Assembly (NCBI RefSeq): GCF_000024325.1
Contig: NC_013223.1
Span: 2,547,001-2,611,000 of the forward strand
Source: Desulfohalobium retbaense DSM 5692
GTDB taxonomy: Bacteria; Desulfobacterota; Desulfovibrionia; Desulfovibrionales; Desulfohalobiaceae
Length of the DNA: 64,000 nucleotides
Reading direction: 5' to 3'
Made by a program: the position numbers and the translations under genes. How positions within the stretch are numbered: position 1 is the first letter of the stretch; each line of letters starts with the position of its first letter. Positions 1 to 64,000 of this stretch are shown here, piece after piece. The notes beneath the pieces were generated by a model, which worked only from the letters and a program-made list of their open reading frames with translations, was not told the DNA's origin and ran no database searches.

Positions 1-497
1 GCTTAAGCGGGATGATCATCCACCTCCCCCCCTTGCGCGATCGCGGCTCCGATGTCCTGCTTTTGGCCGAGCATTTCCTGGGCCGGGCCTGCCGAGAGCA
101 AAAACGCTCCCTTTTGCGCTTGTCCCCGGAAGCCCGGAGGAAATTGCAGCGTTACCACTTTCCCGGCAACGTTCGGGAACTGGAAAATATCATCGAACGG
201 GCTGTGGCCCTGGAGCAGGGGAATACTATCACCCCGTCCTCATTGATCATCTACGAACAGGATGCAGCAGCGGATCCGTCCGGGGTCAACCGGGTCTTAG
301 GTGGTGAACTCAGTCTGGAGGACCACCTGCAAAGCGAAGAGCACAAGATTCTCAAAGCCGCCATGGACGCCACCGGCGGACACAAGAGCCAGGCGGCCCA
401 GCTCGTCGGCTTGAATTTCAGACAATTCCGCTATCGGTGGGACAAATACGCGTCCGAGTCCCAGGACCAGAACGCCCCTGAGGGCGCCTCCAGTTGA
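1..497 (+). CDS. Sigma-54-dependent Fis-family transcriptional activator, C-terminal part (5' truncated by window edge)
   Basis: The reading frame is open from the left edge (codons at 3-5, 6-8 and so on), so only about the last 165 residues are visible. The visible part starts in the C-terminal half of the AAA+ domain with the typical HLPPLRDRGSDV segment. FPGNVRELENIIERAV follows, the usual end of the sigma-54 interaction ATPase. The last 50 residues form a Fis-type helix-turn-helix (HKSQAAQLVGLNFRQFRYRW). The Walker motifs, GAFTGA loop and sensory domain lie outside the window, so the signal it senses is unknown. The DNA-binding tail resembles that of PilR/PspF-like activators. A sigma-54 promoter exists in this window near 30.37 kb, but nothing links the two. 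Confidence 0.93.
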   Translation, partial: LSGMIIHLPPLRDRGSDVLLLAEHFLGRACREQKRSLLRLSPEARRKLQRYHFPGNVRELENIIERAVALEQGNTITPSSLIIYEQDAAADPSGVNRVLGGELSLEDHLQSEEHKILKAAMDATGGHKSQAAQLVGLNFRQFRYRWDKYASESQDQNAPEGASS

Positions 498-747
498 GTC
501 CCGGCCCGCAGCACGACCCAGCCGAGAACCCAACCCCCGCATCCGTGAGCACCCAATGCGTCCCTCTGCCCCTACCGCAGCGGGAGAGAGACTGCGTGCT
601 GGAGCTTCCCTGCCTGACAGGCCGGGACAATTTCGATTCGGCATACGGGGCCGGACAACACCCTAACCACAACCTGACCGTCGCATCCTCGTGACACTCG
701 CGGGACAGACTTTCGTCACGTCCGGCAGCCGGGTTGTCAGCACAACA

Positions 748-1827
748 ATGAGACCGAAAACCATACACGACATTTCCTTCGACGACCTCGCCGCCTGGCT
801 CACTGAACAGGGGCAGCCACGTTTCAGGGCCGAACAAATCTGGCAATGGCTGTGGATCAAAGGCGCCACAAGCTTTGAGGATATGACCAATGTCTCGAAA
901 TCCCTGCGAAGCGCCTTGTCGCAGGTCTTCCCCATAGCGCTGCCGACTGTAGCCGAAGTCCACACCAGCGCCGACGGGACCAGAAAATTCCTGCTCAACC
1001 TCCACGACGGCCATGTGCTGGAGACGGTGCTCATTCCCGGCGGGGAACACTTCACCCAATGTCTCTCGACACAGGTCGGCTGCAATCTGGGGTGCACCTT
1101 TTGCAGCACCGGACAGATGGGATTGACTCGGAATCTGAGCGCGGCAGAGATCGCCGGACAGGTCATCGTGGCCCGCAATCACCTCTGGCAGACCGGTACG
1201 GGTATGCGGTTGCGCAACCTCGTCTTTATGGGCATGGGCGAGCCCCTGCTGAACTGGGAAAACGTTGACAACGCCCTGGATCGGCTCATCCATGCCTCGG
1301 CCATGAATTTTTCTCCGCGCCGGGTCACGGTTTCCACCGTAGGCGTGCCGGGAACCCTGGACGCCCTGGGCCACAGCCACAAGGCGTCCCTGGCCGTCTC
1401 CCTGCACGCCCCGAACCAGGAACTGCGCGAGAAGATCATGCCCAGGGCCGCTCGAATGCTTCCGCTACCGGATCTTCTCGCACGGCTTCGCAGCTACCCC
1501 ATGGCCCCGCGGCAGCGGGTCACCATCGAATACGTTCTTTTGGGCGGGGTGAACGACAGCCTCGACCAGGCCCGCCAACTCGTGCGCTGCCTCAATGGCA
1601 TCCGTTGTAAGGTCAACCTCATCGCGTTCAACCCCTGTCCGGGACTCCCCTATTCGGCCCCCGAGACCGAGCAGGTCCTTGCGTTCGAGACGTTGCTCCG
1701 CGACAAGGGGTTGACGGCGACCTTGCGCAAAAGCAAAGGGCAGGATATTTCCGCCGCGTGCGGCCAACTCAAGACCCGCCGCACTGCCGGCGCAAACAAT
1801 TGCGGCCCCACTGTCACCAACACATAA
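748..1827 (+). CDS. rlmN: Dual-specificity 23S rRNA A2503 / tRNA A37 C2-methyltransferase RlmN
   Basis: Radical SAM enzyme that methylates C2 of A2503 in 23S rRNA and A37 in tRNAs. The cluster motif is CNLGCTFC (C112, C116, C119 from the ATG at 748), and a conserved C-terminal cysteine (about C338, in SAACGQL) is the methyl-carrying residue of the family. GMGEPLLNW and the substrate-binding VSLHAPN segment are also present. I chose ATG 748 (359 aa) because homology begins at [11 protein letters not shown]. An in-frame GTG at 691 would add 19 unrelated residues, and neither start has a strong Shine-Dalgarno. About 250 bp without a gene separate it from the upstream activator. hisI follows 22 bp downstream, so co-transcription is plausible. 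Confidence 0.95.
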
Positions 1828-1849
1828 CATCGAGCGACAAGGATCTCTC

Positions 1850-2224
1850 ATGCCACAACCCGATTTTGCCAAAGGCAACGGTCTGGTCCCGGCTATCGCC
1901 CAGGACGCCACCACCGGCGAAGTCCTCATGCTGGCCTATATGAACGAAGACGCCTGGAACAGGACGCTGGAAACCGGAGAAGCCCACTATTACAGCCGCA
2001 GCCGCGACTGCCTGTGGCGCAAGGGCGGCACCTCCGGACATGTCCAGAAAATCCACAGTGTCCGCCTTGATTGCGACCAGGACACGGTCCTTCTGCTGGT
2101 CGAGCAGCTGGGCGGAGCAGCTTGCCACAAAGGCTATAAGAGCTGTTTTTATGAAGAGTATAAGGACGGTGCCTGGAGCATCTGTTCCCCGAAAGTATTC
2201 AACCCTGAGGAGGTCTATTCCTGA
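1850..2224 (+). CDS. hisI: Phosphoribosyl-AMP cyclohydrolase
   Basis: Third step of histidine biosynthesis: opens the adenine ring of phosphoribosyl-AMP to give ProFAR. At 124 aa it is the stand-alone HisI, without the HisE pyrophosphohydrolase domain found in many bifunctional enzymes. The metal-site signature is intact: [11 protein letters not shown] with SGHVQ, then LDCDQD and [11 protein letters not shown]. Its stop (2222-2224) is followed at once by the hisG ATG at 2226, so the two genes are almost certainly one transcriptional unit. The other his genes are not in the window. Confidence 0.96.
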
Positions 2225-2225
2225 G

Positions 2226-3107
2226 ATGTCCAGTGAACAATTGCTCAAACTCGGTATCCCCAAAGGATCGTTGCAGGACGCAACCATTAACCTTTTTGCC
2301 AAATCCGGCTGGAAAATCGGCCTGCACCACCGCAACTATTTCCCGGACATCAATGATGAGACCATGAAATGCTCCTTGTGCCGGGCCCAGGAAATGGCGG
2401 TCTATGTCGAGGACGGCACCCTTGATGTCGGCCTGACGGGCAAGGACTGGATCCTGGAAAACGAATCCGACGTGGTGGTCGTCTCCGACCTGGTCTACTC
2501 CAAGGTCAGCAACCGTCCGGCGCGCTGGATCCTGGCCGTATCAAACGAGTCCCCGTATAAACGCCCCGAGGACCTGGCGGGCAAGAAAATCTCCACCGAA
2601 CTGGAGAATTTCACCCGGAAATATTTCGAACAGGCCGGCATCCCTGTGGAAGTCGAATTCTCCTGGGGGGCCACGGAAGCCAAGGTGGTCGAAGGCTTGT
2701 GCGACGCCATCGTGGAGGTCACCGAGACCGGGACCACCATTCGCGCCCACGGCTTGCGGATCATCGCGGAATTGTTGCAGACCAACACCCAGCTCATTGC
2801 CAACAAGGCCGCTTGGGAAGACCCTTGGAAGCGGGCCAAGATCGAACAGATGAACACCTTGCTGCAAGGAGCATTGCGGGCCGAAAAACTGGTCGGTCTG
2901 AAAATGAACGTTCCCCATGACCGCGTGGACACGGTCATGGAATTATTGCCCAGCCTCAACGCCCCGACCGTGGCCCATCTGCACAACAGCGACTGGACCT
3001 CGGTGGAAATCGTGGTTGAGGAAAGCGTGGTCCGGGACCTGATCCCTCAGCTCCAGGCCCAGGGCGCCGAGGGCATCATCGAATATCCTTTGAACAAGGT
3101 TATTTAA
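2226..3107 (+). CDS. hisG: ATP phosphoribosyltransferase, long (HisG_L) form
   Basis: First and feedback-regulated step of histidine synthesis (ATP + PRPP to phosphoribosyl-ATP). The 293-residue length means the long form, which carries its own C-terminal ACT-like regulatory domain and needs no HisZ. The N-terminal catalytic domains show [16 protein letters not shown] and the PRPP-binding stretch [17 protein letters not shown]. The regulatory domain occupies roughly the last 75 residues. The start at 2226 is 1 nt after the hisI stop. An upstream in-frame extension inside hisI is possible but lacks homology. A dispersed repeat (3110-3253) begins only 2 bp after the stop codon. Confidence 0.96.
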
Positions 3108-3109
3108 CT

Positions 3110-3253
3110 GACTGTTGAAAAATTCCTTATCGTGCAGGTCGTTCAAACATCCCAAAAGACGGCGGCAAAACGTTCAAGGTCGCAGCGTACTGAGCCGTAC
3201 GTACAAGGCTGAACATTTTGCGCCTATCTGTCATTGGGAGATTTTCAACGGCC
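3110..3253 (+). repeat. Dispersed intergenic repeat, copy A (about 144 bp)
   Basis: It begins TGACTGTTGAAAA directly after the hisG stop and ends TTTTCAACGGCC. The outer ends are inverted relative to each other (GTTGAAAA / TTTTCAAC). An inner pair, GCAAAACGTTCAAGGT and AAGGCTGAACATTTTGC, is also inverted, so the transcript could fold into a nested hairpin. An inverted copy with long shared blocks (for example AAAACGTTCAAGGTCGCAG) lies at 47921-48062. It shows no coding potential. The rest of the gap to 3453 holds only the probable promoter and ribosome site of the next gene. Confidence 0.8.
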
Positions 3254-3452
3254 TGGTAACTGTTCACGACGCTGCCTTCGCGGCCCGGAAACCTTCCCGC
3301 ACCGCCGACCACGGCCGGCGGTGCGGGTGGATGAAAGGGTGCCGGTCGCTTTGTGTTGTCGGAAGCGGGGGTATAGGGTAGACGAGTCAGGGCGAGAAAC
3401 GTCCACACGTGTGGTCGCCGGGATTTGACCCAAGCTTTCCAGGGGAGAGGGT

Positions 3453-4211
3453 ATGCTACGATTCGTGCGGATTGCGCCGCTCTTGATCTGCCTGATCGGT
3501 GGTGGCTTAGCTGGTTGCGCCCACCTCGCACCGACGACGCACTCGCCTGTGCTCGAGGCCCATCTGGAACTGGCCGAGGCCTACCTCAATAATGACAAAC
3601 CCCGGTTGAGCCTCAAGGAACTGCGCAAAATCGGCGCCTCGGGTGACCATTCCAAGCGCTACCACTTCGACCTCGGGCTGACCTATATGGCCCTCTCCCA
3701 ATGGCCCGCGGCTGCAAAGCACCTCCGCCAGGCAGTGGCCATCGATCCAGAATTCGCGCAGGCCTGGAACAATCTCGGGCAGGTCTATGTGGCCCAAAGC
3801 CGCCCGGATAAGGCGGAACAGGCGTTTCAGACCGCCCTGGACACCTTGACCTATCTCTCGCCGGAACGCGCCGCCCTGAATCTGGCCCGCCTGTACCAAC
3901 AGACCGACCGCCCCCAAAAAGCGGCCGACCTGGCGCTGCGGGCCATTGAGGAAAACGACCGTTTCGAACCGGCCTATCTGGTGCTCAATGAGGTTCTGGT
4001 CTCTCAGGGCCAGATCGAAGAAGCCCTGACGCGCCTGGAGACAGCTCAAGCCAAGCTCCCCAAGAGGCCGGCCATGCTCCTCGCCCTGGCCGAAAACCAC
4101 CTCCGGGTTGGAAACACCGCCTATGCCCGCACCTGGTTCCAGCGCATCATTGCCGCAGCCCCCCAAAGCGAAGAGGCCGAAGTGGCCCGGGATTACCTGG
4201 CACTCTTCTGA
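3453..4211 (+). CDS. TPR-repeat lipoprotein (PilF/PilW-like)
   Basis: 252 aa. A lipoprotein signal peptide ends in the lipobox LAGC, with Cys22 the lipidation site, so the protein should be anchored in a membrane facing the periplasm. From about residue 35 it is built of tetratricopeptide repeats (AEAYLNNDKPRLSLKELR; YHFDLGLTYMALSQWPAAAKHL; AWNNLGQVYVAQSRPDKAEQ). This layout matches PilF/PilW-type pilotins and other TPR scaffold lipoproteins. No pilus genes are adjacent, so the role is unassigned. The ATG at 3453 follows a purine-rich GGGGAGAGGGT. The reading frame of the downstream radical SAM gene overlaps its 3' end. Confidence 0.88.
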   Translation: MLRFVRIAPLLICLIGGGLAGCAHLAPTTHSPVLEAHLELAEAYLNNDKPRLSLKELRKIGASGDHSKRYHFDLGLTYMALSQWPAAAKHLRQAVAIDPEFAQAWNNLGQVYVAQSRPDKAEQAFQTALDTLTYLSPERAALNLARLYQQTDRPQKAADLALRAIEENDRFEPAYLVLNEVLVSQGQIEEALTRLETAQAKLPKRPAMLLALAENHLRVGNTAYARTWFQRIIAAAPQSEEAEVARDYLALF

Positions 4212-5547
4212 TTCCTCCTCCCACGAGCCGCGTGTCCTGGGCATCAATCCCTGGATCACCGACTTCGCCGCGTACAACCTGTGGGCCAGGCCGGCAGGCT
4301 TATTGGCCTGTTTGGAGACCTTGCGCCAAAGCGGGGCCAGCATCGCGCTTTTGGACTGCCTCGATCAGATGTGGCAAGAAAGCCCCTGGCCGCGGCGCAA
4401 AAATTTCGGTTGCGGTCCCTATCCCCGCACCCCCTTGCCGGTTCCCTGGTACCTGTCCGATGTGCCGCGGCAATTCAGCCGCTACGGCCATGCGTACGAG
4501 ACCGTACGCAGCGCCCTGAGCCACCTTTCGCCGCCCCCGGATCTGGTTTTGATCACCACCGCCATGACCTATTGGTATCCCGGCGCGGTCCAGATGCTCC
4601 GGCTCGTTCGCGAAATCTGGCCCCGGGTGCCGATCGCCATCGGTGGCGTGTACCCCACACTCTGTCCGGAGCACGCCGCGACATGGTCGGCTGATCTCGT
4701 GCTCTCCGGGCCGCTGGAAACCGGTGGGAACTGGCAACGGGTCTGGAGCGCCATGGGCGGTACCGCGCCACCGCTTCCGCCCCAGGCCGGCTTCAACCTG
4801 GCCCTGGATCTCTATGCCGCACCGGAATATGCCCCCATTCTGGGGTCACGGGGATGCCCCTACGGCTGTGAATATTGCGCCAGCCGGCACCTGTACTCCG
4901 GGTTCGTCCAACGCAGCTTCGAATCCGTATGGCAGGAATTCAGGGCCCAATACCAGGCAGGGGTCAGGGATTTCGCCTTTTACGACGACGCTCTTTTGCT
5001 CCGGCCGACAACCTGGCTTTTGCCATTTTTGCACCAGATCTGCGAACTGCCCGAGCCCATTCGGCTCCACACCCCGAATGCCATGCATGTCCAGGCCTTG
5101 ACCCCGGAAGTCTGCCGGGCCCTGTTCCGGGCCGGTCTGACCACCATCCGCCTGGGACTGGAAAGCGGCGATTTCGACCACCGCTTTGATGCCAAGCTTT
5201 CGGCTCCTCAATGGCAGGAGGGGGTGGACAATCTCTTTGCCGCCGGGTTCCGCGCCCAAGATATCGGGGCCTATATCCTCTTCGGCCTGCCCGATCAAAA
5301 CGAGGCCGAGGTCCTGGCAGCCGCTCGACTCGCCGCCGCCTCGGGTATACGCCCCCAACTGGCCCATTTTTCGCCCTTGCCCGGCACGCCCCTTTTTGAA
5401 CGCGCCGTAGAGGTCTCTGATCGGCCCATTGCCGAAGACCCGCTGTGCCAGAACAATTCGATCTGGCCCTGCGTTCCCGGAGGTTTTTCCTGGCGGACCA
5501 AGCGTCGCTGGCAGGAAATGCTTGCCCAGACAATGGCTGCGTATTAG
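4108..5547 (+). CDS. B12-binding-domain-like radical SAM protein, substrate unknown
   Basis: Radical SAM enzyme of up to 479 aa with the cluster motif GCPYGCEYC (C250, C254, C257 from the ATG at 4108). It is preceded by a 200-residue cobalamin-binding-like domain (DLVLITTAMTYWYPGAV, IAIGGVYPTL) and followed by the usual GLESG and FGLPDQ segments. Start uncertain: clear homology begins only near RVLGINPWITDF (about 4231), but no ATG/GTG/TTG lies there in frame. Candidates are ATG 4108, ATG 4123 and TTG 4150, all inside the upstream TPR gene, so the genes overlap by 60-104 bp unless a CTG at 4237 is used. Its coupling to the TPR lipoprotein suggests a shared process. Function not assigned. Confidence 0.85.
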   Translation: METPPMPAPGSSASLPQPPKAKRPKWPGITWHSSDSSSHEPRVLGINPWITDFAAYNLWARPAGLLACLETLRQSGASIALLDCLDQMWQESPWPRRKNFGCGPYPRTPLPVPWYLSDVPRQFSRYGHAYETVRSALSHLSPPPDLVLITTAMTYWYPGAVQMLRLVREIWPRVPIAIGGVYPTLCPEHAATWSADLVLSGPLETGGNWQRVWSAMGGTAPPLPPQAGFNLALDLYAAPEYAPILGSRGCPYGCEYCASRHLYSGFVQRSFESVWQEFRAQYQAGVRDFAFYDDALLLRPTTWLLPFLHQICELPEPIRLHTPNAMHVQALTPEVCRALFRAGLTTIRLGLESGDFDHRFDAKLSAPQWQEGVDNLFAAGFRAQDIGAYILFGLPDQNEAEVLAAARLAAASGIRPQLAHFSPLPGTPLFERAVEVSDRPIAEDPLCQNNSIWPCVPGGFSWRTKRRWQEMLAQTMAAY

Positions 5548-5761
5548 ACAGCAGACTGGAAATCGACTATGAAAGTTCGGTTCCAGCAGGCAGGACCGGA
5601 AAACTTCTCCTGTCCCGATCACGCTGCCGGTTTTTCCTGACTTTGCCCCATAAGCCGCGCTTTTCGCGACGCCTATGACCAGGCCAATCGCCGCAAAAGC
5701 CGCTCAAGCAAAACAGGAACTTTTCGAACACCTCTTTTGGAAGGAGAACGGGCACAGCCTT

Positions 5762-7573
5762 ATGGCCATGACCGATCCCAAACGCATACGCAACTTCAGC
5801 ATTATCGCCCACATCGACCACGGCAAGTCGACGCTGGCCGATCGCATTCTCGAACTCACCGGCCTCGTCGCCGACAGGGACAAACGCGACCAATACCTGG
5901 ACCGGATGGATCTTGAACGCGAACGCGGCATCACCATCAAGGCCCAGACCGTGCGCATCCCGTTCACCGCTGCGGACGGCCAGGAATATATACTCAATCT
6001 GATCGACACTCCGGGCCACGTGGATTTCAGCTACGAGGTCTCGCGCAGCTTGGCCGCCTGCGAGGGGGCTCTGCTGGTCGTTGACGCCACCCAGGGCGTC
6101 GAAGCCCAGACCCTGGCCAATGTTTTCCTGGCCCTGGACAACGATCTGGAGATCATTCCCGTTCTCAACAAGATCGATCTCCCCAGCGCCGAACCGGAGC
6201 GCATTCTGCAGGAAATCGAGGAGGCCATCGGCCTGGATTGCAGTGAGGCCTTGATGGTCAGCGCTAAGACCGGCGACGGCGTGCCCGAGGTCCTGGAACG
6301 CATTCTCCGAGATGTCCCGCCGCCGGCCGGGGCCAAGGAAGCCCCGCTCAAGGCCCTCATCTTCGACTCCTGGTACGATCCGTATCAAGGAGTAGTGGTC
6401 CTGTTCCGGATCCTGGACGGCTTCATGAACGACGGCCAGCGCATCCAGATGTTCTCCTCGAAAAAGGAGTTCGAGATCACTCAGTTGGGGATGTTCGCGC
6501 CCGAACCCCAGCGGGTCAATTATCTCGGACCCGGCGAGGTCGGCTTCCTTTTTGCCAGCATTAAGGACCTGACCGACGCCCGCGTCGGCGACACGATCAC
6601 TGCCGCCTCCAATCCCACGGCCACGCCGTTTCCGGATTTCAAAAAGATCCAGCCCATGGTCTTCTGCGGGCTCTACCCTTCAGAACCCTCGCAATACGAG
6701 CCCTTGAAAAAATCCTTGGAGCGGTTGCAACTCAACGACGCCGCCTTCAATTTCGACCCCGAAACCTCCCAGGCTCTTGGGTTCGGCTTCCGGTGCGGCT
6801 TTCTGGGCCTTTTGCACATGGAAATCATTCAAGAACGCCTGGAACGGGAATTTCAAGCCCAGCTCATTGCCACTGCGCCCTCTGTGGCCTATCAGGTCAC
6901 GACCATCGACGGGGCGACCTTTACCATCGACAATCCAAGTGAACTTCCGGCCCGGGAACAGATCGAGGAAATCGCCGAACCCTACGTGCGCATGGAGATC
7001 CATGTGCCGAACGAATACGTCGGCAGCGTATTGACCCTGTGCGAAGAAAAGCGGGGGATCCAGAAGGATATGCGCTACATGACCTCCTCGCGAGTAATCA
7101 TTACCTACGAGTTGCCGTTCGCGGAGATCGTCTTCGACTTCTTCGACCGCCTCAAATCCGTGACCCGCGGCTTCGCCTCCATGGACTACGAAGTCATTGG
7201 TTTCTTCCCGGCCGACCTGGTCAAACTCGATATCCTGATCAACGGCGAACCCATGGACGCCATGTCGACCATCGCCCACCGGGACAAAGCCTATCACCGT
7301 GGCCGGGCCCTGGCTCTCAAGCTCAAGCGGACCATTCCCCGGCAGCTCTTTGAGGTCATCATCCAGGCCGCGATCGGCAACAAAATCGTGGCCAAGGAGC
7401 GCAACGCTCCCCTGCGCAAAAACGTGACCGCCAAATGTTATGGCGGGGATATCACAAGAAAGCGTAAGCTCTTGGAAAAACAGAAAGAAGGCAAACGGCG
7501 CATGAAACAGATGGGCAATGTGGAGATCCCCCAGGAGGCCTTCATGGCCGCCTTGAGCCTGGATGAGGATTGA
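5762..7573 (+). CDS. lepA: Elongation factor 4 (translational GTPase LepA)
   Basis: Ribosome-associated GTPase that back-translocates or remodels stalled ribosomes. 603 aa, the normal length. It has the G1 loop [10 protein letters not shown]3 DTPGHVDF and G4 NKIDLP, followed by EF-G-like domains and the LepA-specific C-terminal domain ([18 protein letters not shown]). I chose ATG 5762, with ATG 5768 the alternative. AAGGAG at 5741-5746 lies rather far upstream, and an in-frame ATG at 5675 would add 29 non-conserved residues. lepB follows after 108 bp, an arrangement common in bacteria. Confidence 0.97.
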
Positions 7574-7681
7574 CCCGGCCTGGGCCGCCGCGAAGTCTGA
7601 ACCCTTCGATTGCTGGCGCCCCGATCGCATTGCCGCTGCACCTGCCGGAGTAACTCCAACAGTTGATATGGACACCCCATT

Positions 7682-8281
7682 ATGAATCCACGCTGGCACA
7701 ATCTGATCAAAGAATACGCCGAGGCCCTGATCATCGCCCTGGTCCTCGCTTTTTTTATCCGTTCCTTCGTTGTCCAGGCCTTCAAGATCCCCTCCGGGTC
7801 CATGCTGCAGACCTTGCAGATCGGCGACCACCTCCTGGTGAACAAGTTTATCTACGGCGTCCAGGCCCCGTTTACCGACTTCACGGTCATCCCGGTCTCC
7901 GATCCCGAGTTCCAAGACATCATCGTCTTTGAGTTCCCCGAGGAGCCCTCGAAAGATTTTATCAAGCGTATTATCGGCCTGCCCGGAGACACCATCGAAA
8001 TCCGGGACAAACAGGTTTACCGCAATGGGCAAAAGCTCCAGGAGCCTTATGTCCAGCACACAGACCCGTCCACCGTTCCCCGCCGGGACAATTTCGGACC
8101 GGTAACCGTGCCCGAGGACAAGTACTTCGTCATGGGTGACAACAGAGACGAATCTTATGACTCCCGGTTCTGGGGCTTTGTGGAGCACTCGAAGATCAAA
8201 GGCGAGGCCTGGATCATCTACTGGTCGTGGGAAGGATTTGACGAAATCCGCTGGGGTCGCATGTTTCAGACCGTGAACTGA
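7682..8281 (+). CDS. lepB: Signal peptidase I
   Basis: Membrane serine protease that removes Sec/Tat signal peptides on the outer face of the inner membrane. 199 aa, with one N-terminal transmembrane segment (about residues 14-34). The catalytic Ser40 is in PSGSM and the Lys95 general base in FIKRIIGLPGD. The C-terminal GDNRDESYDSRFWGFV box completes the family signature. ATG at 7682. It follows lepA on the same strand and may be co-transcribed with it. Confidence 0.97.
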   Translation: MNPRWHNLIKEYAEALIIALVLAFFIRSFVVQAFKIPSGSMLQTLQIGDHLLVNKFIYGVQAPFTDFTVIPVSDPEFQDIIVFEFPEEPSKDFIKRIIGLPGDTIEIRDKQVYRNGQKLQEPYVQHTDPSTVPRRDNFGPVTVPEDKYFVMGDNRDESYDSRFWGFVEHSKIKGEAWIIYWSWEGFDEIRWGRMFQTVN

Positions 8282-8333
8282 ACCGCCGACACCTCCTGCA
8301 CACCGGGCCGCGCCGCAGCACACTGGAGTGACC

Positions 8334-9869
8334 ATGATCGCCAAGGTGACCACTGCGGCCTTGTTGGGCATAGACGCCTTTCCTGTGGACCTGGAAGCCG
8401 ACCTGACCCGGTCTGGCATCCCGGCCTTCACCATGGTCGGCCTGGCAGAAGGCGCTGTCCGGGAAAGCAAGGAGCGGGTCCTGACCGCGCTGAAGAATAC
8501 CGGCTTCCGTCTGCCCCCGGCCCGGATTACCATCAACCTCGCTCCCGCAGACATGCGCAAGGAGGGCAGCGCCTACGACCTGGCCCTGGCACTCGGCCTG
8601 CTCGGTGCGAGCGGAGAACTGCCTGAACAGGCTTTAAACGGGTATCTTTTTGCCGGTGAACTCTCGCTCAACGGCCGGCTCAAACCCATCAATGGCGCGC
8701 TGCCCATGGGCCTCAAGGCCCGGGAACGCCAGGCCCGGGGATTGCTCCTCCCCGCGGACAACGCTCCCGAAGCCGCCGTCGTCGACGACCTGCCCGTCTA
8801 TCCGGTCCAGACCCTGGGGCAAGCTATCCGCTTCATTCTAGGAGAAGAGGACCTCCATCCCCAGGGCAGCGACATCCAAGGACTGTGGGGCCAGCGCGAA
8901 GACTTTCTGGTCGACTTCAGTGAAGTCAAAGGCCAGGAACACGCCAAGCGGGCCATTGAAATCGCTGCCGCCGGCAACCACAATCTGCTTTTCCTCGGCC
9001 CGCCAGGTAGCGGCAAGACCATGCTCGCCCAGCGCCTCCCCACCGTGCTGCCACCGCTGGAATTCAATGAGGCCCTGGAGGTGACCAAAATCTATTCCGT
9101 GGCCGGTCAGCTCGACCCCGGCCAAGCTTTGGTGATCACCCGACCCTTTCGCTCCCCGCACCACACCATTTCCGACGCCGGGCTTATCGGCGGCGGCCAC
9201 TATCCTCGGCCCGGAGAAGTGTCGCTGGCCCACCACGGCGTCCTTTTTCTCGACGAACTGCCGGAATTCAAAAAGCACGTCCTCGAAGTCCTGCGCCAGC
9301 CATTGGAAGATGGGCGGGTGACCATTTCTCGGGCCGCTGTGTCTCTGAGCTACCCTGCCGATTTCATGCTCGTGGCGGCCATGAACCCCTGCCCTTGCGG
9401 CTATCTGACCGACGAGCAACACCCCTGCACCTGCACAGCGCAACAGATCCAGCGCTACCGTTCCCGGCTCTCCGGACCGTTGCTCGACCGCATCGACCTC
9501 CAGGTCGAGGTCCCGGCAGTGCCTTACAGCGACCTCAAAAAAACCCAAAGCAGCAAGGATTCGGCCTCCATGCAGGCCAATATCCTCCAGGCGCGGCAGA
9601 TCCAGGCCCAACGCCTTGCCGGCACGCCCATCACAGCCAACAGCCAGTTGCGCGGAACGTGGCTCCAGGCCCACTGCGCCCTGACCGAGACCGAGCACCA
9701 GTTCCTGGAGCAGGCTGTCCACAAGCTCGGGCTCTCCGCCCGGGCCTATACGCGGGTTTTACGCATCGCCCGGACCATTGCCGACCTCGAGTCCGCAGAC
9801 CGGATCCAGATCCCGCACTTGGCTGAGGCGATCAATTTCCGGGTCCTGGACCGCGAGGACCAGTGGTGA
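8334..9869 (+). CDS. comM: YifB/ComM-family Mg-chelatase-like AAA+ ATPase
   Basis: 511 aa. The N-terminal ChlI-like fold (SGIPAFTMVGLAEGAVRESKERV) is followed by the AAA+ core with Walker A GPPGSGKT and the Mg-chelatase C-terminal helical domain. In naturally transformable bacteria ComM is a hexameric helicase that promotes branch migration of incoming DNA. In other lineages the role of the family is unproven. ATG 8334 is preferred over GTG 8328 because GGAG (8324-8327) is ideally spaced from it. It lies 52 bp after lepB. Confidence 0.92.
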   Translation: MIAKVTTAALLGIDAFPVDLEADLTRSGIPAFTMVGLAEGAVRESKERVLTALKNTGFRLPPARITINLAPADMRKEGSAYDLALALGLLGASGELPEQALNGYLFAGELSLNGRLKPINGALPMGLKARERQARGLLLPADNAPEAAVVDDLPVYPVQTLGQAIRFILGEEDLHPQGSDIQGLWGQREDFLVDFSEVKGQEHAKRAIEIAAAGNHNLLFLGPPGSGKTMLAQRLPTVLPPLEFNEALEVTKIYSVAGQLDPGQALVITRPFRSPHHTISDAGLIGGGHYPRPGEVSLAHHGVLFLDELPEFKKHVLEVLRQPLEDGRVTISRAAVSLSYPADFMLVAAMNPCPCGYLTDEQHPCTCTAQQIQRYRSRLSGPLLDRIDLQVEVPAVPYSDLKKTQSSKDSASMQANILQARQIQAQRLAGTPITANSQLRGTWLQAHCALTETEHQFLEQAVHKLGLSARAYTRVLRIARTIADLESADRIQIPHLAEAINFRVLDREDQW

Positions 9870-9949
9870 GCCGCCGCTTTGCCTCGGTGTTTTGGTGCGC
9901 CAGCGTCTTGCGGTCCCGAACGGACCGCGCCTTTGCACAAGGATGACCC

Positions 9950-11314
9950 ATGCCCCCTGTTGAGACCTCAGTTTTCGAACTCTTTCGTATCGGACCGGGC
10001 CCCTCCAGTTCGCACACCATCGGCCCCATGCGCGCCGCAGCCCGTTTTCTCGCTGAACTGGAGCGCCTTGACGCCTCCCAACGCAACGAGGCCGTCCAGG
10101 TCAAGATCCATCTCTACGGCTCCTTGAGCGCCACAGGCCAGGGCCACGGCACTGTGGAGGCGGTTCTCGCCGGTCTGCTGGGCCACGAACCCGAAACCGC
10201 ACCGCCGGACATCCTTGAACAGCTCCGGACCCATCCAGCCCAGCACCGGCTTGCTCTCGGCGATCGCGAACTGCCACTCTCGGCGGGGGATGTCATTTTC
10301 GACACCCTGGACCACCCTTTTCCCTGGCCCAATACGCTGCGGTTTCTCCTCTACGGGCCGGGAGGGGTATTGCTGGAGCGGGAATACTACTCCATAGGCG
10401 GCGGGTTTCTTTTGGAAAAGGGAGAAGAGGCCGCTGCCAAACGTCCTCGTTTGCCCTACCCCTACCAGAATATGGCCGAGTGCAAGACACAACTCACCAC
10501 CCATGGGCTGCGGCTGCACCGTCTGATGCTCGAAAACGAGAAGGCCCTGACTGGGGCCTCGGAAAACGAGATTTATGACCGCTTGGAGCATTTGCTGGAC
10601 TGTATGGAACAGGCCGTCGACCGGGGGCTTCAGACCAGCGGGGTTCTGCCCGGCCCGCTGGGGTTGCAGCGCAAGGCCCCGGCCCTGCACCACCGCCTGC
10701 AAAGTGTGGTCTACGAACAAGAAAAGATCCTCTTGGCGCTCAACGCCTACGCCCTGGCCGCGGCCGAGGAAAACGCCGCCGGGCACACCATCGTCACCGC
10801 GCCCACAGCTGGCGCCTCCGGCATTGTCCCGGCCGTGGTCTACCTGCTCTCCCATTCTCTGGGCCTGGGCCGCCGCGCCTTGTGCCAGGGGCTGCTGGCC
10901 GCGGCCACGGTCGGCTTTCTGGCCAAACACAACGCCTCCATCGCCGGGGCTGAAGTCGGCTGCCAGGGCGAGGTCGGCGTAGCCTCGGCCATGGCCGCCG
11001 CCCTGGTCTCCTACGCCAAGGGACACCGCTTCAGGGTCACGGAAAACGCGGCCGAAACCGCCTTGGAGCACCACTTGGGGCTGACCTGCGACCCTGTCGG
11101 CGGCTATGTCCAGATCCCGTGCATCGAACGCAACGCCATGGGGGCCATCAAAGCCTACAACGGATTTTTGATCGCCACTGCGGTGGCCCCGACCCTGTAC
11201 AAAGTCGACCTGGACAAAGTCATTCAGGCCATGGCCGCCACCGGGCGCGACCTGTTGCCCAAATACCGGGAAACTGCGGCCGGCGGTCTGGCCCTGTGCC
11301 TCGGCAACTGCTGA
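9950..11314 (+). CDS. sdaA: L-serine dehydratase, single-chain iron-sulfur type
   Basis: Deaminates L-serine to pyruvate and ammonia with a [4Fe-4S] cluster. 454 aa; beta and alpha domains are fused in the order of E. coli SdaA. The beta domain carries IGPGPSSSHTIGPMRAA. The alpha domain carries TAPTAGASGIVPAV and the cysteines expected to hold the cluster (AEVGCQGEVG, LTCDPVGGYVQIPC). ATG 9950. The pyruvate product feeds the same pool as pyruvate kinase, encoded convergently just downstream. A strong bidirectional terminator separates the two. Confidence 0.95.
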   Translation: MPPVETSVFELFRIGPGPSSSHTIGPMRAAARFLAELERLDASQRNEAVQVKIHLYGSLSATGQGHGTVEAVLAGLLGHEPETAPPDILEQLRTHPAQHRLALGDRELPLSAGDVIFDTLDHPFPWPNTLRFLLYGPGGVLLEREYYSIGGGFLLEKGEEAAAKRPRLPYPYQNMAECKTQLTTHGLRLHRLMLENEKALTGASENEIYDRLEHLLDCMEQAVDRGLQTSGVLPGPLGLQRKAPALHHRLQSVVYEQEKILLALNAYALAAAEENAAGHTIVTAPTAGASGIVPAVVYLLSHSLGLGRRALCQGLLAAATVGFLAKHNASIAGAEVGCQGEVGVASAMAAALVSYAKGHRFRVTENAAETALEHHLGLTCDPVGGYVQIPCIERNAMGAIKAYNGFLIATAVAPTLYKVDLDKVIQAMAATGRDLLPKYRETAAGGLALCLGNC

Positions 11315-11347
11315 GCGCCACCATTTTTTTGCCAAGCCCCCTGAGGC

Positions 11348-11392
11348 ATGAAAAGGGCCCGACTCCGTGTCTTGGAGTCGGGCCCTTTTCAT
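11348..11392. terminator. Bidirectional rho-independent terminator between sdaA and pyk
   Basis: Perfect 19-bp inverted repeat around a 7-nt loop: ATGAAAAGGGCCCGACTCC, GTGTCTT, then its reverse complement. The A-run on one side and the T-run on the other place a U-tract after the GC stem in both directions. This fits its position between two convergent genes. Confidence 0.9.
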
Positions 11393-11422
11393 GCGCACAC
11401 CTTCCGGTTCAAACCACGGCGG

Positions 11423-12847
11423 TTATTTATAATACACCTTGATCTCGTTGGTATGGATCTTGGTCTGCCCCGGGGTCGGCTGTCCGGAAGTAAGGATGAC
11501 CGATTCCCCGGGCTCGAAATCCTGGCTGCGCTGCACAAATTCCTGGACCCGCTCCAGATGGTTATCGATGCGCTCATCGGCCAGACGAGGCCGGACGCCC
11601 CAGAAAAAATTCAAGGCCCGCACCACCCGCTGTTCAGGGGTCAGGGCATAGACCGGCAGGGCGGGCCTGCGGCTGGAAAGCAACCGCGCGGTCATCCCCG
11701 AGGTCGAATGGCTGACCAGGGCCTTGGCCTTCATGTTCTCGGCGATCAACGTTGCAGCATAGGCCAAATATTTGGCGGGATTGTGCTCTTTTTTCGGCGG
11801 ATACGGCCCTTGGACCCGTTCCAGGAAATAGGTCTCCGCCGACTCTGTGATCTCCCGAATGAACTGGACCGCTTCGACAGGGTATTCGCCGACCGCCGTT
11901 TCCTCGGAAAGCATGACGCAATCAGCTCCATCCAGAACCGCATTGGCCACATCCGTGGTCTCCGCCCGCGTTGGCACCGGATTGGAGACCATGGACAAGA
12001 GCATCTGCGTGGCCACGATCACTGCCTTCTGGGCGTGCCGGCAGGCCCTGATGATCCGTTTTTGCAGCACCGGCAAGGTCGCCAACGGACATTCCAGGCC
12101 CAGATCCCCCCGGGCGACCATAACCGCATCGGCCACCGCCAAAATGGATTCCAGGTTATCCACTGCGCTTTTGCGTTCCAGCTTGGCGACCACCGGTATC
12201 CAGGTCCGGTGCCGCGCGATGGCCTCCCGGGCCTCCATGATATCCTGCCGGTCCTGGACAAACGACAGGGCCACGGCATCAACACCGAGTTCCACCGCCT
12301 CGTCGAGGTCCCGACGGTCCTTGTCGGTCAGGGCCGAGAGTTTGTGTTCCTTGCCCGGAAAGGCGATCCCTTTGTGCGAGGTGACGATCCCTCGGTTCCG
12401 GGCTTCGAGTTCGAACAGCCGGTCCGGTTCATGGACCTGGACGACCTCGAACCGGAGCATCCCGTCGCTGAGATAGACCGGCATGCCCTCCTGCAAACCG
12501 TTGAGCACCTCGGGCATATCCAGTGAGAAATACACCGTGTCGGGATCGAAACGGGTTTGCAGCGTGGACGGGCCGAGCATGGCCCGGGTCCCCTGCGCGA
12601 TATGCACCGGTGATCCCGGCAGTTCGCCGATACGAATCTTGGGCCCACACAAATCGGCCATGATTGTCAGCGGATGACCGATTTCGCCTTCCAAGTCACG
12701 GATGGCGGCCACTGTCGAGGAAAAATAGGCCGCATCCCCATGGGAAAAATTGAGACGGAAGATCCGCACCCCCTGCTCGGCCAATTGACGCAGGATCTCC
12801 GGCTGCATCGAGGCCGGTCCGAGGGTGACAATGGTGTTGGTTCGCAT
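11423..12847 (-). CDS. pyk: Pyruvate kinase
   Basis: Converts PEP + ADP to pyruvate + ATP. 474 aa. Family blocks are visible in order: TLGPAS, RLNFSHG, DLCGPKIRIG (a Cys where DLKGPEIR is usual), AKLERKSAV, VMVARGDLGLE, and the long MLLSMV..PTRAETTDVANAVLDG region, then a C-terminal effector domain. The start at 12847 is chosen from the conserved MRTNTIVTLGP and a GAAGGA ribosome site 7 nt upstream. The longer in-frame extension runs into repeat-like intergenic DNA. A partial repeat copy lies just upstream of the ribosome site. Confidence 0.95.
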   Translation of the reverse strand: MRTNTIVTLGPASMQPEILRQLAEQGVRIFRLNFSHGDAAYFSSTVAAIRDLEGEIGHPLTIMADLCGPKIRIGELPGSPVHIAQGTRAMLGPSTLQTRFDPDTVYFSLDMPEVLNGLQEGMPVYLSDGMLRFEVVQVHEPDRLFELEARNRGIVTSHKGIAFPGKEHKLSALTDKDRRDLDEAVELGVDAVALSFVQDRQDIMEAREAIARHRTWIPVVAKLERKSAVDNLESILAVADAVMVARGDLGLECPLATLPVLQKRIIRACRHAQKAVIVATQMLLSMVSNPVPTRAETTDVANAVLDGADCVMLSEETAVGEYPVEAVQFIREITESAETYFLERVQGPYPPKKEHNPAKYLAYAATLIAENMKAKALVSHSTSGMTARLLSSRRPALPVYALTPEQRVVRALNFFWGVRPRLADERIDNHLERVQEFVQRSQDFEPGESVILTSGQPTPGQTKIHTNEIKVYYK

Positions 12848-12866
12848 GGCGTATCCTTCAAGAGCT

Positions 12867-12960
12867 GACTGTTGAAAACCATCTTCTGATGCAGGCTGGC
12901 CCCGAAAAGCGAAAGAGGACGCAAAAGCGTTGAGATCAACGCGAGCGACCTGCACACCAA
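12867..12960 (+). repeat. Partial copy C of the dispersed intergenic repeat
   Basis: Starts with the same end TGACTGTTGAAAA as copy A and keeps recognisable similarity for about 25 bp (...GATGCAGG against ...CGTGCAGG). It then diverges, with only loosely similar blocks (GCAAAAGCGTT). It lies in the 220-bp gap between the acyl-ACP thioesterase and pyk, in the probable 5' leader of pyk. The right boundary is approximate. Confidence 0.5.
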
Positions 12961-13067
12961 CGATTGCTCGTGTGCCTGCTTGCCCCTAGTGGGAAATGTC
13001 CCCAGCTGAAAGAGGCCAAAGGGTGTTTGGGGCCCTGTTATCTGACCTAAAGCCTACAGACTTCTCA

Positions 13068-13838
13068 TCAGGATGCAAAGTTGTCTTTCGTCCGCCACCA
13101 AGTCTGCATCACGGCCACCGTGCTTCCGTCCTGCTCCCGCTCAAGCGTGTGGTGCCAATATCCCGGCGAAGGTTCCCCCGCAGCAACCTGAATACGATCC
13201 CCATCGCGGCATTCCTGCTTGAACACGATATCCACGGCCGAGGCCAGGCGCTGGTCCCGGACCGCACCCGGAACGGCCTCGAGTCCCCACTCCAGGATCC
13301 GGATATTGTTGACATGGCCGTGGACATCCAGGTCCGCCCGGCGGGCCAGGACTGTGCACCGGTTTGTACAGTCATGCTCCGGGCCGCCCCGGGGGCGCCC
13401 CGGAAAGGCCAGGACCGACTCGGGACACTGCCGCACCTGCTCAGCCAGCCAAGGCCCCGCCGCAAGCATGTGCCTGGTCTGCAGGTCGACAATCGCCCAC
13501 AAAGAAGTCGCCCGTCCCAAGGGGGTACCGGTGGAATCGGCAAGACAAAAATCCCGTTTGGTCGTTCCGGCTTTCATCCGGCACGGCCAAGTTCTGATGG
13601 CCAGTGTCTGCCCCGCTTGAGGCTGGCGTTCCAGTTCCAGATACATCCGCAGCAGAAACCAGGCCTGATTGTTCTCAAGGACATCCGCGATTCCCAGGCC
13701 CATTGCAGCGGCGTGCCGTCCAGCTGCCTCCTGGCAGAGCGCGGCCAGGGCGGGGACGCCAATCCGGCCGGAGTTGTCCGCCTCTGCCTGGGGCAACACG
13801 AAACTGGCGGCAAAAACACCATTGCTCTCGTTCAACAT
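13068..13838 (-). CDS. Acyl-ACP thioesterase (FatA/FatB-like double hot dog)
   Basis: 256 aa. Two tandem hot-dog domains, as in acyl-ACP thioesterases that release fatty acids from acyl carrier protein. The first carries AGTTKRDFCLADSTGTPLGRA and LWAIVDLQTR. The second carries the conserved DLDVHGHVNNIRILEWGLE, whose Asp/His/Asn are the usual catalytic set. The start at 13838 is chosen because AAGGA sits 6 nt upstream; a start 15 nt earlier has no such site. It lies between the reductase-rhodanese gene and pyk on the same strand. A hairpin at 13859-13898 just upstream suggests partial transcriptional separation. Confidence 0.88.
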   Translation of the reverse strand: MLNESNGVFAASFVLPQAEADNSGRIGVPALAALCQEAAGRHAAAMGLGIADVLENNQAWFLLRMYLELERQPQAGQTLAIRTWPCRMKAGTTKRDFCLADSTGTPLGRATSLWAIVDLQTRHMLAAGPWLAEQVRQCPESVLAFPGRPRGGPEHDCTNRCTVLARRADLDVHGHVNNIRILEWGLEAVPGAVRDQRLASAVDIVFKQECRDGDRIQVAAGEPSPGYWHHTLEREQDGSTVAVMQTWWRTKDNFAS

Positions 13839-13858
13839 AGCTCTTCCTTGCAAATGAC

Positions 13859-13898
13859 CGACCGCACCGGCGTGTGCGGGGCCCTGCCGGTGCGGTCG
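13859..13898 (-). terminator. Inverted repeat, possible weak terminator or attenuator
   Basis: Perfect 13-bp arms CGACCGCACCGGC / GCCGGTGCGGTCG around a 14-nt loop, in the 111-bp gap between the reductase-rhodanese gene and the thioesterase. No U-tract follows on the minus strand, so it may be an mRNA-stabilising hairpin rather than a full terminator. Confidence 0.45.
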
Positions 13899-13949
13899 AT
13901 CTCGAATAAAGAGGCATTGCCGGGTCGAAGCCCGGATTCCCTGCTAGGT

Positions 13950-15644
13950 TTATTTTTCCCGGCCATAGGGCCAGGCCATGATGCCGCCCTCCATGACTTT
14001 GATATCGGTCCAGCCGTGGGCCCAAAGGATGCGTTGCGCTTCATAGCCCCGCATGGAGATCTTGCAATAGCAGATGATCTCTTTGTCCTTGTCCTGGGGC
14101 AATTCCCCGAGCCGGTCGCGCAATTTGCCCAGCGGGATGAGTGTTTCCCCGAGCCCCAGACGCATGGCTTCAAACTCGGCCGGTCCCCGGACATCCAGAA
14201 AGAAGGGGTGCTCCCCGCTGTCCAGCTTGGCTTTGACCTCAGTATTCGCGATACCGACCATCCGTCCTTTGAGTTTGTTCTCCACGATATGGGCGGCAGC
14301 GATCAGATGGTCGATAGCCAAGGAAAACGGAGGCGCGTACGGCAGATCGGCATTGACCAGATCAGGGATGGTCTGCTTGCCGGCTATGGCCATGGCGGCC
14401 TCGGAAATCTGCCGGCTGACGTCGCCGGGTCCGACACATTGATACCCCAGCATGCGCTGTGAATCGGCATCGACCACCATCTTGGAGACGAGGAGCTTCC
14501 CGCCCATGAAGCCGGGTTTGTCCAGGCTGGCGTTCACACCGGTCAGGACGTTGAATCCGGCCTCGCGGGCTTTGCGTTCCGAGAGTCCGGTCGAGCCGGC
14601 GGCATAATCAAAAACCTTGCATATTCCAGTATGTTGCGTCCCTGGAAACGTCGCACCACTCTCCAGGACCGCGTTTTCCCCAGCGACCCGGCCCTCGAGA
14701 TTGGCCAGATCCCCATACGGGGCCAGGGTTTTCTTTCCGGTCAACCGGTCCGGGACCTCGATACAGTCCCCAGCGGCAAAGATGGCCGGGTCGGAGGTCC
14801 GCATCTGCTCGTCCACGGCGATGCCGCCAGTGACTCCGATGTCCAGTCCCGCTTCCCGGGCCAGTTGGACGTTGGGCTGGACCCCGATGGCCACCACGGC
14901 CAATTCGCACTCCAGTTCCGTGCCACTTTGCAATTTTATGCCGCTGAGCTTGCCGTTTTGGCCCAGAAAGCCGCTGACCGCGTTGTCAGTAATGACATTG
15001 GCCGCCTTTTCCTTGACATGGTTTTCCAGGAGCTTGGCCAGTTCCCAGTCCAAGAACATCAGGATCTGCGGCAAAAGTTCAACGACGGTGACCTCCATGC
15101 CAGCGAGTTGCAGGGCCTCACAGGTCTCAATACCGATCAGGCCGCCACCGATGACCACCGCTTTTCTCACCCCGCCCTCATCGCGCAAGCTCCGGAGATA
15201 ATCCGCATCGCGCATGGCGTGCAGGGTGGTAATCCCGTCGAGATCCGTGCCGGGGATAGGCGGCATGCGTGGCGTGGCCCCGGTGGCCAGAATGAGTTTG
15301 TCGTAGTCCAGGGCATAGGTTTCCCCGCTGCGCAAATCCTTGCAGGAAACCTGCTTGGCCTCCCGGTCAATGGCCACGACTTCGGTTTCGGTCCTGGCTT
15401 CTATTCCCTTGGCTCCGGCAAAAAAATTCTCGTCCCTGACGACGCCGGTCGGGGTGCACAACAGTTCCTCTCTGCGGTCAAAGAACCCGCCGACATAGTA
15501 CGGGTAGCCGCAGGAGGCCATGGAGAGTTCCGGGGCCTTCTGGATCATGATCACATGGGCGTCCTGATCCAGCCGTTTGGCCCGGGCCGCCGCTTTGGGG
15601 CCGGCCGCGGATCCGCCGACGACAAGTATGCGTTGTGAAGCCAT
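13950..15644 (-). CDS. FAD-dependent CoA-disulfide / persulfide reductase fused to a rhodanese domain
   Basis: 564 aa. The N-terminal 450 residues form a pyridine nucleotide-disulfide oxidoreductase: FAD loop VVGGSAAGPKAAARAKR, redox Cys in SMASCGYPYYVGG, NAD loop VVIGGGLIGIETCEAL. The last 100 residues are a rhodanese domain (FFLDVRGPAEFEA) with active-site Cys in IICYCKISMRG. Fusions like this (CoADR-Rhd, Npsr) reduce CoA disulfides, CoA persulfide or polysulfide with NAD(P)H, and the rhodanese domain delivers sulfane sulfur. Start at 15644: AAGGAG lies 8 nt upstream. A 255-nt leader and an FNR-like site lie upstream, suggesting redox- or oxygen-linked control. Confidence 0.9.
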   Translation of the reverse strand: MASQRILVVGGSAAGPKAAARAKRLDQDAHVIMIQKAPELSMASCGYPYYVGGFFDRREELLCTPTGVVRDENFFAGAKGIEARTETEVVAIDREAKQVSCKDLRSGETYALDYDKLILATGATPRMPPIPGTDLDGITTLHAMRDADYLRSLRDEGGVRKAVVIGGGLIGIETCEALQLAGMEVTVVELLPQILMFLDWELAKLLENHVKEKAANVITDNAVSGFLGQNGKLSGIKLQSGTELECELAVVAIGVQPNVQLAREAGLDIGVTGGIAVDEQMRTSDPAIFAAGDCIEVPDRLTGKKTLAPYGDLANLEGRVAGENAVLESGATFPGTQHTGICKVFDYAAGSTGLSERKAREAGFNVLTGVNASLDKPGFMGGKLLVSKMVVDADSQRMLGYQCVGPGDVSRQISEAAMAIAGKQTIPDLVNADLPYAPPFSLAIDHLIAAAHIVENKLKGRMVGIANTEVKAKLDSGEHPFFLDVRGPAEFEAMRLGLGETLIPLGKLRDRLGELPQDKDKEIICYCKISMRGYEAQRILWAHGWTDIKVMEGGIMAWPYGREK

Positions 15645-15999
15645 TTGTTCGTACTCCTTGAGGTTGACGTGCGCTCGGCCGCCTTGGCTGCCCTGTGTCA
15701 CGAAGTGGCGGTTCTCCTGGAGTTATTGAAAAGAGGACCGATTCCGGAATACCAGGGCCCGGCCGCAGCCGATCTCTTCAAGCCTGGATTGGCAAAAGAC
15801 AGGAGAAAATGCTGCCTGTATCCTGTCTTTTTCCTGGATACGGGCCGACCATAACGCCGGGACGCAGGTTCTCACAAGGCCCGTATTCCCAAAAATCGCC
15901 ACGCTATTTATGCGCCTCTCCCCCCGCCGGACATTGATTGAGATCAATGCCCCGGCTGTTGGGCCCCACGACACGCACTTCCGCGCGGAGTGCCCCACC
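15645..15999 (-). other. Promoter and leader region of the reductase-rhodanese gene (no gene)
   Basis: 355 bp. It holds an FNR-like palindrome (15934-15947), a candidate -10 near 15906-15911 (ATAAAT/CATAAA on the minus strand), and then about 255 nt of untranslated leader. A bulged hairpin GCACTTCCGC/GCGGAGTGC at 15975-15993 may end the upstream methyltransferase transcript. A 24-codon ATG frame in the leader has no ribosome site and was not called. Confidence 0.5.
15934..15947. promoter_or_regulatory. FNR/CRP-family binding site
   Basis: TTGATTGAGATCAA matches the FNR consensus TTGAT-N4-ATCAA exactly, and the palindrome extends one base each side (ATTGAT...ATCAAT). Its centre lies about 32 bp upstream of a plausible -10 (15906-15911, minus strand). 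That is the spacing of a class II site centred at -41.5 and would activate the reductase-rhodanese gene. Confidence 0.65.
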
Positions 16000-17052
16000 T
16001 TACGCCTTTTCGGCATACGAGGTCATGTGCCGGCGCAGGCGAGCGTCGTCGCCAAAAAGAAAATGCTTCGACATATCAGGTGAATACCGACTGGCTGGCG
16101 TGGTTTTGCCCACGGCCTCGGCCACGGCCCGGATCTGGGCCGGAGTCGCCCCGCAGCAAAGTCCCAGATACTTGATCCCCTCGTTCTGCGCCGTGGCCGC
16201 CCATTGTGCCAATTCATAGCGATTGCATGACAGCGGTTCCAGGGCCGTCGGAAACGGGGTCGGATGGGGAAGCGGCGCGGTATTGCCCGGATCGGGGAGA
16301 TTGAAGAAGGTCGGGTGGTCCTCTGTGGTCCGAAAAGGAACCGGCAATCCGGCAACAGGGCCCTGAACTGCAGCGCGGATCTTGCGCAGATAAGGCATCA
16401 TGGTCGCCGGGCCGCGGAAACAATTCATACCGACGACAGTTGCCCCCCGATCTTCCAGGGCTTTACAGGACGCTTCGGCGCTCCATCCGTCGCGCAGAAC
16501 ATTCTCGCCCATCAGCCCCAGCGTCACCACCGCCGGGAGTCCGGCCTCCTGAATGGCTTCCAGGGCCAGAACCGCTTCGCCGTGGTAATACATCGTTTCC
16601 GCCAAAATGAAATCGGCACCCTCTTCCACGGCCCAGCCAGCCATTTCCGCAAACATGGACCGGGCTTCGTGGTGCGACCCGGCATCGTCGGGATCGTAAA
16701 CATTGGTATTGGAGATGTTGCCGGCAACCAGGGCGGGCTCCGGACGCTGCGCATCAGCGACCTCCTTGGCAAGACGCAGTGCGTGGCGGTTCAGGGGCTC
16801 AAGCAGATCCTCCTTGCCGATCAGACGCATCTTTTCCCGGTGCCCGTTATAGGTAAAGGCCACGGCCACATCTGAGCCGCAGAAACAAAAATCCTGATGG
16901 AGTTGGCGCAGGACCTCGGGATGCTCCAAGGCCACCTCCGGAACAAAGCTGCCGGCCTGAAGATAGCCGCGCCGCTCCATTTCAAACAAATACCCTTCAG
17001 CGCAAATGACCGGCCCGTCCGCGAGTCGCTGCTCGAGATTCCTTTTGTGCAT
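16000..17052 (-). CDS. Betaine-homocysteine S-methyltransferase family protein
   Basis: 350-residue class Zn methyltransferase that moves a methyl group to homocysteine to make methionine. The N-terminal stretch EGYLFEMERRGYLQAGSFVPE and SDVAVAFTYNG are closer to betaine-homocysteine methyltransferase than to MetH or Mmu enzymes. Zn-binding cysteines are in GMNCFRG and GLCCGATP. The start at 17052 (MHKRNLEQ) is preceded by AAGGAG. A perfect ATATCAA-N6-TTGATAT palindrome sits about 83 bp upstream. The window also encodes a betaine importer (34.9-38.1 kb), so betaine as methyl donor is plausible. Substrate not proven by sequence. Confidence 0.85.
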   Translation of the reverse strand: MHKRNLEQRLADGPVICAEGYLFEMERRGYLQAGSFVPEVALEHPEVLRQLHQDFCFCGSDVAVAFTYNGHREKMRLIGKEDLLEPLNRHALRLAKEVADAQRPEPALVAGNISNTNVYDPDDAGSHHEARSMFAEMAGWAVEEGADFILAETMYYHGEAVLALEAIQEAGLPAVVTLGLMGENVLRDGWSAEASCKALEDRGATVVGMNCFRGPATMMPYLRKIRAAVQGPVAGLPVPFRTTEDHPTFFNLPDPGNTAPLPHPTPFPTALEPLSCNRYELAQWAATAQNEGIKYLGLCCGATPAQIRAVAEAVGKTTPASRYSPDMSKHFLFGDDARLRRHMTSYAEKA

Positions 17053-17134
17053 GGGAGGTTCTCCTTCATGTTCTGGTGGATGGTTCGACCGCTGCCGAAG
17101 CAACGTCCCCCAGAGATGCCAAAACCGAAAAAGG

Positions 17135-17154
17135 ATATCAAGATATTTTGATAT
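17135..17154. promoter_or_regulatory. Palindromic operator candidate upstream of the betaine-homocysteine methyltransferase
   Basis: ATATCAA GATATT TTGATAT: perfect 7-bp arms with a 6-bp spacer. It resembles, from memory, the A/T-rich TATCAA...TTGATA palindromes predicted for ArsR-family methionine-cycle regulators (SahR) in Desulfovibrionales. The TTGATA half could also serve as a -35 box. Confidence 0.5.
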
Positions 17155-17160
17155 AGCAGA

Positions 17161-17193
17161 AAGAAAAAATTTGCCGAGCGAAACCGGCTCGGC
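17161..17193 (-). terminator. Rho-independent terminator of the hydrogenase operon
   Basis: Read on the minus strand it gives GCCGAG, a short loop, CTCGGC, then AAATTTTTTCTTT. A stem followed by a U-tract lies 30 bp after the last gene (DUF6544) and ends the five-gene operon before the methyltransferase promoter. Confidence 0.85.
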
Positions 17194-17208
17194 ATCGGAA
17201 CAGAGGAA

Positions 17209-17222
17209 TTTTTCAACAGTCA
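17209..17222 (-). repeat. End of the dispersed repeat (copy D, terminus only)
   Basis: Minus strand TGACTGTTGAAAAA, identical to the first 14 bases of copy A, starting 1 bp after the stop codon of the DUF6544 gene. The rest of the element is not recognisable here. Confidence 0.55.
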
Positions 17223-17223
17223 G

Positions 17224-18072
17224 TCAGGAAAAGGTGTACCGCAATTCGGTCAGTTCGCCGCGCCAATACGGGTGCTCGCCCTGCTCCAACTGCCAGAGGA
17301 CCTCCCCGGCCAGCGGGATCCGCAGGCCGTCGCGTTGGGCATAGTTCCACCACCGTCCCAGCCAGGGAGTCGGCACAACCTCCCGCCCCTTGGCCCGCCC
17401 CCGGTCCGGGGCCCAGACCGAATCCACTTCGCCGCCGGGGGCGAAGGAAAAAAGGAGGCTCACGGTATGGGGCCCGTCCTTGAGCGTGGCCCAGGCCGAT
17501 TGCGCGTCCTCCGGCTCCCATTGCACGCCCTGGCTGGGCAACAGGGCGGTCGGGTAAAGCGGCGCTTCGGCCAGATAGCGCATCAATTCGTCCCGGCCAA
17601 TGGCCCCACGTCCGCGGAGTTGCACCACATTCAGCAACCCGTACAACGAGGCCTGGAGAAGGCCCTCCCCGGCGACATACGCATCCCGGACCCGAACGAT
17701 CAGGCCCGGCAACAGCGAGATCCGGGCATCCCAATCAAAGCCCGGGCGTTTGATTTCCACCCGCTGGGTGGCCGCGAAAGGGCGCCACCATTGCCCCTGG
17801 GCCCGCATGTTCATGGTCCCCTTTTGTTCCAGGCGCACCGCAGCCACCAACGGCTGTCCCTCGCCCAGGACATGGCGAAAATACCGGACTACAGGGGTCG
17901 GAAGACCAGCGAGTTCCCCCGAATCAAAACGGGAGGGGCCGCCACTGACTCGGGCCGCTTCGAGCTTGATGCGTGTGGCTTTGGTCGCCGAATGCCACCG
18001 GGCCGAAGCAAAAACCAACACGGTTGCCAGAACCAGAACACAGGCGAGAAAAACGAAGAAAAACAGGGACAT
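17224..18072 (-). CDS. DUF6544 family protein with N-terminal membrane anchor
   Basis: 282 aa, function unknown. One N-terminal hydrophobic helix (SLFFFVFLACVLVLATVLVFA) is followed by a soluble domain. Family features include PVVRYFRHVLGEGQPL, WWRPFAATQRV, PGFDWDARI, ALLPSQGVQWEP and a late GEVLWQLEQGEHPYWRG. ATG 18072 is preferred over GTG 18084 because GAGG lies 6 nt upstream. It is the last gene of the hydrogenase operon, 21 bp after the maturation protease. Most relatives known to me are not tied to hydrogenases, so its presence here may be incidental or may indicate a membrane partner. The operon terminator follows. Confidence 0.8.
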   Translation of the reverse strand: MSLFFFVFLACVLVLATVLVFASARWHSATKATRIKLEAARVSGGPSRFDSGELAGLPTPVVRYFRHVLGEGQPLVAAVRLEQKGTMNMRAQGQWWRPFAATQRVEIKRPGFDWDARISLLPGLIVRVRDAYVAGEGLLQASLYGLLNVVQLRGRGAIGRDELMRYLAEAPLYPTALLPSQGVQWEPEDAQSAWATLKDGPHTVSLLFSFAPGGEVDSVWAPDRGRAKGREVVPTPWLGRWWNYAQRDGLRIPLAGEVLWQLEQGEHPYWRGELTELRYTFS

Positions 18073-18093
18073 CACATACCTCACCCCGAACAG

Positions 18094-18630
18094 CTACACG
18101 CCGTGCGCTCGGCTGTTGCGCGCCTCCGACGGCCGTGTCCAACGCTGTATTTGGGTGGCAATGCGTTCACTCGCTTCCCGTGCGCCCTGAAGCACCGCTG
18201 GAGCGCAGCCTTCGCCGAAAAAACACATCTCCTGGATCTGGATACCAACAATCAGGACCTCTTCGGGCCAGCGACAGGAATACAGCGTCCGGTACAACTC
18301 AAGTACCAGGCCAAGATCCAGGCCGTGGGAGGATTTCAGCCGCGGCGTCGGCATCCGGTCCAGGTCGTGGACCCCGAGTTCGTGGACCGAGCCCGGTGGC
18401 AAGCCACAATCCAAGGCGTCGACAACGACAAGGTGACGGCAGGGCTGCAACAGATCCAGCAGGGCGTCGCCTCCTGTGCCGCCCCAGGTGATTGTGGCGC
18501 TACCGGGATCGAGCCGATCCTGGAGCAAAGCCGCCACCTCCCACCCCACGCCGTCGTCACGAAGCAGGGTATTGCCCAGGCACAGGACCTGGACGGAAAT
18601 CTCGGGCATGGCCGCGGGTCGGTGTTCCAT
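18094..18630 (-). CDS. [NiFe] hydrogenase maturation endopeptidase (HyaD/HybD/HycI family)
   Basis: 178 aa. It cleaves the C-terminal tail of the hydrogenase large subunit once Ni is inserted. Motifs: GNTLLRDDGVGWEVA (first acidic Ni ligand), VVVDALDCG (Asp) and SSHGLDLG (His). The start ATG (18630-18628) overlaps the mvhA TGA by one base (TGATG), indicating translational coupling with its presumed substrate. The upstream in-frame extension is rejected because it lies inside mvhA. Confidence 0.92.
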   Translation of the reverse strand: MEHRPAAMPEISVQVLCLGNTLLRDDGVGWEVAALLQDRLDPGSATITWGGTGGDALLDLLQPCRHLVVVDALDCGLPPGSVHELGVHDLDRMPTPRLKSSHGLDLGLVLELYRTLYSCRWPEEVLIVGIQIQEMCFFGEGCAPAVLQGAREASERIATQIQRWTRPSEARNSRAHGV

Positions 18631-20090
18631 CACGACCGTTTCAGAGTCCGGAACACGGCGTTGTTGTGCCACAGGCGCACCTCGAGGTCTGACTCCCCGG
18701 GCAGGGCATGGGTGGCGCAGGCCAGGCAGGGGTCATAGGCGCGATACCCCATTTCGATCATGTCCAGGACGGCTTCGTCCGGCGCGCCGTCCTGGATCAG
18801 TCCCTGGGCCGCCTTTTTGACCGACATGCCCATCCCGGCATTGTTCTGGACTGTGGCCACAATAAGATTGACCGTTTTGACCAGGCCGTTGGCGTCGGTG
18901 GTGTAATGGTGGATGAGCGAGCCCCGCGGCGCTTCGACAACCCCGACTCCCTCGCCGGGCCGCCCCTCTGGCAGACTGCGCACATTCGTGTCAGTCACTT
19001 CCGGATCCTGCGAGAGGTCCACCAGGGCCTCGGCCGCCTGCATGAGTTCAACCAGCCGGGCCCAGTGGAAGGCCAGGGTGTTGTGGATCGGGGTGCCGCC
19101 GTAAAAGGCGCGCATCGTTTCATACGCCTCTTGGGCCAGCGGCGTGGCCATACCGTCCGCGACATTGAGCCGGGCCAGGGAATTGACCCGGTACACACCG
19201 CTGTCGGCCCCATCGATAAGACCGTGCCACCCTTTGTCCCGCAGGTAGGGAAACTTCATATAGCTCCACGGCAACACCGTTTCAGCGAGATGCTCGAGGT
19301 AATCGCTGCCATCGAACTGGGCCATGGTCTCCCCTTCGGGGGTCACCACCCGCAACTGCCCGTCGTAGAAATTGACCCGGCCCTGGGAGTCGACCAGGCC
19401 CATATAATGGGTCCGGTGGGTAAAGAGCTCACCGGTGAGCAACTCCCGGTTTCTGTCCTGGGCCAGGATATGGTTTTCAAAAAACCAGAGCGCGAATTGG
19501 GCGAACTCCCTGATCTCAGAGGCCATGCCAGCGATTTCCTGCCGCGTCTTTTCGGACACGGGACCAGCCATGCCGCCCGGCAGGGACGCCACCGGATGGA
19601 TGGGGTGACCGGCTATAAGACCCTGGATTTTCTGGGCGTATCCGCGATTTTGCAGGACCCGGCGCACCGCGCCCTTGCCGAGTTCGTCCACGAGTCCCAG
19701 GATATTCCGTTTGCCCGGGCCTGCTTCCGGCCCGGGCATGAAATCCGGAGCGGCCAGGGCGAAAAAGTGCAGGATGTGGCTGTGGGCGATGTGGGCATTG
19801 TAAAAAAGTTCGCGTATTTTGCGCGCCGCTGGAGGGGGCGTCAGCCCGTAGACCGCATCCGCTGCCTTGGAAGAGGCCATATGGTGGGCACCAGGGCAGA
19901 CACCGCAGATTTTCGGTGTAATCCTGGGGAGTTCCTCCACGGGACGGCCCTGACAGAATTGCTCGAATCCCCGGAGTTCGACAACCTGGAAATAACTGTC
20001 CTGCACGGTGCCGTCGTCGTTGAGAAAGATATCGATCTTGCCGTGGCCCTCGAGACGGGTCAGTGGATCGATGCTGATTTTCTTGGCCAT
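18630..20090 (-). CDS. mvhA: [NiFe] hydrogenase large subunit, MvhA type (group 3c-like)
   Basis: 486 aa, carries the Ni-Fe site. The N-terminal ligand motif is PKICGVCPGAHH and the C-terminal one DPCLACATHA. About 28 residues follow the last His, the tail expected to be removed by the downstream protease. Together with MvhG and the HdrA-MvhD fusion it should form a cytoplasmic H2-oxidising module that feeds electrons to the HdrA flavin. ATG 20090 is chosen because GAGG lies 6 nt upstream; a GTG at 20102 is an alternative. The gap to mvhG is 16 bp. Confidence 0.93.
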   Translation of the reverse strand: MAKKISIDPLTRLEGHGKIDIFLNDDGTVQDSYFQVVELRGFEQFCQGRPVEELPRITPKICGVCPGAHHMASSKAADAVYGLTPPPAARKIRELFYNAHIAHSHILHFFALAAPDFMPGPEAGPGKRNILGLVDELGKGAVRRVLQNRGYAQKIQGLIAGHPIHPVASLPGGMAGPVSEKTRQEIAGMASEIREFAQFALWFFENHILAQDRNRELLTGELFTHRTHYMGLVDSQGRVNFYDGQLRVVTPEGETMAQFDGSDYLEHLAETVLPWSYMKFPYLRDKGWHGLIDGADSGVYRVNSLARLNVADGMATPLAQEAYETMRAFYGGTPIHNTLAFHWARLVELMQAAEALVDLSQDPEVTDTNVRSLPEGRPGEGVGVVEAPRGSLIHHYTTDANGLVKTVNLIVATVQNNAGMGMSVKKAAQGLIQDGAPDEAVLDMIEMGYRAYDPCLACATHALPGESDLEVRLWHNNAVFRTLKRS

Positions 20091-20106
20091 AGAGCGCCTC
20101 ACTCGG

Positions 20107-21111
20107 CTATTTGCCGCCGTTGTCCTTCACTTTTCGGGGCACAATCCCGCAGGGCAGGGTAAATCGGTACACCGAGCCCAGGGGGTCTCTAAAACTGTTC
20201 ACCGCCCGTTTCATCTCCCCGCGGGAGAGGAAATCCTCGCCGCCTTCCCCGGCGACAGAACCGAACACGGACAAGGCCTCAGCTCCGGGATCGTAGACCC
20301 CCGGGGCCGGACCGAAACAACCGCGGCAGGGCATATTGACAGTAATGCAGGCCGAACCGCACCCGCCACGGGTAAACGGCCCCATACAGATAACACCCTG
20401 CTCCAGAAAACAGGTTTCCGGGTCGGCCACGATTTCGTGAGGGCGATAAAGCCGCGGCATGCGTCCAGCGCGCCGGGTCTCAGCCCGGGGGCATTCCTGG
20501 CACAGCGTCGCCTCCGGAGCGAGAATGCTCCCCGCAGGGGGGAGATCGTCCCCCGCATTGTAGGCCTGGACCACACCGAGCAGGTCGAGAATCCGTTCCG
20601 GGGTCGGCGGGCAGCCCGGGAGAAAATAATCGACGTCCACGACCTGGTGCAGTGCCCGGACACTGTCGTGAAATGCCGGCAAGGTCACCTCGCCGCCAGG
20701 GACGGGAGTGCGCTGCTGCGGGCGGATCTGGTCCGGATTATCCGTGGAAACCGTGTCCTGATACGCGACCCGGAAGATCTCCTCGCGGTCGGACTGGTTG
20801 GCCAGCCCGGGAATCCCGCCATGACAGGCACAAGCCCCATAAGCGACCAGGACCCGGCACCGTTCGCGGAGCCGCCGGGCATCCTCCGCCTGTTCGCTGG
20901 TACGCACCACCCCGTTGAACAAGCCGATATCCACACTTTTTTCCGGGAGCGCTTCGAGGTCGCTGCGCTTATAATCCAGGGCCACCGGCCAGTAGACGAC
21001 ATCGGCCACCGCCGTGAGTTCCAGCAGCTTTCCCTGGGTATCCAACAGCGATACATCGCAGCCACCGCAGGCTCCGGCCCAATTCATGGCGATTGACATT
21101 CTGCGACTCAT
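20107..21111 (-). CDS. mvhG: [NiFe] hydrogenase small subunit, MvhG type
   Basis: 334 aa, cytoplasmic: no Tat signal precedes GACGGCDVSLLD, the proximal-cluster motif. Further cluster cysteines are in VAYGACACHGG, YFLPGCPPTPE, LCQECPR and GGCGSACITVNMPCRGCFGP. It transfers electrons from MvhA through Fe-S clusters to MvhD. The start at 21111 has a strong GAGGAGG ribosome site. It lies 23 bp after the HdrA-MvhD fusion gene. Confidence 0.93.
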   Translation of the reverse strand: MSRRMSIAMNWAGACGGCDVSLLDTQGKLLELTAVADVVYWPVALDYKRSDLEALPEKSVDIGLFNGVVRTSEQAEDARRLRERCRVLVAYGACACHGGIPGLANQSDREEIFRVAYQDTVSTDNPDQIRPQQRTPVPGGEVTLPAFHDSVRALHQVVDVDYFLPGCPPTPERILDLLGVVQAYNAGDDLPPAGSILAPEATLCQECPRAETRRAGRMPRLYRPHEIVADPETCFLEQGVICMGPFTRGGCGSACITVNMPCRGCFGPAPGVYDPGAEALSVFGSVAGEGGEDFLSRGEMKRAVNSFRDPLGSVYRFTLPCGIVPRKVKDNGGK

Positions 21112-21134
21112 TGCATCCTCCTCGCTCTGGGCGC

Positions 21135-23558
21135 CTAGACCAATTGTTTGAGCCTGTCCTGGGCCGCGGGATTGGGCCCCAGTTTGCGCAAGATACCGTC
21201 CATGGCCCCGACGATATCCACAAATTCCTTGCCGTGGGCCACGCCGATATTGGCAAAGCGCAACCGGTTGCTATCCAGTCCGAGCTGTTCCAGAAGATTT
21301 TGGGCCAGGCCGATGCGTTTATCAGCCAAATAGTTGCCGTGGAGGTGGTGACAGCTTTTGGTCGGGCAACCGCCGACCAGGATACCGTCCACACCGCGGC
21401 GAAACATCTCCAGCAAAAGCCCGGTGTTGACCGAGGACGAACACCGGATGCGGATGCTGCGGACATTGGACGGGGCTTTGCGCCGTTCTGTGCCGGCCAT
21501 GTCCGCCCCGCAATACGAGCACCAATAGCACAACAAGGCCAGAATCCGCGGCTCGCCCTCAGGCAGAGCGCTAAAGGCGACTTCGGCCTGATCAAGGAGC
21601 TGGCGGTCAGTGAAGTTGGCCAGTTGGGCCGCGTGGGTCGGGCAGGCAGCCGCGCACAAACCGCAGGCCTGGCAAAAGGCCGGATCCGCAACCATTCCCT
21701 CCTCTGTCAGGCGGATGGCCCCGTGCGGGCAGACCGTTTCGCACATCCGGCACTGGATACAGGTCTCGCGGTTGAGATGACTGCTATGCTTGGGCGGGGT
21801 TTTCTGTCCGAAATGCAGCGCCGGCAAGGCGGTCATGGCCGCGGCCTTGCCCTGCTCCACGGCCTGCTGGACAACCTTGGGACCGGAAGAAGCCCCGGTA
21901 TAGTAGACCCGATCCACAAAACATTCCGTCGGCCGAAAAATGCGGGGCTGGTTCTCGATGGGGAAACCGACGTTATCCAGGGCCACCCCGAGCTGGTCAG
22001 CCAGGCGGCGAGCCTGTTGCCGCGGCGTCTGGGCCGAGGCCAGGACCACCAGGTCGGCGTCGATGTCCAGGTGGCCCTCAGGATCGAATTCGAACTCGCC
22101 CATGGACGAGGTGGTCTGCTCCCCGATCTGCCTGATCGTGAGCCGGACCGCGCCGTCCTCGGCGTCCGCGATGGCGGTCAGGTCACCCTGAACGAATTCC
22201 ACGCCCATTTTCTGGACCATGTCGTACATGGCTTCGAACGACCGTTCATAGGTCCGCACGTCGTAATAATAGAGAATACTGACTGCGGTTTCCGGCAGGA
22301 GTCTGGCGACCTGCTGCGCTTGGCGCATGGTCGCCCCGCAACAGGTCTTGGAGCAATAGGGCACCCCGCCGGTGGATTTGTCGGCTGTCGCCCGGGATCC
22401 GGCGCAAAGGACAAAGACAATATGCTCGGGCGCCTCCCCGGTTTGGGGATTGGTGATGCCCTGGTCGAGCATGCGTTCGAACTGCATGCCGTGCACAACA
22501 TTGGGGGCGTCGGTGTGAAAGGCCTGCTCCTGGCTCAGATCCAGAGTTTCAAAGCCGGTGGCCAGGAAAACCGCCCCATAGTCCTGGACACGTTCCTCGG
22601 GTTCGGCCTTGAGATCGATGGCCCCCGCGGGACAAACCTCTTCGCAGGCCCCGCAGCGGGTGCAGACGTCGTCCAGAATCGTATACGCGTCGGGCACCGC
22701 TCGCGGGGCGTCCTTGTCAATAGCCTTGCGGGCAAAAAGCCCCTCGTTGAAGCCGCTGTGTCCGAATTCGGGACAAACAGCACTGCAAGCGCCGCAGGCA
22801 ACGCAGGCGGCCGGATCAACGGGCTGGGCGGCGCTGGAGAGACGGGCCCGAAAATTCCCCTCATGCTTCGTGATCGAGGTCACTTCGGTCTGGGTGAAGG
22901 CGGTCACCTTGCGCTGGACCAGCGTTCCCAATGCTTGAACCGGACCAACACACAGGCTCAGACACCGGCCGTCCCATTGCTCGCTTTGAAACAAAAGCCG
23001 GATCTGGGCCATGCGTCCGCCCACGGAAGGGGCTTGTTCGACCAGGGTCACCTCGCGACCCATGCCGGCCAGTTCCTTGGCCGTGGCCAGACCGGCTGGA
23101 CCGCCGCCAACCACCAGGGCCCGCTGGGCAACAGGTACGGGCGGGGACGAGGGAGTGGCCGTGCACAACCGGGCATGGGCCATCCGGAGTTCATCAAGAG
23201 CCTTGGCCTCAAGTCCCGGCCCCGCTTCATGGAGCCACACGCCCTGTTCGCGGGTGTTGGCGACTTCGAAGAGGCTCGAATCAACAACGCCAGAGAGCGC
23301 AGCGGCAATCTCCTCTTCGGGAAATTTCAGGGACGATCGTGGCGAACATCCGGCGAAAAGAAGCCGGTCGGCGCCGGCATCGGCGAATCGCTTGCGAAAA
23401 CCTTCGGTGGCAGCGGGATTGCAACAGCCGGCCGCCGTCTCGACATGGACCACATGCGGCCACTCACGGACCGTTGCGGCCAGCGCCTCAAGGTCCAGGG
23501 CGTCGCTGATCTGTCCTTGGCAACCGCAAAGCCAGACAGCTATTCGGGGAGCCTGCAT
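21135..23558 (-). CDS. hdrA: HdrA-MvhD fusion (heterodisulfide reductase subunit A-like flavoprotein with hydrogenase delta domain)
   Basis: 807 aa. Order: N-terminal HdrA Cys domain (WLCGCQGQISD, AAGCCNP, FAGCSPR), FAD loop VVGGGPAGLATAKELAGMG, ferredoxin clusters CVACGACSAVCP and CTRCGACEEVCP, NADH-oxidoreductase-like middle, two more clusters (CIQCRMCETVCP, CQACGLCAAACP), and a C-terminal MvhD domain (LLCYWCSYCGADMAG, GGCPTKSCHH). HdrA flavins bifurcate or confurcate electrons; MvhD links hydrogenase to HdrA. The fusion also occurs in QmoB, but gene order here (hdrA-mvhD, mvhG, mvhA) points to a hydrogenase complex. ATG 23558 follows GGAGG. No hdrB or hdrC is nearby. Operon leader gene. 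Confidence 0.92.
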   Translation of the reverse strand: MQAPRIAVWLCGCQGQISDALDLEALAATVREWPHVVHVETAAGCCNPAATEGFRKRFADAGADRLLFAGCSPRSSLKFPEEEIAAALSGVVDSSLFEVANTREQGVWLHEAGPGLEAKALDELRMAHARLCTATPSSPPVPVAQRALVVGGGPAGLATAKELAGMGREVTLVEQAPSVGGRMAQIRLLFQSEQWDGRCLSLCVGPVQALGTLVQRKVTAFTQTEVTSITKHEGNFRARLSSAAQPVDPAACVACGACSAVCPEFGHSGFNEGLFARKAIDKDAPRAVPDAYTILDDVCTRCGACEEVCPAGAIDLKAEPEERVQDYGAVFLATGFETLDLSQEQAFHTDAPNVVHGMQFERMLDQGITNPQTGEAPEHIVFVLCAGSRATADKSTGGVPYCSKTCCGATMRQAQQVARLLPETAVSILYYYDVRTYERSFEAMYDMVQKMGVEFVQGDLTAIADAEDGAVRLTIRQIGEQTTSSMGEFEFDPEGHLDIDADLVVLASAQTPRQQARRLADQLGVALDNVGFPIENQPRIFRPTECFVDRVYYTGASSGPKVVQQAVEQGKAAAMTALPALHFGQKTPPKHSSHLNRETCIQCRMCETVCPHGAIRLTEEGMVADPAFCQACGLCAAACPTHAAQLANFTDRQLLDQAEVAFSALPEGEPRILALLCYWCSYCGADMAGTERRKAPSNVRSIRIRCSSSVNTGLLLEMFRRGVDGILVGGCPTKSCHHLHGNYLADKRIGLAQNLLEQLGLDSNRLRFANIGVAHGKEFVDIVGAMDGILRKLGPNPAAQDRLKQLV

Positions 23559-23685
23559 GGACACCTCCTCCGTCTTCGGCGCAGGGGCCTGACGGGTGGA
23601 TTGGACTCGATCTGGGGATGAACTCAAGAAACGGCCTGCTGTTATGCCAAAGCCACAGCACAAGCGCAAGGCAGGCCCCGCAAAC

Positions 23686-25662
23686 TCATTCCCGGAACCG
23701 CAGCACCTTCAGGCTGTTGACCACCGCCAGCAAGGCAGCGCCCACATCGGCAAAGATCGCCCCCCACATATTGGCCAACCCCACGGCCCCCAAAACCAGG
23801 ACGACACCCTTGATGCCCAGGGCCAGCCCAATATTCTCCCAGACCACCCGCCGGGTCCGCTTGGCAAGTCTGATCGCTTCGGCCATCTTGCTTGGAGTGG
23901 CCTCCATGAGCACCACATCGGCGGCCTCGATGGCCGCATCCAGGCCACTGGCACCGCCCATGGCCACGCCGATATCCGCACGGGTCAGCACCGGGGCGTC
24001 GTTCAGCCCATCGCCGACGAAAACAACTCGCGAACCGGAGCGGCTCTTTTCCAGAAACCGTTCCACGACACCGACCTTGTCCTGGGGCAACAGGCGGGCG
24101 TGAACCTGATCCAGACCCAAGCCTTGGGCCACATCCCAGGCCGTGGCCTCAGCGTCGCCGGTGAGCATATGCTGTTCGCGCACCCCGGCCTCACGGAGAC
24201 GGGTAATCGCTGCGGCGCTGTCACGGCGCACTGTATCTGTGATGACAAGCGTTCCGGCATAGTCACCGTCAATGGCGACATGCAGCCGCGTGCCGGAACC
24301 CCGGCGCCGGGGTTCCGGGATCGCAATCCCTTTGCCAGCCAGGAGTTGGTTCCGGCCGACCACCACCAAAGAGGCATTGACCCGGGCCTGGACGCCGAGA
24401 CCGGAATGCTCCTCATAGGTGGTGACCGCCTCTTCATTGAGCTGCCCCGCATAGGCCTCGCGCACCGCCACAGCGACCGGATGACTGGAATGCATCTCGG
24501 CCAGGGCTGCATACTCCAGCACCGCCTCCCGGCTCCAGCCCTTCTCGGTCAGAATCTCTGAAACCGCAAAGGCTCCGCTCGTCAGGGTCCCGGTCTTGTC
24601 CCACAAAATCGTCTGCACCCGGGACAAACCCTCCAGAAAATTGGCCCCCTTGATGAGGATACCGCGCCGGGACGCCGCCCCAATTCCGGCAAAAAAGGTC
24701 AAGGGAATGGACAGGACCAGAGCGCAGGGGCAGGAAACGACCAGAAAAATCAATCCCCGATAGATCCACTCACTGAAGGACAAAGGAGCGGCAAACCAGC
24801 TCGCGGCCAGCGGCAGGCGGGAGAGCAGCGGGGGGGCCAAGGCCACCGCCAGAGCAGCACAAACCACAATCGGGGTATAATACCGCGCGAACACCGTTAT
24901 GAACTGCTCGATCTCCGCCTTTTTCTGCCCCGCTCCCTGCACCAGTTCCAGGATCCGGGCCACAGTGGACTGGTGTGCGGCCCGAATCACCCGGACATGG
25001 AGCACACCGGACTGGTTGACCATCCCGGCGAGCACCGATTCTCCCGGCTCGACGAAACGCGGCAGAGGCTCTCCGGTCAGATCTGCGGTGTCCAAGGAGG
25101 CCGACCCTTCAGCCACTTCGCCATCGAGAGGGACCCGTTCTCCCGGACGGACCCGGATCAATTCCCCCACCTGAACAGAAGCGGGGTCGACCTGCACAAA
25201 GCTGCCCTCACGCTGAACAGCGGCGACATCCGGACGCAGAGCGAGTAGCCCCTGGATAGAGCGGCGCGAGGAATCCACGGCCGCATCCTGCAGGGCCTCG
25301 CCGATGCGGTAGAAAAGCATCACGCCCACAGCCTCGCCGTAGGCCCCGATGCCAATGGCTCCCAGCGTCGCCAGACTCATGAGAAACAATTCGTCAAAGA
25401 TTTTTCCCTGCCGGATATTGCGCCAGGTGGCCGCCAGGATCTCCCGGCCAATCCAGACATAGCTGCCCAACAAGGCGACCACCCAGAGCCAGTCTGGCTC
25501 GAGATGGGCCAGCCGCGCGGTGAGGGCAACCGCAAAAACTGCTGCTGCGGGCAGGATCTGCCGCAGTTCCTGGCGCAATCCCTCTTTTTCAGGGCCGCTT
25601 GCACCGCAATGACTGCAACCACAGGAGGCCCCAGTGGGGCACGCTTCTTCAATATTGTGCAT
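23686..25662 (-). CDS. cadA: Zn/Cd/Pb-type P1B-ATPase
   Basis: 658 aa heavy-metal efflux pump of the inner membrane. No full HMA domain; instead a short Cys/His-rich N-terminus (CPTGASCGCSHCG). Conserved sites: actuator DLTGEPLP, transmembrane metal site VSCPCALV, phosphorylation loop DKTGTLT, SSHPVAVAV, and GDGLNDAPVL. Lys in GIKGVV and Asp in FADVGA in the last helices match the Zn2+/Cd2+/Pb2+ subgroup rather than Cu+ pumps. The start at 25662 has an AAGGAAA site. It lies downstream of a CadC-like ArsR regulator on the same strand, so metal-induced co-expression is likely. Confidence 0.93.
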   Translation of the reverse strand: MHNIEEACPTGASCGCSHCGASGPEKEGLRQELRQILPAAAVFAVALTARLAHLEPDWLWVVALLGSYVWIGREILAATWRNIRQGKIFDELFLMSLATLGAIGIGAYGEAVGVMLFYRIGEALQDAAVDSSRRSIQGLLALRPDVAAVQREGSFVQVDPASVQVGELIRVRPGERVPLDGEVAEGSASLDTADLTGEPLPRFVEPGESVLAGMVNQSGVLHVRVIRAAHQSTVARILELVQGAGQKKAEIEQFITVFARYYTPIVVCAALAVALAPPLLSRLPLAASWFAAPLSFSEWIYRGLIFLVVSCPCALVLSIPLTFFAGIGAASRRGILIKGANFLEGLSRVQTILWDKTGTLTSGAFAVSEILTEKGWSREAVLEYAALAEMHSSHPVAVAVREAYAGQLNEEAVTTYEEHSGLGVQARVNASLVVVGRNQLLAGKGIAIPEPRRRGSGTRLHVAIDGDYAGTLVITDTVRRDSAAAITRLREAGVREQHMLTGDAEATAWDVAQGLGLDQVHARLLPQDKVGVVERFLEKSRSGSRVVFVGDGLNDAPVLTRADIGVAMGGASGLDAAIEAADVVLMEATPSKMAEAIRLAKRTRRVVWENIGLALGIKGVVLVLGAVGLANMWGAIFADVGAALLAVVNSLKVLRFRE

Positions 25663-25825
25663 ACCGTTTCCTTGACTGCCTTTCTCTTGCTTTGCCAGCT
25701 TTTGAGGGCTGTTGTATTCGTTTCACCTGTTTTCCGACCGAGCCCCCTACCGGCCCCTCCCTTCCGGGCGGAGCGGTCAAATAGGTCAGCCGGCTTGACG
25801 GCCTGCCGACGCTCTCGAGCACGAC

Positions 25826-25865
25826 TTATTCACGCACATGGTCCATTATTCACGCACATGGTCCA
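25826..25865. repeat. 20-bp tandem duplication at the arsR stop codon
   Basis: TTATTCACGCACATGGTCCA occurs twice head to tail (25826-25845 and 25846-25865). The right copy encodes the last residues DHVRE and the stop of the ArsR gene. The left copy is a perfect duplicate in the 3' untranslated region, so the change did not alter the protein. Confidence 0.95.
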
Positions 25866-26205
25866 GGGCCTGCTGAAACAGCGTCCGCACATGGTCGTCG
25901 TTGAGACGGTAAAAAGCCATCTTGCCTTCCTTGCGATAGGCCACCAGCCGAGCCGCCCTGAGGACCCGGAGTTGATGCGAGACCGCAGAAACACTCATTC
26001 CCAGAACACGACTGAGATCGCAGACGCACAATTCGGCCTGGCTGAGTGAATACAAAATCTTGACCCGGGTCGCGTCGCCCAGAACCTTGAACAACTCCGC
26101 CACCTCACCGAGTTCAGCGGCGCCGACCATTGCGGCGGCCACAGTCTTGATGGTCTCCGGGTGTTCCTGGAATACTTCGCATTCGGTCTGCTTGTCTTTG
26201 CTCAT
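25846..26205 (-). CDS. ArsR/SmtB-family metal-responsive repressor (CadC-like)
   Basis: 119 aa winged-helix regulator. The metal-sensing motif ELCVCDL lies in the recognition helix region (alpha-3 site, as in CadC/ArsR), followed by the DNA-binding SAVSHQLRVLRAARLV. ATG 26205 (MSKDKQTECEVFQEHPETI) is preferred; an upstream TTG would fall inside the operator palindrome. It presumably represses itself and the P-type ATPase downstream (184 bp) until Zn, Cd or Pb binds. Confidence 0.92.
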   Translation of the reverse strand: MSKDKQTECEVFQEHPETIKTVAAAMVGAAELGEVAELFKVLGDATRVKILYSLSQAELCVCDLSRVLGMSVSAVSHQLRVLRAARLVAYRKEGKMAFYRLNDDHVRTLFQQALDHVRE

Positions 26206-26233
26206 GAGCCGCCCTGTTTTTTTATTGCAACGC

Positions 26234-26249
26234 TTGATCAATTGTTCAA
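26234..26249. promoter_or_regulatory. Probable ArsR-family operator
   Basis: TTGATCAATTGTTCAA, a 16-bp palindrome with a single symmetric mismatch pair, 29 bp upstream of the arsR ATG. Position and symmetry fit autorepression by the ArsR protein. Confidence 0.6.
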
Positions 26250-26305
26250 TTAATAAACCCTACCGCTCCTGTCAATCCGTTTCCCGCTCGAGGTGCTGGC
26301 TGCCT

Positions 26306-27220
26306 TCAGGCTAAAGAGCGGCCACGGCGCAGCATCCGAAACCCGGAACCAAAGGCCTGCTGGGCGACGCCGATAACCACGAAGGCGTTGGGATCCGCAT
26401 CTGCGACCACATCCTTGAGCGCCCGCACCTGAGAGCGGCTCACTGTACAATAGAGCATGGTGTGGGCGGCGTCGGTGTACCCGCCGGTCACCGTCCACTG
26501 GGTCACGCCGCGGTCCAATCCGTGCATGAGCGCCCGCCGCAATTCCTGCGGGGCGTCGGTGATGATCAGGGCCGTTCTGACGTGGCTTGTCCCTTCCAGG
26601 ACGAAATCAGAAGCAAACCCCGAAAAAAACAGCGAGATAAGCGCCAGTAAGGCAAGTTCCCAGCCAAAGACCAGGCCGGCAAGGAAAATGATGGCCCCGT
26701 CGGTGAACAGGTAAGATTGGCCAAGAGGGAAACCGGTCTTGATCTGCAGTATGCGCCCCGGGATGCTGGTGCCTCCGATACTCCCGCCGGCCCGGAAAAT
26801 GATCCCCGTACCCAGACCGAATACAATCCCGGCGTAGAGGGCATTGAGCAACAAATCTTCGGTAACGGGATACGTTTCCAGGGCTGTGGGCAACCACTCG
26901 GTGAAAATATTGGTCGCCATGGAGAACACGAGCACAGCGAGCACGGTCGAGACAAGAAAACGCATCCGTCCCAGATAGAAATACCCCAGGACAAGCAGGG
27001 GGACATTCATGGCCAGGATCTGGGTGCCTTCGGACCAGCCTGTGAAGCGGTTCAAAACGATCGCCAGACCGCTGACCCCGCCCGCTGCCAAATCCACAGG
27101 GACCTGAAACAGGCTGAAGCCAAAAGCGACCAGGGTTGCCCCCAGGGCGATCATGGTCTGACGGGCGCAAAACCGCCAGACATCCTTTCCGGAAATTCCC
27201 TTTTTGAACAATTGACGCAT
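26306..27220 (-). CDS. YitT-family membrane protein (DUF161 + DUF2179)
   Basis: 304 aa. Five to six hydrophobic helices in the first 200 residues carry the family glycine motifs ([44 protein letters not shown]). A C-terminal DUF2179 domain follows ([22 protein letters not shown]). The transport substrate of the family is not established. The start at 27220 (MRQLFKKG) has AAGGAG 9 nt upstream. It is divergent from msrAB. Its 3' end faces the arsR operator, so read-through into the metal genes is possible. Confidence 0.88.
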
Positions 27221-27466
27221 CGACGCGGCTCCTTGAGCGGATGTCACTGCCGGCCAACCCGGCCGAGAAAAAACGGATACCGGCCGTATGCGGACCGGTT
27301 CGGGATGGTTGTGCCTGGACGAGCCGGAACTCGCAAGGCCGTTCACCGTGGTTTTACTCCTCTCTATGTCTCTGCTGTCCGGCCACCGGCGATTGAACTC
27401 TTGCCATCCCCGTTTTGCGCCTTAATTGCACTATATGCTCAAAAAAAACGAATGGAGGGTCCCTGT

Positions 27467-28522
27467 ATGAAGACGCTTCTTTTTGCTTTTGTGTTGATTA
27501 TAGCCGGAGCGGGCCAGCTGCACGCCTCCAAGAACTCGGCCACGGCCTATTTCGCTGGCGGGTGCTTCTGGTGCGTCGAAGCCGACCTGGAAAAGCGCCC
27601 AGGCGTCAAGGAGGTGGTTTCCGGCTATAGTGGTGGCGAGGAGCCCGACCCGAGCTACGAAGAGGTCGCCTCCGGACAGACCGGGCACCGCGAGAGCGTC
27701 AAGGTTATCTACGACCCCGAAATTGTGTCGTATACAACGCTTCTGGATCACTTTTGGCGCAGCATCGACCCCACCGATCCCGGGGGGTCGTTTGGCGACC
27801 GCGGTCACCAGTATACCTCGGCGGTGTATTATCAAAACGAGGACGAACGCCAGGCCGCGGAAGACTCCAAAGCCCGCCTGGACGCCTCCGGCCGTTTCGA
27901 CGCCCCGGTGGTCACGGCCATTGAGCCCTTCACCGGATTTTTCCCTGCCGAGGAGTACCATCAGGACTATTACCAGACCCATGCCGTACGGTATACAACC
28001 TACCGCTTCTTTTCCGGCCGGGATCGGTTTCTGGAAAGCCATTGGCCAAAGAACCAGGATTCGGCGAACAAAGGCCCCCGATCCGCTGACAACTCCTCCC
28101 GCGAGGACTTGCAAAGCCGTCTGAGCCCGATCCAATTCGAGGTCACCCAGAATGACGGCACCGAGCCCGCCTTTGACAACGCCTATTGGAACAATAAGCA
28201 GCCCGGCATCTACGTTGATGTGGTTTCCGGCGAACCGCTTTTCTCTTCCACCGACAAATTTGATTCCGGCACCGGCTGGCCAAGCTTCACCAAACCTCTG
28301 GAACCGGAGAACATCATCGAGCGCGAAGACCGCAAACTATTCATGGTCCGCACCGAAGTCCGTTCGCGCCAGGGAGATTCCCATCTGGGCCATGTCTTTG
28401 CGGACGGCCCCGAACCCACGGGACTGCGCTATTGCATCAATTCCGCCGCCCTGCGGTTCATCCCGGCCGACGATCTGGCAAGCGAAGGGTATGCACGCTA
28501 CGAGGACCTCTTTCAGGAGTAA
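27467..28522 (+). CDS. msrAB: Exported bifunctional peptide-methionine sulfoxide reductase MsrA-MsrB
   Basis: 351 aa. A signal peptide ([20 protein letters not shown]) precedes MsrA (catalytic Cys in GGCFWCVE, about residues 28-190). MsrB follows (about 215-340) with GTGWPSF, SHLGHVF and catalytic Cys in RYCINSAAL. It repairs both S- and R-methionine sulfoxide in periplasmic proteins. The MsrB part lacks the two CXXC zinc pairs, and a Thr stands where many bacterial MsrBs carry a resolving Cys (GTGWPSF). The reductant is therefore unclear; no thioredoxin domain is fused as in neisserial PilB. Start: GGAGGG 7 nt before ATG 27467. A strong terminator follows. Confidence 0.94.
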
Positions 28523-28544
28523 CTCCACTACCCGACCGTATTGC

Positions 28545-28579
28545 AAACGGGCCGCTTCCTGTGCGGAAGCGGCCCGTTT
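28545..28579. terminator. Bidirectional terminator between msrAB and the M23 peptidase gene
   Basis: Perfect 15-bp inverted repeat AAACGGGCCGCTTCC / GGAAGCGGCCCGTTT around a 5-nt loop, flanked by A/T bases on both sides, between two convergent genes. Confidence 0.85.
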
Positions 28580-28601
28580 GACGCCTGTCCCCAACTCCCA
28601 C

Positions 28602-29501
28602 TTACTGCCCGCTTGAAACGTTCAAAAGGGGCAACGGGTCCACCAATTGGCCAAGCAGACTGAGCCCGAAATGGAGATGGGCCCCGGTCACCCGGCCCGT
28701 GGCGCCGCACCGGCCCAACACCGCTCCCCGACCAACGCGTTCGCCCTCCTGAACCCTGGCCCCGCGAAGATGGAAATACATGCTGACCATGCCCCAGCCG
28801 TGATCGACATAAACACTTTTTCCGGCAAAAAAATGGTCGCCGACCAGGGCCACCCGCCCTGCAGCGACACTGCGAACCGGCGTGCCGGCCGGCGCCCGGA
28901 AGTCCACTCCGCGATGGGGCGATCGCGGCTGCCCGTTGATCTCCCGGCGCAAGCCGTAGACCGAGCCCACCGCCTGGGGCACCGGGCGCTTGAGCGGCAA
29001 ACGCCAGTGCTTGGCCGGGGAACTCCGTGAGAGGGCACGCATAACGCGGGCCTTTTCCCGGTAATGGCGGTCCAAGGCCGACTGACTCAGGTCGACCTGG
29101 GAGGACGGCAGCGAGAGCCGCTGCAAGGGGTATGCAGCCTCCGCCAGACGTACCCACCGGCGCACAACCACCTCTTGTCCGCCCCGCCTGGCCCGAACTT
29201 CGAGCGCATACTCTCCGGCTGAGGCCGATTTGACGTCGGAGCCCAACAGGCACTCGAATGACTCCGCCTTTTCACCACCCCCCACCGGCAAGTGCAGGAC
29301 AGAACCAAGCCAGTGCACGCCGATTTCCGACAGGCCGGCCTCAGCGGTAATCTGGATCCGAAACGGCTTTCCAAGCGGCACCTCCTGAGGGGCGTTGACC
29401 GTCAATGCCATTGCCACCCCGGGAAACAGTCCCAGGACAACCAAACACACACTCCCGGCCCAGACCATCCGGCACAGCTGTTTCCCTTTCTGTAGGCCCA
29501 T
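28602..29501 (-). CDS. Secreted M23-family (LytM-like) metallopeptidase
   Basis: 299 aa. A signal peptide or anchor (about residues 11-35, VWAGSVCLVVLGLFPGVAMA) is followed by an Ig-like region (VNAPQEVPLGKPFRIQI) and a C-terminal M23 domain. Zn ligands are in SPHRGVDFRAP and GAHLHFGL. It is expected to cut peptidoglycan cross-links in the periplasm, or to act as an activator if degenerate, but both His motifs are present. The start at 29501 has GGGAGGA upstream. It lies 141 bp after trmO on the same strand. Confidence 0.92.
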   Translation of the reverse strand: MGLQKGKQLCRMVWAGSVCLVVLGLFPGVAMALTVNAPQEVPLGKPFRIQITAEAGLSEIGVHWLGSVLHLPVGGGEKAESFECLLGSDVKSASAGEYALEVRARRGGQEVVVRRWVRLAEAAYPLQRLSLPSSQVDLSQSALDRHYREKARVMRALSRSSPAKHWRLPLKRPVPQAVGSVYGLRREINGQPRSPHRGVDFRAPAGTPVRSVAAGRVALVGDHFFAGKSVYVDHGWGMVSMYFHLRGARVQEGERVGRGAVLGRCGATGRVTGAHLHFGLSLLGQLVDPLPLLNVSSGQ

Positions 29502-29642
29502 CTCGTCCTCCCTGGGATTGTCCCCGCAAAATTTTCCAGCCCCTGCCCGGTTTGCTAACACGCCGTGCACCATTGCGGGGCATGGTTCGTGGGACAGCTC
29601 CGGTCGCCCGAAGCGGCCCGGAATACCGGTCCTCATCAGACC

Positions 29643-30146
29643 CTATTCGCCATAATCCCGCGAGGTAAAGCGGTCGTCAGCGGTCAGGGTTTCGGCCTTT
29701 TCAGCGTTTTGGGCCAGCCAACCGGTGCGCACCTCCCCGGCCGGGACGTCAAAATCCGGGACAAACGGCTTGATATCGAGCACTGGAGTGCCGTCAAGCA
29801 GATCGACATCGGCGAGGTCCAGGCGCCCTGAATAAACCGCCAGGAGTCGCACCACGGAAAGACCGATCGGGTTGGGCCGGCGGGGGGCACGGGTGGCAAA
29901 AACGCCGTGAACCTCGGTATCCATGAATGGAACCACCTCCAGGTCATAGCCTTGGCTTAAGTGGCAATGGTAGAGGACAAAAATGTGGGAAAATCCGTCC
30001 AAATCCTTAACACCCGCTTGGAATTCGGGATTGATATCGATGTGCCCCCGGACCCCCTGGGCCCCGGTAGGCTGAATAGGCGCCCCCTCGCGGCTCGTAT
30101 GCGGCGAGCGGACGGTCCCGATGGAGGTAAAACACATCTCAGCCAT
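29643..30146 (-). CDS. trmO: tRNA (N6-threonylcarbamoyl-A37)-N6 methyltransferase TrmO (TsaA/YaeB family)
   Basis: 167 aa SAM-dependent enzyme that methylates t6A37 in ACY-decoding tRNAs. The beta-barrel fold signature is clear: IGTVRSPHTSREGAPIQP, FSHIFVLYHCHLSQ, VFATRAPRRPNPIGLSVVRL, DLLDGTPVLDIKPFVP. The start at 30146 follows AAGGAG. It is divergent from amt. The 267-bp gap between them carries the sigma-54 promoter of amt. Confidence 0.93.
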   Translation of the reverse strand: MAEMCFTSIGTVRSPHTSREGAPIQPTGAQGVRGHIDINPEFQAGVKDLDGFSHIFVLYHCHLSQGYDLEVVPFMDTEVHGVFATRAPRRPNPIGLSVVRLLAVYSGRLDLADVDLLDGTPVLDIKPFVPDFDVPAGEVRTGWLAQNAEKAETLTADDRFTSRDYGE

Positions 30147-30361
30147 AGCGTCTCCTTGACTCGCCCCCAGTGGCTCGCAAGCCGGGTGGCGGCATAATTG
30201 TCTGTTTGATCCTCGAAGCTCGTTCTCCGCGAAACAAGTTGTAACAAATTTGTCCAAGACCGCATCCACCCGAAAAGTCAAATGCCATTTTTGACAAAAA
30301 AACCGCTCGCCCTGGGCCAGGGTCCTTCCAAATGCGAGGGATTTCCAGCCAAAATCCGGTT

Positions 30362-30378
30362 TTGGCACCTCTCTTGCC
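30362..30378 (+). promoter_or_regulatory. Sigma-54 (RpoN) promoter of the amt operon
   Basis: TTGGCACCTCTCTTGCC matches the -24/-12 consensus TGGCAC-N5-TTGC, with exactly 10 nt between the GG and GC dinucleotides. Transcription should start about 12 nt downstream (near 30389), 25 nt before the amt ATG. Confidence 0.88.
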
Positions 30379-30413
30379 TCCGTGTATTCGAACACACTGA
30401 AGGAGGTATATCT

Positions 30414-31631
30414 ATGAGTCCTGCTGACACCGGTTTTATTCTCATTTGTGCCGCCCTGGTCATGCTCATGACCCCAGGGCTGGCCCTGTTCTACGCGGGC
30501 ATGACCCGCTCCAAAAACGTCCTCGGGACCCTGATGCAGAGCTTTATCGCCCTGGCCGTGGTCACCGTGGTCTGGATTGTGTGGGGCTATTCCCTGGCCT
30601 TTGGTTCGGACATTTTCATGCTCATCGGCGGATTTGATTTTCTGGGCCTGCGCAATGTGGGCATGGAGCCCAACCCGGATCTGGCCGGCAACATTCCCCA
30701 CCTGGCGTTCATGATTTTCCAATGCATGTTCGCCATCATCACCCCGGCCCTGATCAGCGGCGCCTTTGCCGAGCGGATGCGCTTCAAGGGTTTTCTCGTC
30801 TTTACAATTTTGTGGTCCACGTTTGTCTACAGCCCGTTGTGCCATTGGGTCTGGGGCGGCGGATGGATGGGTGCCATGGGCGCCCTGGACTTTGCTGGCG
30901 GCGCTGTGGTGCACATGAGTTCAGGCAGCGCAGCACTGGCGGCCTGTCTCTTTCTTGGTCCCCGAAAAGGCTATGGGACCCGGTCGTTCATTCCCCACAA
31001 TCTGCCCATGACCATCACCGGGGCGGCATTGCTTTGGTTCGGCTGGTTCGGTTTCAATGCCGGGAGCGCTCTGGCTGCGGACGGTCTCGCCGCCCACGCC
31101 TTTGTGACCACCCATATTGCTACGGCCGCGGCGGTGCTTGGCTGGCTGGTGGTCGAAACCCGGCACGCCGGCAAACCAACCACACTTGGCGCCGTCTCCG
31201 GAGCCATCGCCGGACTGGTGGCCATTACTCCGGCAGCGGGCTTCGTCGGTCCCATCGGCGCCCTGATCATTGGCTTTGTCGGCGGCATGGCCTGCTACGG
31301 CACCGTGTTGCTGAAAAAAGCCTTCGGGTACGACGATTCCCTTGATGTCGTCGGCATCCACGGCGCCGGGGGCGTCTGGGGTGCGCTGGCAACCGGCCTC
31401 TTCGCCCGTCTGAGCGTCAATCCTGGCGGAGCGAACGGTCTGTTTTTTGGCAATTTTTCCCAATTCTGGATCCAGTTGATTTCGGTTGTCGCTACCTGCG
31501 TCTTCGCCTTTGCCCTGACCTGGATCCTGCTGAAAATCACGGATAGGCTGGTCGGACTGCGTGTTTCCCCTGAAGAGGAGGAACAGGGTCTGGACATCAG
31601 CCAGCACAGCGAAACAGGGTACCAGTGGTAG
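30414..31631 (+). CDS. amt: Ammonium transporter Amt
   Basis: 405 aa, eleven-helix trimeric ammonium channel. Family motifs: TPGLALFYAGM, FAERMRFKGF, GALDFAGGAVVHMSSG (with the conserved Asp and His), and DSLDVVGIHGAGGVWGALATG. ATG 30414 follows AAGGAGG. A frame extending upstream contains the promoter and was rejected. It lies behind a sigma-54 promoter and 54 bp before glnB, the classic amt-glnB pair, so it should be induced under nitrogen limitation and gated by the P-II protein. Confidence 0.96.
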   Translation: MSPADTGFILICAALVMLMTPGLALFYAGMTRSKNVLGTLMQSFIALAVVTVVWIVWGYSLAFGSDIFMLIGGFDFLGLRNVGMEPNPDLAGNIPHLAFMIFQCMFAIITPALISGAFAERMRFKGFLVFTILWSTFVYSPLCHWVWGGGWMGAMGALDFAGGAVVHMSSGSAALAACLFLGPRKGYGTRSFIPHNLPMTITGAALLWFGWFGFNAGSALAADGLAAHAFVTTHIATAAAVLGWLVVETRHAGKPTTLGAVSGAIAGLVAITPAAGFVGPIGALIIGFVGGMACYGTVLLKKAFGYDDSLDVVGIHGAGGVWGALATGLFARLSVNPGGANGLFFGNFSQFWIQLISVVATCVFAFALTWILLKITDRLVGLRVSPEEEEQGLDISQHSETGYQW

Positions 31632-32024
<393 letters not shown>

Positions 32025-32035
32025 TCCGGACAGCT

Positions 32036-34492
32036 ATGGACATCCCCGACCTCGACGCCCCTTCCCGGGCCTGCTTGGCCCAATTTGACGCTGCTCGCGC
32101 TCGAAGGGCCGGAGCCACGGATCCGAGCCGTGCTCCGGCCTTTTGTCGCGAACTTTCAGCCTGGATCGACGGGTACTTCGAGGCCCGCATCGCTTCGATC
32201 TTCCCCGGCACCACGACTGCCGTGCTCGCCGTAGGGGGATATGGCCGCAGGGAACTCGGTCTGGCCTCGGACATCGACATCCTCTTGCTCTGTCCGCCGG
32301 ACTCCCCCAAAGCCGCCGAAATCGCCGGGCCACTCCTTCATCCTCTCTGGGACGCGAAGCTCGACGTCGGCCATGCGGTGCGAACCCTGGAAGAATGTCT
32401 GGCTTGGGCCTCCAGCGATCCCAGCGTCTTCGCCGCCCTGCTCGACAGGCGGTATGTCGCCGGTCGCGAGGCACTGGCCAGAGAACTCGACACCCACCTC
32501 CTGGCCTTCACCCGGCGAAGGGGCCGGGAGGTGTTTGAATGGCTGCGGACCCAGCGCCTCGAACGTGCCGCCCTGCATGGAGACGCCAGCCAGGAACTCG
32601 AACCGGATTGCAAATACGGCCTCGGTGGATTGCGCGATTACCACCTCTGCCACTGGACCGGTCTGCTCTTCGAGGACTCCGAGATAGCCCTGCCTCCGGC
32701 CATCATTGAAGGGCGCGACTTTCTCCTGGCCGCCCGCAACGCCGTCACCCTGTGTGACGGCCGCCCCCGAGACACAATTCCGCTGGATCTTATTCCCCCG
32801 GTGGCCGAGGCCCTGGCCGGAAACGACATCCAAGAGGGAAATTCGCCAGTGGAGCGCTTCTATGCCCGCTTTCAGGACCATGCCGCACGCCTCAAACGCT
32901 ACACCAACCATCTGGTGCTTCACGCCGCCGATCAATTCCCCTGCGCCGCTTCGGCCACATTGACCGGCGGCGGGCTGGAATTGCTGAAGGCAGACCTGGC
33001 CACAAAACGTCTGCCAAGCTGGCAGACCCAGGAGACCTTACGGCGTGACCCCCCGCAAACCGCAAAGCAGCGCCGAGATGGGGCGGACATCGTATTGGCC
33101 TGCCTGCAGGATCCCGACCCGCTGCCGCTGTTGGAAATACTCCACGAAACCGGCTTTCTCGCGGCCATTGTCCCCCCGTGGGCACAAGCGGCCCACACCT
33201 TTGCCCTGGATGGGAGCCATCGCTATCCCACGGGGTGGCACAGCCTGCACAGCGTGGGGGCATTGGCCGAACTCAGCCGCGGCGAGGCGACTGTGTTCGG
33301 CGATCCAGGGTATGAAACCCTTGCCAAAACCCCCGTTCTCAGACTCGCCGCGCTGGTCCATGACATTGGCAAAGGACGTTCCGATCATGCCCATGCCGGT
33401 GCCCGTCTTTTTCAACCTTTCCTGGACCTTTTTGCCTTGACAGAGAAAGAGAAACGGCTGCTTCGCTTTTTGATTGAAAACCACCTCCTCCTTTCCACCA
33501 CCGCCACCCGCCGGGACCTCCAAGAAGAGGAAACCGTGCTGGCCTTCGCCAACCAGGTCGGGCATCCAGCGACCCTGCACGCCCTGCTTCTGCTGACCTG
33601 GGCCGACAGCCGGGCCAGTGGCTCCGCCGGTTGGACTCCATGGGTCGCCAGTCTGATCAATGAACTGGTGACCAAGACCAGTCGCCTGCTCGCCAGCGGC
33701 GAATTCGCCGACGGGCACCATGCCCGCCGCCTCAGCCGCATCCGCGACCAGCTCCGATCCCGGATGCCATGGCCGTGCTCGGCGGAACACAAGGAAACCC
33801 TCCTGCAACGTCTGGGCTCGCGCTACCTTCTGCAGCACGATATCGACAATGTTCTCGAACACCTGGACATGTACCGTGCCGCCACTGAAAAGGCCCTGCG
33901 GGGCCCTGTTGTGCGAGCCTGGCGCAGGCAGGGAGTGGACGGATGGCGCATCGACGCCCTGTGCCTCAAGGAGGATCGGCTTTTCTCGGCCCTGGCCGGC
34001 GTGCTGACCCGGCATCAGGTCAATATCCGGTCCGGGACGCTGCACCGCTGGTTGGACGGGACTATCGTCGTTTCCCTGCACACCGACGAACCTCCGGATC
34101 CGTTGTACCCGGAGAAGTATTGGCAACGGGTCCGGTCAGACCTGGAAGCGGTCTTTTCCGCCAGGCTGGCGCTCGAATACCAGCTCGCCCGGGTGGTGCC
34201 CAGATTTGAGACTCCCCCTGGCTGTGCGGTCCAACTTCGCCTCGACAATGCGGGCTCTGATTTTTTCACGGTCATTGAAATCGCGGCCCCGGATCAGGCG
34301 GGGCTGCTCTACCGTATCGTCCACGCCCTGGAGGAGCTCAAATTGGAAGTCGCCTGGGCCTCGGTGCACACCGTCAGCCACCATGTCACAGACACCTTCT
34401 ATGTCCGGGACCAATGGGGAGAAAAACTCACCGCTGCCGAACAGGAACAGACGGTCCGGCAAGCATTATACCATTGCCTCAAACCCACTTGA
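32036..34492 (+). CDS. glnD: [Protein-PII] uridylyltransferase / uridylyl-removing enzyme
   Basis: 818 aa glutamine sensor that uridylylates P-II when glutamine is low and reverses this when it is high. Domains: nucleotidyltransferase (GGYGRRELGLASDIDILLL, about residues 65-85), helical domain with CKYGLGGLRD, HD hydrolase domain (ALVHDIGKGRSDHAHAGA, about 440), and two C-terminal ACT domains (LTRHQVNIRSGTLHRW; AAPDQAGLLYRIVHAL). ATG 32036, 11 bp after glnB. Its direct linkage to amt-glnB puts sensor, effector and target in one transcriptional unit. Confidence 0.95.
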   Translation: MDIPDLDAPSRACLAQFDAARARRAGATDPSRAPAFCRELSAWIDGYFEARIASIFPGTTTAVLAVGGYGRRELGLASDIDILLLCPPDSPKAAEIAGPLLHPLWDAKLDVGHAVRTLEECLAWASSDPSVFAALLDRRYVAGREALARELDTHLLAFTRRRGREVFEWLRTQRLERAALHGDASQELEPDCKYGLGGLRDYHLCHWTGLLFEDSEIALPPAIIEGRDFLLAARNAVTLCDGRPRDTIPLDLIPPVAEALAGNDIQEGNSPVERFYARFQDHAARLKRYTNHLVLHAADQFPCAASATLTGGGLELLKADLATKRLPSWQTQETLRRDPPQTAKQRRDGADIVLACLQDPDPLPLLEILHETGFLAAIVPPWAQAAHTFALDGSHRYPTGWHSLHSVGALAELSRGEATVFGDPGYETLAKTPVLRLAALVHDIGKGRSDHAHAGARLFQPFLDLFALTEKEKRLLRFLIENHLLLSTTATRRDLQEEETVLAFANQVGHPATLHALLLLTWADSRASGSAGWTPWVASLINELVTKTSRLLASGEFADGHHARRLSRIRDQLRSRMPWPCSAEHKETLLQRLGSRYLLQHDIDNVLEHLDMYRAATEKALRGPVVRAWRRQGVDGWRIDALCLKEDRLFSALAGVLTRHQVNIRSGTLHRWLDGTIVVSLHTDEPPDPLYPEKYWQRVRSDLEAVFSARLALEYQLARVVPRFETPPGCAVQLRLDNAGSDFFTVIEIAAPDQAGLLYRIVHALEELKLEVAWASVHTVSHHVTDTFYVRDQWGEKLTAAEQEQTVRQALYHCLKPT

Positions 34493-34559
34493 CAGCTCTG
34501 TCTTCATAATGCGTGTCACAAGCCCCGCTCAGGTGCGTTCTTTTCGACCACCTGGTCAC

Positions 34560-34871
34560 TCAGACCTTCTTTCGCCCCATGTGTTGCGCCTGGTGCACAT
34601 CGCAGGGGCCCAGGTCGTAGACCCGGATCTTGGTACTGCGGGGAAATTCCTGTTTGAGGACCTTTTTCAAAAATTTGCGCATTTCACTGTGCTCAATTTC
34701 CAGGGTATCGACAAAAAACCCGTCCTGACGCACGAAATACCGCTCCGACGTTTCCTTACGAAAGACAACCGAACGATTTCGCTTGTAGGTCCGGACATCG
34801 AGACAATGGCCAACCGGCAATTTGGCCAGCTTCTGCAAAAAAACAGACACAAACGTCGCTTTATCCAACAT
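34560..34871 (-). CDS. Conserved small protein of unknown function
   Basis: 103 aa, no recognised domain. It starts MLDKATFVSVFLQKLAKL after a clear AGGAGC site and is rich in basic residues (YKRNRSVVFRKETSERYFVR, RKFLKKVLKQEFPRSTKIRV). It ends with two short Cys/His elements (GPCDVHQAQH). No signal peptide or membrane helix. It is convergent with glnD and downstream of the betaine transporter terminator, so it has its own promoter. A 40-codon N-terminal extension would overlap the terminator and was rejected. Confidence 0.65.
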   Translation of the reverse strand: MLDKATFVSVFLQKLAKLPVGHCLDVRTYKRNRSVVFRKETSERYFVRQDGFFVDTLEIEHSEMRKFLKKVLKQEFPRSTKIRVYDLGPCDVHQAQHMGRKKV

Positions 34872-34988
34872 GGATCTCTCGTGCTCCTTTGTTCGCCAGG
34901 AAGCAGGATACATCCCCACTGCCCTCAGTGCGCCCCCGCAACCCAGTGGGCACCCAGAGGCAGCATGCGAGACGCCGACCGCCAACGA

Positions 34989-35025
34989 CAAAAAGGGCCG
35001 CCTCCCTTAACGGAAAGCGGCCCAG
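34989..35025 (-). terminator. Terminator of the betaine transport operon
   Basis: On the minus strand GGGCCGCTTTCC pairs with GGAGGCGGCCC and is followed by TTTTTGTCG. It lies 24 bp after the end of the substrate-binding protein gene. Confidence 0.8.
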
Positions 35026-35048
35026 AAAGGTGTCAATGAAGCGACGCC

Positions 35049-35894
35049 CTAGGGCAGCCACTTCTCGACTTTTTCAGGATTCTCACTGATCCACTTCTTG
35101 GCGGATTCGTAGGGATCCATGCCGTCCTGGTTCCAGACCATGACTTCGGCCATGTCTTCGGGAGCCCAGTAGAAGTTGTCCAGAAATTCGTAGACTTCAG
35201 GCATATCTTCTTTCAGCCCCTGGCGGACGATGGTCGAAATGAACTCTTCGCCGCCATAGACGCCCTTGGGGTCGTTCAAGTACTTGAGATCCCACTTGGC
35301 GAACTTCCAGTGCGGCGTCCAGCCGGTGACCACGACCCATTCTTTGTCTTCGATACGGTTTTTCAAAACCGCGGTCATGGTCGCGCCGCTGCCTTCCATG
35401 AGTTCGATGTTGTCCATGTTGTATTCTTCGACCGCCTCTTCAGTAGCCGACATGATGCCCGCACCGGGATCGATCCCGATGATCTGCTCGTCGAACTTCT
35501 CGGCATACTCGTTGATTTGATCGATAGAATCGATGCTCACATACTCAGGCACAACAAGACCGATACGGGTGCCTTCGAGGTTGGGACCGAGATCGACAAC
35601 CTCGTCCTTGACCTTTTCCAGGTAATGGCCGTGGGTGGTGGGCAGCCAGGCGGCTACCAGTCCGTCCACGTCACCTGTGGCAGTCGCCTGCCACATGGCG
35701 GCACCACTTACCGGCGTGATTTCACATTCATAACCCATTTTTTCCTGCAAAACAGCTTGGACCACATTGGTCGAAGCGACCTCGGACGACCATTCCACAT
35801 AGGCCAGTTCCACGGTGTCCTTGGCCATGGCAGTGCTTACTCCAGCCAGAATGAAAGCACTCAGTACCAAAGCGATAAGCGTCAGCTTTCTCAC
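35049..35894 (-). CDS. opuAC: Glycine betaine/proline ABC transporter, substrate-binding protein
   Basis: 281 aa with a cleavable signal peptide (LTLIALVLSAFILAGVSTAMA). OpuAC/ProX-type fold: residues expected to form the aromatic betaine cage are in YVEWSSEVAS, AAMWQATATGDVD, VAAWLPTTH and VTGWTPHWKFAKWDL. The mature protein is notably acidic, as in proteins exposed to salt. The GTG start at 35894 follows a strong AGGAGG. It is the last gene of the three-gene operon and is separated from the permease by a 78-bp gap containing a strong hairpin. Confidence 0.95.
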   Translation of the reverse strand: MRKLTLIALVLSAFILAGVSTAMAKDTVELAYVEWSSEVASTNVVQAVLQEKMGYECEITPVSGAAMWQATATGDVDGLVAAWLPTTHGHYLEKVKDEVVDLGPNLEGTRIGLVVPEYVSIDSIDQINEYAEKFDEQIIGIDPGAGIMSATEEAVEEYNMDNIELMEGSGATMTAVLKNRIEDKEWVVVTGWTPHWKFAKWDLKYLNDPKGVYGGEEFISTIVRQGLKEDMPEVYEFLDNFYWAPEDMAEVMVWNQDGMDPYESAKKWISENPEKVEKWLP

Positions 35895-35934
35895 GGTAAT
35901 CCTCCTTAGGTTTGGGGTGGGTATGCGAGAAACA

Positions 35935-35955
35935 CGCCCTCGCGGCGCGAGGGCG
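35935..35955. terminator. Intercistronic hairpin between permease and binding-protein genes
   Basis: Arms CGCCCTCGCG / CGCGAGGGCG with one central base. It lies inside the operon, so it is more likely a partial terminator or an mRNA-stabilising structure that raises binding-protein level relative to the permease than a true end of transcription. Confidence 0.6.
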
Positions 35956-35972
35956 TTTGCGCCAAAAGGGTA

Positions 35973-36812
35973 TTACTCCCGTCTTTTGTTCCCGCCGCCG
36001 ACCTGCTGCATGATGCGGTCCAGAATAATGGCGACGATCACGATGCCGATACCGGCCTCAAAGCCGCGCCCGGGTTCCAGGCGCTGAATGGCCTTCCAGA
36101 CCTCACCGCCGAGCCCTTTGGCGCCAATCATGGCCGCGATAACAACCATGGACAGGGCGAGCATAATCGTCTGGTTGACTCCGGCCAGAATGGTCGGCGT
36201 GGCCAGCGGCAGCTGCAATTTGAACAGCTTCTGGGACTTGGTGGAGCCAAACGCGTCGGCGGCTTCAACCAATTCACCGGGCACTTGGCGAATTCCAAGT
36301 GAGGTCAGACGGATCGACGGCGGCATAGCGAAAATGACCGTCGAAAAGATGGCCGCGACCTTCCCGAGACCGAAAAACGGAATCGCCGGGATCAGGTACA
36401 CAAAGGCCGGCATGGTCTGCATAAAGTCGAGAATCGGGGTCACAACCCGGAAGAAGGTCTGGTTCAAGGCGGCGAAGATACCCAGCGGCACCCCGATCAT
36501 GACCGCAATCGCTGTGGCCACGAGAACCAAAGCGATGGTGCTCAGGGTCGGATCCCACAGCCCCATGTTCCAGACCAGACCGAGACCGAGGACGGTAAAC
36601 AGGCCGATGCCACGTCGTTTACTGAGCCACCAGGCCAAGGCGGCGGCCAAGATAATAAACAGCCAGGGCGGCAAGAGCCCCATGCCCCCGACGAGAACAT
36701 CGAGCCCGGTCTCGACCACCCGGGTAAAGGCCTTGGTTGCAAATGAAAAGTTGTCAGCCAGAAAATCAATTGTGGCTTCTATAACGTCACCTACTGGTAT
36801 CTTCCATGCCAT
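35973..36812 (-). CDS. opuAB: Glycine betaine/proline ABC transporter, permease
   Basis: 279 aa, six or more membrane helices. The ABC inner-membrane signature is EAADAFGSTKSQKLFKLQLPLATPTILAGVNQ (EAA loop). Membrane stretches include WLFIILAAALAWWL and IALVLVATAIAVMIGVPLGIFAAL. ATG 36812 with a GGGAG site. It forms the transmembrane channel with the ATPase encoded 99 bp upstream. Confidence 0.95.
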   Translation of the reverse strand: MAWKIPVGDVIEATIDFLADNFSFATKAFTRVVETGLDVLVGGMGLLPPWLFIILAAALAWWLSKRRGIGLFTVLGLGLVWNMGLWDPTLSTIALVLVATAIAVMIGVPLGIFAALNQTFFRVVTPILDFMQTMPAFVYLIPAIPFFGLGKVAAIFSTVIFAMPPSIRLTSLGIRQVPGELVEAADAFGSTKSQKLFKLQLPLATPTILAGVNQTIMLALSMVVIAAMIGAKGLGGEVWKAIQRLEPGRGFEAGIGIVIVAIILDRIMQQVGGGNKRRE

Positions 36813-36911
36813 GGGTTGAACTCCCTTATCGTTATCGTCTGGACGCGCCTGGGTGGAGCGTCGCTATAAGTCAGATGCGGTCTTGCTGCGGCTCTCAGCG
36901 GTTGCGCCAGC

Positions 36912-38111
36912 TTACTCCACCACACCGCGGTCTGAAAGGGCCGCCAGAATCGTTCCCCGGACAATCACGCCGCGCAGACGCTTCTCTTCATCAACAACGG
37001 CCAACGGATAGGGGATTTCGCTGAGTTCAGCGAACAGCTCATGGGCGGGCACGTCCGTGGCCACCGTTTTAACATCGCGGATGAGGATATTTTCCAGCGT
37101 CTTATCACCGTTTTCAACCGCCTTGGCGGCCTCTTCAGCCATGACCACGCCGACGATATGGTTGCTGTCTTCCACAACAAAGATTGAGGAAATGCCGGCC
37201 TTGCGCATTTTCCGCAGCGCGGCCCGCGGGCCGTCGGTGCGCCAATTGGCCAGGGCTTCGGAGTGCTTCATGACCGTTTCAGCGGTGAGGACCTTGGACA
37301 TGTCGACGTCTTCAACAAACTTGGCCACATACTCATCCGCCGGTTTGGTCAGAATTTCCTCGGCCGTGCCTTCCTGAACCACGTAGCCGTCTTTCATGAG
37401 GATGATCCGGTCACCGAGTTTAAGGGCTTCGTCCAGATCGTGACTGATAAAGACAATGGTCTTCTGCATCCGGCTCTGCAGCTCAATCAGCTCATCCTGC
37501 ATGTCCCGGCGGATCAGCGGGTCCAAAGCGGAAAAAGCTTCGTCCATAAGCATGATATCCGAGTCCAGGGCCAGGGCGCGGGCCAGACCGACACGTTGCT
37601 GCATCCCGCCACTGAGCTGGGACGGATAGGAATCGCCCCAACCCTTCAGGCCGACCTGCTCCAGGGCTTCCTGGCTCCGGCGCTTGCGTTCTTCCATCTC
37701 CACGCCCTGGATTTCCAGACCGTAGCCCACGTTTTGCAGGACGGTGCGATGGGGGAAGAGGGCGAAGTTCTGAAAGACCATCCCGAAGTGCTTTAAACGC
37801 ATTTTGCGCAGGCCGTCCTCGTCGAGCTGGGTGATTTCGTCCCCGCCGACGTAAATCTTACCGGCCGTGGGCTCAATCAAACGGTTGATACACCGGACCA
37901 GGGTCGATTTTCCACTTCCGGAAAGGCCCATGATGACGAGGATCTCGCCTTCCTTGACCTCAAAGGAAACATTGTTGACCCCAACACTGAGCTTGTACTC
38001 CTCCATGACCTCTTCTTTGCCTTTGCCCTGTTGGAGCGGCTCAATGCCTCGTTCGGGATGGGGCCCGAAAATCTTGTACACATTTTCAACTTTAATCTTT
38101 GTCTCAGCCAT
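36912..38111 (-). CDS. opuAA: Glycine betaine/proline ABC transporter, ATP-binding protein with tandem CBS domains
   Basis: 399 aa. Walker A GLSGSGKST, signature LSGGMQQRVGLARAL, Walker B DIMLMDEAFSALD, H-loop ISHDLDEAL. The last 120 residues form two CBS domains (about 285-395), which in OpuA-type transporters sense ionic strength and gate activity. First gene of the operon. A candidate -10 TATAAT lies at 38238-38243 (minus strand). Betaine uptake is a main osmotic response in salt-living sulfate reducers; dual use as methyl donor is inferred from the methyltransferase at 16.0-17.05 kb. Confidence 0.95.
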   Translation of the reverse strand: MAETKIKVENVYKIFGPHPERGIEPLQQGKGKEEVMEEYKLSVGVNNVSFEVKEGEILVIMGLSGSGKSTLVRCINRLIEPTAGKIYVGGDEITQLDEDGLRKMRLKHFGMVFQNFALFPHRTVLQNVGYGLEIQGVEMEERKRRSQEALEQVGLKGWGDSYPSQLSGGMQQRVGLARALALDSDIMLMDEAFSALDPLIRRDMQDELIELQSRMQKTIVFISHDLDEALKLGDRIILMKDGYVVQEGTAEEILTKPADEYVAKFVEDVDMSKVLTAETVMKHSEALANWRTDGPRAALRKMRKAGISSIFVVEDSNHIVGVVMAEEAAKAVENGDKTLENILIRDVKTVATDVPAHELFAELSEIPYPLAVVDEEKRLRGVIVRGTILAALSDRGVVE

Positions 38112-38654
38112 ATTGTCCCTCGTTTCGCTAAGGTGCTCTCCTTAAGGACTAAGCGCAGAACTCGGCAGTCGTGTCAAGCGATATCACTCTCCGGTAACCC
38201 GTCTGCTGCGCTAACCTCTCGCCGTGTTTGGTTAAAAATTATATGGTTAAAATACGAATTATTGGAAAAAAAATCCTGCCCCATCGGACTGCTGAACCAA
38301 GCTGGTCACAAGCCTGAATGGTGGTGGTACAGTGGCTGGAAAATCCCAAAAAAGGCAGGGGTGGTATACGAATCCGTCCGGAGGATCTCGCTGTGGGGCA
38401 GCGCTCCCGGAGCGGCCGGATGCTGTGAGGAGATGTGGGGTCGTCTGCGCTGGAAAGCGTAATGACTACTCATAGATAGAACACGCGTTAAACGGCCGCG
38501 GATGCCGGATTTTCGGCCCCGGATCGATTCGTGGGCCGCGAAAACAAAGACATATTTATAGACTTACAGCAAGGATGTCAAGGGCTATTGACATTTTGAC
38601 ATTTTTATGTATCTTTCGTCCAACACATAACGCCGGAACGAACGAGGTGGACAG
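38112..38654. other. 543-bp intergenic region between the divergent betaine operon and RHH/FmdB pair
   Basis: It holds an AT-rich block (38230-38275) with a TATAAT-like -10 reading toward the betaine operon (38238-38243, minus strand). The RHH promoter and direct repeats are at 38588-38615. Between about 38290 and 38570 I see no convincing gene, RNA or repeat. Frames there are short and lack ribosome sites. Confidence 0.5.
38588..38615 (+). promoter_or_regulatory. Promoter of the RHH/FmdB pair with tandem TTGACATT repeats
   Basis: TTGACATT is repeated directly (38588-38595, 38596-38603). The first copy gives a perfect -35 box TTGACA, with TATCTT 16 nt downstream as -10 (38610-38615). Direct repeats over a -35 box are typical operators for ribbon-helix-helix dimers, so autoregulation is possible. 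Confidence 0.5.
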
Positions 38655-38843
38655 GTGTCGGAGAAAGAACAAGTCCCTACAAAACAGCTTACCCTTCGGT
38701 TGCCTCTTGATACACATCGCAAGCTCAAGATTTTGTCGGCCTGCACCGGCAAAAGCATGAAAACCCTCTTGGTCGAGTGCATCAATGACAAACTCCAGGA
38801 ATGCCTGGAGCAAGAACTTTCAGACCATCCTTTGCGGAGGTAG
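38655..38843 (+). CDS. Small ribbon-helix-helix-like protein
   Basis: 62 aa. TKQLTLRLPLDTHRKLKILSACTGKSMKTLLVECINDKL has the pattern of an RHH DNA-binding fold: a beta strand with alternating residues, then two helices joined by a GKS turn. GTG start at 38655 after GAGGTGG. The stop is followed 2 bp later by the FmdB start, so the pair is co-transcribed. No toxin gene follows, which argues against a toxin-antitoxin pair. It may be a local repressor acting on the repeats in its own promoter. Confidence 0.75.
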   Translation: MSEKEQVPTKQLTLRLPLDTHRKLKILSACTGKSMKTLLVECINDKLQECLEQELSDHPLRR

Positions 38844-38845
38844 GT

Positions 38846-39046
38846 ATGCCCTTGTTTGAATATATCTGCCGCGATTGCGGACAGGAATTCGAAGAGATGG
38901 CCCCGTCCAGCGACGACAGCAAGGTCCGCTGCCCTGCCTGTCAAAGCGAGAACATCCAGAGACAGATGTCGGCCGTGCGGTGTCAGTCCGGCTCTCCGGG
39001 CGGTCAGCCGGGGACAGGATGCGCTCCGGCCGGGGGCTTTTCCTGA
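38846..39046 (+). CDS. FmdB-family zinc-ribbon protein (short form)
   Basis: 66 aa. The N-terminal zinc ribbon MPLFEYICRDCGQEFE...VRCPAC defines the FmdB/CxxC family of putative regulators, whose molecular role is not settled. The tail is Gly/Pro/Ser-rich with two more cysteines. ATG 38846 has GGAGG 5 nt upstream. A strong bidirectional terminator follows. A second, longer FmdB protein is encoded at 44.8-45.2 kb. Confidence 0.88.
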   Translation: MPLFEYICRDCGQEFEEMAPSSDDSKVRCPACQSENIQRQMSAVRCQSGSPGGQPGTGCAPAGGFS

Positions 39047-39091
39047 GCCTGATTTCGCGTTTCCGTGCGAAACGCCGACGTGATTCGCATC

Positions 39092-39129
39092 ACACAAAGC
39101 GCCGCTGCTTTCACAGCGGCGCTTTGTGT
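39092..39129. terminator. Bidirectional terminator between FmdB and glycosyltransferase genes
   Basis: ACACAAAGCGCCGCTG, a 6-nt loop, then its perfect reverse complement. The AAAG/CTTT ends supply a short U-tract on both strands between convergent genes. Confidence 0.85.
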
Positions 39130-39177
39130 ATGACCCCCCGACCCGTTCTCGCGGACCACAAATCCATTCGGCCTTGC

Positions 39178-39888
39178 TCAAGAATTTTCCGACTGACCGT
39201 GCGGACGGTACCAACCCGCCAGCCGCGCCGGAGAAACACCGCAGAAATACGCCAAGCGCAAACTCCAATTGCGCAGCGTGCCCCGCACGATCCCCTCTTT
39301 CTCCCACCGTCGCGGCGAGGTCCGGACGCCCGGATGCACAATGGCGATCCGTGTCTTCCCCCGCCGTAAACGGCGCATCAATTCCAGATCTTCCATCAAG
39401 GCAATCTCGGGGAACCCCCCGAAGCGAAAAAACGTTTCCCGGCGGAAAAACAACCCCTGGTCGCCGTAAGGCACACGCGTCCATCGGGAGCGAAGCGAGG
39501 CGACGGCCGCGACAACCCGAAGCCCCAGCCTCGCAGAATCCACGCCAAGATCAAAGGCCCCCGCCTCGGCCGTCCCCCCCAGCGCCTCTCCTAAGGCGTA
39601 CAATCCCAGATGGGGCAGCCGCGTATCCGCGTGCAAAAAGAGCAACCGCTCTGCCCTGGCCAGCCCGGCCCCGGCATTGCATTGCCGGGCCCGTCCCGCC
39701 GGGGCGCGAACTCCGCGCACCCCTGCCACGTGCAGGGCCTTTAACGTATCCGCCTCTGGGGCGCCGTCCACGACAAGGACCTCTATTTCCCCTGGCGCCG
39801 GCAAGGAAAAGACATGGCGACAGACGGCATTGATCCCGCCGGCCTCATGGAAGGCGGGGATCACCACACTGCAAAATACGTTACTCAC
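39178..39888 (-). CDS. GT2-family glycosyltransferase (TIGR04283-like, rSAM/selenodomain-associated type)
   Basis: 236 aa GT-A glycosyltransferase. Nucleotide-sugar site SVVIPAFHEAGGI and VVDGAPEADT; DXD-equivalent LFLHADTRLP; acceptor/catalytic region YGDQGLFFRRETFFRFGGFPEIALMEDLELMRRLR. Members of this subgroup are linked to arsenosugar or selenodomain-associated clusters, but no partner gene is adjacent, so the acceptor is unknown. GTG start at 39888 with AAGGAG. Confidence 0.87.
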   Translation of the reverse strand: MSNVFCSVVIPAFHEAGGINAVCRHVFSLPAPGEIEVLVVDGAPEADTLKALHVAGVRGVRAPAGRARQCNAGAGLARAERLLFLHADTRLPHLGLYALGEALGGTAEAGAFDLGVDSARLGLRVVAAVASLRSRWTRVPYGDQGLFFRRETFFRFGGFPEIALMEDLELMRRLRRGKTRIAIVHPGVRTSPRRWEKEGIVRGTLRNWSLRLAYFCGVSPARLAGWYRPHGQSENS

Positions 39889-40227
39889 GCCTGCTCCTTA
39901 AAAAAAGGGATTGCTCGGTCTCCTCCAGCCACTCCAGAAGAAGTTCGATGCCCCGCATTATGGTCACTCGGCTTGCATCCGCCCCGAGCTGAATGTATGA
40001 TTGATGCTATGAATCCATTAAAAATCGCGCCCCAAACCCACTCCCGGAATTGAGCTTCGGCCTGGAAATCCTTGCAACGCCCCTCAAAAGCATCGCCCTT
40101 TCCCACGCATTGCCTGGAGAGGCAACCGGGCGTCGCCTGTGCACCCACATTCGATTCCCAGTCTGCACGCCCCATTCCGGAAGCGATCCAGAAATCCAGG
40201 TTCCCCCAATTTGCCAGCGAGCCGTTC
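39889..40227. other. 339-bp intergenic region, nothing recognised
   Basis: Divergent spacer between the glycosyltransferase and rfaE2. The only pattern is the AT-richer stretch around 39990-40030, which could hold promoters. No open frame here has a ribosome site or homology, and no hairpin or repeat stands out. Confidence 0.4.
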
Positions 40228-40719
40228 ATGTCCACCATTCCCCCCAATCCTAAGCTCTATTCCCGAGAAGCCGCCCGTATTCTGCGCCACAGCGACTGGA
40301 AGGGCCAACACATCGTTTTCACCAACGGGTGCTTCGACCTGCTCCACCCCGGTCATGTCGACTATCTCCAGCGCGCCCGGGCCCTCGGGAGCTTTCTTTG
40401 CGTCGGTCTCAACAGCGACGCCTCGGTCGCCCGCCTCAAAGGAGTCTCCCGGCCGGTGGTGGCCGAAGCGGCGCGCGCCTTTGTCCTTGCCGGCCTTGCT
40501 TGCGTCGACGCCGTCGTGGTCTTCGACGAGGACACCCCTTACGAATTGATCTGTGCCGTCCAGCCGCACACCCTGGTCAAGGGTGGGGATTGGAGTGTCG
40601 AAGCCATTGTCGGGCGCGATATCGTTGAACAGGCCGGGGGAGAGGTCCTGAGTCTGCCGGTTTTAGCCGGGTACTCGACCAGCGCCCTCATCCAACGCAT
40701 CCAGCAGGACCGAGCATGA
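40228..40719 (+). CDS. rfaE2: D-glycero-beta-D-manno-heptose 1-phosphate adenylyltransferase domain protein
   Basis: 163 aa. Makes ADP-heptose from heptose 1-phosphate for lipopolysaccharide core. Cytidylyltransferase-like fold with [17 protein letters not shown] (HxGH nucleotide site), [15 protein letters not shown] and VKGGDW. It corresponds to the C-terminal half of bifunctional HldE; the kinase half is not fused. ATG 40228 starts the conserved part, though no clear ribosome site precedes it. Its last codons overlap the gspE start (ATGA). Confidence 0.93.
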
Positions 40720-42515
40720 GCCAACACACCCCGATCTGGCAACGCCGCCGCCTGACCTATTGCCTGGACATCCTGTTGCCATTGTTGCGCGAAGCCGGGG
40801 AAATCGTCCAGGAGCAGGAGGCCCGGGTCCGCCGCCACGCCGAGGACAAACATATTTCCGGCAAGGATCCCGCCGGGTTCGATCTGCTTTTGGAACTCGG
40901 TTTACAACGGCACGTCTTGCCCGAATCCGGTCCAAGCACGGTCACAGAAGAAGTGGTGCTCCAGACAGTGGGGAACTGTTTCGGCCTCAGCCTGATCCGG
41001 GTCGACTATCTCGACCTCGACCTTGAGGTCAGCACGAAAACGATCTCTGAGAGCTTCGCCCGCAGTCACCAGATCGTGCCTCTGCGCATCGAAGACGGCC
41101 GTCTCACCCTTTTGGCCTTCAACCCCTTTCAACCCGATCTCTGGGCTGACATGCAGCGGGTCACCGGCCTGCCCTACACCGTCTATCTTGGCACCCGCGC
41201 GGATATCCACCGCCTGATCGACGATTTCTTTCGTTTTCGGCTGGCCATCCAGGCCGCGTCCGAAGAATTCGGCGACGGCCTCGATATTTCTAATCTTGAA
41301 GGGCGGGTCGATGTCGGCAGCAAGGGCCCCCCAGGCCAGCGCAGCCATAAACACATTATCCAGGCCGTGGACTACCTCTTGCAATCGGCCCTGCGCGAGC
41401 GGGCCAGCGATATCCACCTGGAGCCCAAACGGGACCACTCCCTGGTCCGATTCCGCATCGACGGTGTCCTGCACCCGTTGTACCGCTTGCCGCTGACCGT
41501 TCACCGGGCCATGGTCAGCCGGATCAAAGGGCTGAGCCGCCTGGACATCTCCGAAAAACGGCGCCCCCAGGACGGGCGGGTCCAATTGGTCCTGGAGCAC
41601 AAGCCGACTGATGTCCGGGTCTCCACCCTGCCGGTGGCGTTCGGCGAAAAAATGGTCCTGCGTCTTTTGTCCAGTCACGCCGATCTGCCGGCACCTGATC
41701 AGTTGGGGATGGACGCAGACCAGTTTAGCCTCTTTGAACGTTTTCTCGCCCGGACCCACGGATTGCTCCTGGTGACCGGGCCAACCGGCAGCGGCAAATC
41801 GACCACCTTGTATTCTGCGCTCCACAGCCTGAGTTCGCCGCTGGTCAATGTGGTCACCGTAGAAGATCCCATAGAAATGGTCATGGACGATTTCAATCAG
41901 ATTGGCCTGCAACCGCAGATCGGTTTTGGATTTGCCGCCACGTTGCGCCACATCCTCCGCCAGGATCCGGACCTGATCATGGTCGGGGAAATGCGGGATC
42001 TGGAGACCGCGGAACAGGCCGTGCAAGCTGCACTCACCGGCCACCTCGTCTTCTCCACCCTGCACACCAATGACGCCGCCTCGAGCCTGACCCGACTTGT
42101 CGATCTCGGACTCCCCGAATACCTTATCAATGCCGCTTTGGTGGGTATCATTGCCCAACGCCTTGTGCGTCGCATTTGCCCGTATTGCAAACGCGAACAC
42201 CGTCTCTCCTCGCAGACCCTGCAGCATTGGGGACTTTCCCAGTGGGCGAATGACCCGCCCCGGCTCTGGGAAGGCAAAGGATGCGACGCCTGCCGTTTTA
42301 CTGGGTACCTGGGACGGATCGGGATCTTTGAGATCCTCCCCTTTACCGCTTCGTTGCAGGAGGCTATGCGGACGGGAGCGGATGTGGAAGACCTGCGCGG
42401 CATAGTCCAACGCGAGGGATTGACGACCCTTCTCGATTCAGGATTACAACGCGCCTTGAAGGGAGAAACCACGGTCCAGGAAGTGCTTCGGGTCACCGGG
42501 ACCCGCACTGTCTAA
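40716..42515 (+). CDS. gspE: Type II secretion / type IV pilus assembly ATPase (GspE/PilB family)
   Basis: 599 aa hexameric ATPase driving pseudopilus or pilus assembly. The N-terminal T2SSE domain (about 60-170) is followed by the catalytic part: [10 protein letters not shown], Walker [11 protein letters not shown], Asp box TVEDPIEM, Walker [11 protein letters not shown], His box [14 protein letters not shown], and a C4 zinc site (CPYC...CDAC) typical of GspE and PilB. The ATG overlaps the rfaE2 stop by 4 nt (ATGA). No other gsp or pil genes are adjacent, so the exact system cannot be told. Confidence 0.92.
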
Positions 42516-42568
42516 CCAACCCCGTGCCCCCGCTGGGTTTCACGGTCAGCTTGGTAAAGGAGCCGCCT

Positions 42569-43693
42569 ATGACGCTATGGGGACAGGAAACCGTCTTGCC
42601 GGCCCTTGTCCGCCAAGGCCGGGGCGAAAAAAACGATTTGCTGCCGCGTTGTACGGCCTGGGGCAACCACGGACTTCTGGTCCACGGCGCCTCTTTGCGC
42701 GAGAACGGGGGGCTGGAGGCCCTGCAGGACTCCTGTCCGAGCGGGGTGCAGGTCAGGTATTGGGAACACGCCGGGGGTGAACCCACTGTCGAGCAGGTCG
42801 ACGATCTGCGCGAAGCCGCCCACGATCACGGCGCGACCTGGATTGCCGCCGTCGGCGGCGGTAGCGTCCTTGATCTGGGCAAGGCCTGCGCCGGTTTGGC
42901 CTTGGCCCCTCAACCGACGGCTGCCTACCACGCCGCCGGGCCGCCCGAGACTCCGGCCCTGCCCTTTGCCGCTGTGCCGACCACAGCCGGGACCGGATCT
43001 GAGGCCACGAAGGTCGCGGTGCTGACCAATCCGCTGACAGGGGTCAAAAAAGCGCTCAGACGGCAAGAGATGTTGGCCCGACTGGTGATTCTCGACGCCG
43101 ACTGTCTCAAGGGAGCGCCGGCGGAAAGTATGCGCAATGCCGGATTTGACGCCCTGACCCAGGCCCTGGAATCGCTCATGAGCACCGGCGCGACCTGGTT
43201 CACCACCCAATTGGCCGGGCAGGGCCTTGCCCTGTTGGCAGAATCCCTGGAAGCAGCCCTGGCTGACACCGGATCCGAAGCCGCTGAACAGCTGCTGCTG
43301 GGGAGCTTTCTGACCGGGATGGCCTTTGCCAATTCCCGACTCGGGGTCGTCCACGGGCTGGCACATCCGTTAGGAGCCCGTTTTTCCATTCCCCACGGCC
43401 ACGTCTGCGGATTGTGCTTGCCCCTGGCGCTGGAATTCAACCGTGAGGCCGCGCCAAAGGGCCTGCAAACCGCCAAAGAGGCCCTTGGGGGAAAAGATGC
43501 CCTCGCTTTTGTCCGCGCCCTGGCCGACCGCCTGACTCTCGACAACCCCTTGCAAGGGAAAACCATTTCCGACGCCGGGCCCTTTATTAACGAAGTTCTG
43601 GCCTCAGGCTCCACGGCCCACAATCCTCGTCCCGTGAGCGCGGAGGACGTGCGCTTTCTCGTCAGGGCCCTCGGCTTGACAATAAACGGCTGA
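42569..43693 (+). CDS. Iron-containing (group III) alcohol dehydrogenase-like protein
   Basis: 374 aa. NAD(P)-binding VGGGSVLDLGKACAGL and PTTAGTGSEATKVAVLTN, then metal-site residues D in FDALTQALES and His in VHGLAHPLGARFSIPHGH. The family's usual second ligand His (DALTH) is Gln here (DALTQ), a substitution also seen in some family members, so the metal may differ or be weakly bound. The start at 42569 has AAAGGAG upstream. Substrate unknown. No alcohol-metabolism gene is adjacent. Confidence 0.88.
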   Translation: MTLWGQETVLPALVRQGRGEKNDLLPRCTAWGNHGLLVHGASLRENGGLEALQDSCPSGVQVRYWEHAGGEPTVEQVDDLREAAHDHGATWIAAVGGGSVLDLGKACAGLALAPQPTAAYHAAGPPETPALPFAAVPTTAGTGSEATKVAVLTNPLTGVKKALRRQEMLARLVILDADCLKGAPAESMRNAGFDALTQALESLMSTGATWFTTQLAGQGLALLAESLEAALADTGSEAAEQLLLGSFLTGMAFANSRLGVVHGLAHPLGARFSIPHGHVCGLCLPLALEFNREAAPKGLQTAKEALGGKDALAFVRALADRLTLDNPLQGKTISDAGPFINEVLASGSTAHNPRPVSAEDVRFLVRALGLTING

Positions 43694-43778
43694 CGATAAA
43701 TGTATCCCGGACCAAACGACCGCCTGGGACCCTTGCGGAACAGTCCCGCTATGCTCACAAAGTGCAAAGGAGCTACCT

Positions 43779-44606
43779 ATGCCCGCACGCTTACTCCATA
43801 TTTTTCGCAATACCCCCCTGGGCCGGGAGACCTTCTTGGAGTCACTGTACTTCTGTGACCAACTCTCATTGGAGCCCCAGGTCTACATCCCGTCGACGAC
43901 AAAATTTCTCATGTATTTCGAGCATGATGCCGTCCAGGTCGATCTGGACGGCTCCTATCTCAACTCGCCCGGCACAGCCCAGCGCCACGCCCGGGAACTG
44001 CTTGAGAACATGGATATGGAAGCGCATTTCGTCGACCCGAAGCAGTTCACCGCCTCCACGCTGCCCGATCTTTCCACCTCTTACGAATTCATGTGCTGCC
44101 CTCGCAGCATCAGCGATCTGAGTTCAAAAATCGGTCTCGGGCACATCGGGGCCAAGGTCCGGCGAATTCTGCACAACTCCCGGTTTCCTGTGCTCATCCC
44201 CAGCGCTGTCTACAAGCCGTGGAACAACATCACCGTCTTATTCGGCGGCTCCCAGAATGCGGTCAAATCCCTGCGCCTGGGGCTCGCTGTCGGACGCCGA
44301 ACCGGGTTGCCAGTGGATGTCTTTACGTATGGCCCGGGTCGCTCCCGGGAAGACTACCGGCAGGTCCTGGAACAACGTGGCCTGCTCCAGACTGTGGAGA
44401 GGCAGATCCGCTCCTGGAACTTTTACGACTCCGGAAAATTCCAGGAAAACCTCTGGGAAATCCCCCACGACGCTCTGCTCGTCCTCGGTGCCTACGGACA
44501 CGGCGTGATCCGGGACCTGCTGTTTGGCAGCACCATGGAGGCCGTCCAGACCACGATGCCCAACAACATGCTCATCGCCGGACCCCATTTTCGGATGCCG
44601 CTGTAA
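43779..44606 (+). CDS. Universal stress protein (UspA-like, two domains)
   Basis: 275 aa. A degenerate N-terminal Usp-like half and a C-terminal half with the ATP-binding loop GAYGHGVIRDLLFGST (G-2X-G-9X-G-S). The start at 43779 follows AAAGGAG. Role unspecific: stress or energy-state adaptation. It is preceded by the alcohol dehydrogenase (85 bp) on the same strand and convergent with the long FmdB gene. Confidence 0.88.
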   Translation: MPARLLHIFRNTPLGRETFLESLYFCDQLSLEPQVYIPSTTKFLMYFEHDAVQVDLDGSYLNSPGTAQRHARELLENMDMEAHFVDPKQFTASTLPDLSTSYEFMCCPRSISDLSSKIGLGHIGAKVRRILHNSRFPVLIPSAVYKPWNNITVLFGGSQNAVKSLRLGLAVGRRTGLPVDVFTYGPGRSREDYRQVLEQRGLLQTVERQIRSWNFYDSGKFQENLWEIPHDALLVLGAYGHGVIRDLLFGSTMEAVQTTMPNNMLIAGPHFRMPL

Positions 44607-44822
44607 AAACGCTTTCAAAACACCACCCCGGCTCTCTGGCTGCCTGTTACATCACCTTCTCTCGCAGCCCATTCAAAACCCCCTGAAGACGCCGGAAACA
44701 CGTGCCTAAGGGAGTTTTCCCCTGCAATTGCCTTTCGCTTGGGGGCAGGAAGCGATTGCACTCAAATACCGCTTGACGTGCCTTGGGAGAGGTTCCGCGG
44801 CCCTGCCAACGATTCCGGCGGC

Positions 44823-45179
44823 CTATTCCGGCTCCCCCTCGTCCGGTTCTGGGGCCGAGGCGGCCGCATCCATACTTTCCTCCAGGGCCTGGTCGACCTC
44901 CCTGGGTTCGAAACTGTCCCCAAATGCGGCTCCCATACGTTTGAGGGTCCGGGCCAGCGCGACCGGGTCCTCCTCATCAAGGCCGGCCCATTGAGCGGGA
45001 TCTTCAAGCCGCTCCGTGCGGGTCTGCTCCGAGAGCACCACCCGGCTCCGAGACATCAAACGGCGCATCCCGCCGTGTCCGCAATCCGGACAGGGGACAT
45101 CGGCCGCAGCTGAGGCGCGGGTGGTGACCACTTCATGCACCCGGCGGCACTGCTGACAGAAATATTCATAAATCGGCAT
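44823..45179 (-). CDS. FmdB-family zinc-ribbon protein (long form)
   Basis: 118 aa. N-terminal zinc ribbon MPIYEYFCQQCRRVHEV...VPCPDCGHGG, then a basic patch (MRRLMSRSRVV) and a long acidic, Ala/Glu/Pro-rich tail (residues about 85-118). The family has putative regulatory roles without a settled mechanism. ATG 45179 is chosen over 45185 because AGGGA is better spaced and the family starts MPIYEY. It is the second FmdB-type protein of the window; the short one is at 38846. Confidence 0.85.
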   Translation of the reverse strand: MPIYEYFCQQCRRVHEVVTTRASAAADVPCPDCGHGGMRRLMSRSRVVLSEQTRTERLEDPAQWAGLDEEDPVALARTLKRMGAAFGDSFEPREVDQALEESMDAAASAPEPDEGEPE

Positions 45180-45656
45180 ACACATCCCTTTTCAAACCGG
45201 CATCGCCGGGCGTACCTTGCTAGGCATCCGGAATTTTGGCACCTGCAAAGAAAACATTCGGGCCGTGTCCCGGGATCGGCACCGTCTGCCGAGCCACAGG
45301 CCCCTGGGCCATGAATTCAGGGCTCTTCGTCACAGGGCATGGAATTTCAGACGCAAGAGTTTGCCGTCTCTTCTGTGTGCTTCGAGCGAAAGGCCCGCAC
45401 ATTTTCTTGGTCCCGCCAAAAGGGGGAAACCGGACCGCGAACTGAATGCTCCCAGGCGGATTCCGATGCAACAAGGGCCATCTTCGACACCTGGAGTTCT
45501 GCTTTACTTGAGAGTCCGGAGGGGGCAAGGATCCCCCTTTGGCGGGATTGAGAAAATACCGGGCCGAAAGTGGGCACACAGAAGAGACGGCAAACTCCAA
45601 AAATTCACAGGATCCGTCAAAGAACCGAATTCAGGAAACACGAGAGGAAAATTGTC
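45180..45656. other. 477-bp intergenic region upstream of IMP cyclohydrolase
   Basis: The right-hand 241 bp are the foldback element described separately. The left 177 bp (45180-45356) show no gene, and I see no certain promoter. Open frames across it are produced by the palindromic element and lack ribosome sites. Confidence 0.5.
45357..45597. repeat. 241-bp foldback (MITE-like) element with 24-bp perfect terminal inverted repeats
   Basis: Left end GAGTTTGCCGTCTCTTCTGT continuing GTGC (45357-45380); the right end 45574-45597 is its exact reverse complement. Pairing continues imperfectly inward to about 71 and 66 bp per arm (for example CCCGCCAAAAGGGGGA against TCCCCCTTTGGCGGG). That leaves about 104 bp of centre, which itself pairs weakly (CCGGAC/GTCCGG). 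No coding frame with homology. A CAA triplet flanks both ends and might be a short target duplication. Confidence 0.85.
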
Positions 45657-46259
45657 ATGGAATTTTTGCCCATCGCACGGGCGCTTATCAGTGTCACTGA
45701 CAAAAGCTCGATCATTGAGTTCGGCAGCGCCCTGCACCAGGCCGGGGTCGAATTGGTTTCCACGGGGGGAACCATGCGCCAGCTGACCCAAGCGGGGCTC
45801 CCGGTGCGCTCCGTCAACGAAATCACGGGATTCCCCGAAATTCTCGGCGGACGGGTCAAAACCCTGCACCCCAACGTCCACGCCGGCGTTCTGGCCGATA
45901 AGGACAATCCCGAGCACATGCAGACCCTGCAGGACCATCACATCGCCCCTTTTGATCTCATTTGTGTCAATCTCTACGATTTCGGCAAGGCCGTGGCCCA
46001 GAACCAGTCCGTGCGCGAAGCGGTGGAAGAGATCGATATCGGCGGACCGACCCTGCTCCGGGCGGCGGCCAAAAACTTCCATTCCGTCTGCGTCGTGCCC
46101 GGTCCGCATTGGTATCCGCGTATCCGCCAGGAAATTCAGGACAACAACGGCACTGTGGGCATGAGTATCCGGCAGCAATGCGCCGCCGAAACCTTTGCCC
46201 AGGTCTCGCGCTACGACGCGATGATCGCCGACTATCTCCGCCCCGTCCAGGAGCAATAA
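45657..46259 (+). CDS. purH: IMP cyclohydrolase (stand-alone PurH N-terminal MGS domain)
   Basis: 200 aa. Last step of purine synthesis, FAICAR to IMP. Methylglyoxal-synthase-like fold: ALISVTDKSSIIEFG, ELVSTGGTMRQL, EITGFPEILGGRVKTLHPNVHAG, DLICVNLYDF, EEIDIGGPTLLRAAAKN. In most bacteria this domain is fused to AICAR transformylase; here the latter is a separate gene on the opposite strand at 50988. ATG 45657 with GAGAGGAAA upstream. hflX follows 9 bp downstream. Confidence 0.94.
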   Translation: MEFLPIARALISVTDKSSIIEFGSALHQAGVELVSTGGTMRQLTQAGLPVRSVNEITGFPEILGGRVKTLHPNVHAGVLADKDNPEHMQTLQDHHIAPFDLICVNLYDFGKAVAQNQSVREAVEEIDIGGPTLLRAAAKNFHSVCVVPGPHWYPRIRQEIQDNNGTVGMSIRQQCAAETFAQVSRYDAMIADYLRPVQEQ

Positions 46260-46268
46260 CCTCCGAAA

Positions 46269-47918
46269 GTGAGCAAAGGAGCAGCCCCCATCGCCGCCAA
46301 AGTACGAGGTTCCACGTCAGGGCTCAAGCCCAGCCAGCTCAAAAAGCTCCAACGTCTCGCCCAGCGCCGGTATCCAAGCCAGGGGGGACTCAGCCGCGAA
46401 CAGGTCCGCGAAGTCGCCGGTTTGACCCACGAGGTCGGCCGCCAATTGGGGTTGTTGATCGACCGCCAAGGCCGGCTGGAAATGGTCGTCGTCGGCGAGC
46501 CCGGACGCATCGTCATTCCCGAACTCGGCCGGCAGCGGCAACATTCCGGGCGCTTGCGCGGTTTACGGTTGGTCCACACCCATCTGGGCCAGGAAGGGCT
46601 CTCTGAGGAAGACCTCATGGATATGGTCTTCCTGCGCCTGGACTCCATCACGGTTCTGGAGGTCGATTCGCACGGCACCCCCGGGCACATGCAATGGGCC
46701 CACCTTCTGCCGGCCAACGCCGACGCCAAACCCTACACCGTTTCCAAACGGCAACCGTGGGACCGGGTGGACATCGACTTCAACGCCCAGGCCGAAGCCC
46801 TGGAAGAGGAGTTGGCCCGGCGCCAGGAAGGCATCGCTTTACAAGCCCGGGAAAACACCACGCTTCTGGTCAGTGTCGGCACCAAGCCCAGGGCCCGTCT
46901 GGAGGCCGAACTCGACGAACTGGACGATTTGGCCCAGACCGCCGGTCTCCATGTGGCCGGACGACTGGTCCAACGAGTGGCCCGCCTGAATCCGAAATTC
47001 ATCCTCGGTCGCGGCAAACTTGCCGAACTCGAAGTCAAAGCGCTCCAGGCCAACGCCGGAATCATCATCTTCGACGGAGAACTCAGCCCCAGCCAGATGC
47101 GCAACCTGGCCCAGGTCACCGAACGCAAGGTCCTGGACCGCACCCAACTCATCCTGGACATTTTCGCCCAGCACGCCACCAGCCGTGCCGGCAAACTCCA
47201 GGTGGAAATGGCCCAGCTCAAATACACCTTGCCGCGCTTGGTGGGACAAAACAGGGCCCTGAGTCGCCTGGCCGGCGGCATCGGGGGTCGGGGACCGGGG
47301 GAAACGAAACTCGAACTGGACCGGCGCAAAGTCCGCGAACGGATCACCCGCATCCGCAAGGAACTGGACAAGGTCCGCAAACACCGCGCTCACACCCGCT
47401 CCCGTCGCTCCGACGCCGGCGTGCCCATTGTCGCCCTGGTGGGCTACACCAACGCCGGCAAGTCCACCCTGCTCAACACCATCACCCACAGCCAGGTTGT
47501 GGCCGAGGACAAGCTCTTCGCCACCCTGGACCCCACCAGCCGCCGCATCCGCTTTCCCCAGGATCGCGAAGTGGTCCTCACAGATACGGTTGGATTTATC
47601 CGCGAGTTGCCCGAAGACCTGCGCGAAGCCTTCCTGGCCACCCTGGAAGAACTCGAAGAGGCCGATGTCCTGATCCAGGTCGCCGACGCCGGTCACCCGG
47701 AACTCGAAGAACAGGTCGCTGCCGTGGACGCCATTCTCCAGGACATGGGCCTCGAGGACATCCCCCGTCTGCTGGCGCTGAACAAATGGGACACCCTGGA
47801 ACCTGAGGCCCGCCAGCGCGTCCTGAATATCTTTCCCCACGGCCTGCCGACCACCGCTCTGGACAAAGGCGGCCTCGAGGATCTGGTCCAAGCCATACTC
47901 AAACGGCTTCCGGCCTAG
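46269..47918 (+). CDS. hflX: Ribosome-splitting GTPase HflX
   Basis: 549 aa, a long HflX with about 190 extra N-terminal residues. The core has the HflX domain (ENTTLLVSVG...LDELDDLAQTAG, NPKFILGRGKLAEL, GPGETKLELDRR) and the GTPase domain: G1 GYTNAGKST, G3 DTVGFIREL, G4 NKWD. It binds the 50S E-site and dissociates stalled 70S ribosomes. GTG start at 46269, 9 bp after purH, with no strong ribosome site, suggesting translational coupling. An inverted copy of the dispersed repeat starts 2 bp after its stop. Confidence 0.94.
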   Translation: MSKGAAPIAAKVRGSTSGLKPSQLKKLQRLAQRRYPSQGGLSREQVREVAGLTHEVGRQLGLLIDRQGRLEMVVVGEPGRIVIPELGRQRQHSGRLRGLRLVHTHLGQEGLSEEDLMDMVFLRLDSITVLEVDSHGTPGHMQWAHLLPANADAKPYTVSKRQPWDRVDIDFNAQAEALEEELARRQEGIALQARENTTLLVSVGTKPRARLEAELDELDDLAQTAGLHVAGRLVQRVARLNPKFILGRGKLAELEVKALQANAGIIIFDGELSPSQMRNLAQVTERKVLDRTQLILDIFAQHATSRAGKLQVEMAQLKYTLPRLVGQNRALSRLAGGIGGRGPGETKLELDRRKVRERITRIRKELDKVRKHRAHTRSRRSDAGVPIVALVGYTNAGKSTLLNTITHSQVVAEDKLFATLDPTSRRIRFPQDREVVLTDTVGFIRELPEDLREAFLATLEELEEADVLIQVADAGHPELEEQVAAVDAILQDMGLEDIPRLLALNKWDTLEPEARQRVLNIFPHGLPTTALDKGGLEDLVQAILKRLPA

Positions 47919-47920
47919 CT

Positions 47921-48062
47921 GGCCGTTGAAAACCTCCCAATGGCTGACAGTTGCAAAACGTTCAAACTTGGACCTACGGACAAGTACCCTGCGACCTTGA
48001 ACGTTTTCGCGCCTCGTTCTTGGGATTTTTGAACGACCCGCATTATACAGGAAGCGTTCAAC
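47921..48062 (-). repeat. Dispersed intergenic repeat, copy B (inverted relative to copy A)
   Basis: Its reverse complement lines up with copy A (3110-3253) over nearly the whole length: shared blocks GTCGTTCAAA, AAAACGTTCAAGGTCGCAG, GTCC(A)-type centre, CATTGGGAG and TTTTCAACGGCC, by eye about three bases in four identical. It starts 2 bp after the hflX stop codon and contains the same nested inverted arms (CAAAACGTTCAA / TTGAACGTTTTCG). Confidence 0.8.
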
Positions 48063-48139
48063 ACTCAGCTTGCTGCCTGTTTCCCAGGCTGTGGCACCAC
48101 ACCGGCTCCACCCGTTCCCCTATTTTGCATGATGACGTC

Positions 48140-48179
48140 AAAAAAAGCCCGGTTGCGCACTATGCTGCGCAACCGGGCT
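48140..48179 (-). terminator. Terminator of the plsY operon
   Basis: Perfect 14-bp stem AGCCCGGTTGCGCA / TGCGCAACCGGGCT with a 6-nt loop. On the minus strand it is followed by a run of seven T, about 80 bp after the plsY stop. Confidence 0.9.
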
Positions 48180-48261
48180 CCATCCCTGTGGTCAAAACGC
48201 TCGAGTGAGGGGCGCCGGCGCTCCGGAAACCACCTTGTGCGTCACGGCGACCAGGTTCGGT

Positions 48262-48852
48262 TCAGCGCCAGGGGTTTTCCGCCCCTTTGGCCAAGCGTTC
48301 AATATTTTCCCGGTGCCGCCAATACACAAGCAACAGAACCACCAGGGCCAGAGGCACAAAACCCCACTGGCCGAAAACTGCCAGCAAAACAGGCAAAGCA
48401 GTCACCAGGGCCAGCGACCCGACGGAAACGAAACCTGTCCACCAGATGAGCAGCAGGCACAGGACCAAGCTCCAGAAAAGGGGCCAAAAGGAGAGGACCA
48501 GAAAAACCCCGATGGTCGTGGCCACACCCTTGCCGCCCTTGCCGTCCAGGAACACGGAAAACATGTGTCCGAGAAGCACAGCCGCACCGGTCAGGCTCAA
48601 AAACCAGGGAGATGTGCTCACGACCATGGCCAGAGCCACCGGCACTCCCCCTTTGCCGATATCAAGCAACAGCGTCCCCACCCCGTATTTGGTGCCGCAG
48701 GTCCTGGCGACATTGGTGGCCCCGGTATTGCGGCTGCCGTAATGCCGGGGGTCAATCCGGCATGCGGCCTGGCCGATCACCAAACCGAACGGGACACTGC
48801 CCAAAAGGTAGCACAGGGCCAGCCAGCCTATTGTAAACAGGAATTGTCCCAT
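48262..48852 (-). CDS. plsY: Acyl-phosphate:glycerol-3-phosphate acyltransferase
   Basis: 196 aa integral membrane enzyme making lysophosphatidic acid from acyl phosphate. Motifs: [50 protein letters not shown]. Its start overlaps the 3' end of the RNase gene by 25 bp on the same strand, so translation is probably coupled. Followed by a strong terminator. Confidence 0.95.
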
Positions 48853-50897
48853 GTTTCCTCCCGCACTTCCATGAGTTCGATTGCGTTGTTCAAGGGGTCG
48901 ATTTTGCCCACCCGGACCAGAAGACGCTCGCCGACAGAGGGGGGTTCATCGAAAAGATTGCGTTTGCCCCGCAAAAGGACCTGTTCCCGGGGTAGCGCCA
49001 CCGTGATCAATTTGGGACCGGCCTCGACGACAATACCCGGCCACCACGCGTCCTGATTCTGGCGCAGGTACTCCAATTTCCAGTATCGTGGCCGAAACCG
49101 CTGGATCTGGGCCACATTGTCCTGTCGAGCGCTCAGATACGGCAACAGCTCTTCAAAGGCCGCCGCATCCAGACGCGCCTGGCCCGACTGCACAAAGGTC
49201 ATGATCTGGGCCATATTGAGAAAATCGGTATAACGCCGCAAGGGGGAGGTGACCGGAACATAGGCATTGACCCCAAGACTCGCATGGGGCTGGGGCGCCA
49301 ACGCGAGTTTGGACGGCCCCATTTGCCGCACGATCTGGTAGGCCTGGGCCGGATCGCTCCAGATCCCCGCGCTGCCGTTTCCCAGATTGATATCCTGCGT
49401 CCTGTGGACCAGGCTCACCCCCTGAGCGTTGGCCCACTGGGCCACAGCACGATTGGTCAGGATCATGAATTCGCTGACCACCAACTGGGCCTGCGGGGTC
49501 GGTTCCTTCATCTCCAGACGGACTCTGGTGGTCTGCCCCTCATCTTCGAGGACCAACTCGGGTTCCGGGCGCTCAATGATCACGGCGCCGTTGCGGATCC
49601 GCCGGTCGCGCAGGGTGGTCGCCAGATCCAGGGCCTCGGTGAGCATGGCCGGGGCCGTTCCCCCGGCCATAGCCTCTTCCACCGCCGCATAGGTCAGATT
49701 TTCCGCCACCCGCACCCAGCCCAGACGGGGAGAGACCTCCTGCAGGCTCCCACGCGCATCCAGGGCCATGTCCACCAGCAGGGCCGGCCGGGTCTGTCCC
49801 GCGCGCAGACTGTACAGCCCGGTGCCGAGCCGTTCGGGGAGCATGTGGCTCGCTCCTTCCGGGAGATACAGGCTTGTCGCCCGCTCAGCCACGGCCTGGT
49901 CCAGCGGGCTGCCGAAGTGCCATCCCCAGACCGGACAGGCCAGGGCGAGCGTCAAGCGGTACCCTTCGCCGTCGCGCTCAAGGAAAAAGGCGTCGTCGAG
50001 GTCTTCGGTCGAGGCCCCGTCTATGCTGACGAACCGCTCCGGTTCCGGATTGCCGGCGCCCTCCCCGACAACGTTTTCCAGACGTTCAATTTCCTGCGTA
50101 TAGGCCTGGGACCAACCGTCGCCCCAACTGTACCCGGCCCGGTCCAGAAGGACGTTATAGTGCTCGGGAACAAGTCCCCAGGCCTGGGCCAGACGCAAGG
50201 GCAAATGGGGGTCGTCGGGCAGTCCTTTGCGCAGTTCCCGCCAGACATTGGCGGTTTCCCCATCTTCAGGATCGGCCATGCGCCGCTGAAGAAGCTGGCG
50301 CAACTGGTCGACCAATTCCGCCGACAATTCCGGCAGGACCGTTTCCTCGCCCCGGCGCTTGGCCCAGAGCGCCTTTAAAAAACCGTGGCCGTGGTCGATC
50401 AGTTCCTGTCGCCGCCGGGCCGCTTCCATCTCTGCCAGGCGAAGCTGGACCTTTTCCTCGGAATAAATCTCAAAATTGGGAGTGACGAACTTGAAGTGGG
50501 CTTTGCTTTCCAAAAGCGCCCGGCCCATGGCCGCGATCTGGTCGGCGTCAGGGTCGGCCCAGATGAGTTCAGCAAACCACCGGGCCGTGCCACGCTGGAC
50601 ATCGTCGCGTACCAAGTCCCACAGGGACTCGGGCTCCAGTTCTGCGGCCAATTGCACCCGGCGCTGCTGGTGCTGCTCCAGGCGCTCCAGGAATTCCTCC
50701 CGGGAGGCTGCGGCGGTGTAGCTCGGCCCGGACCAGGGCAGCACCCGGGCCGCAGGGAGTTTGCTTTCCCGTTTATTGATCGTTACCACACGCAGTCGAT
50801 TGGGTTGGGCGTCGACCACCCAGGCCACAATCGGCTGGTTGCTCTGCATGAATTCAACAACCGTCCCCGAGGTGATCTGCTGAGTCTCATGTCGCAT
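48828..50897 (-). CDS. RNase II family exoribonuclease-like protein
   Basis: 689 aa. The central RNB catalytic domain has [19 protein letters not shown] (acidic cluster for metal ions), [14 protein letters not shown] and [11 protein letters not shown]. The N-terminal 250 residues replace the cold-shock domains of classical RNase II/R with a region of unknown fold. The C-terminal S1-like part is short ([19 protein letters not shown]). It probably degrades RNA 3' to 5'. The start at 50897 has GAGGTGATGAG upstream. Likely co-transcribed with plsY. Confidence 0.9.
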
Positions 50898-50987
50898 AGA
50901 AAAAACTCATCACCTCAAGGTTATGGGGCCTGAAAAAAGACAAAAGTGTCACTCTGCCGCCTTTGTCGTCTGGGGCGCCTCGGGCCC

Positions 50988-52265
50988 CTAGTGCTTAAAA
51001 GATCGTTGACCGGTGAAAACCATAGCCACCTGGGGCTCGGCCTCGTTGACGGCCTGGATCACTTCCACGTCGCGGATGGAGCCACCGGGCTGAGCGATGG
51101 CGCTGACCCCTTCGGCCAGGGCCACATCTACGCCGTCACGAAAGGGAAAGAATCCGTCGGAGACCATGACCGAGCCGGGCAGTCCGCCGTGCTCACGCCG
51201 GGTCTGAGCCTCGATGGCCTCGAGCTGTTGCGCGGCTTCCTGGTCTCCGGTCCGGGCTTGGCTCTTCAATTGGTACAACGATCCCCCGCTTTGGGCAAAG
51301 GCGAGTCCATCAGCGTACTTGGTGTAGGCTTTATGGATGGCCAGTTCAACGCAGCCGACCCGGTCCTGCTCCCCGGTGCCGATCGCGACTGTGGCCCCGT
51401 TGCGGGCGAAGATGACCGAATTGGACGTCACGCCGGCCTCCACGGCCCAGGCAAAGAGGAGATCTTCGGCCTCTTGAGCCGAAGGGGGGCGGGCCGTGAC
51501 GATGAGCCCGTCTTTTTCGGCCCGGGCCGGCTCCCATTGCTCAGCGCTCGTGATCTGGTTGCGAAACGAGAACTGGACAACCATGCCCCCGTCAGTCAAT
51601 GATTTGATATCCAGATACGGGCGCTGCAAGAGAAAATCGAGGTTGGCCAGACCGGGAACCTGTAAAATGCGCAGATTCTTGCGCCCTTGCAGAATGTCCA
51701 CCGTCCCGGCCTCGTAGTCCGGGGCGGCCACGACTTCAAAATAGGACTGGCTCAAAAACGTAGCCGTTGCCTGGTCGATCGGGCGGTTGACGACCACAGT
51801 CCCGCCAAAGGCGGCAATGCGGTCGCAGGCGAAAGCGTTTTCCAGAGCCGTGGCCAGCCCTTGGTCGGACCAGGCCGCGCCGCAAGGGTTGTTGTGCTTC
51901 AGGATCACGGCCGCCGGCTTGGCCCCCAGATATTGGAGAATATTGATCCCGTTATCGACATCGGTCAGATTGATCTTGCCCGGATGCTTTCCGGATTGCA
52001 GTATATGCTCTTCGGTCAAGGCCGAGACCAGTCCCTGCCCCTGTTCGCGGAATGTGACGCCGCCGAGTTCGAGGCTGCCGGCTTCCAGGGCATACAATGC
52101 CGCTGGCTGGTCCGGATTCTCGCCATACCGCAGCCCTTTGGCCTCCCCCTCGATCGTCCAGGTGCGCTTGGCGAAAACCAGCTCCTGATCGCCGATAACG
52201 AGGCGCATAGTGTCTGGGAAAGGGTCCTGTTGGATCGTGTGATACTTTTTTTTCAAATCAGCCAT
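50988..52265 (-). CDS. purH: AICAR transformylase (stand-alone PurH C-terminal domain)
   Basis: 425 aa. Formylates AICAR to FAICAR with 10-formyl-THF. Motifs of the AICARFT domain: LRYGENPDQPAALY, VILKHNNPCGAAW, AFACDRIAAFGGTVVVNRPID, SNSVIFARNGATVAIGTGEQDRVG, DGFFPFRDGVDVALAEGVSAIAQPGGS. It lacks the IMP cyclohydrolase domain, which is the separate gene at 45657-46259. Start at 52265 (MADLKKKYH); an upstream extension is not conserved. 90 bp upstream of the RNase gene on the same strand. Confidence 0.94.
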   Translation of the reverse strand: MADLKKKYHTIQQDPFPDTMRLVIGDQELVFAKRTWTIEGEAKGLRYGENPDQPAALYALEAGSLELGGVTFREQGQGLVSALTEEHILQSGKHPGKINLTDVDNGINILQYLGAKPAAVILKHNNPCGAAWSDQGLATALENAFACDRIAAFGGTVVVNRPIDQATATFLSQSYFEVVAAPDYEAGTVDILQGRKNLRILQVPGLANLDFLLQRPYLDIKSLTDGGMVVQFSFRNQITSAEQWEPARAEKDGLIVTARPPSAQEAEDLLFAWAVEAGVTSNSVIFARNGATVAIGTGEQDRVGCVELAIHKAYTKYADGLAFAQSGGSLYQLKSQARTGDQEAAQQLEAIEAQTRREHGGLPGSVMVSDGFFPFRDGVDVALAEGVSAIAQPGGSIRDVEVIQAVNEAEPQVAMVFTGQRSFKH

Positions 52266-52423
52266 AAGGCACCATCTCTTTGCGTTAGGGGACATGGTTA
52301 CGCACAAAGCCGGTGAGTTGACCGGAAACCGTTTTTTGGACAAGGAAAGATTTCTAGCACAGGGCTTGCAGCGGGGCAATTTCAGACCCCCCGCCTCCCC
52401 TGAAGAGAGACAAGGAGACTATC

Positions 52424-52756
52424 GTGGAGAAAGCGCTCGAAAAACTGGCAAAACAACTTTGCGACTACGACGAGGCTTCGCTCATGGCCTTGTGGGAAAA
52501 ATATCAGGCGATTGTCGAAGATTTTCAACCGACCCGGTCCTGGGAGGAAGCGGTGCTGATCCTGGGTATGATCCAAACGGTGCGCTGGAAAAACCAGCTG
52601 TTCAACCATTATTGGTCCCAGTCCCAGCCACCCGCGCCAGAGGTGGCCCCTGAAAAGCCGGAAAAGACGTCAACCGGGCCAGCCCCGGGGGACGAGCCCA
52701 AGCAACGGGGCAAGGTACTCACTTTCCGGACGCGAAAGGGAGACGAATCCGTGTAG
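52424..52756 (+). CDS. Conserved hypothetical protein, 110 aa
   Basis: Function unknown. A compact helical N-terminal region (KALEKLAKQLCDYDEASLMALWEKYQ; RSWEEAVLILGMIQTVRWKNQLFNHYW) is followed by a Pro/Glu-rich linker and a basic tail. Soluble, no signal peptide. GTG start at 52424 after AAGGAG. Divergent from AICAR transformylase. Its last 87 bp overlap the 3' end of mltF on the other strand. Confidence 0.7.
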   Translation: MEKALEKLAKQLCDYDEASLMALWEKYQAIVEDFQPTRSWEEAVLILGMIQTVRWKNQLFNHYWSQSQPPAPEVAPEKPEKTSTGPAPGDEPKQRGKVLTFRTRKGDESV

Positions 52757-54118
52757 GATGTAATAATACAAACGGATGCTTTGGACGTAGTCCACAGCCT
52801 CGAAGCCTCGGGCGTATCCGGCTTCGACTCGGGAGTGGTAGCGGCTGTAACTCAAAAGCGGAAAGACACTCTTGATGTCCCCCCAAAAGTGGGGATCCTT
52901 GCCGAGTTGTTCTGTCAGGCGCATAGCGTCGCGGGCGTGGTTGTAGCCCTGATTGTAGGCAGCCAGGGCCATGAACCACCGGTCCCATGCCTCCAGTCCC
53001 TGGCCCTCGAAACGCTCCCAGAGATATTTTACATACCGTGCCCCGCCGAGAATGCTCTGTTCGGGATCCAGCCGGTTGTCGATGCCGAGTTCTCGGGCCG
53101 TATTCCGGGTGATCTGCATCAGCCCCCGGACGCCTGTATGGCTTGTGGCCTGGGGATCGAAATGGGATTCCTGGTAGATCATGGCCACCAACCATAAAGG
53201 ATCGAGGCCATTTTCCTCGGCGGCTTGGCGGATGGTCGGCAGGTACCGCTGGAGCCGGTTGCGCAAGACTTTGGACAGGTGGCGCAGTTCATAGTAATCC
53301 GGCTGCGCCGGGAAAAAGCCGGCATAGCGCTCCCGGAGCTGGGCCAAAACGGTGGCCTGCTCCGGGCGTTCCCAGAACGCGTTCAGCGCCTGACTGACTT
53401 CGGGCCGATCAGTCGCCCAATACCAGCGATAGCCGAGACTGGCCTGGTCAGGAAACGTGTAGGTCTGGCGCACTTCCGGGTAAAACGGGGCCCAGGCCTG
53501 GAAACGGTGTTTGTCCACCAAAGCAAAGCGGGCCTCTTCTGCCTCCATGAACTCCAGGAGGCTCTGCACCCCCCCGCCCCCACGGGTGACGACCTCCGGA
53601 CGGCAGGGGATCTCCACTTCGGCATCGAAGACCAGCGAATTCAGGGCCGGAATGGCTGGGACGTTCAAAGGGACCTGGCACAGATCGTAGATGGATCGCA
53701 GGCCGAAACGCTGGGTATGGTGGACCAGCAGGCTGGGGGAGTCCAGATAGACCGGGCCGGCGGCCAGACCGTCGATTGGCCAGGAAATAGGCGGCACTCC
53801 GGGCGCGATAAGGAGGTCGCCGCTACCGTTGAGAAGTTTTTCCCTGGCCTCCTGCCAGGTGTCGGCCTCGTTCCAGCGAACGGCGAGGTCGCTTTCGCGG
53901 GCGAAAGAGTCCACCAGTTCCCGCTCGAAGCCCGGGCCGTAGGGGCTCAAACGGCCCGGCTCCCGGGACTGGTCCAAGGAAATGATCGTGACACCCGTTT
54001 GAAATTGAAATACCTGGCCTGTGCGGTGCAGATACCACAGGACAAGCCCGATCTGCACGAGCACCAAAACCGCAATCAGGGGTATTTCATAGGACAACGG
54101 GTGTTTTTTATTCTGCAT
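52670..54118 (-). CDS. mltF: Membrane-bound lytic murein transglycosylase F (MltF-like)
   Basis: 482 aa. N-terminal membrane anchor (IPLIAVLVLVQIGLVLWYL), a periplasmic SBP-bac-3-like domain (about 40-285), and a C-terminal SLT lysozyme-like domain. The catalytic Glu is in IYQESHFDP, followed by GVRGLMQIT and MALAAYNQGYNHARDAM. It cuts glycan strands with formation of 1,6-anhydroMurNAc. The final 28 codons overlap the hypothetical gene on the + strand, a convergent tail-to-tail overlap. ATG 54118, divergent from purA. Confidence 0.92.
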   Translation of the reverse strand: MQNKKHPLSYEIPLIAVLVLVQIGLVLWYLHRTGQVFQFQTGVTIISLDQSREPGRLSPYGPGFERELVDSFARESDLAVRWNEADTWQEAREKLLNGSGDLLIAPGVPPISWPIDGLAAGPVYLDSPSLLVHHTQRFGLRSIYDLCQVPLNVPAIPALNSLVFDAEVEIPCRPEVVTRGGGGVQSLLEFMEAEEARFALVDKHRFQAWAPFYPEVRQTYTFPDQASLGYRWYWATDRPEVSQALNAFWERPEQATVLAQLRERYAGFFPAQPDYYELRHLSKVLRNRLQRYLPTIRQAAEENGLDPLWLVAMIYQESHFDPQATSHTGVRGLMQITRNTARELGIDNRLDPEQSILGGARYVKYLWERFEGQGLEAWDRWFMALAAYNQGYNHARDAMRLTEQLGKDPHFWGDIKSVFPLLSYSRYHSRVEAGYARGFEAVDYVQSIRLYYYILHGFVSLSRPESEYLAPLLGLVPRGWPG

Positions 54119-54219
54119 AGACGGAATACAGGGGCCAATGGATTGACGAGCCCCGTTTTGTTCCTTTACTCACAAAGTGCTGGTGTACAGGCTTGAAGTT
54201 CTTCCTGAAGGAGTAGGAA

Positions 54220-55500
54220 ATGTCAAATATTGTGGTCATGGGCGCCCAATGGGGCGATGAGGGGAAAGGAAAGATTGTTGACCTGCTGACGGAGAATGCC
54301 GATCTCATTGTCCGTTTCCAGGGGGGAAACAATGCCGGCCACACCCTTGTCGTGGGCGACCGGAAAGTTATTCTGCACCTCATTCCTTCCGGGGTTCTGC
54401 ATGAAGACAAGACCTGTTGCATCGGCAACGGGGTTGTTCTCGATCCCCAGGTCCTGTGCGATGAGGTGGACGGCCTGCGTGGTCACGGTGTGCGGATTGG
54501 CCCCGAACGGCTCAAGGTCAGCCCCAAGACCCACCTCATCCTTCCCTATCACAAACGGCTGGACGCGGCCCGAGAAGCGGCCAAGACCGGCAAGGAAAAA
54601 ATCGGCACGACAGGACGGGGCATTGGACCGGCCTATGAGGACAAGGCCTCCCGAGTCGGCATCCGGGCCTGCGATGTCCTGGATTTCGATCTCCTGCGAG
54701 AGAAGATCGAACTGGCCCTGAAAGAGAAGAACGCCTTGTTCGCTCACTGCTACGGCACGGAGCCCCTTGATCCGGACGAGGTTTTTGAGGAGATCCGCCC
54801 CTGGGCCGAACGTCTTCGGGACTACCTGGCTGACATTTCGGCCGAAATCGAGGCGGCCCGCGTCACCGGCAAGAACGTCCTCTTCGAGGGCGCCCAGGGC
54901 ACCCATCTGGATATCGATCACGGCACCTATCCCTTTGTGACTTCCTCCAACACTGTCGCCTCCAATGCCGCGGCAGGCAGCGGTGTTGGCTTCGCCACCA
55001 TCGACCGGGTCCTGGCCATCGTCAAGGCCTACACCACTCGGGTAGGCTCCGGCCCATTCCCGACAGAGATGGACAATGAAGCCGGCACCCACCTCCTGGA
55101 AAAAGGAGCTGAATACGGCTCCACTACAGGACGTAAACGCCGTTGCGGCTGGCTGGACATCCCGCTTTTGCGCGAGTCGGTCCGCCTGAACAGCCCCGCG
55201 GAAATCGCCCTGACCAAACTTGATGTCCTCAGCGGGCTGGAAGAGATCAAGATCTGTGTCGGGTACCGCTTTGAGGGCCAGGAATGGCCGCACCCGCCGC
55301 AACGGGAAAACGCTCTCGCCCACGTCGAACCGATCTATCAGACCCTCCCAGGCTGGAATCTGGACGTGAGTCAGGTGACCTCCTGGGGCGATCTTCCCCA
55401 TGCCGCTCAGCAATACATCACGGCCATCGAAGACCTCCTGAGCGTGCGCGTCGGTATGGTTTCCGTTGGACCGGATCGCAACCAGACCCTTTTTCTCTAG
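54220..55500 (+). CDS. purA: Adenylosuccinate synthetase
   Basis: 426 aa. Joins IMP and aspartate with GTP, the first committed step to AMP. Motifs: [14 protein letters not shown] (GTP loop with catalytic Asp/Lys), [60 protein letters not shown] 54220 with GAAGGAG. Uses the IMP made by the cyclohydrolase at 45.7 kb. Followed by a hairpin and then holB on the same strand. Confidence 0.97.
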
Positions 55501-55509
55501 CATGTAAAT

Positions 55510-55544
55510 GCCCGGGCGGGACGGATTTTCCGTCCCGCCCGGGC
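55510..55544 (+). terminator. Strong hairpin after purA
   Basis: Perfect 15-bp stem GCCCGGGCGGGACGG / CCGTCCCGCCCGGGC around 5 nt, starting 10 bp after the purA stop. The U-tract is poor (ACGCTTTGTTT), so termination may be partial, with some read-through to holB. Confidence 0.7.
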
Positions 55545-55594
55545 ACGCTTTGTTTCCTGCACACCAGGCCGGCTGCACCCGGCCAAGGCAGACC

Positions 55595-56455
55595 ATGGCC
55601 CAGACCTTCCTCCCAGCAAGCGACCATCAGCCCCGCCTCAAAGGGTATCTGGACCGGCTCGGCACAGCGGTTCCCGCCTCGCTATTGCTTGAGGGAGGAC
55701 GCGAACCCGAACGCAGGGCCCTGGCCCTGTACTGGGCGGCCCGCCTCAACTGCCTCCAGGCTGAAGCGCCCTGTCGACACTGCCCGACCTGCCAGCAGAT
55801 CGCCGAAGAAATCTTCCGCGACCTGATCGTGCTCGACGGGCGCCAGGAAAGCATCCGCATCGATCCGGTTCGCACCATGCGCCGTGAGTTGGCCAGCCGG
55901 CCAGAATACGGGGGCACTCGGGTCATTCTCATCCACGAGGCCCAGTCGCTGACCCAGGAGGCAGCCAATGCCCTCTTGAAATCCCTGGAGGAGCCCCCAC
56001 CTGGCAACGCCTTCGTTCTCACCGCTCCCCAGCGGCAATGGATCCTGCCCACGCTGGTGTCACGGAGTTGGGTCCTGACCCTGAACTGGCACGCGGATAC
56101 GGCTGAAGAGGCTCCGGAGCTCGAGCAATGGGTCGAGCGGCTCTTGGCCTTCTGGGTCCGTTCCCAAGGACTTTTTGAGCATACCGGCCGCAAAGGCAGC
56201 CTGGACCGACTGACCGTCGAAGCTGTCATCGCGCGCTGCCAGCGGGAACTACTGGCAGCCATGACCCAGTCCGCTCAACCGGAAGCAAAGATGGCTTCCC
56301 TGTTTCGCGAGCGCATCGCTCCGGCGACCTTTCCCGTTTTGGACCAGACCCTGCACAAGGCCCAGGAGGCCCTGCAGCACAACGTCAACCCGGCGCTTGT
56401 CCTGGATTGGCTGGCGCTGCAGTTCTGGCGGGCGACCCGCCGCGGGCCAGAATAA
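55595..56455 (+). CDS. holB: DNA polymerase III, delta' subunit
   Basis: 286 aa clamp-loader subunit. Zn-binding CRHCPTCQQI, IRIDPVRTMRRELASRPEYGGTRVILI (strand and sensor region), and LTQEAANALLKSLEEPPP, the family hallmark. As expected for delta', no functional Walker A loop is present. ATG 55595 with a weak AAGG site; an upstream extension would include the purA hairpin. Its 3' end overlaps the YibE/F gene tail to tail by 71 bp. Confidence 0.9.
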   Translation: MAQTFLPASDHQPRLKGYLDRLGTAVPASLLLEGGREPERRALALYWAARLNCLQAEAPCRHCPTCQQIAEEIFRDLIVLDGRQESIRIDPVRTMRRELASRPEYGGTRVILIHEAQSLTQEAANALLKSLEEPPPGNAFVLTAPQRQWILPTLVSRSWVLTLNWHADTAEEAPELEQWVERLLAFWVRSQGLFEHTGRKGSLDRLTVEAVIARCQRELLAAMTQSAQPEAKMASLFRERIAPATFPVLDQTLHKAQEALQHNVNPALVLDWLALQFWRATRRGPE

Positions 56456-57575
56456 ACCCTCCGGCGACCGCGGTCAGCGGTCCCACGGCCACCAGCCCCA
56501 GGCTGCCGACCAATGTCTTGAGCACTTCGGCGGCCACATAGACCAGATTGAAAAAATTGACCATGGGAATGCCCTGGGCCATGAAGGCCATAAACAGGGT
56601 CACATACCCCCCGGAGTAGGCCAGCAAGAGTGTCGTGGTCATGGTGCCGACCACCGCCCGCCCCACGTGCAGCCCGGAGCGGATGAGTTCGGTCCGGGAA
56701 ATGTCCGGCTTCTTGGCCGCCACCTCCTCCATGCTCGCCGCCACATCTACAGCCAGGTCCATGACCGCTCCCGAGGCTGCCAGAAACACGGCCCCGATAA
56801 AGACCCGCTCCAGATCCAGGTGGGCGAACCCGGAATACAGCAGCGTCTCGGAAAAGGGCAGCACTGCGCCGTGGATGTGCAGGCTCTCGACAAAATAGAG
56901 CCCAAGCAGGCAACTGATGCCCACCCCCAGAATACAGCCGGTAAACGCCGTCAATCCCCGCCGATTCACCCCCGCCACGAGAAAAATGATCGCCGCCGCC
57001 AAGCCGACGACCACGGCCAGGGAGACCAGCACCGGATCAGCCCCTTTGAGCATCGCCGGGACCAGAATCTTCCAGATTCCCAGGGCAGCAAAAGCAAAGG
57101 ACAACAAGGCTTTGGCCCCGGTCCAGCCGGCAAAGAGGAGCAGCAGCACCGCAAATCCTCCCAGCAAGACCATTTCTCCACCGATACGGTACTGGGCCTG
57201 TGCATTGACATACTGGATGGACCCGTCTGGAGAGAGAGTCAGCACAACCAGGGCGACGTCGCCGGGGGCGAAGATCTCGTCGCGGTCCATCTGCCCCATC
57301 AAATGGTTGCTGGCCTCGACAATATGGCCTTTCTTGGCCCCATCGAGCAGTTCCAATTCCAGTTCCTGCGTCCCCTGACTGACCATTCCGGTCTTGATCA
57401 CTTCGCTGTTGTCCACTGAAAGCACTTCCCCGCGGCAGCGCACTCCTCGACTGTCGACCTGATCTTCGAATCCGGTGGGCAACAAATACAAGACAGCACT
57501 GAGCAGCACGAACCCCAGGCAGCAGATCCAATCCGCGCGGCTCTCGGGCCGCAGATAGTGGGTCACGAAATCCAT
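56385..57575 (-). CDS. YibE/F-family multipass membrane protein
   Basis: 396 aa, about eight hydrophobic helices. After a short N-terminal helix and a soluble SH3-like segment (CRGEVLSVDNSE...), the family core carries GGFAVLLLLFAGWTGAKALLSF, VNRRGLTAFTGCILGVG, FLAASGAVMDLAVDVAASMEE and LLLAYSGGYVTLF. Function unknown; possibly a transporter. ATG 57575 with GGGGAGG. It lies 77 bp after the alkaline phosphatase gene on the same strand, with a hairpin in between. Confidence 0.87.
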   Translation of the reverse strand: MDFVTHYLRPESRADWICCLGFVLLSAVLYLLPTGFEDQVDSRGVRCRGEVLSVDNSEVIKTGMVSQGTQELELELLDGAKKGHIVEASNHLMGQMDRDEIFAPGDVALVVLTLSPDGSIQYVNAQAQYRIGGEMVLLGGFAVLLLLFAGWTGAKALLSFAFAALGIWKILVPAMLKGADPVLVSLAVVVGLAAAIIFLVAGVNRRGLTAFTGCILGVGISCLLGLYFVESLHIHGAVLPFSETLLYSGFAHLDLERVFIGAVFLAASGAVMDLAVDVAASMEEVAAKKPDISRTELIRSGLHVGRAVVGTMTTTLLLAYSGGYVTLFMAFMAQGIPMVNFFNLVYVAAEVLKTLVGSLGLVAVGPLTAVAGGFILARGGSPARTAAPANPGQAPG

Positions 57576-57592
57576 ATCCCCTCCCCGGAATA

Positions 57593-57629
57593 CAGACAGG
57601 GCGGCGGAACTTGCCCGCCGCCCTGTCTG
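57593..57629. terminator. Hairpin between alkaline phosphatase and YibE/F genes
   Basis: Perfect 15-bp stem CAGACAGGGCGGCGG / CCGCCGCCCTGTCTG with a 7-nt loop, 24 bp after the phosphatase stop codon. On the minus strand only a short TATT follows, so termination is probably incomplete. Confidence 0.65.
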
Positions 57630-57652
57630 TTTCTTCGTTGCGGTACTCGGAT

Positions 57653-59116
57653 TTAGTTGGTCGCCAGATAGACCTTGGGCGCGATGCCCATGCTTTCCAT
57701 GATCTTCGTGGCGATATCGGTATTATCATACGACCCGTTGAACTGTTTGGCACCGACTCCGATGGCCGAGGTAGAGACCGGCACACCGGTGTGCTTGTAA
57801 GAAGTCCAGCCCATGCCGGCTTTTTGGTCCAGGATGTGGGTCAGGGTCACGGCCAGGGGATCGTAGCCACCATAGAGGAGGTAGGTCCGCTTGTCCTCGG
57901 AGCTGACCTTCTCCGCGCCCATGGAGCGCCCGAAGGCCTCCTTGATCTGAGCAACCTCATGGGCGGCCAGGGTCATGGGGTCTTCGGCCGGACCATCAAA
58001 GCGCAGGCCGAAATTGTCTTCGATCACCGGCTTGATGTCCGCAAAGCTCGCTTCCCCGTTTTCCTTGAAGGCCGGCAGAACCTGCTGCGTAAATTTGCGA
58101 AAGGAGATCTTCTGCTTGCCCAGGACCTCGAAATTGGTGGCGTACTTTGTACCGGCAAAACCGAGGGTCAAACCGCCGCATTCGTGGTCACCGGTGACCA
58201 CGATCAGGGTTTCCTCCGGATGCTGTTCATAGAATGTGTAAGCCTCGTTCAACGCGGCATCAAAGGCCAGGGTGTCGTGAATGGCAGCGGTGGCGTCGTT
58301 GGCGTGGCAGGCCCAGTCGATCTTGCCGCCTTCGACCATCATGAAAAAGCCCTTCTCGTTGTCCAACAACTCGATGCCCTTGGCCGTGAATTCCTTGAGC
58401 GAGATGTCCTGATCCTGGCGCTGGTCCATCTCGTAGGGCAGGGCCTTGCTGTTTTGCAGCCAGTCATTCCAGGCCAAAACTTTGCCGTCAGCCGGGCCCA
58501 ATTTTGCGAAGGCCGGCTTGGAATTGATCAGGGTGTACCCGTTTTCCTTGGCCAGATCGAGGGCGTTGCCGACGTAATTTGCGGAATTGTCGCGGGAGTT
58601 GTCCGGATCCTTTAACCCCCCACCGGCGAAGTAGTCGAAGCCGCTTTCCGCCAGGGCCACATCAATATCATAGTATTGGCCGCGAGCTTTGACGTGGGCA
58701 TAAAAGGCCGCAGGCGTGGCGTGGTCGATGGACACCGAGGAGACAATCCCGACCTTCTTGCCCTGCTCCTTGGCCATTTCCGCCAATGTTTTCACCGGGC
58801 GCAGCTGGGTGTCCAGACCGACCACGCCGATGTTCGTCTTCTGGCCGCTGGCCATGGCCGTGGCCGCCGGAGCCGAACCGGTGATAAAGCGGTCCGCGGC
58901 ATAGGTCGAGGTGATACCCTGGGCCGGGAAACTGTCCATCAACAATTCCCCTTGGATAAATTCAGCGGCTGCACTGCGCTGCGGCAATCCCATGCCGTCC
59001 CCGATAAACAAAAAGACGTACTTGGCCTGCTTGGCCAGTGCCAGACTCGGCAGCAGGGACACAACCACAAGAAACAGTGCCAGACGCAGCAGAAATTGCT
59101 TTTTGAGCATGCGCAT
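57653..59116 (-). CDS. phoA: Alkaline phosphatase (PhoA family), exported
   Basis: 487 aa with signal peptide (LLRLALFLVVVSLLPSLALA). Metal and catalytic residues: FLFIGDGMG (Asp), nucleophile Ser in FITGSAPAATAMASG, EGGKIDWACHAND (Glu, Asp, His), VVTGDHECGG (Asp-His), and a late His in SYKHTGVPV. The nucleophile motif is TGSA rather than DSA, as in several Bacillus-like and marine enzymes. Start at 59116 with AAGGAGG. No clear Pho box upstream, so phosphate control is not shown. Confidence 0.93.
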   Translation of the reverse strand: MRMLKKQFLLRLALFLVVVSLLPSLALAKQAKYVFLFIGDGMGLPQRSAAAEFIQGELLMDSFPAQGITSTYAADRFITGSAPAATAMASGQKTNIGVVGLDTQLRPVKTLAEMAKEQGKKVGIVSSVSIDHATPAAFYAHVKARGQYYDIDVALAESGFDYFAGGGLKDPDNSRDNSANYVGNALDLAKENGYTLINSKPAFAKLGPADGKVLAWNDWLQNSKALPYEMDQRQDQDISLKEFTAKGIELLDNEKGFFMMVEGGKIDWACHANDATAAIHDTLAFDAALNEAYTFYEQHPEETLIVVTGDHECGGLTLGFAGTKYATNFEVLGKQKISFRKFTQQVLPAFKENGEASFADIKPVIEDNFGLRFDGPAEDPMTLAAHEVAQIKEAFGRSMGAEKVSSEDKRTYLLYGGYDPLAVTLTHILDQKAGMGWTSYKHTGVPVSTSAIGVGAKQFNGSYDNTDIATKIMESMGIAPKVYLATN

Positions 59117-59370
59117 ATCTTCCTCCTTTGCGCAAAAACGACAGAACACGATACCTTCACACACGGTCTCCCTCCGCACCTCAGGCTATGGCCCGTTTCG
59201 GTGACACAGGCATGGCGCCTGTGTGCCGTTTACAAGGCCACCGTCATTCTATTGTGCTGCATTCGACACCGCACGGTCATGCACACAGTGATCATGGTGG
59301 TTACAAGGCGGACAATGGACGGGTCCACAAGTCCAGCCCTTCGTTGCCATCCTGAAAAAAGGAGACCAGT

Positions 59371-59718
59371 ATGGACCGCGAGCAATTGCACCACATGAAC
59401 ACTGTACTGTCCCAGAAAAAGCAGGAATTGGAGGAGGCCATCGGCCAGATGCAAAACGACCTGGCCACCATGCCCCATAATCTGGCAGATCCTGCAGATC
59501 AGGCCACCCTCTCCACCGACCGCCAACTCGCCTTGCTTCGCCAGCAACGGCTGTTGCACCAGCTCCATGAAGTGGAGCAGGCCTTGCACCAACTCGCCAA
59601 CGGGGAATACGGTCTGTGCGAGGAATGCGGAGAGGAGATCGGCGTGCCCCGGCTGGTGGCTTGCCCGAGCGCGCGGTTGTGCATCGAATGCCAGGAACAG
59701 TTGGAACGCGCCGCGTAA
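59371..59718 (+). CDS. DksA/TraR-type C4 zinc-finger protein
   Basis: 115 aa. N-terminal coiled coil (residues about 3-75, SQKKQELEEAIGQMQNDLA; ALLRQQRLLHQLHEVEQAL), then the C4 zinc finger CEECGEEI...CPSARLCIEC. The layout matches proteins that enter the RNA polymerase secondary channel. At 115 aa it is shorter than E. coli DksA (151 aa), and the canonical DxxDxA tip is not evident, so it is DksA-like rather than a proven DksA. ATG 59371 with AAAGGAG. Confidence 0.85.
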   Translation: MDREQLHHMNTVLSQKKQELEEAIGQMQNDLATMPHNLADPADQATLSTDRQLALLRQQRLLHQLHEVEQALHQLANGEYGLCEECGEEIGVPRLVACPSARLCIECQEQLERAA

Positions 59719-59798
59719 AAAACCATCCACTCCCGGGTACACATTCCCTGTGGCCCGGTCGCTTTACAGAAAGCATAATGATCTGCTAGCGTGAATCT

Positions 59799-59893
59799 TT
59801 CGCTAGGGGAGGGGAGTATATCCCCTGAGAGTCCCGACACCGATCGGGAGACCCTTGGAACCTGAACTGGGTAATACCTGCGCAGGGAAGCGA
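59799..59893 (+). ncRNA. TPP riboswitch aptamer (THI element)
   Basis: Conserved core in order: GGGGAG...CCCCTGAGAG, then GAGACCCTTGGAACCTGAAC, TGGGTAATACC, and GCGCAGGGAAGCG. The P1 helix pairs TTTCGCT (59798-59804) with AGCGA (59889-59893). It binds thiamine pyrophosphate and lies directly upstream of thiD. Confidence 0.95.
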
Positions 59894-59937
59894 GTCGACA
59901 CGTGAGTCAGACCCGGTGTCTGCCAAAACGCTGCCGT

Positions 59938-59972
59938 ACCGCTTCCCTTTGATCAGGGAAGCGGTTTTTTTT
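59938..59972 (+). terminator. TPP riboswitch expression platform (terminator with overlapping antiterminator)
   Basis: ACCGCTTCCCT / AGGGAAGCGGT stem with a 6-nt loop and a run of eight T. The terminator's 5' arm CGCTTCCCT (59940-59948) is also perfectly complementary to AGGGAAGCG at the 3' edge of the aptamer (59884-59892). Without TPP that pairing forms an antiterminator; TPP binding frees the terminator. Confidence 0.92.
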
Positions 59973-60057
59973 GTGCCGCAGGGATTGCCGCCCGCGCAAT
60001 CCGACCTCGGATCGCGCGCCGGGACCGATTGCCACCGGCATCGACAAGGAGGCAGCC

Positions 60058-60867
60058 ATGAAGAAAATTTTGACCATCGCCGGATCCGATTCCGGCGGCG
60101 GCGCCGGAATCCAAACCGACCTGAAAACCATCGCTTTGTTAGGCGGGCACGGCACCAGTGTCCTGACCGCCCTGACCGCACAAAACACCCTCGGCGTCCA
60201 GGGGGTCCATCCCGTACCCGAGGCATTTATCCGGCAGCAGATGGAGTCCGTGCTCACGGACATCGGAACCGATACCCTCAAAATCGGCATGCTGGCCACC
60301 GCCGGCATCGTCCGGACCGTAGCCGAGGGGCTGCGGGCGCTCACTGCCGCCCCGCTCGTACTCGATCCGGTCATGGTCGCCACCAGCGGTGATCCCCTTC
60401 TTGCCGAAGACGCCCGTCAATCGCTGCAGGACAACCTCTTTCCCCTGGCCGCTGTGGTCACCCCCAATCTCGGCGAGGCCGAACTGCTCTGCGGCTTTCC
60501 GGTCACCGACCGGGCCGGCATGGAACAGGCGGCCGCAGCTATCCACGCCCGAGGGCCAGCCTATGTGCTGCTCAAAGGGGGCCACCTCGTCGACGATGCC
60601 GCGGACCTCCTGTTCGACGGCCACCAAGGCATCTGGTTGCCGGGCCACCGCGTAGACACGGTGCACACCCACGGCACCGGCTGCACCTACTCCGCGGCCA
60701 TCGCCACTTTCCTGGCCCAGTCCGGGGATATGGTCCAGGCCGTTACCCAGGCCAAGCGGTTTATCACCCGAGCCATCGCCGCAGCCGGACCGCTGGGCCA
60801 CGGCCGCGGACCGACCAACCCTTACGCCGCCGTCTTCGGAACCGACGATGCCCATGCATCCGCCTGA
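60058..60867 (+). CDS. thiD: Hydroxymethylpyrimidine/phosphomethylpyrimidine kinase
   Basis: 269 aa ribokinase-fold enzyme that phosphorylates HMP and HMP-P for thiamine synthesis. Motifs: TIAGSDSGGGAGIQTDLKT, LDPVMVATSGDPLL, TPNLGEAELL, VLLKGGH, THGTGCTYSAAIA. ATG 60058 with AAGGAGG, 86 nt after the riboswitch terminator. The ABC transporter ATPase starts inside its last 20 bp, so thiD and the importer form one TPP-controlled unit that brings in and activates the pyrimidine. Confidence 0.95.
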   Translation: MKKILTIAGSDSGGGAGIQTDLKTIALLGGHGTSVLTALTAQNTLGVQGVHPVPEAFIRQQMESVLTDIGTDTLKIGMLATAGIVRTVAEGLRALTAAPLVLDPVMVATSGDPLLAEDARQSLQDNLFPLAAVVTPNLGEAELLCGFPVTDRAGMEQAAAAIHARGPAYVLLKGGHLVDDAADLLFDGHQGIWLPGHRVDTVHTHGTGCTYSAAIATFLAQSGDMVQAVTQAKRFITRAIAAAGPLGHGRGPTNPYAAVFGTDDAHASA

Positions 60868-61630
60868 GCATATCGCCGTGTCCGAACTGGCCGCTCGCTA
60901 TGTTGCGGACGGGAGCACGGTCTTCTCCGAGATGACCTTTGCCCTGCCCCCGGGACAATGCCTCGCCCTGATTGGGCCCAGCGGCTGCGGCAAATCGACT
61001 CTGCTCCACGTGCTGGCCGGGCTTTTGCCCACGCACGAGGGAAGTGTGACCTACGGCCAAAAGCCGGTCTCCGACCTGCGGGGCCGTGTCAGCTACATGC
61101 AGCAAAAAGATCTGCTTCTGCCCTGGCGCACTGTTGAGGACAACGCCGCTCTGGGGCTACTCATGCAGGGCCATCCCAAAAAGGCCGCCCGACAAACCGT
61201 CCGCGACCATCTCCCCGGGTTCGGGCTCGCCGAGGCCGCCGGAAGCTATCCGCACCACCTCTCCGGAGGCATGCGCCAGCGCGCGGCGCTGCTGCGCACC
61301 CTGCTGTGCAGCAAGCCGGTCATCCTTTTGGACGAGCCCTTCGGCGCGCTGGACGCCATCACCCGCCGGGCCATGCACGACCAACTTCTGCAAGTCTGGC
61401 GCGCCTTGGGGGCCTCAATCATCCTCGTGACCCACGACGTGGACGAAGCCTTGATCCTGGCTGACACCGTGCTGGTCCTCACCCCCTGCCCAGCCCAGGT
61501 CCAGACCAGTCTTGCCGTCGATTTGCCCCGCCCGCGCCAAGTCACGGACCCGGCCTTTGTGGAGCACAAAGCATTCCTGCTGGAGCAGTTGGACACCTGG
61601 AGCTCTCCTACATGCGCCGCCGTTTCCTGA
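60848..61630 (+). CDS. thiZ: ABC transporter ATP-binding protein for thiamine pyrimidine precursor (ThiZ-like)
   Basis: 260 aa. Walker A GPSGCGKST, Q-loop MQQKDLLLPW, signature HLSGGMRQRAALLRTL, Walker B VILLDEPFGALD, H-loop VTHDVDEAL. Closest in style to the nitrate/taurine/ThiZ group of importer ATPases. ATG 60848 overlaps thiD by 20 bp and the next gene by 19 bp, consistent with translational coupling. The substrate is inferred from riboswitch and thiD context. Confidence 0.92.
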   Translation: MPMHPPEHIAVSELAARYVADGSTVFSEMTFALPPGQCLALIGPSGCGKSTLLHVLAGLLPTHEGSVTYGQKPVSDLRGRVSYMQQKDLLLPWRTVEDNAALGLLMQGHPKKAARQTVRDHLPGFGLAEAAGSYPHHLSGGMRQRAALLRTLLCSKPVILLDEPFGALDAITRRAMHDQLLQVWRALGASIILVTHDVDEALILADTVLVLTPCPAQVQTSLAVDLPRPRQVTDPAFVEHKAFLLEQLDTWSSPTCAAVS

Positions 61631-62364
61631 ACTGCCTCTGGCCCCTGGCGGTCCTGGCCGGCCTGCTCGTGTTCTGGGAAATCGGCGTCGCCGTATGGGA
61701 TATGCCGCACTATATCCTGCCGCCACCATCCCGGATTGCCCAGGCCCTGCTCGCCCACTGGCCCCGGCTCGTGCCCCACGCGCTGACCACCTGCAGCGAG
61801 ATCGTTCTCGGTTTCGGGGTCGCTCTGGCAGCCGGACTGCTCCTCGGTGCCGGCATCGCCGGTTCACGCATCCTGGAACGGGCCCTGCTGCCGCTGGTCA
61901 TCGGTTCCCAGACGATCCCCGTCTTCGCCATTGCCCCGCTTCTGGTGCTCTGGTTCGGCTACGGCATTGGGTCCAAAGTGGTCATGGCGGCCCTGATCGT
62001 CTTTTTTCCAATCACCGTCAGCACCGTCCAGGGACTCAAGGCCGCGGACAGGGATCTGTTGGATCTGCTGCGGGTTTTGGAAGCCGGCCGGTGGCGGATA
62101 TTTTGGACCGTGCGGGTGCCCCAGGCCCTGCCGCATATTTTTGCCGGAGCCAAGATCGGCATGGCCGTCAGCGTCATCGGCGCGGTGATTGGAGAATGGG
62201 TCGGGGCCAGGCAGGGACTGGGGTACTATATGGTCCAGGCCAACGCCCAGATGCAAGTCGACCGTGTCTTTGCGGCCATTGTCCTGCTCTCCATGATCGG
62301 TGTGGGCCTCTACGCCCTGGTCGTGCTTGTCGAACGCTGGCTCACTCCCTGGCGACGGACCTGA
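61612..62364 (+). CDS. thiX: ABC transporter permease for thiamine pyrimidine precursor (ThiX-like)
   Basis: 250 aa, about six helices, BPD_transp_1 fold. EAA-type loop: LLRVLEAGRWRIFWTVRVPQALPHIFAGAKIGMAVSVIGAVIGEW. First helix about residues 8-28 (LWPLAVLAGLLVFWEIGVAV). Overlaps the ATPase gene by 19 bp. A large hairpin follows 16 bp after its stop, before the binding-protein gene. Confidence 0.92.
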   Translation: MRRRFLNCLWPLAVLAGLLVFWEIGVAVWDMPHYILPPPSRIAQALLAHWPRLVPHALTTCSEIVLGFGVALAAGLLLGAGIAGSRILERALLPLVIGSQTIPVFAIAPLLVLWFGYGIGSKVVMAALIVFFPITVSTVQGLKAADRDLLDLLRVLEAGRWRIFWTVRVPQALPHIFAGAKIGMAVSVIGAVIGEWVGARQGLGYYMVQANAQMQVDRVFAAIVLLSMIGVGLYALVVLVERWLTPWRRT

Positions 62365-62696
62365 CCGCGGGGTTACGCTTTCCAGAACTGAATCAGCGTC
62401 AATTCCAAACTTGGAAATCCAGTTCTGGAGATTTTGAATACGGCCTGAAAGCTGTCTGAGCGAGTTCGGCCGCGTTTGCTCCTGCCGGCACACCACCTGG
62501 CAATACGCAACAATACAAACACAAGCTCCCACGGCGGCTCCACTCGCGGCAGGCAGGAGGACTACGTTGCCTTCGAGCGAGTTTTTTCAGGCCGCAGGCA
62601 AAATTTTCAGAACCGGCTCGGCGACAATCCCGAGCCTTGCCCCCGAGCCTTTGGCAAACCCCTTTTGTATTCACCCAATCACCACGGAGGTTGTAT
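62365..62696. other. 332-bp spacer between thiX and thiY
   Basis: Holds the hairpin at 62381-62429 and a second short hairpin (GGCTCGG...CCGAGCC, 62615-62636), then the strong ribosome site of thiY. There is no second TPP aptamer. An AGGAGG at 62555-62560 precedes a TTG-started 92-codon frame that overlaps thiY out of frame and has no homology, so I do not call it. Confidence 0.5.
62381..62429 (+). terminator. Large nested hairpin after thiX
   Basis: Outer arms TCCAGAACTG / CAGTTCTGGA, inner arms TTCCAA / TTGGAA, followed by GATTTTGAA. It may be a partial terminator or RNA-stability element separating thiD-thiZ-thiX from thiY. Confidence 0.6.
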
Positions 62697-63635
62697 ATGC
62701 ATTTACGTTGTGCCCTTTTGACGCTGACATTCCTGCTGGCCTCGGTCCTCCCGGCCCACAGTGCCACCTCGCTCATGCTCGACTGGTACCCCAATCCCAA
62801 CCACGCCACCTTGAACGCGGCCAAGACCCAGGGATTTTTTGCTGACCAAGGACTGGAGGTCGATCTCCAGGTCCCGGCCGATCCCAATGATCCGTTGAAA
62901 TTGGTGGCTGCCGGCAAGGTCGACTTCGCCGTCTCCTATCAGCCGACCGTGCTCCAGGCCCGAGCCGAAGGGCTCCCGGTGGTCGCTGTCGGCGCTCTGG
63001 TCCAGCACCCCCTAAGCTGCGTTTTGTACCGCAAAGACCAAGGCATCACCTCGCCAGCCGACTTCAAGGGCAAACGGATCGGCTATTCGGTGGAGCCGCT
63101 GTACCGGGTCCTGTTTGAAACTGTGGCCGGACACGCCGGGCTGACTCCGGAGGACTACGAGACCGTTCGCGTCGGCTTCAATCTGACCCAGCCACTTTTG
63201 TCCGGGAAGATCGCCGGTTCCGCCGGGGCGTTTCGCAATTACGAAGCGGTGCAGGCCGAACTGGAGGGATTCGACGTCGGGGTCTTCGCCTTTGAAGAAT
63301 ACGGTGTGCCGGATTTCTACGAACTCGTTTTGATCGCCAACGCCAAAACGGTCAGCGAAGCACCAGAAAAGGTCGCCGGGCTGATCAATGCCTTAAAGCA
63401 GGGCACCGAGTGGACCCTGGAACACCCAAAGCGCTCCAGAGAAGCTTTTTTCGCCAGCTATCCCGATAGCGCCAATGAACTCAACCGGCGCGCTTTCGAA
63501 GCCACACTGCCCTTTTTCAAGGGCAGCCCCGCCCAGACCCGGCAGCGGTGGGAAGCCCTGGAGACCTTCATGCGCGACAAAGGGTTGCTGAACAACCCCG
63601 TGGACCTGGACACCCTCGTCTGGCAACCCGAATAA
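62697..63635 (+). CDS. thiY: Substrate-binding protein for thiamine pyrimidine precursor (ThiY/THI5-like)
   Basis: 312 aa with signal peptide (LLTLTFLLASVLPAHS). NMT1/THI5-like fold: MLDWYPNPNHATLNAAKTQGFF, AAGKVDFAVSYQPTVLQARAEG, DFKGKRIGYSVEP. The DWYPNPNHA start is typical of binding proteins for formylaminopyrimidine or HMP. ATG 62697 with CGGAGG. It is separated from the rest of the importer by 332 bp, which is unusual, but lies on the same strand and completes the ThiXYZ set. Confidence 0.92.
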   Translation: MHLRCALLTLTFLLASVLPAHSATSLMLDWYPNPNHATLNAAKTQGFFADQGLEVDLQVPADPNDPLKLVAAGKVDFAVSYQPTVLQARAEGLPVVAVGALVQHPLSCVLYRKDQGITSPADFKGKRIGYSVEPLYRVLFETVAGHAGLTPEDYETVRVGFNLTQPLLSGKIAGSAGAFRNYEAVQAELEGFDVGVFAFEEYGVPDFYELVLIANAKTVSEAPEKVAGLINALKQGTEWTLEHPKRSREAFFASYPDSANELNRRAFEATLPFFKGSPAQTRQRWEALETFMRDKGLLNNPVDLDTLVWQPE

Positions 63636-63696
63636 TCGCCAGGTGCAGCCCATACTCCCGTCTGGCTGCTTCGCCCCTTTTTGAGGTCCCATTTCC

Positions 63697-64000
63697 ATCG
63701 AGTAGGAGGGGGCCTTGCGGCCCCCGTCCTCTCACACCACCGGGCATACGGTTCCGTACCACGGCGGTTCACCTGACACTTTGAGCTTTGCGAAGTTGAT
63801 CTTGCAGTGACACGAGTCCAAGTGAATCAAAGTATTTCTTGGGGAATGCCTGGTTCATATGCGATGCGCCGGAGTTCCACCATGGCCCGCGGCCGTTGAT
63901 GGCGGATTTCCAGGCGCGCTCTTCAGTCAGTCCCCGGCGAATCAGGTTCCTTGCTCGGGCGTAGGGTCGTTTCCAATGCCGCCACAGGATATTGCGCAAT
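63697..64000 (-). mobile_element. 3' end of a group II intron (partial, continues past the right edge)
   Basis: Minus strand: the maturase 3' end, then a domain V-like hairpin with a GNRA-type loop (GGTACGGAACCGTATGCC, inside about 63737-63770). A domain VI-like hairpin (CGGGGGCCGCAAGGCCCCC) and a 3' terminus CCTACTCGAT near 63697 follow. This order is the normal end of a bacterial group II intron. The host side below 63697 shows no gene; the intron sits about 60 bp after thiY. Confidence 0.82.
63769..64000 (-). CDS. Group II intron reverse transcriptase/maturase, C-terminal end (truncated by window edge)
   Basis: About 77 visible residues, open to the edge. WKRPYARARNLIRRGL, WKSAINGRGPWWNSGASHMNQ and FDSLGLVSLQDQL are the C-terminal X/D-region of group II maturases. 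The stop at 63769 lies just before domain V, as expected. Whether the full protein is intact cannot be judged. Confidence 0.88.
   Translation of the reverse strand, partial: LRNILWRHWKRPYARARNLIRRGLTEERAWKSAINGRGPWWNSGASHMNQAFPKKYFDSLGLVSLQDQLRKAQSVR

Follow-up and report, generated by a model that had tools for sequence, protein, structure and literature searches.

Among the MITEs described in bacteria, the nearest analogues of the repeat analyzed here are RUP of Streptococcus pneumoniae and Correia/NEMIS of Neisseria. According to the sections of PMC2229807 that treat these elements, they have in common with it a length of 100–200 bp, the lack of an encoded protein, terminal inverted repeats, TA termini, target duplication, a long hairpin, a mainly intergenic location, a copy number of ~100 (108 for RUP) and many stop codons. 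For RUP, the same sections give a proposed mobilization in trans by IS630-Spn1, an insertion sequence (IS) with the same ends (PMC2229807). The ERIC/IRU repeat of Enterobacteria, as characterized in that part of the paper, also resembles it, being a 127-bp intergenic repeat with TA ends and a hairpin, for which an effect on mRNA upon transcription is reported (PMC2229807). Likeness by description extends to the 'multicopy nucleotide sequences' of Geobacter and Pelobacter, which are dispersed and some of which are palindromic, as outlined in portions of PMC2700814, PMC2996986 and PMC3543383.

The repeat of Desulfohalobium retbaense DSM 5692 departs from RUP in that its ends are common to insertion sequences of the IS5/IS1182 type rather than IS630, and from both RUP and Correia/NEMIS in its 4-bp NTAN duplication, an asymmetric 27-nt left segment outside the hairpin, and a replication bias found in one host. 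Compared with ERIC/IRU, by description and not by sequence, it differs in showing neither RNA-level selection nor a conserved gene orientation. The IS elements of the families NF033581 (IS5) and NF033551 (IS1182) present the same 14–16 bp ends, C[AT]GNSYGTTGAAAA, within TA-centred flanks (L141, L142 and the IS of genome G074), whereas they measure ~1.35–1.5 kb and carry a transposase gene; the MITE was found to share only their ends. The repeat is very probably a non-coding MITE of ~149 bp whose movement depends, in trans, on an IS5/IS1182-type DDE transposase, as judged from sequence comparison. A mobile non-autonomous element was one option of the original prediction, and it agrees with what was observed: many copies, a 4-bp duplication, an empty site, near-identical copies in a relative, and ends shared with insertion sequences.

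The window, i.e., the whole stretch of DNA that was analyzed, comprises 64,000 nucleotides of the chromosome of D. retbaense, a halophilic sulfate reducer. A profile (R1) built from 38 D. retbaense copies, which include copies A and B of the window, detects five places at E ≤ 1e-3 (Table 1). The remaining rows of the search are two reverse-strand matches of the palindromes of A and B, and one match with an E value of 2.2. Copies A and B, predicted to align nearly end to end, are both full-length members of the family, with boundaries slightly shifted from those first proposed. A partial copy placed at 12867 corresponds to a decayed element, and the isolated end was recovered by the profile. 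Copy A is 74–85% identical to the 39 other copies. The elements had been thought to begin 1–2 bp after stop codons; the abutment is real, but the distance is 0, the elements standing directly against the stops. Profile matches agree with the names given to the adjacent genes, hisG, hflX and DUF6544. The HisG_C-term profile (1–100 of 100) covers residues 255–355 of 355 in the protein beside copy A, and the HflX profile (2–350 of 351) covers residues 198–546 of 549 in that beside copy B; since both profiles reach the last or nearly last residue, each protein has an intact C-terminus. At the Rfam gathering score the repeat has no match, and the only match in the window is a TPP riboswitch (59795–59905, plus strand, 74.2 bits).

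Table 1. Coordinates of the repeat copies, their flanks and an adjacent gene in the window.
Feature	Position	Strand	Evidence or remark
Target site left of copy A, TTAA	3104–3107	+	3105–3107 is the hisG stop codon TAA; sequence, translation
Copy A of the putative MITE, full length (CTGACTGTTGAAAA ... TTTTCAACGGCCTG)	3108–3255	+	R1, 171.9 bits over 3104–3261
Left terminal segment L1 of copy A, 27 nt, outside the hairpin	3108–3134	+	Consensus fold
Long imperfect hairpin of copy A (L2 arm, loop, right end)	3135–3255	+	Consensus fold
Target site right of copy A, GTAA	3256–3259	+	3/4 bases as in the left copy
Decayed copy C	12861–13011	+	Strongly decayed; R1, 29.7 bits, E 5e-8
Isolated left end	17202–17227	-	R1, 18.3 bits, E 1.4e-4; directly after the TGA stop of the DUF6544 gene
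DUF6544 gene with TGA stop beside the isolated end	17224–18084	-	Sequence, profile match
Probable additional decayed copy	44636–44811	+	R1, 24.1 bits, E 2.5e-6; absent from the original prediction
Target site beside the right end of copy B, CTAG	47915–47918	.	47916–47918 is the hflX stop codon TAG
Copy B of the putative MITE, full length, inverted	47919–48068	-	R1, 144.7 bits over 47913–48072; right end adjoins hflX
Target site beside the left end of copy B, CAAG (element orientation)	48069–48072	.	3/4 bases as at the right end

The dispersed nature of the repeat is borne out by the whole genome of D. retbaense, in which its matches lie well beyond chance. At least 40 copies were found by blastn at E ≤ 1.2e-19 (40 of 102 candidates were scored), and the search with R1 gave at least 146 matches at E ≤ 0.01, which correspond to at least 116 distinct places (150 of 744 candidates were scored). 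At least 90 of these places hold full-length elements (≥140 bp). RNAalifold assigns only 3 pairs to the 38 copies, and R1 is therefore nearly a pure sequence profile. The repeat has no match in the plasmid collection or in the phage collection. Two clusters were seen on the chromosome. One is a head-to-tail array of ~5 element copies (G000:C1:495245-496007; L280, 653–1377; G000 is D. retbaense) with a period of 151 bp and 91% matches, in which every copy has the same orientation; the other groups full and partial copies, also in the same orientation, in less than 600 bp (G000:C1:813260-813852; L281).

The element, of ~149 bp, starts with the left end CTGACTGTTGAAAA within an unfolded left segment of 27 nt, followed by an imperfect hairpin of 122 nt with TTTTCAACGGCCTG at its end. 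Terminal inverted repeats are present (CTGACTGTTGAAAA / CAGGCCGTTGAAAA, alignment A1), and NTAN stands outside each end. The left end (L1) contains TGA in two frames and, together with the NTAA or NTAG of the duplication, provides stops in all three, while the right end with the same kind of flank provides them in two of three. The nested inverted arms noticed earlier are reflected in the fold of the D. retbaense consensus (-54 kcal/mol, z = -4.9), and the consensus hairpin of G009, a complete genome from another family of the same order, reaches z = -6.5. Individually, 22 of the 38 D. retbaense copies fold with z below -2 against simple shuffles, and a long hairpin of like form, starting at approximately nt 27–30, was found in the 16 elements folded. 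In two further genomes (L068 in G046, L059 in G059) the interior of the element is broken by other sequence that contains GCACTCACTT-like inverted repeats, which gives the impression that the hairpin has received an insertion of a second short repeat. A minimal element of ~50 bp (L151, G396:C24:13792-13844) is bounded by TA-centred sites and contains little beyond its two inverted ends.

The flanks of the copies carry the mark of insertion. In 38 D. retbaense copies (two partial matches, L018 and L028, were left out of the 40), 103 of the 152 bases of the 4-bp flanks match between the two sides, against a mean of 69–70 in shuffles; none of 10,000 permutations of the right flanks among the copies gave a value as high. 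Perfect 4-bp duplications flank 8 of the 38, with 1.7 expected. The signal is specific for this length, with z = 7.3 for 4 bp and values of -0.2 to 1.1 for lengths of 2, 3, 5, 6, 8 and 9. In G009, where 40 copies were scored and 30 examined, 16 of the 30 share at least 98.6% identity with the consensus. A perfect 4-bp duplication flanks 14 of these 16 near-identical copies and 19 of all 30; the imperfect ones among the near-identical copies retain three (L071) and two (L078) of the four bases. The copies of D. retbaense are old and decaying, and the family jumped recently in its relative G009.

A site without the element was found by searching the joined flanks of three G009 copies (L072, L076 and L085) in seven genomes of the same genus. 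Two genomes have an empty L072 site, G039 (86% over 303 aligned positions) and G019 (88% over 203), and neither has an element at the matching locus. Both empty loci read CCCCGTAAGC, and G009 has GTAA-element-GTAA. In all three genomes the upstream gene ends in this TAA, its stop codon, which is intact with and without the element, so that insertion into the stop codon leaves the protein unchanged. The L076 site in G019, which reads CCAA with no element, is no more than suggestive of a second case, as only ten bases align on the left. The flanks of L085 gave separate alignments, none spanning the site. These sites belong to G009 copies, the 61 genomes searched including no second genome of the taxonomic family of D. 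retbaense.

A stop codon stands directly against 12 of the 40 D. retbaense copies (10 TAA/TAG and 2 TGA) and 10 of the 30 in G009, including two with identical flanks (L087 and L095). None of the 40 copies in D. retbaense or the 30 in G009 spans a predicted gene, with the genes predicted by a home-made codon-usage script rather than taken from curated annotation, and two predicted starts reaching into the element. In the window, 29 of the 212 TA sites in noncoding sequence plus stop codons (13.7%) are within stop codons. Against this background the 10 of 40 copies at such codons are only a mild excess (p = 0.04), and much of the stop-codon effect is expected from the TA target together with the loss of insertions in genes. 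The copies thus adjoin stop codons because TAA and TAG contain the TA target and the ends carry stop codons. An insertion at or just behind the stop codon would spare the protein, with TA held in TAA/TAG and all frames stopped by the left end, and would survive, and insertions within genes would be lost. Survival, i.e., selection, more than targeting probably makes the stop codons so prominent.

Alternative readings that assign the repeat a role in RNA, or a different mode of transposition, have to be set against these data. A structured RNA element (a 3' mRNA stabilizer, destabilizer or terminator, ERIC-like) retained after stop codons for its function would account for the long hairpin of the consensus and for the location of 33 of the 40 D. 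retbaense copies behind at least one gene end, and nine subfamily representatives show pair-keeping changes on both sides in 10 of 34 predicted pairs, as counted without a shuffled control. Within D. retbaense, however, no covariation was detected in 49 pairs (81.9% of cells paired vs 82.2% in shuffles), and a covariation score as high was obtained in 499 of 500 shuffles. Relative to codirectional genes, the element mostly faces one way in D. retbaense (19 vs 7) and the other way in G009 (3 vs 13), and 7 of the 40 D. retbaense copies lie between divergent genes. Moreover, the target duplications and the empty site show that insertion itself places the copies. A function in RNA is consequently improbable, and the 3' mRNA stabilizer offered by the original prediction is not upheld as a reason for the placement, given the unconserved gene orientation and the lack of compensatory change within the genome. 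That prediction had also looked to additional copies, to their position relative to genes and to compensatory changes in the arms, with a mixed outcome: many further copies exist and 0 of 40 span genes, but the paired changes appear between subfamilies only. Active master elements seem to preserve the palindrome and resident copies to lose it gradually, a pattern that points to a role in the life of the element rather than in that of the host. The palindromic, dispersed, mostly intergenic and, in one genome, fork-biased character of the repeat also recalls a REP/BIME element moved by RAYT, a Y1 tyrosine transposase, via single-stranded DNA; a REP/BIME-like element had been considered at the outset. 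This origin is highly improbable: the unit is of 149 bp and not a palindrome of 20–40 bp, its ends are common to DDE insertion sequences, and the clear 4-bp target duplication and the empty site contradict it, HuH/Y1 elements not being known to leave a target duplication.

In the preferred reading of a MITE mobilized in trans, the transposase would recognize the ends C[AT]GNSYGTTGAAAA inside NTAN, insert at NTAN and duplicate those 4 bp. Of 395 genomes sampled from the phylum, 90 contain the end pattern TANCWGNSYGTTGAAAA, with up to 67 matches in one genome, and 41 contain it at least three times. A reversed control pattern occurs once each in 14 genomes, and single matches of the end pattern may hence be due to chance. 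Autonomous-type elements with the MITE ends were found in other families of the phylum (L141, L142 and the IS of G074). In G328 and G383, IS units of ~1.35 kb (1,358 bp with the flanking TAN) have CAGGCTGTTGAAAAAC at both ends and a transposase inside. The two transposases match the IS5 family NF033581 at 4e-85 and 3e-88, above the cut-off, with IS1182 second and below its cut-off; that of G383 also matches Pfam DUF772 and DDE_Tnp_1. Each of the two units retains 3 of 4 duplicated bases. The complete genome G074 contains 17 DUF772 matches, and the end CAGCCCGTTGAA.. is present at 14 of the 17 loci with at most three mismatches. Its IS is ~1.5 kb long, with an opposite end readable in 8 of 9 copies examined, some with changes, and a transposase that is IS1182/IS5-like but scores below both family cut-offs. 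A perfect 4-bp duplication, judged by eye, flanks one of the 8 copies with both ends readable (L196). Two MITE-like elements of G074 share the end variant CAGCCC with this IS, suggesting that the IS and the MITE vary together.

The corresponding search in the genomes rich in the repeat gave a different picture. D. retbaense has an IS1182-family IS in three copies of ~1.56 kb (L184, L188 and L191), the one scanned scoring 322.7 bits, above the cut-off. Its duplications are of 4 bp (TTAA, TCAA and CTAA), and its ends, GAGNCTGTTGTAAAAC, appear related to those of the MITE but are different. No transposase with MITE-matching ends was found in D. retbaense, where the search covered the IS1182 copies and possible relatives of the L142 transposase, or in G009, which has no match to PF01609 or PF05598 at E ≤ 0.001. 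Of 101 genomes of the order, four have a relative of the L142 transposase, with D. retbaense and G009 not among them; of these four, G048 gave no MITE match and G438 no match to the end pattern. Likewise, a PF01609-based IS search of 20 loci in seven genomes yielded no IS bearing MITE ends. Some candidates were discarded: the ends at L107 are those of a neighbouring MITE copy and not of an IS, L108 has one lone end-like match, and an inward-facing pair of ends 1.87 kb apart in G009 (L121) encloses no transposase among its ORFs, as inspected by eye. Nineteen further G009 stretches are copies, decayed copies or lone ends. As neither D. retbaense nor G009 yielded a transposase with matching ends, we infer, from the ends, that the partner of the D. 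retbaense copies would be of the IS5/IS1182 type.

The orientation of insertion sequences is reportedly the subject of a study by Gomez from 2014, cited in PMC5371812 and PMC4549789. The GC skew of the fetched D. retbaense loci is positive from 0 to 1.4 Mb, apart from one slightly negative value among 18, and turns negative beyond. In 74 of 98 places (p = 4e-7) the left-to-right strand of the element runs against the replication fork. The minus-to-plus counts in the two chromosome halves are 37:9 and 14:34 (Fisher p = 6e-7). These orientation counts use 103 or 98 places from the list of 146 matches, with clusters collapsed and without the matches from rank 104 on, which were largely weak fragments or hits to the palindrome on the reverse strand; the bias was spotted post hoc in the list of copies and was not a prior hypothesis. 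In the 40 copies the lean is the same for every gene context (codirectional, 13:6 and 5:2; divergent, 6:1; convergent, 4:2), and gene strand therefore does not explain it. The places also gather around the terminus, 76 of 109 falling in the half of the chromosome closest to it (p = 5e-5). In G009, 25 of 40 copies are oriented against the fork, which is not significant (recent copies, 8 of 16; old copies, 17 of 24), with an origin and terminus made uncertain by a noisy GC skew from 2.3 to 3.65 Mb. The bias is absent from G028 and G043 (6 of 14 and 3 of 8, 9 of 22 in all), whose origins and termini were placed with 20 skew samples each, and some of whose 22 places may be one insertion present in both.

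Such an arrangement might be expected of polar chromosome landmarks, of which KOPS and AIMS are named examples, retained for an orientation that indicates where the terminus lies. The lean against the fork in all gene contexts and the enrichment near the terminus are compatible with that role, and the higher fraction in the old copies of G009 would fit selection, but with p = 0.06. Nevertheless, the bias is nearly the same at all levels of divergence (23 of 32, 25 of 33 and 26 of 33 from the best to the weakest scores), it is not significant in G009, and G028 and G043 show none, which makes a landmark function quite improbable. An insertion bias tied to replication is simpler, as known for Tn7/TnsE, with its orientation bias and terminus preference, and for several IS families with an orientation bias and beta-clamp binding, according to the passages of PMC5371812 on these elements. 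We favour such an insertion bias and suggest, with less certainty than for the type of transposase or for selection at stop codons, that the D. retbaense bias arises from insertion coupled to the fork. By analogy with those systems, the repeat could tentatively be viewed as a MITE family with insertions coupled to replication, whose stop-codon-reconstituting target would fill gene ends without damage, a view that is somewhat less likely than not.

The family is widespread in the order, with blastn matches in 29 of 61 genomes (D. retbaense included) and 8 of 18 genera. In named genomes, the right-end pattern of the D. retbaense subfamily gave 53 stretches, all from MAGs, in a list that perhaps lacks D. 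retbaense itself. The MAGs are labelled Desulfonatronum, Desulfonatronovibrio, Desulfonatronospira, Desulfonatronaceae, Desulfohalobiaceae or Desulfovibrionales, taxa that we take to belong to the Desulfovibrionales. No description of this MITE family was found among the titles and abstract openings retrieved from the literature by words or by sequence string. The element is of an ordinary kind, a MITE, in a family for which no description was found, and its special traits are the reconstitution of stop codons at NTAN and the replication bias in one host. A repeat family that 29 of the 61 searched genomes contain thereby gains a probable origin, a link to IS5/IS1182-type transposases, and a simple reason for the occurrence of mobile repeats exactly on stop codons. 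If insertion is indeed coupled to replication, the old copies would constitute a record of replication direction, and the orientation bias would offer a testable case of replication-tied transposition for a non-autonomous element.
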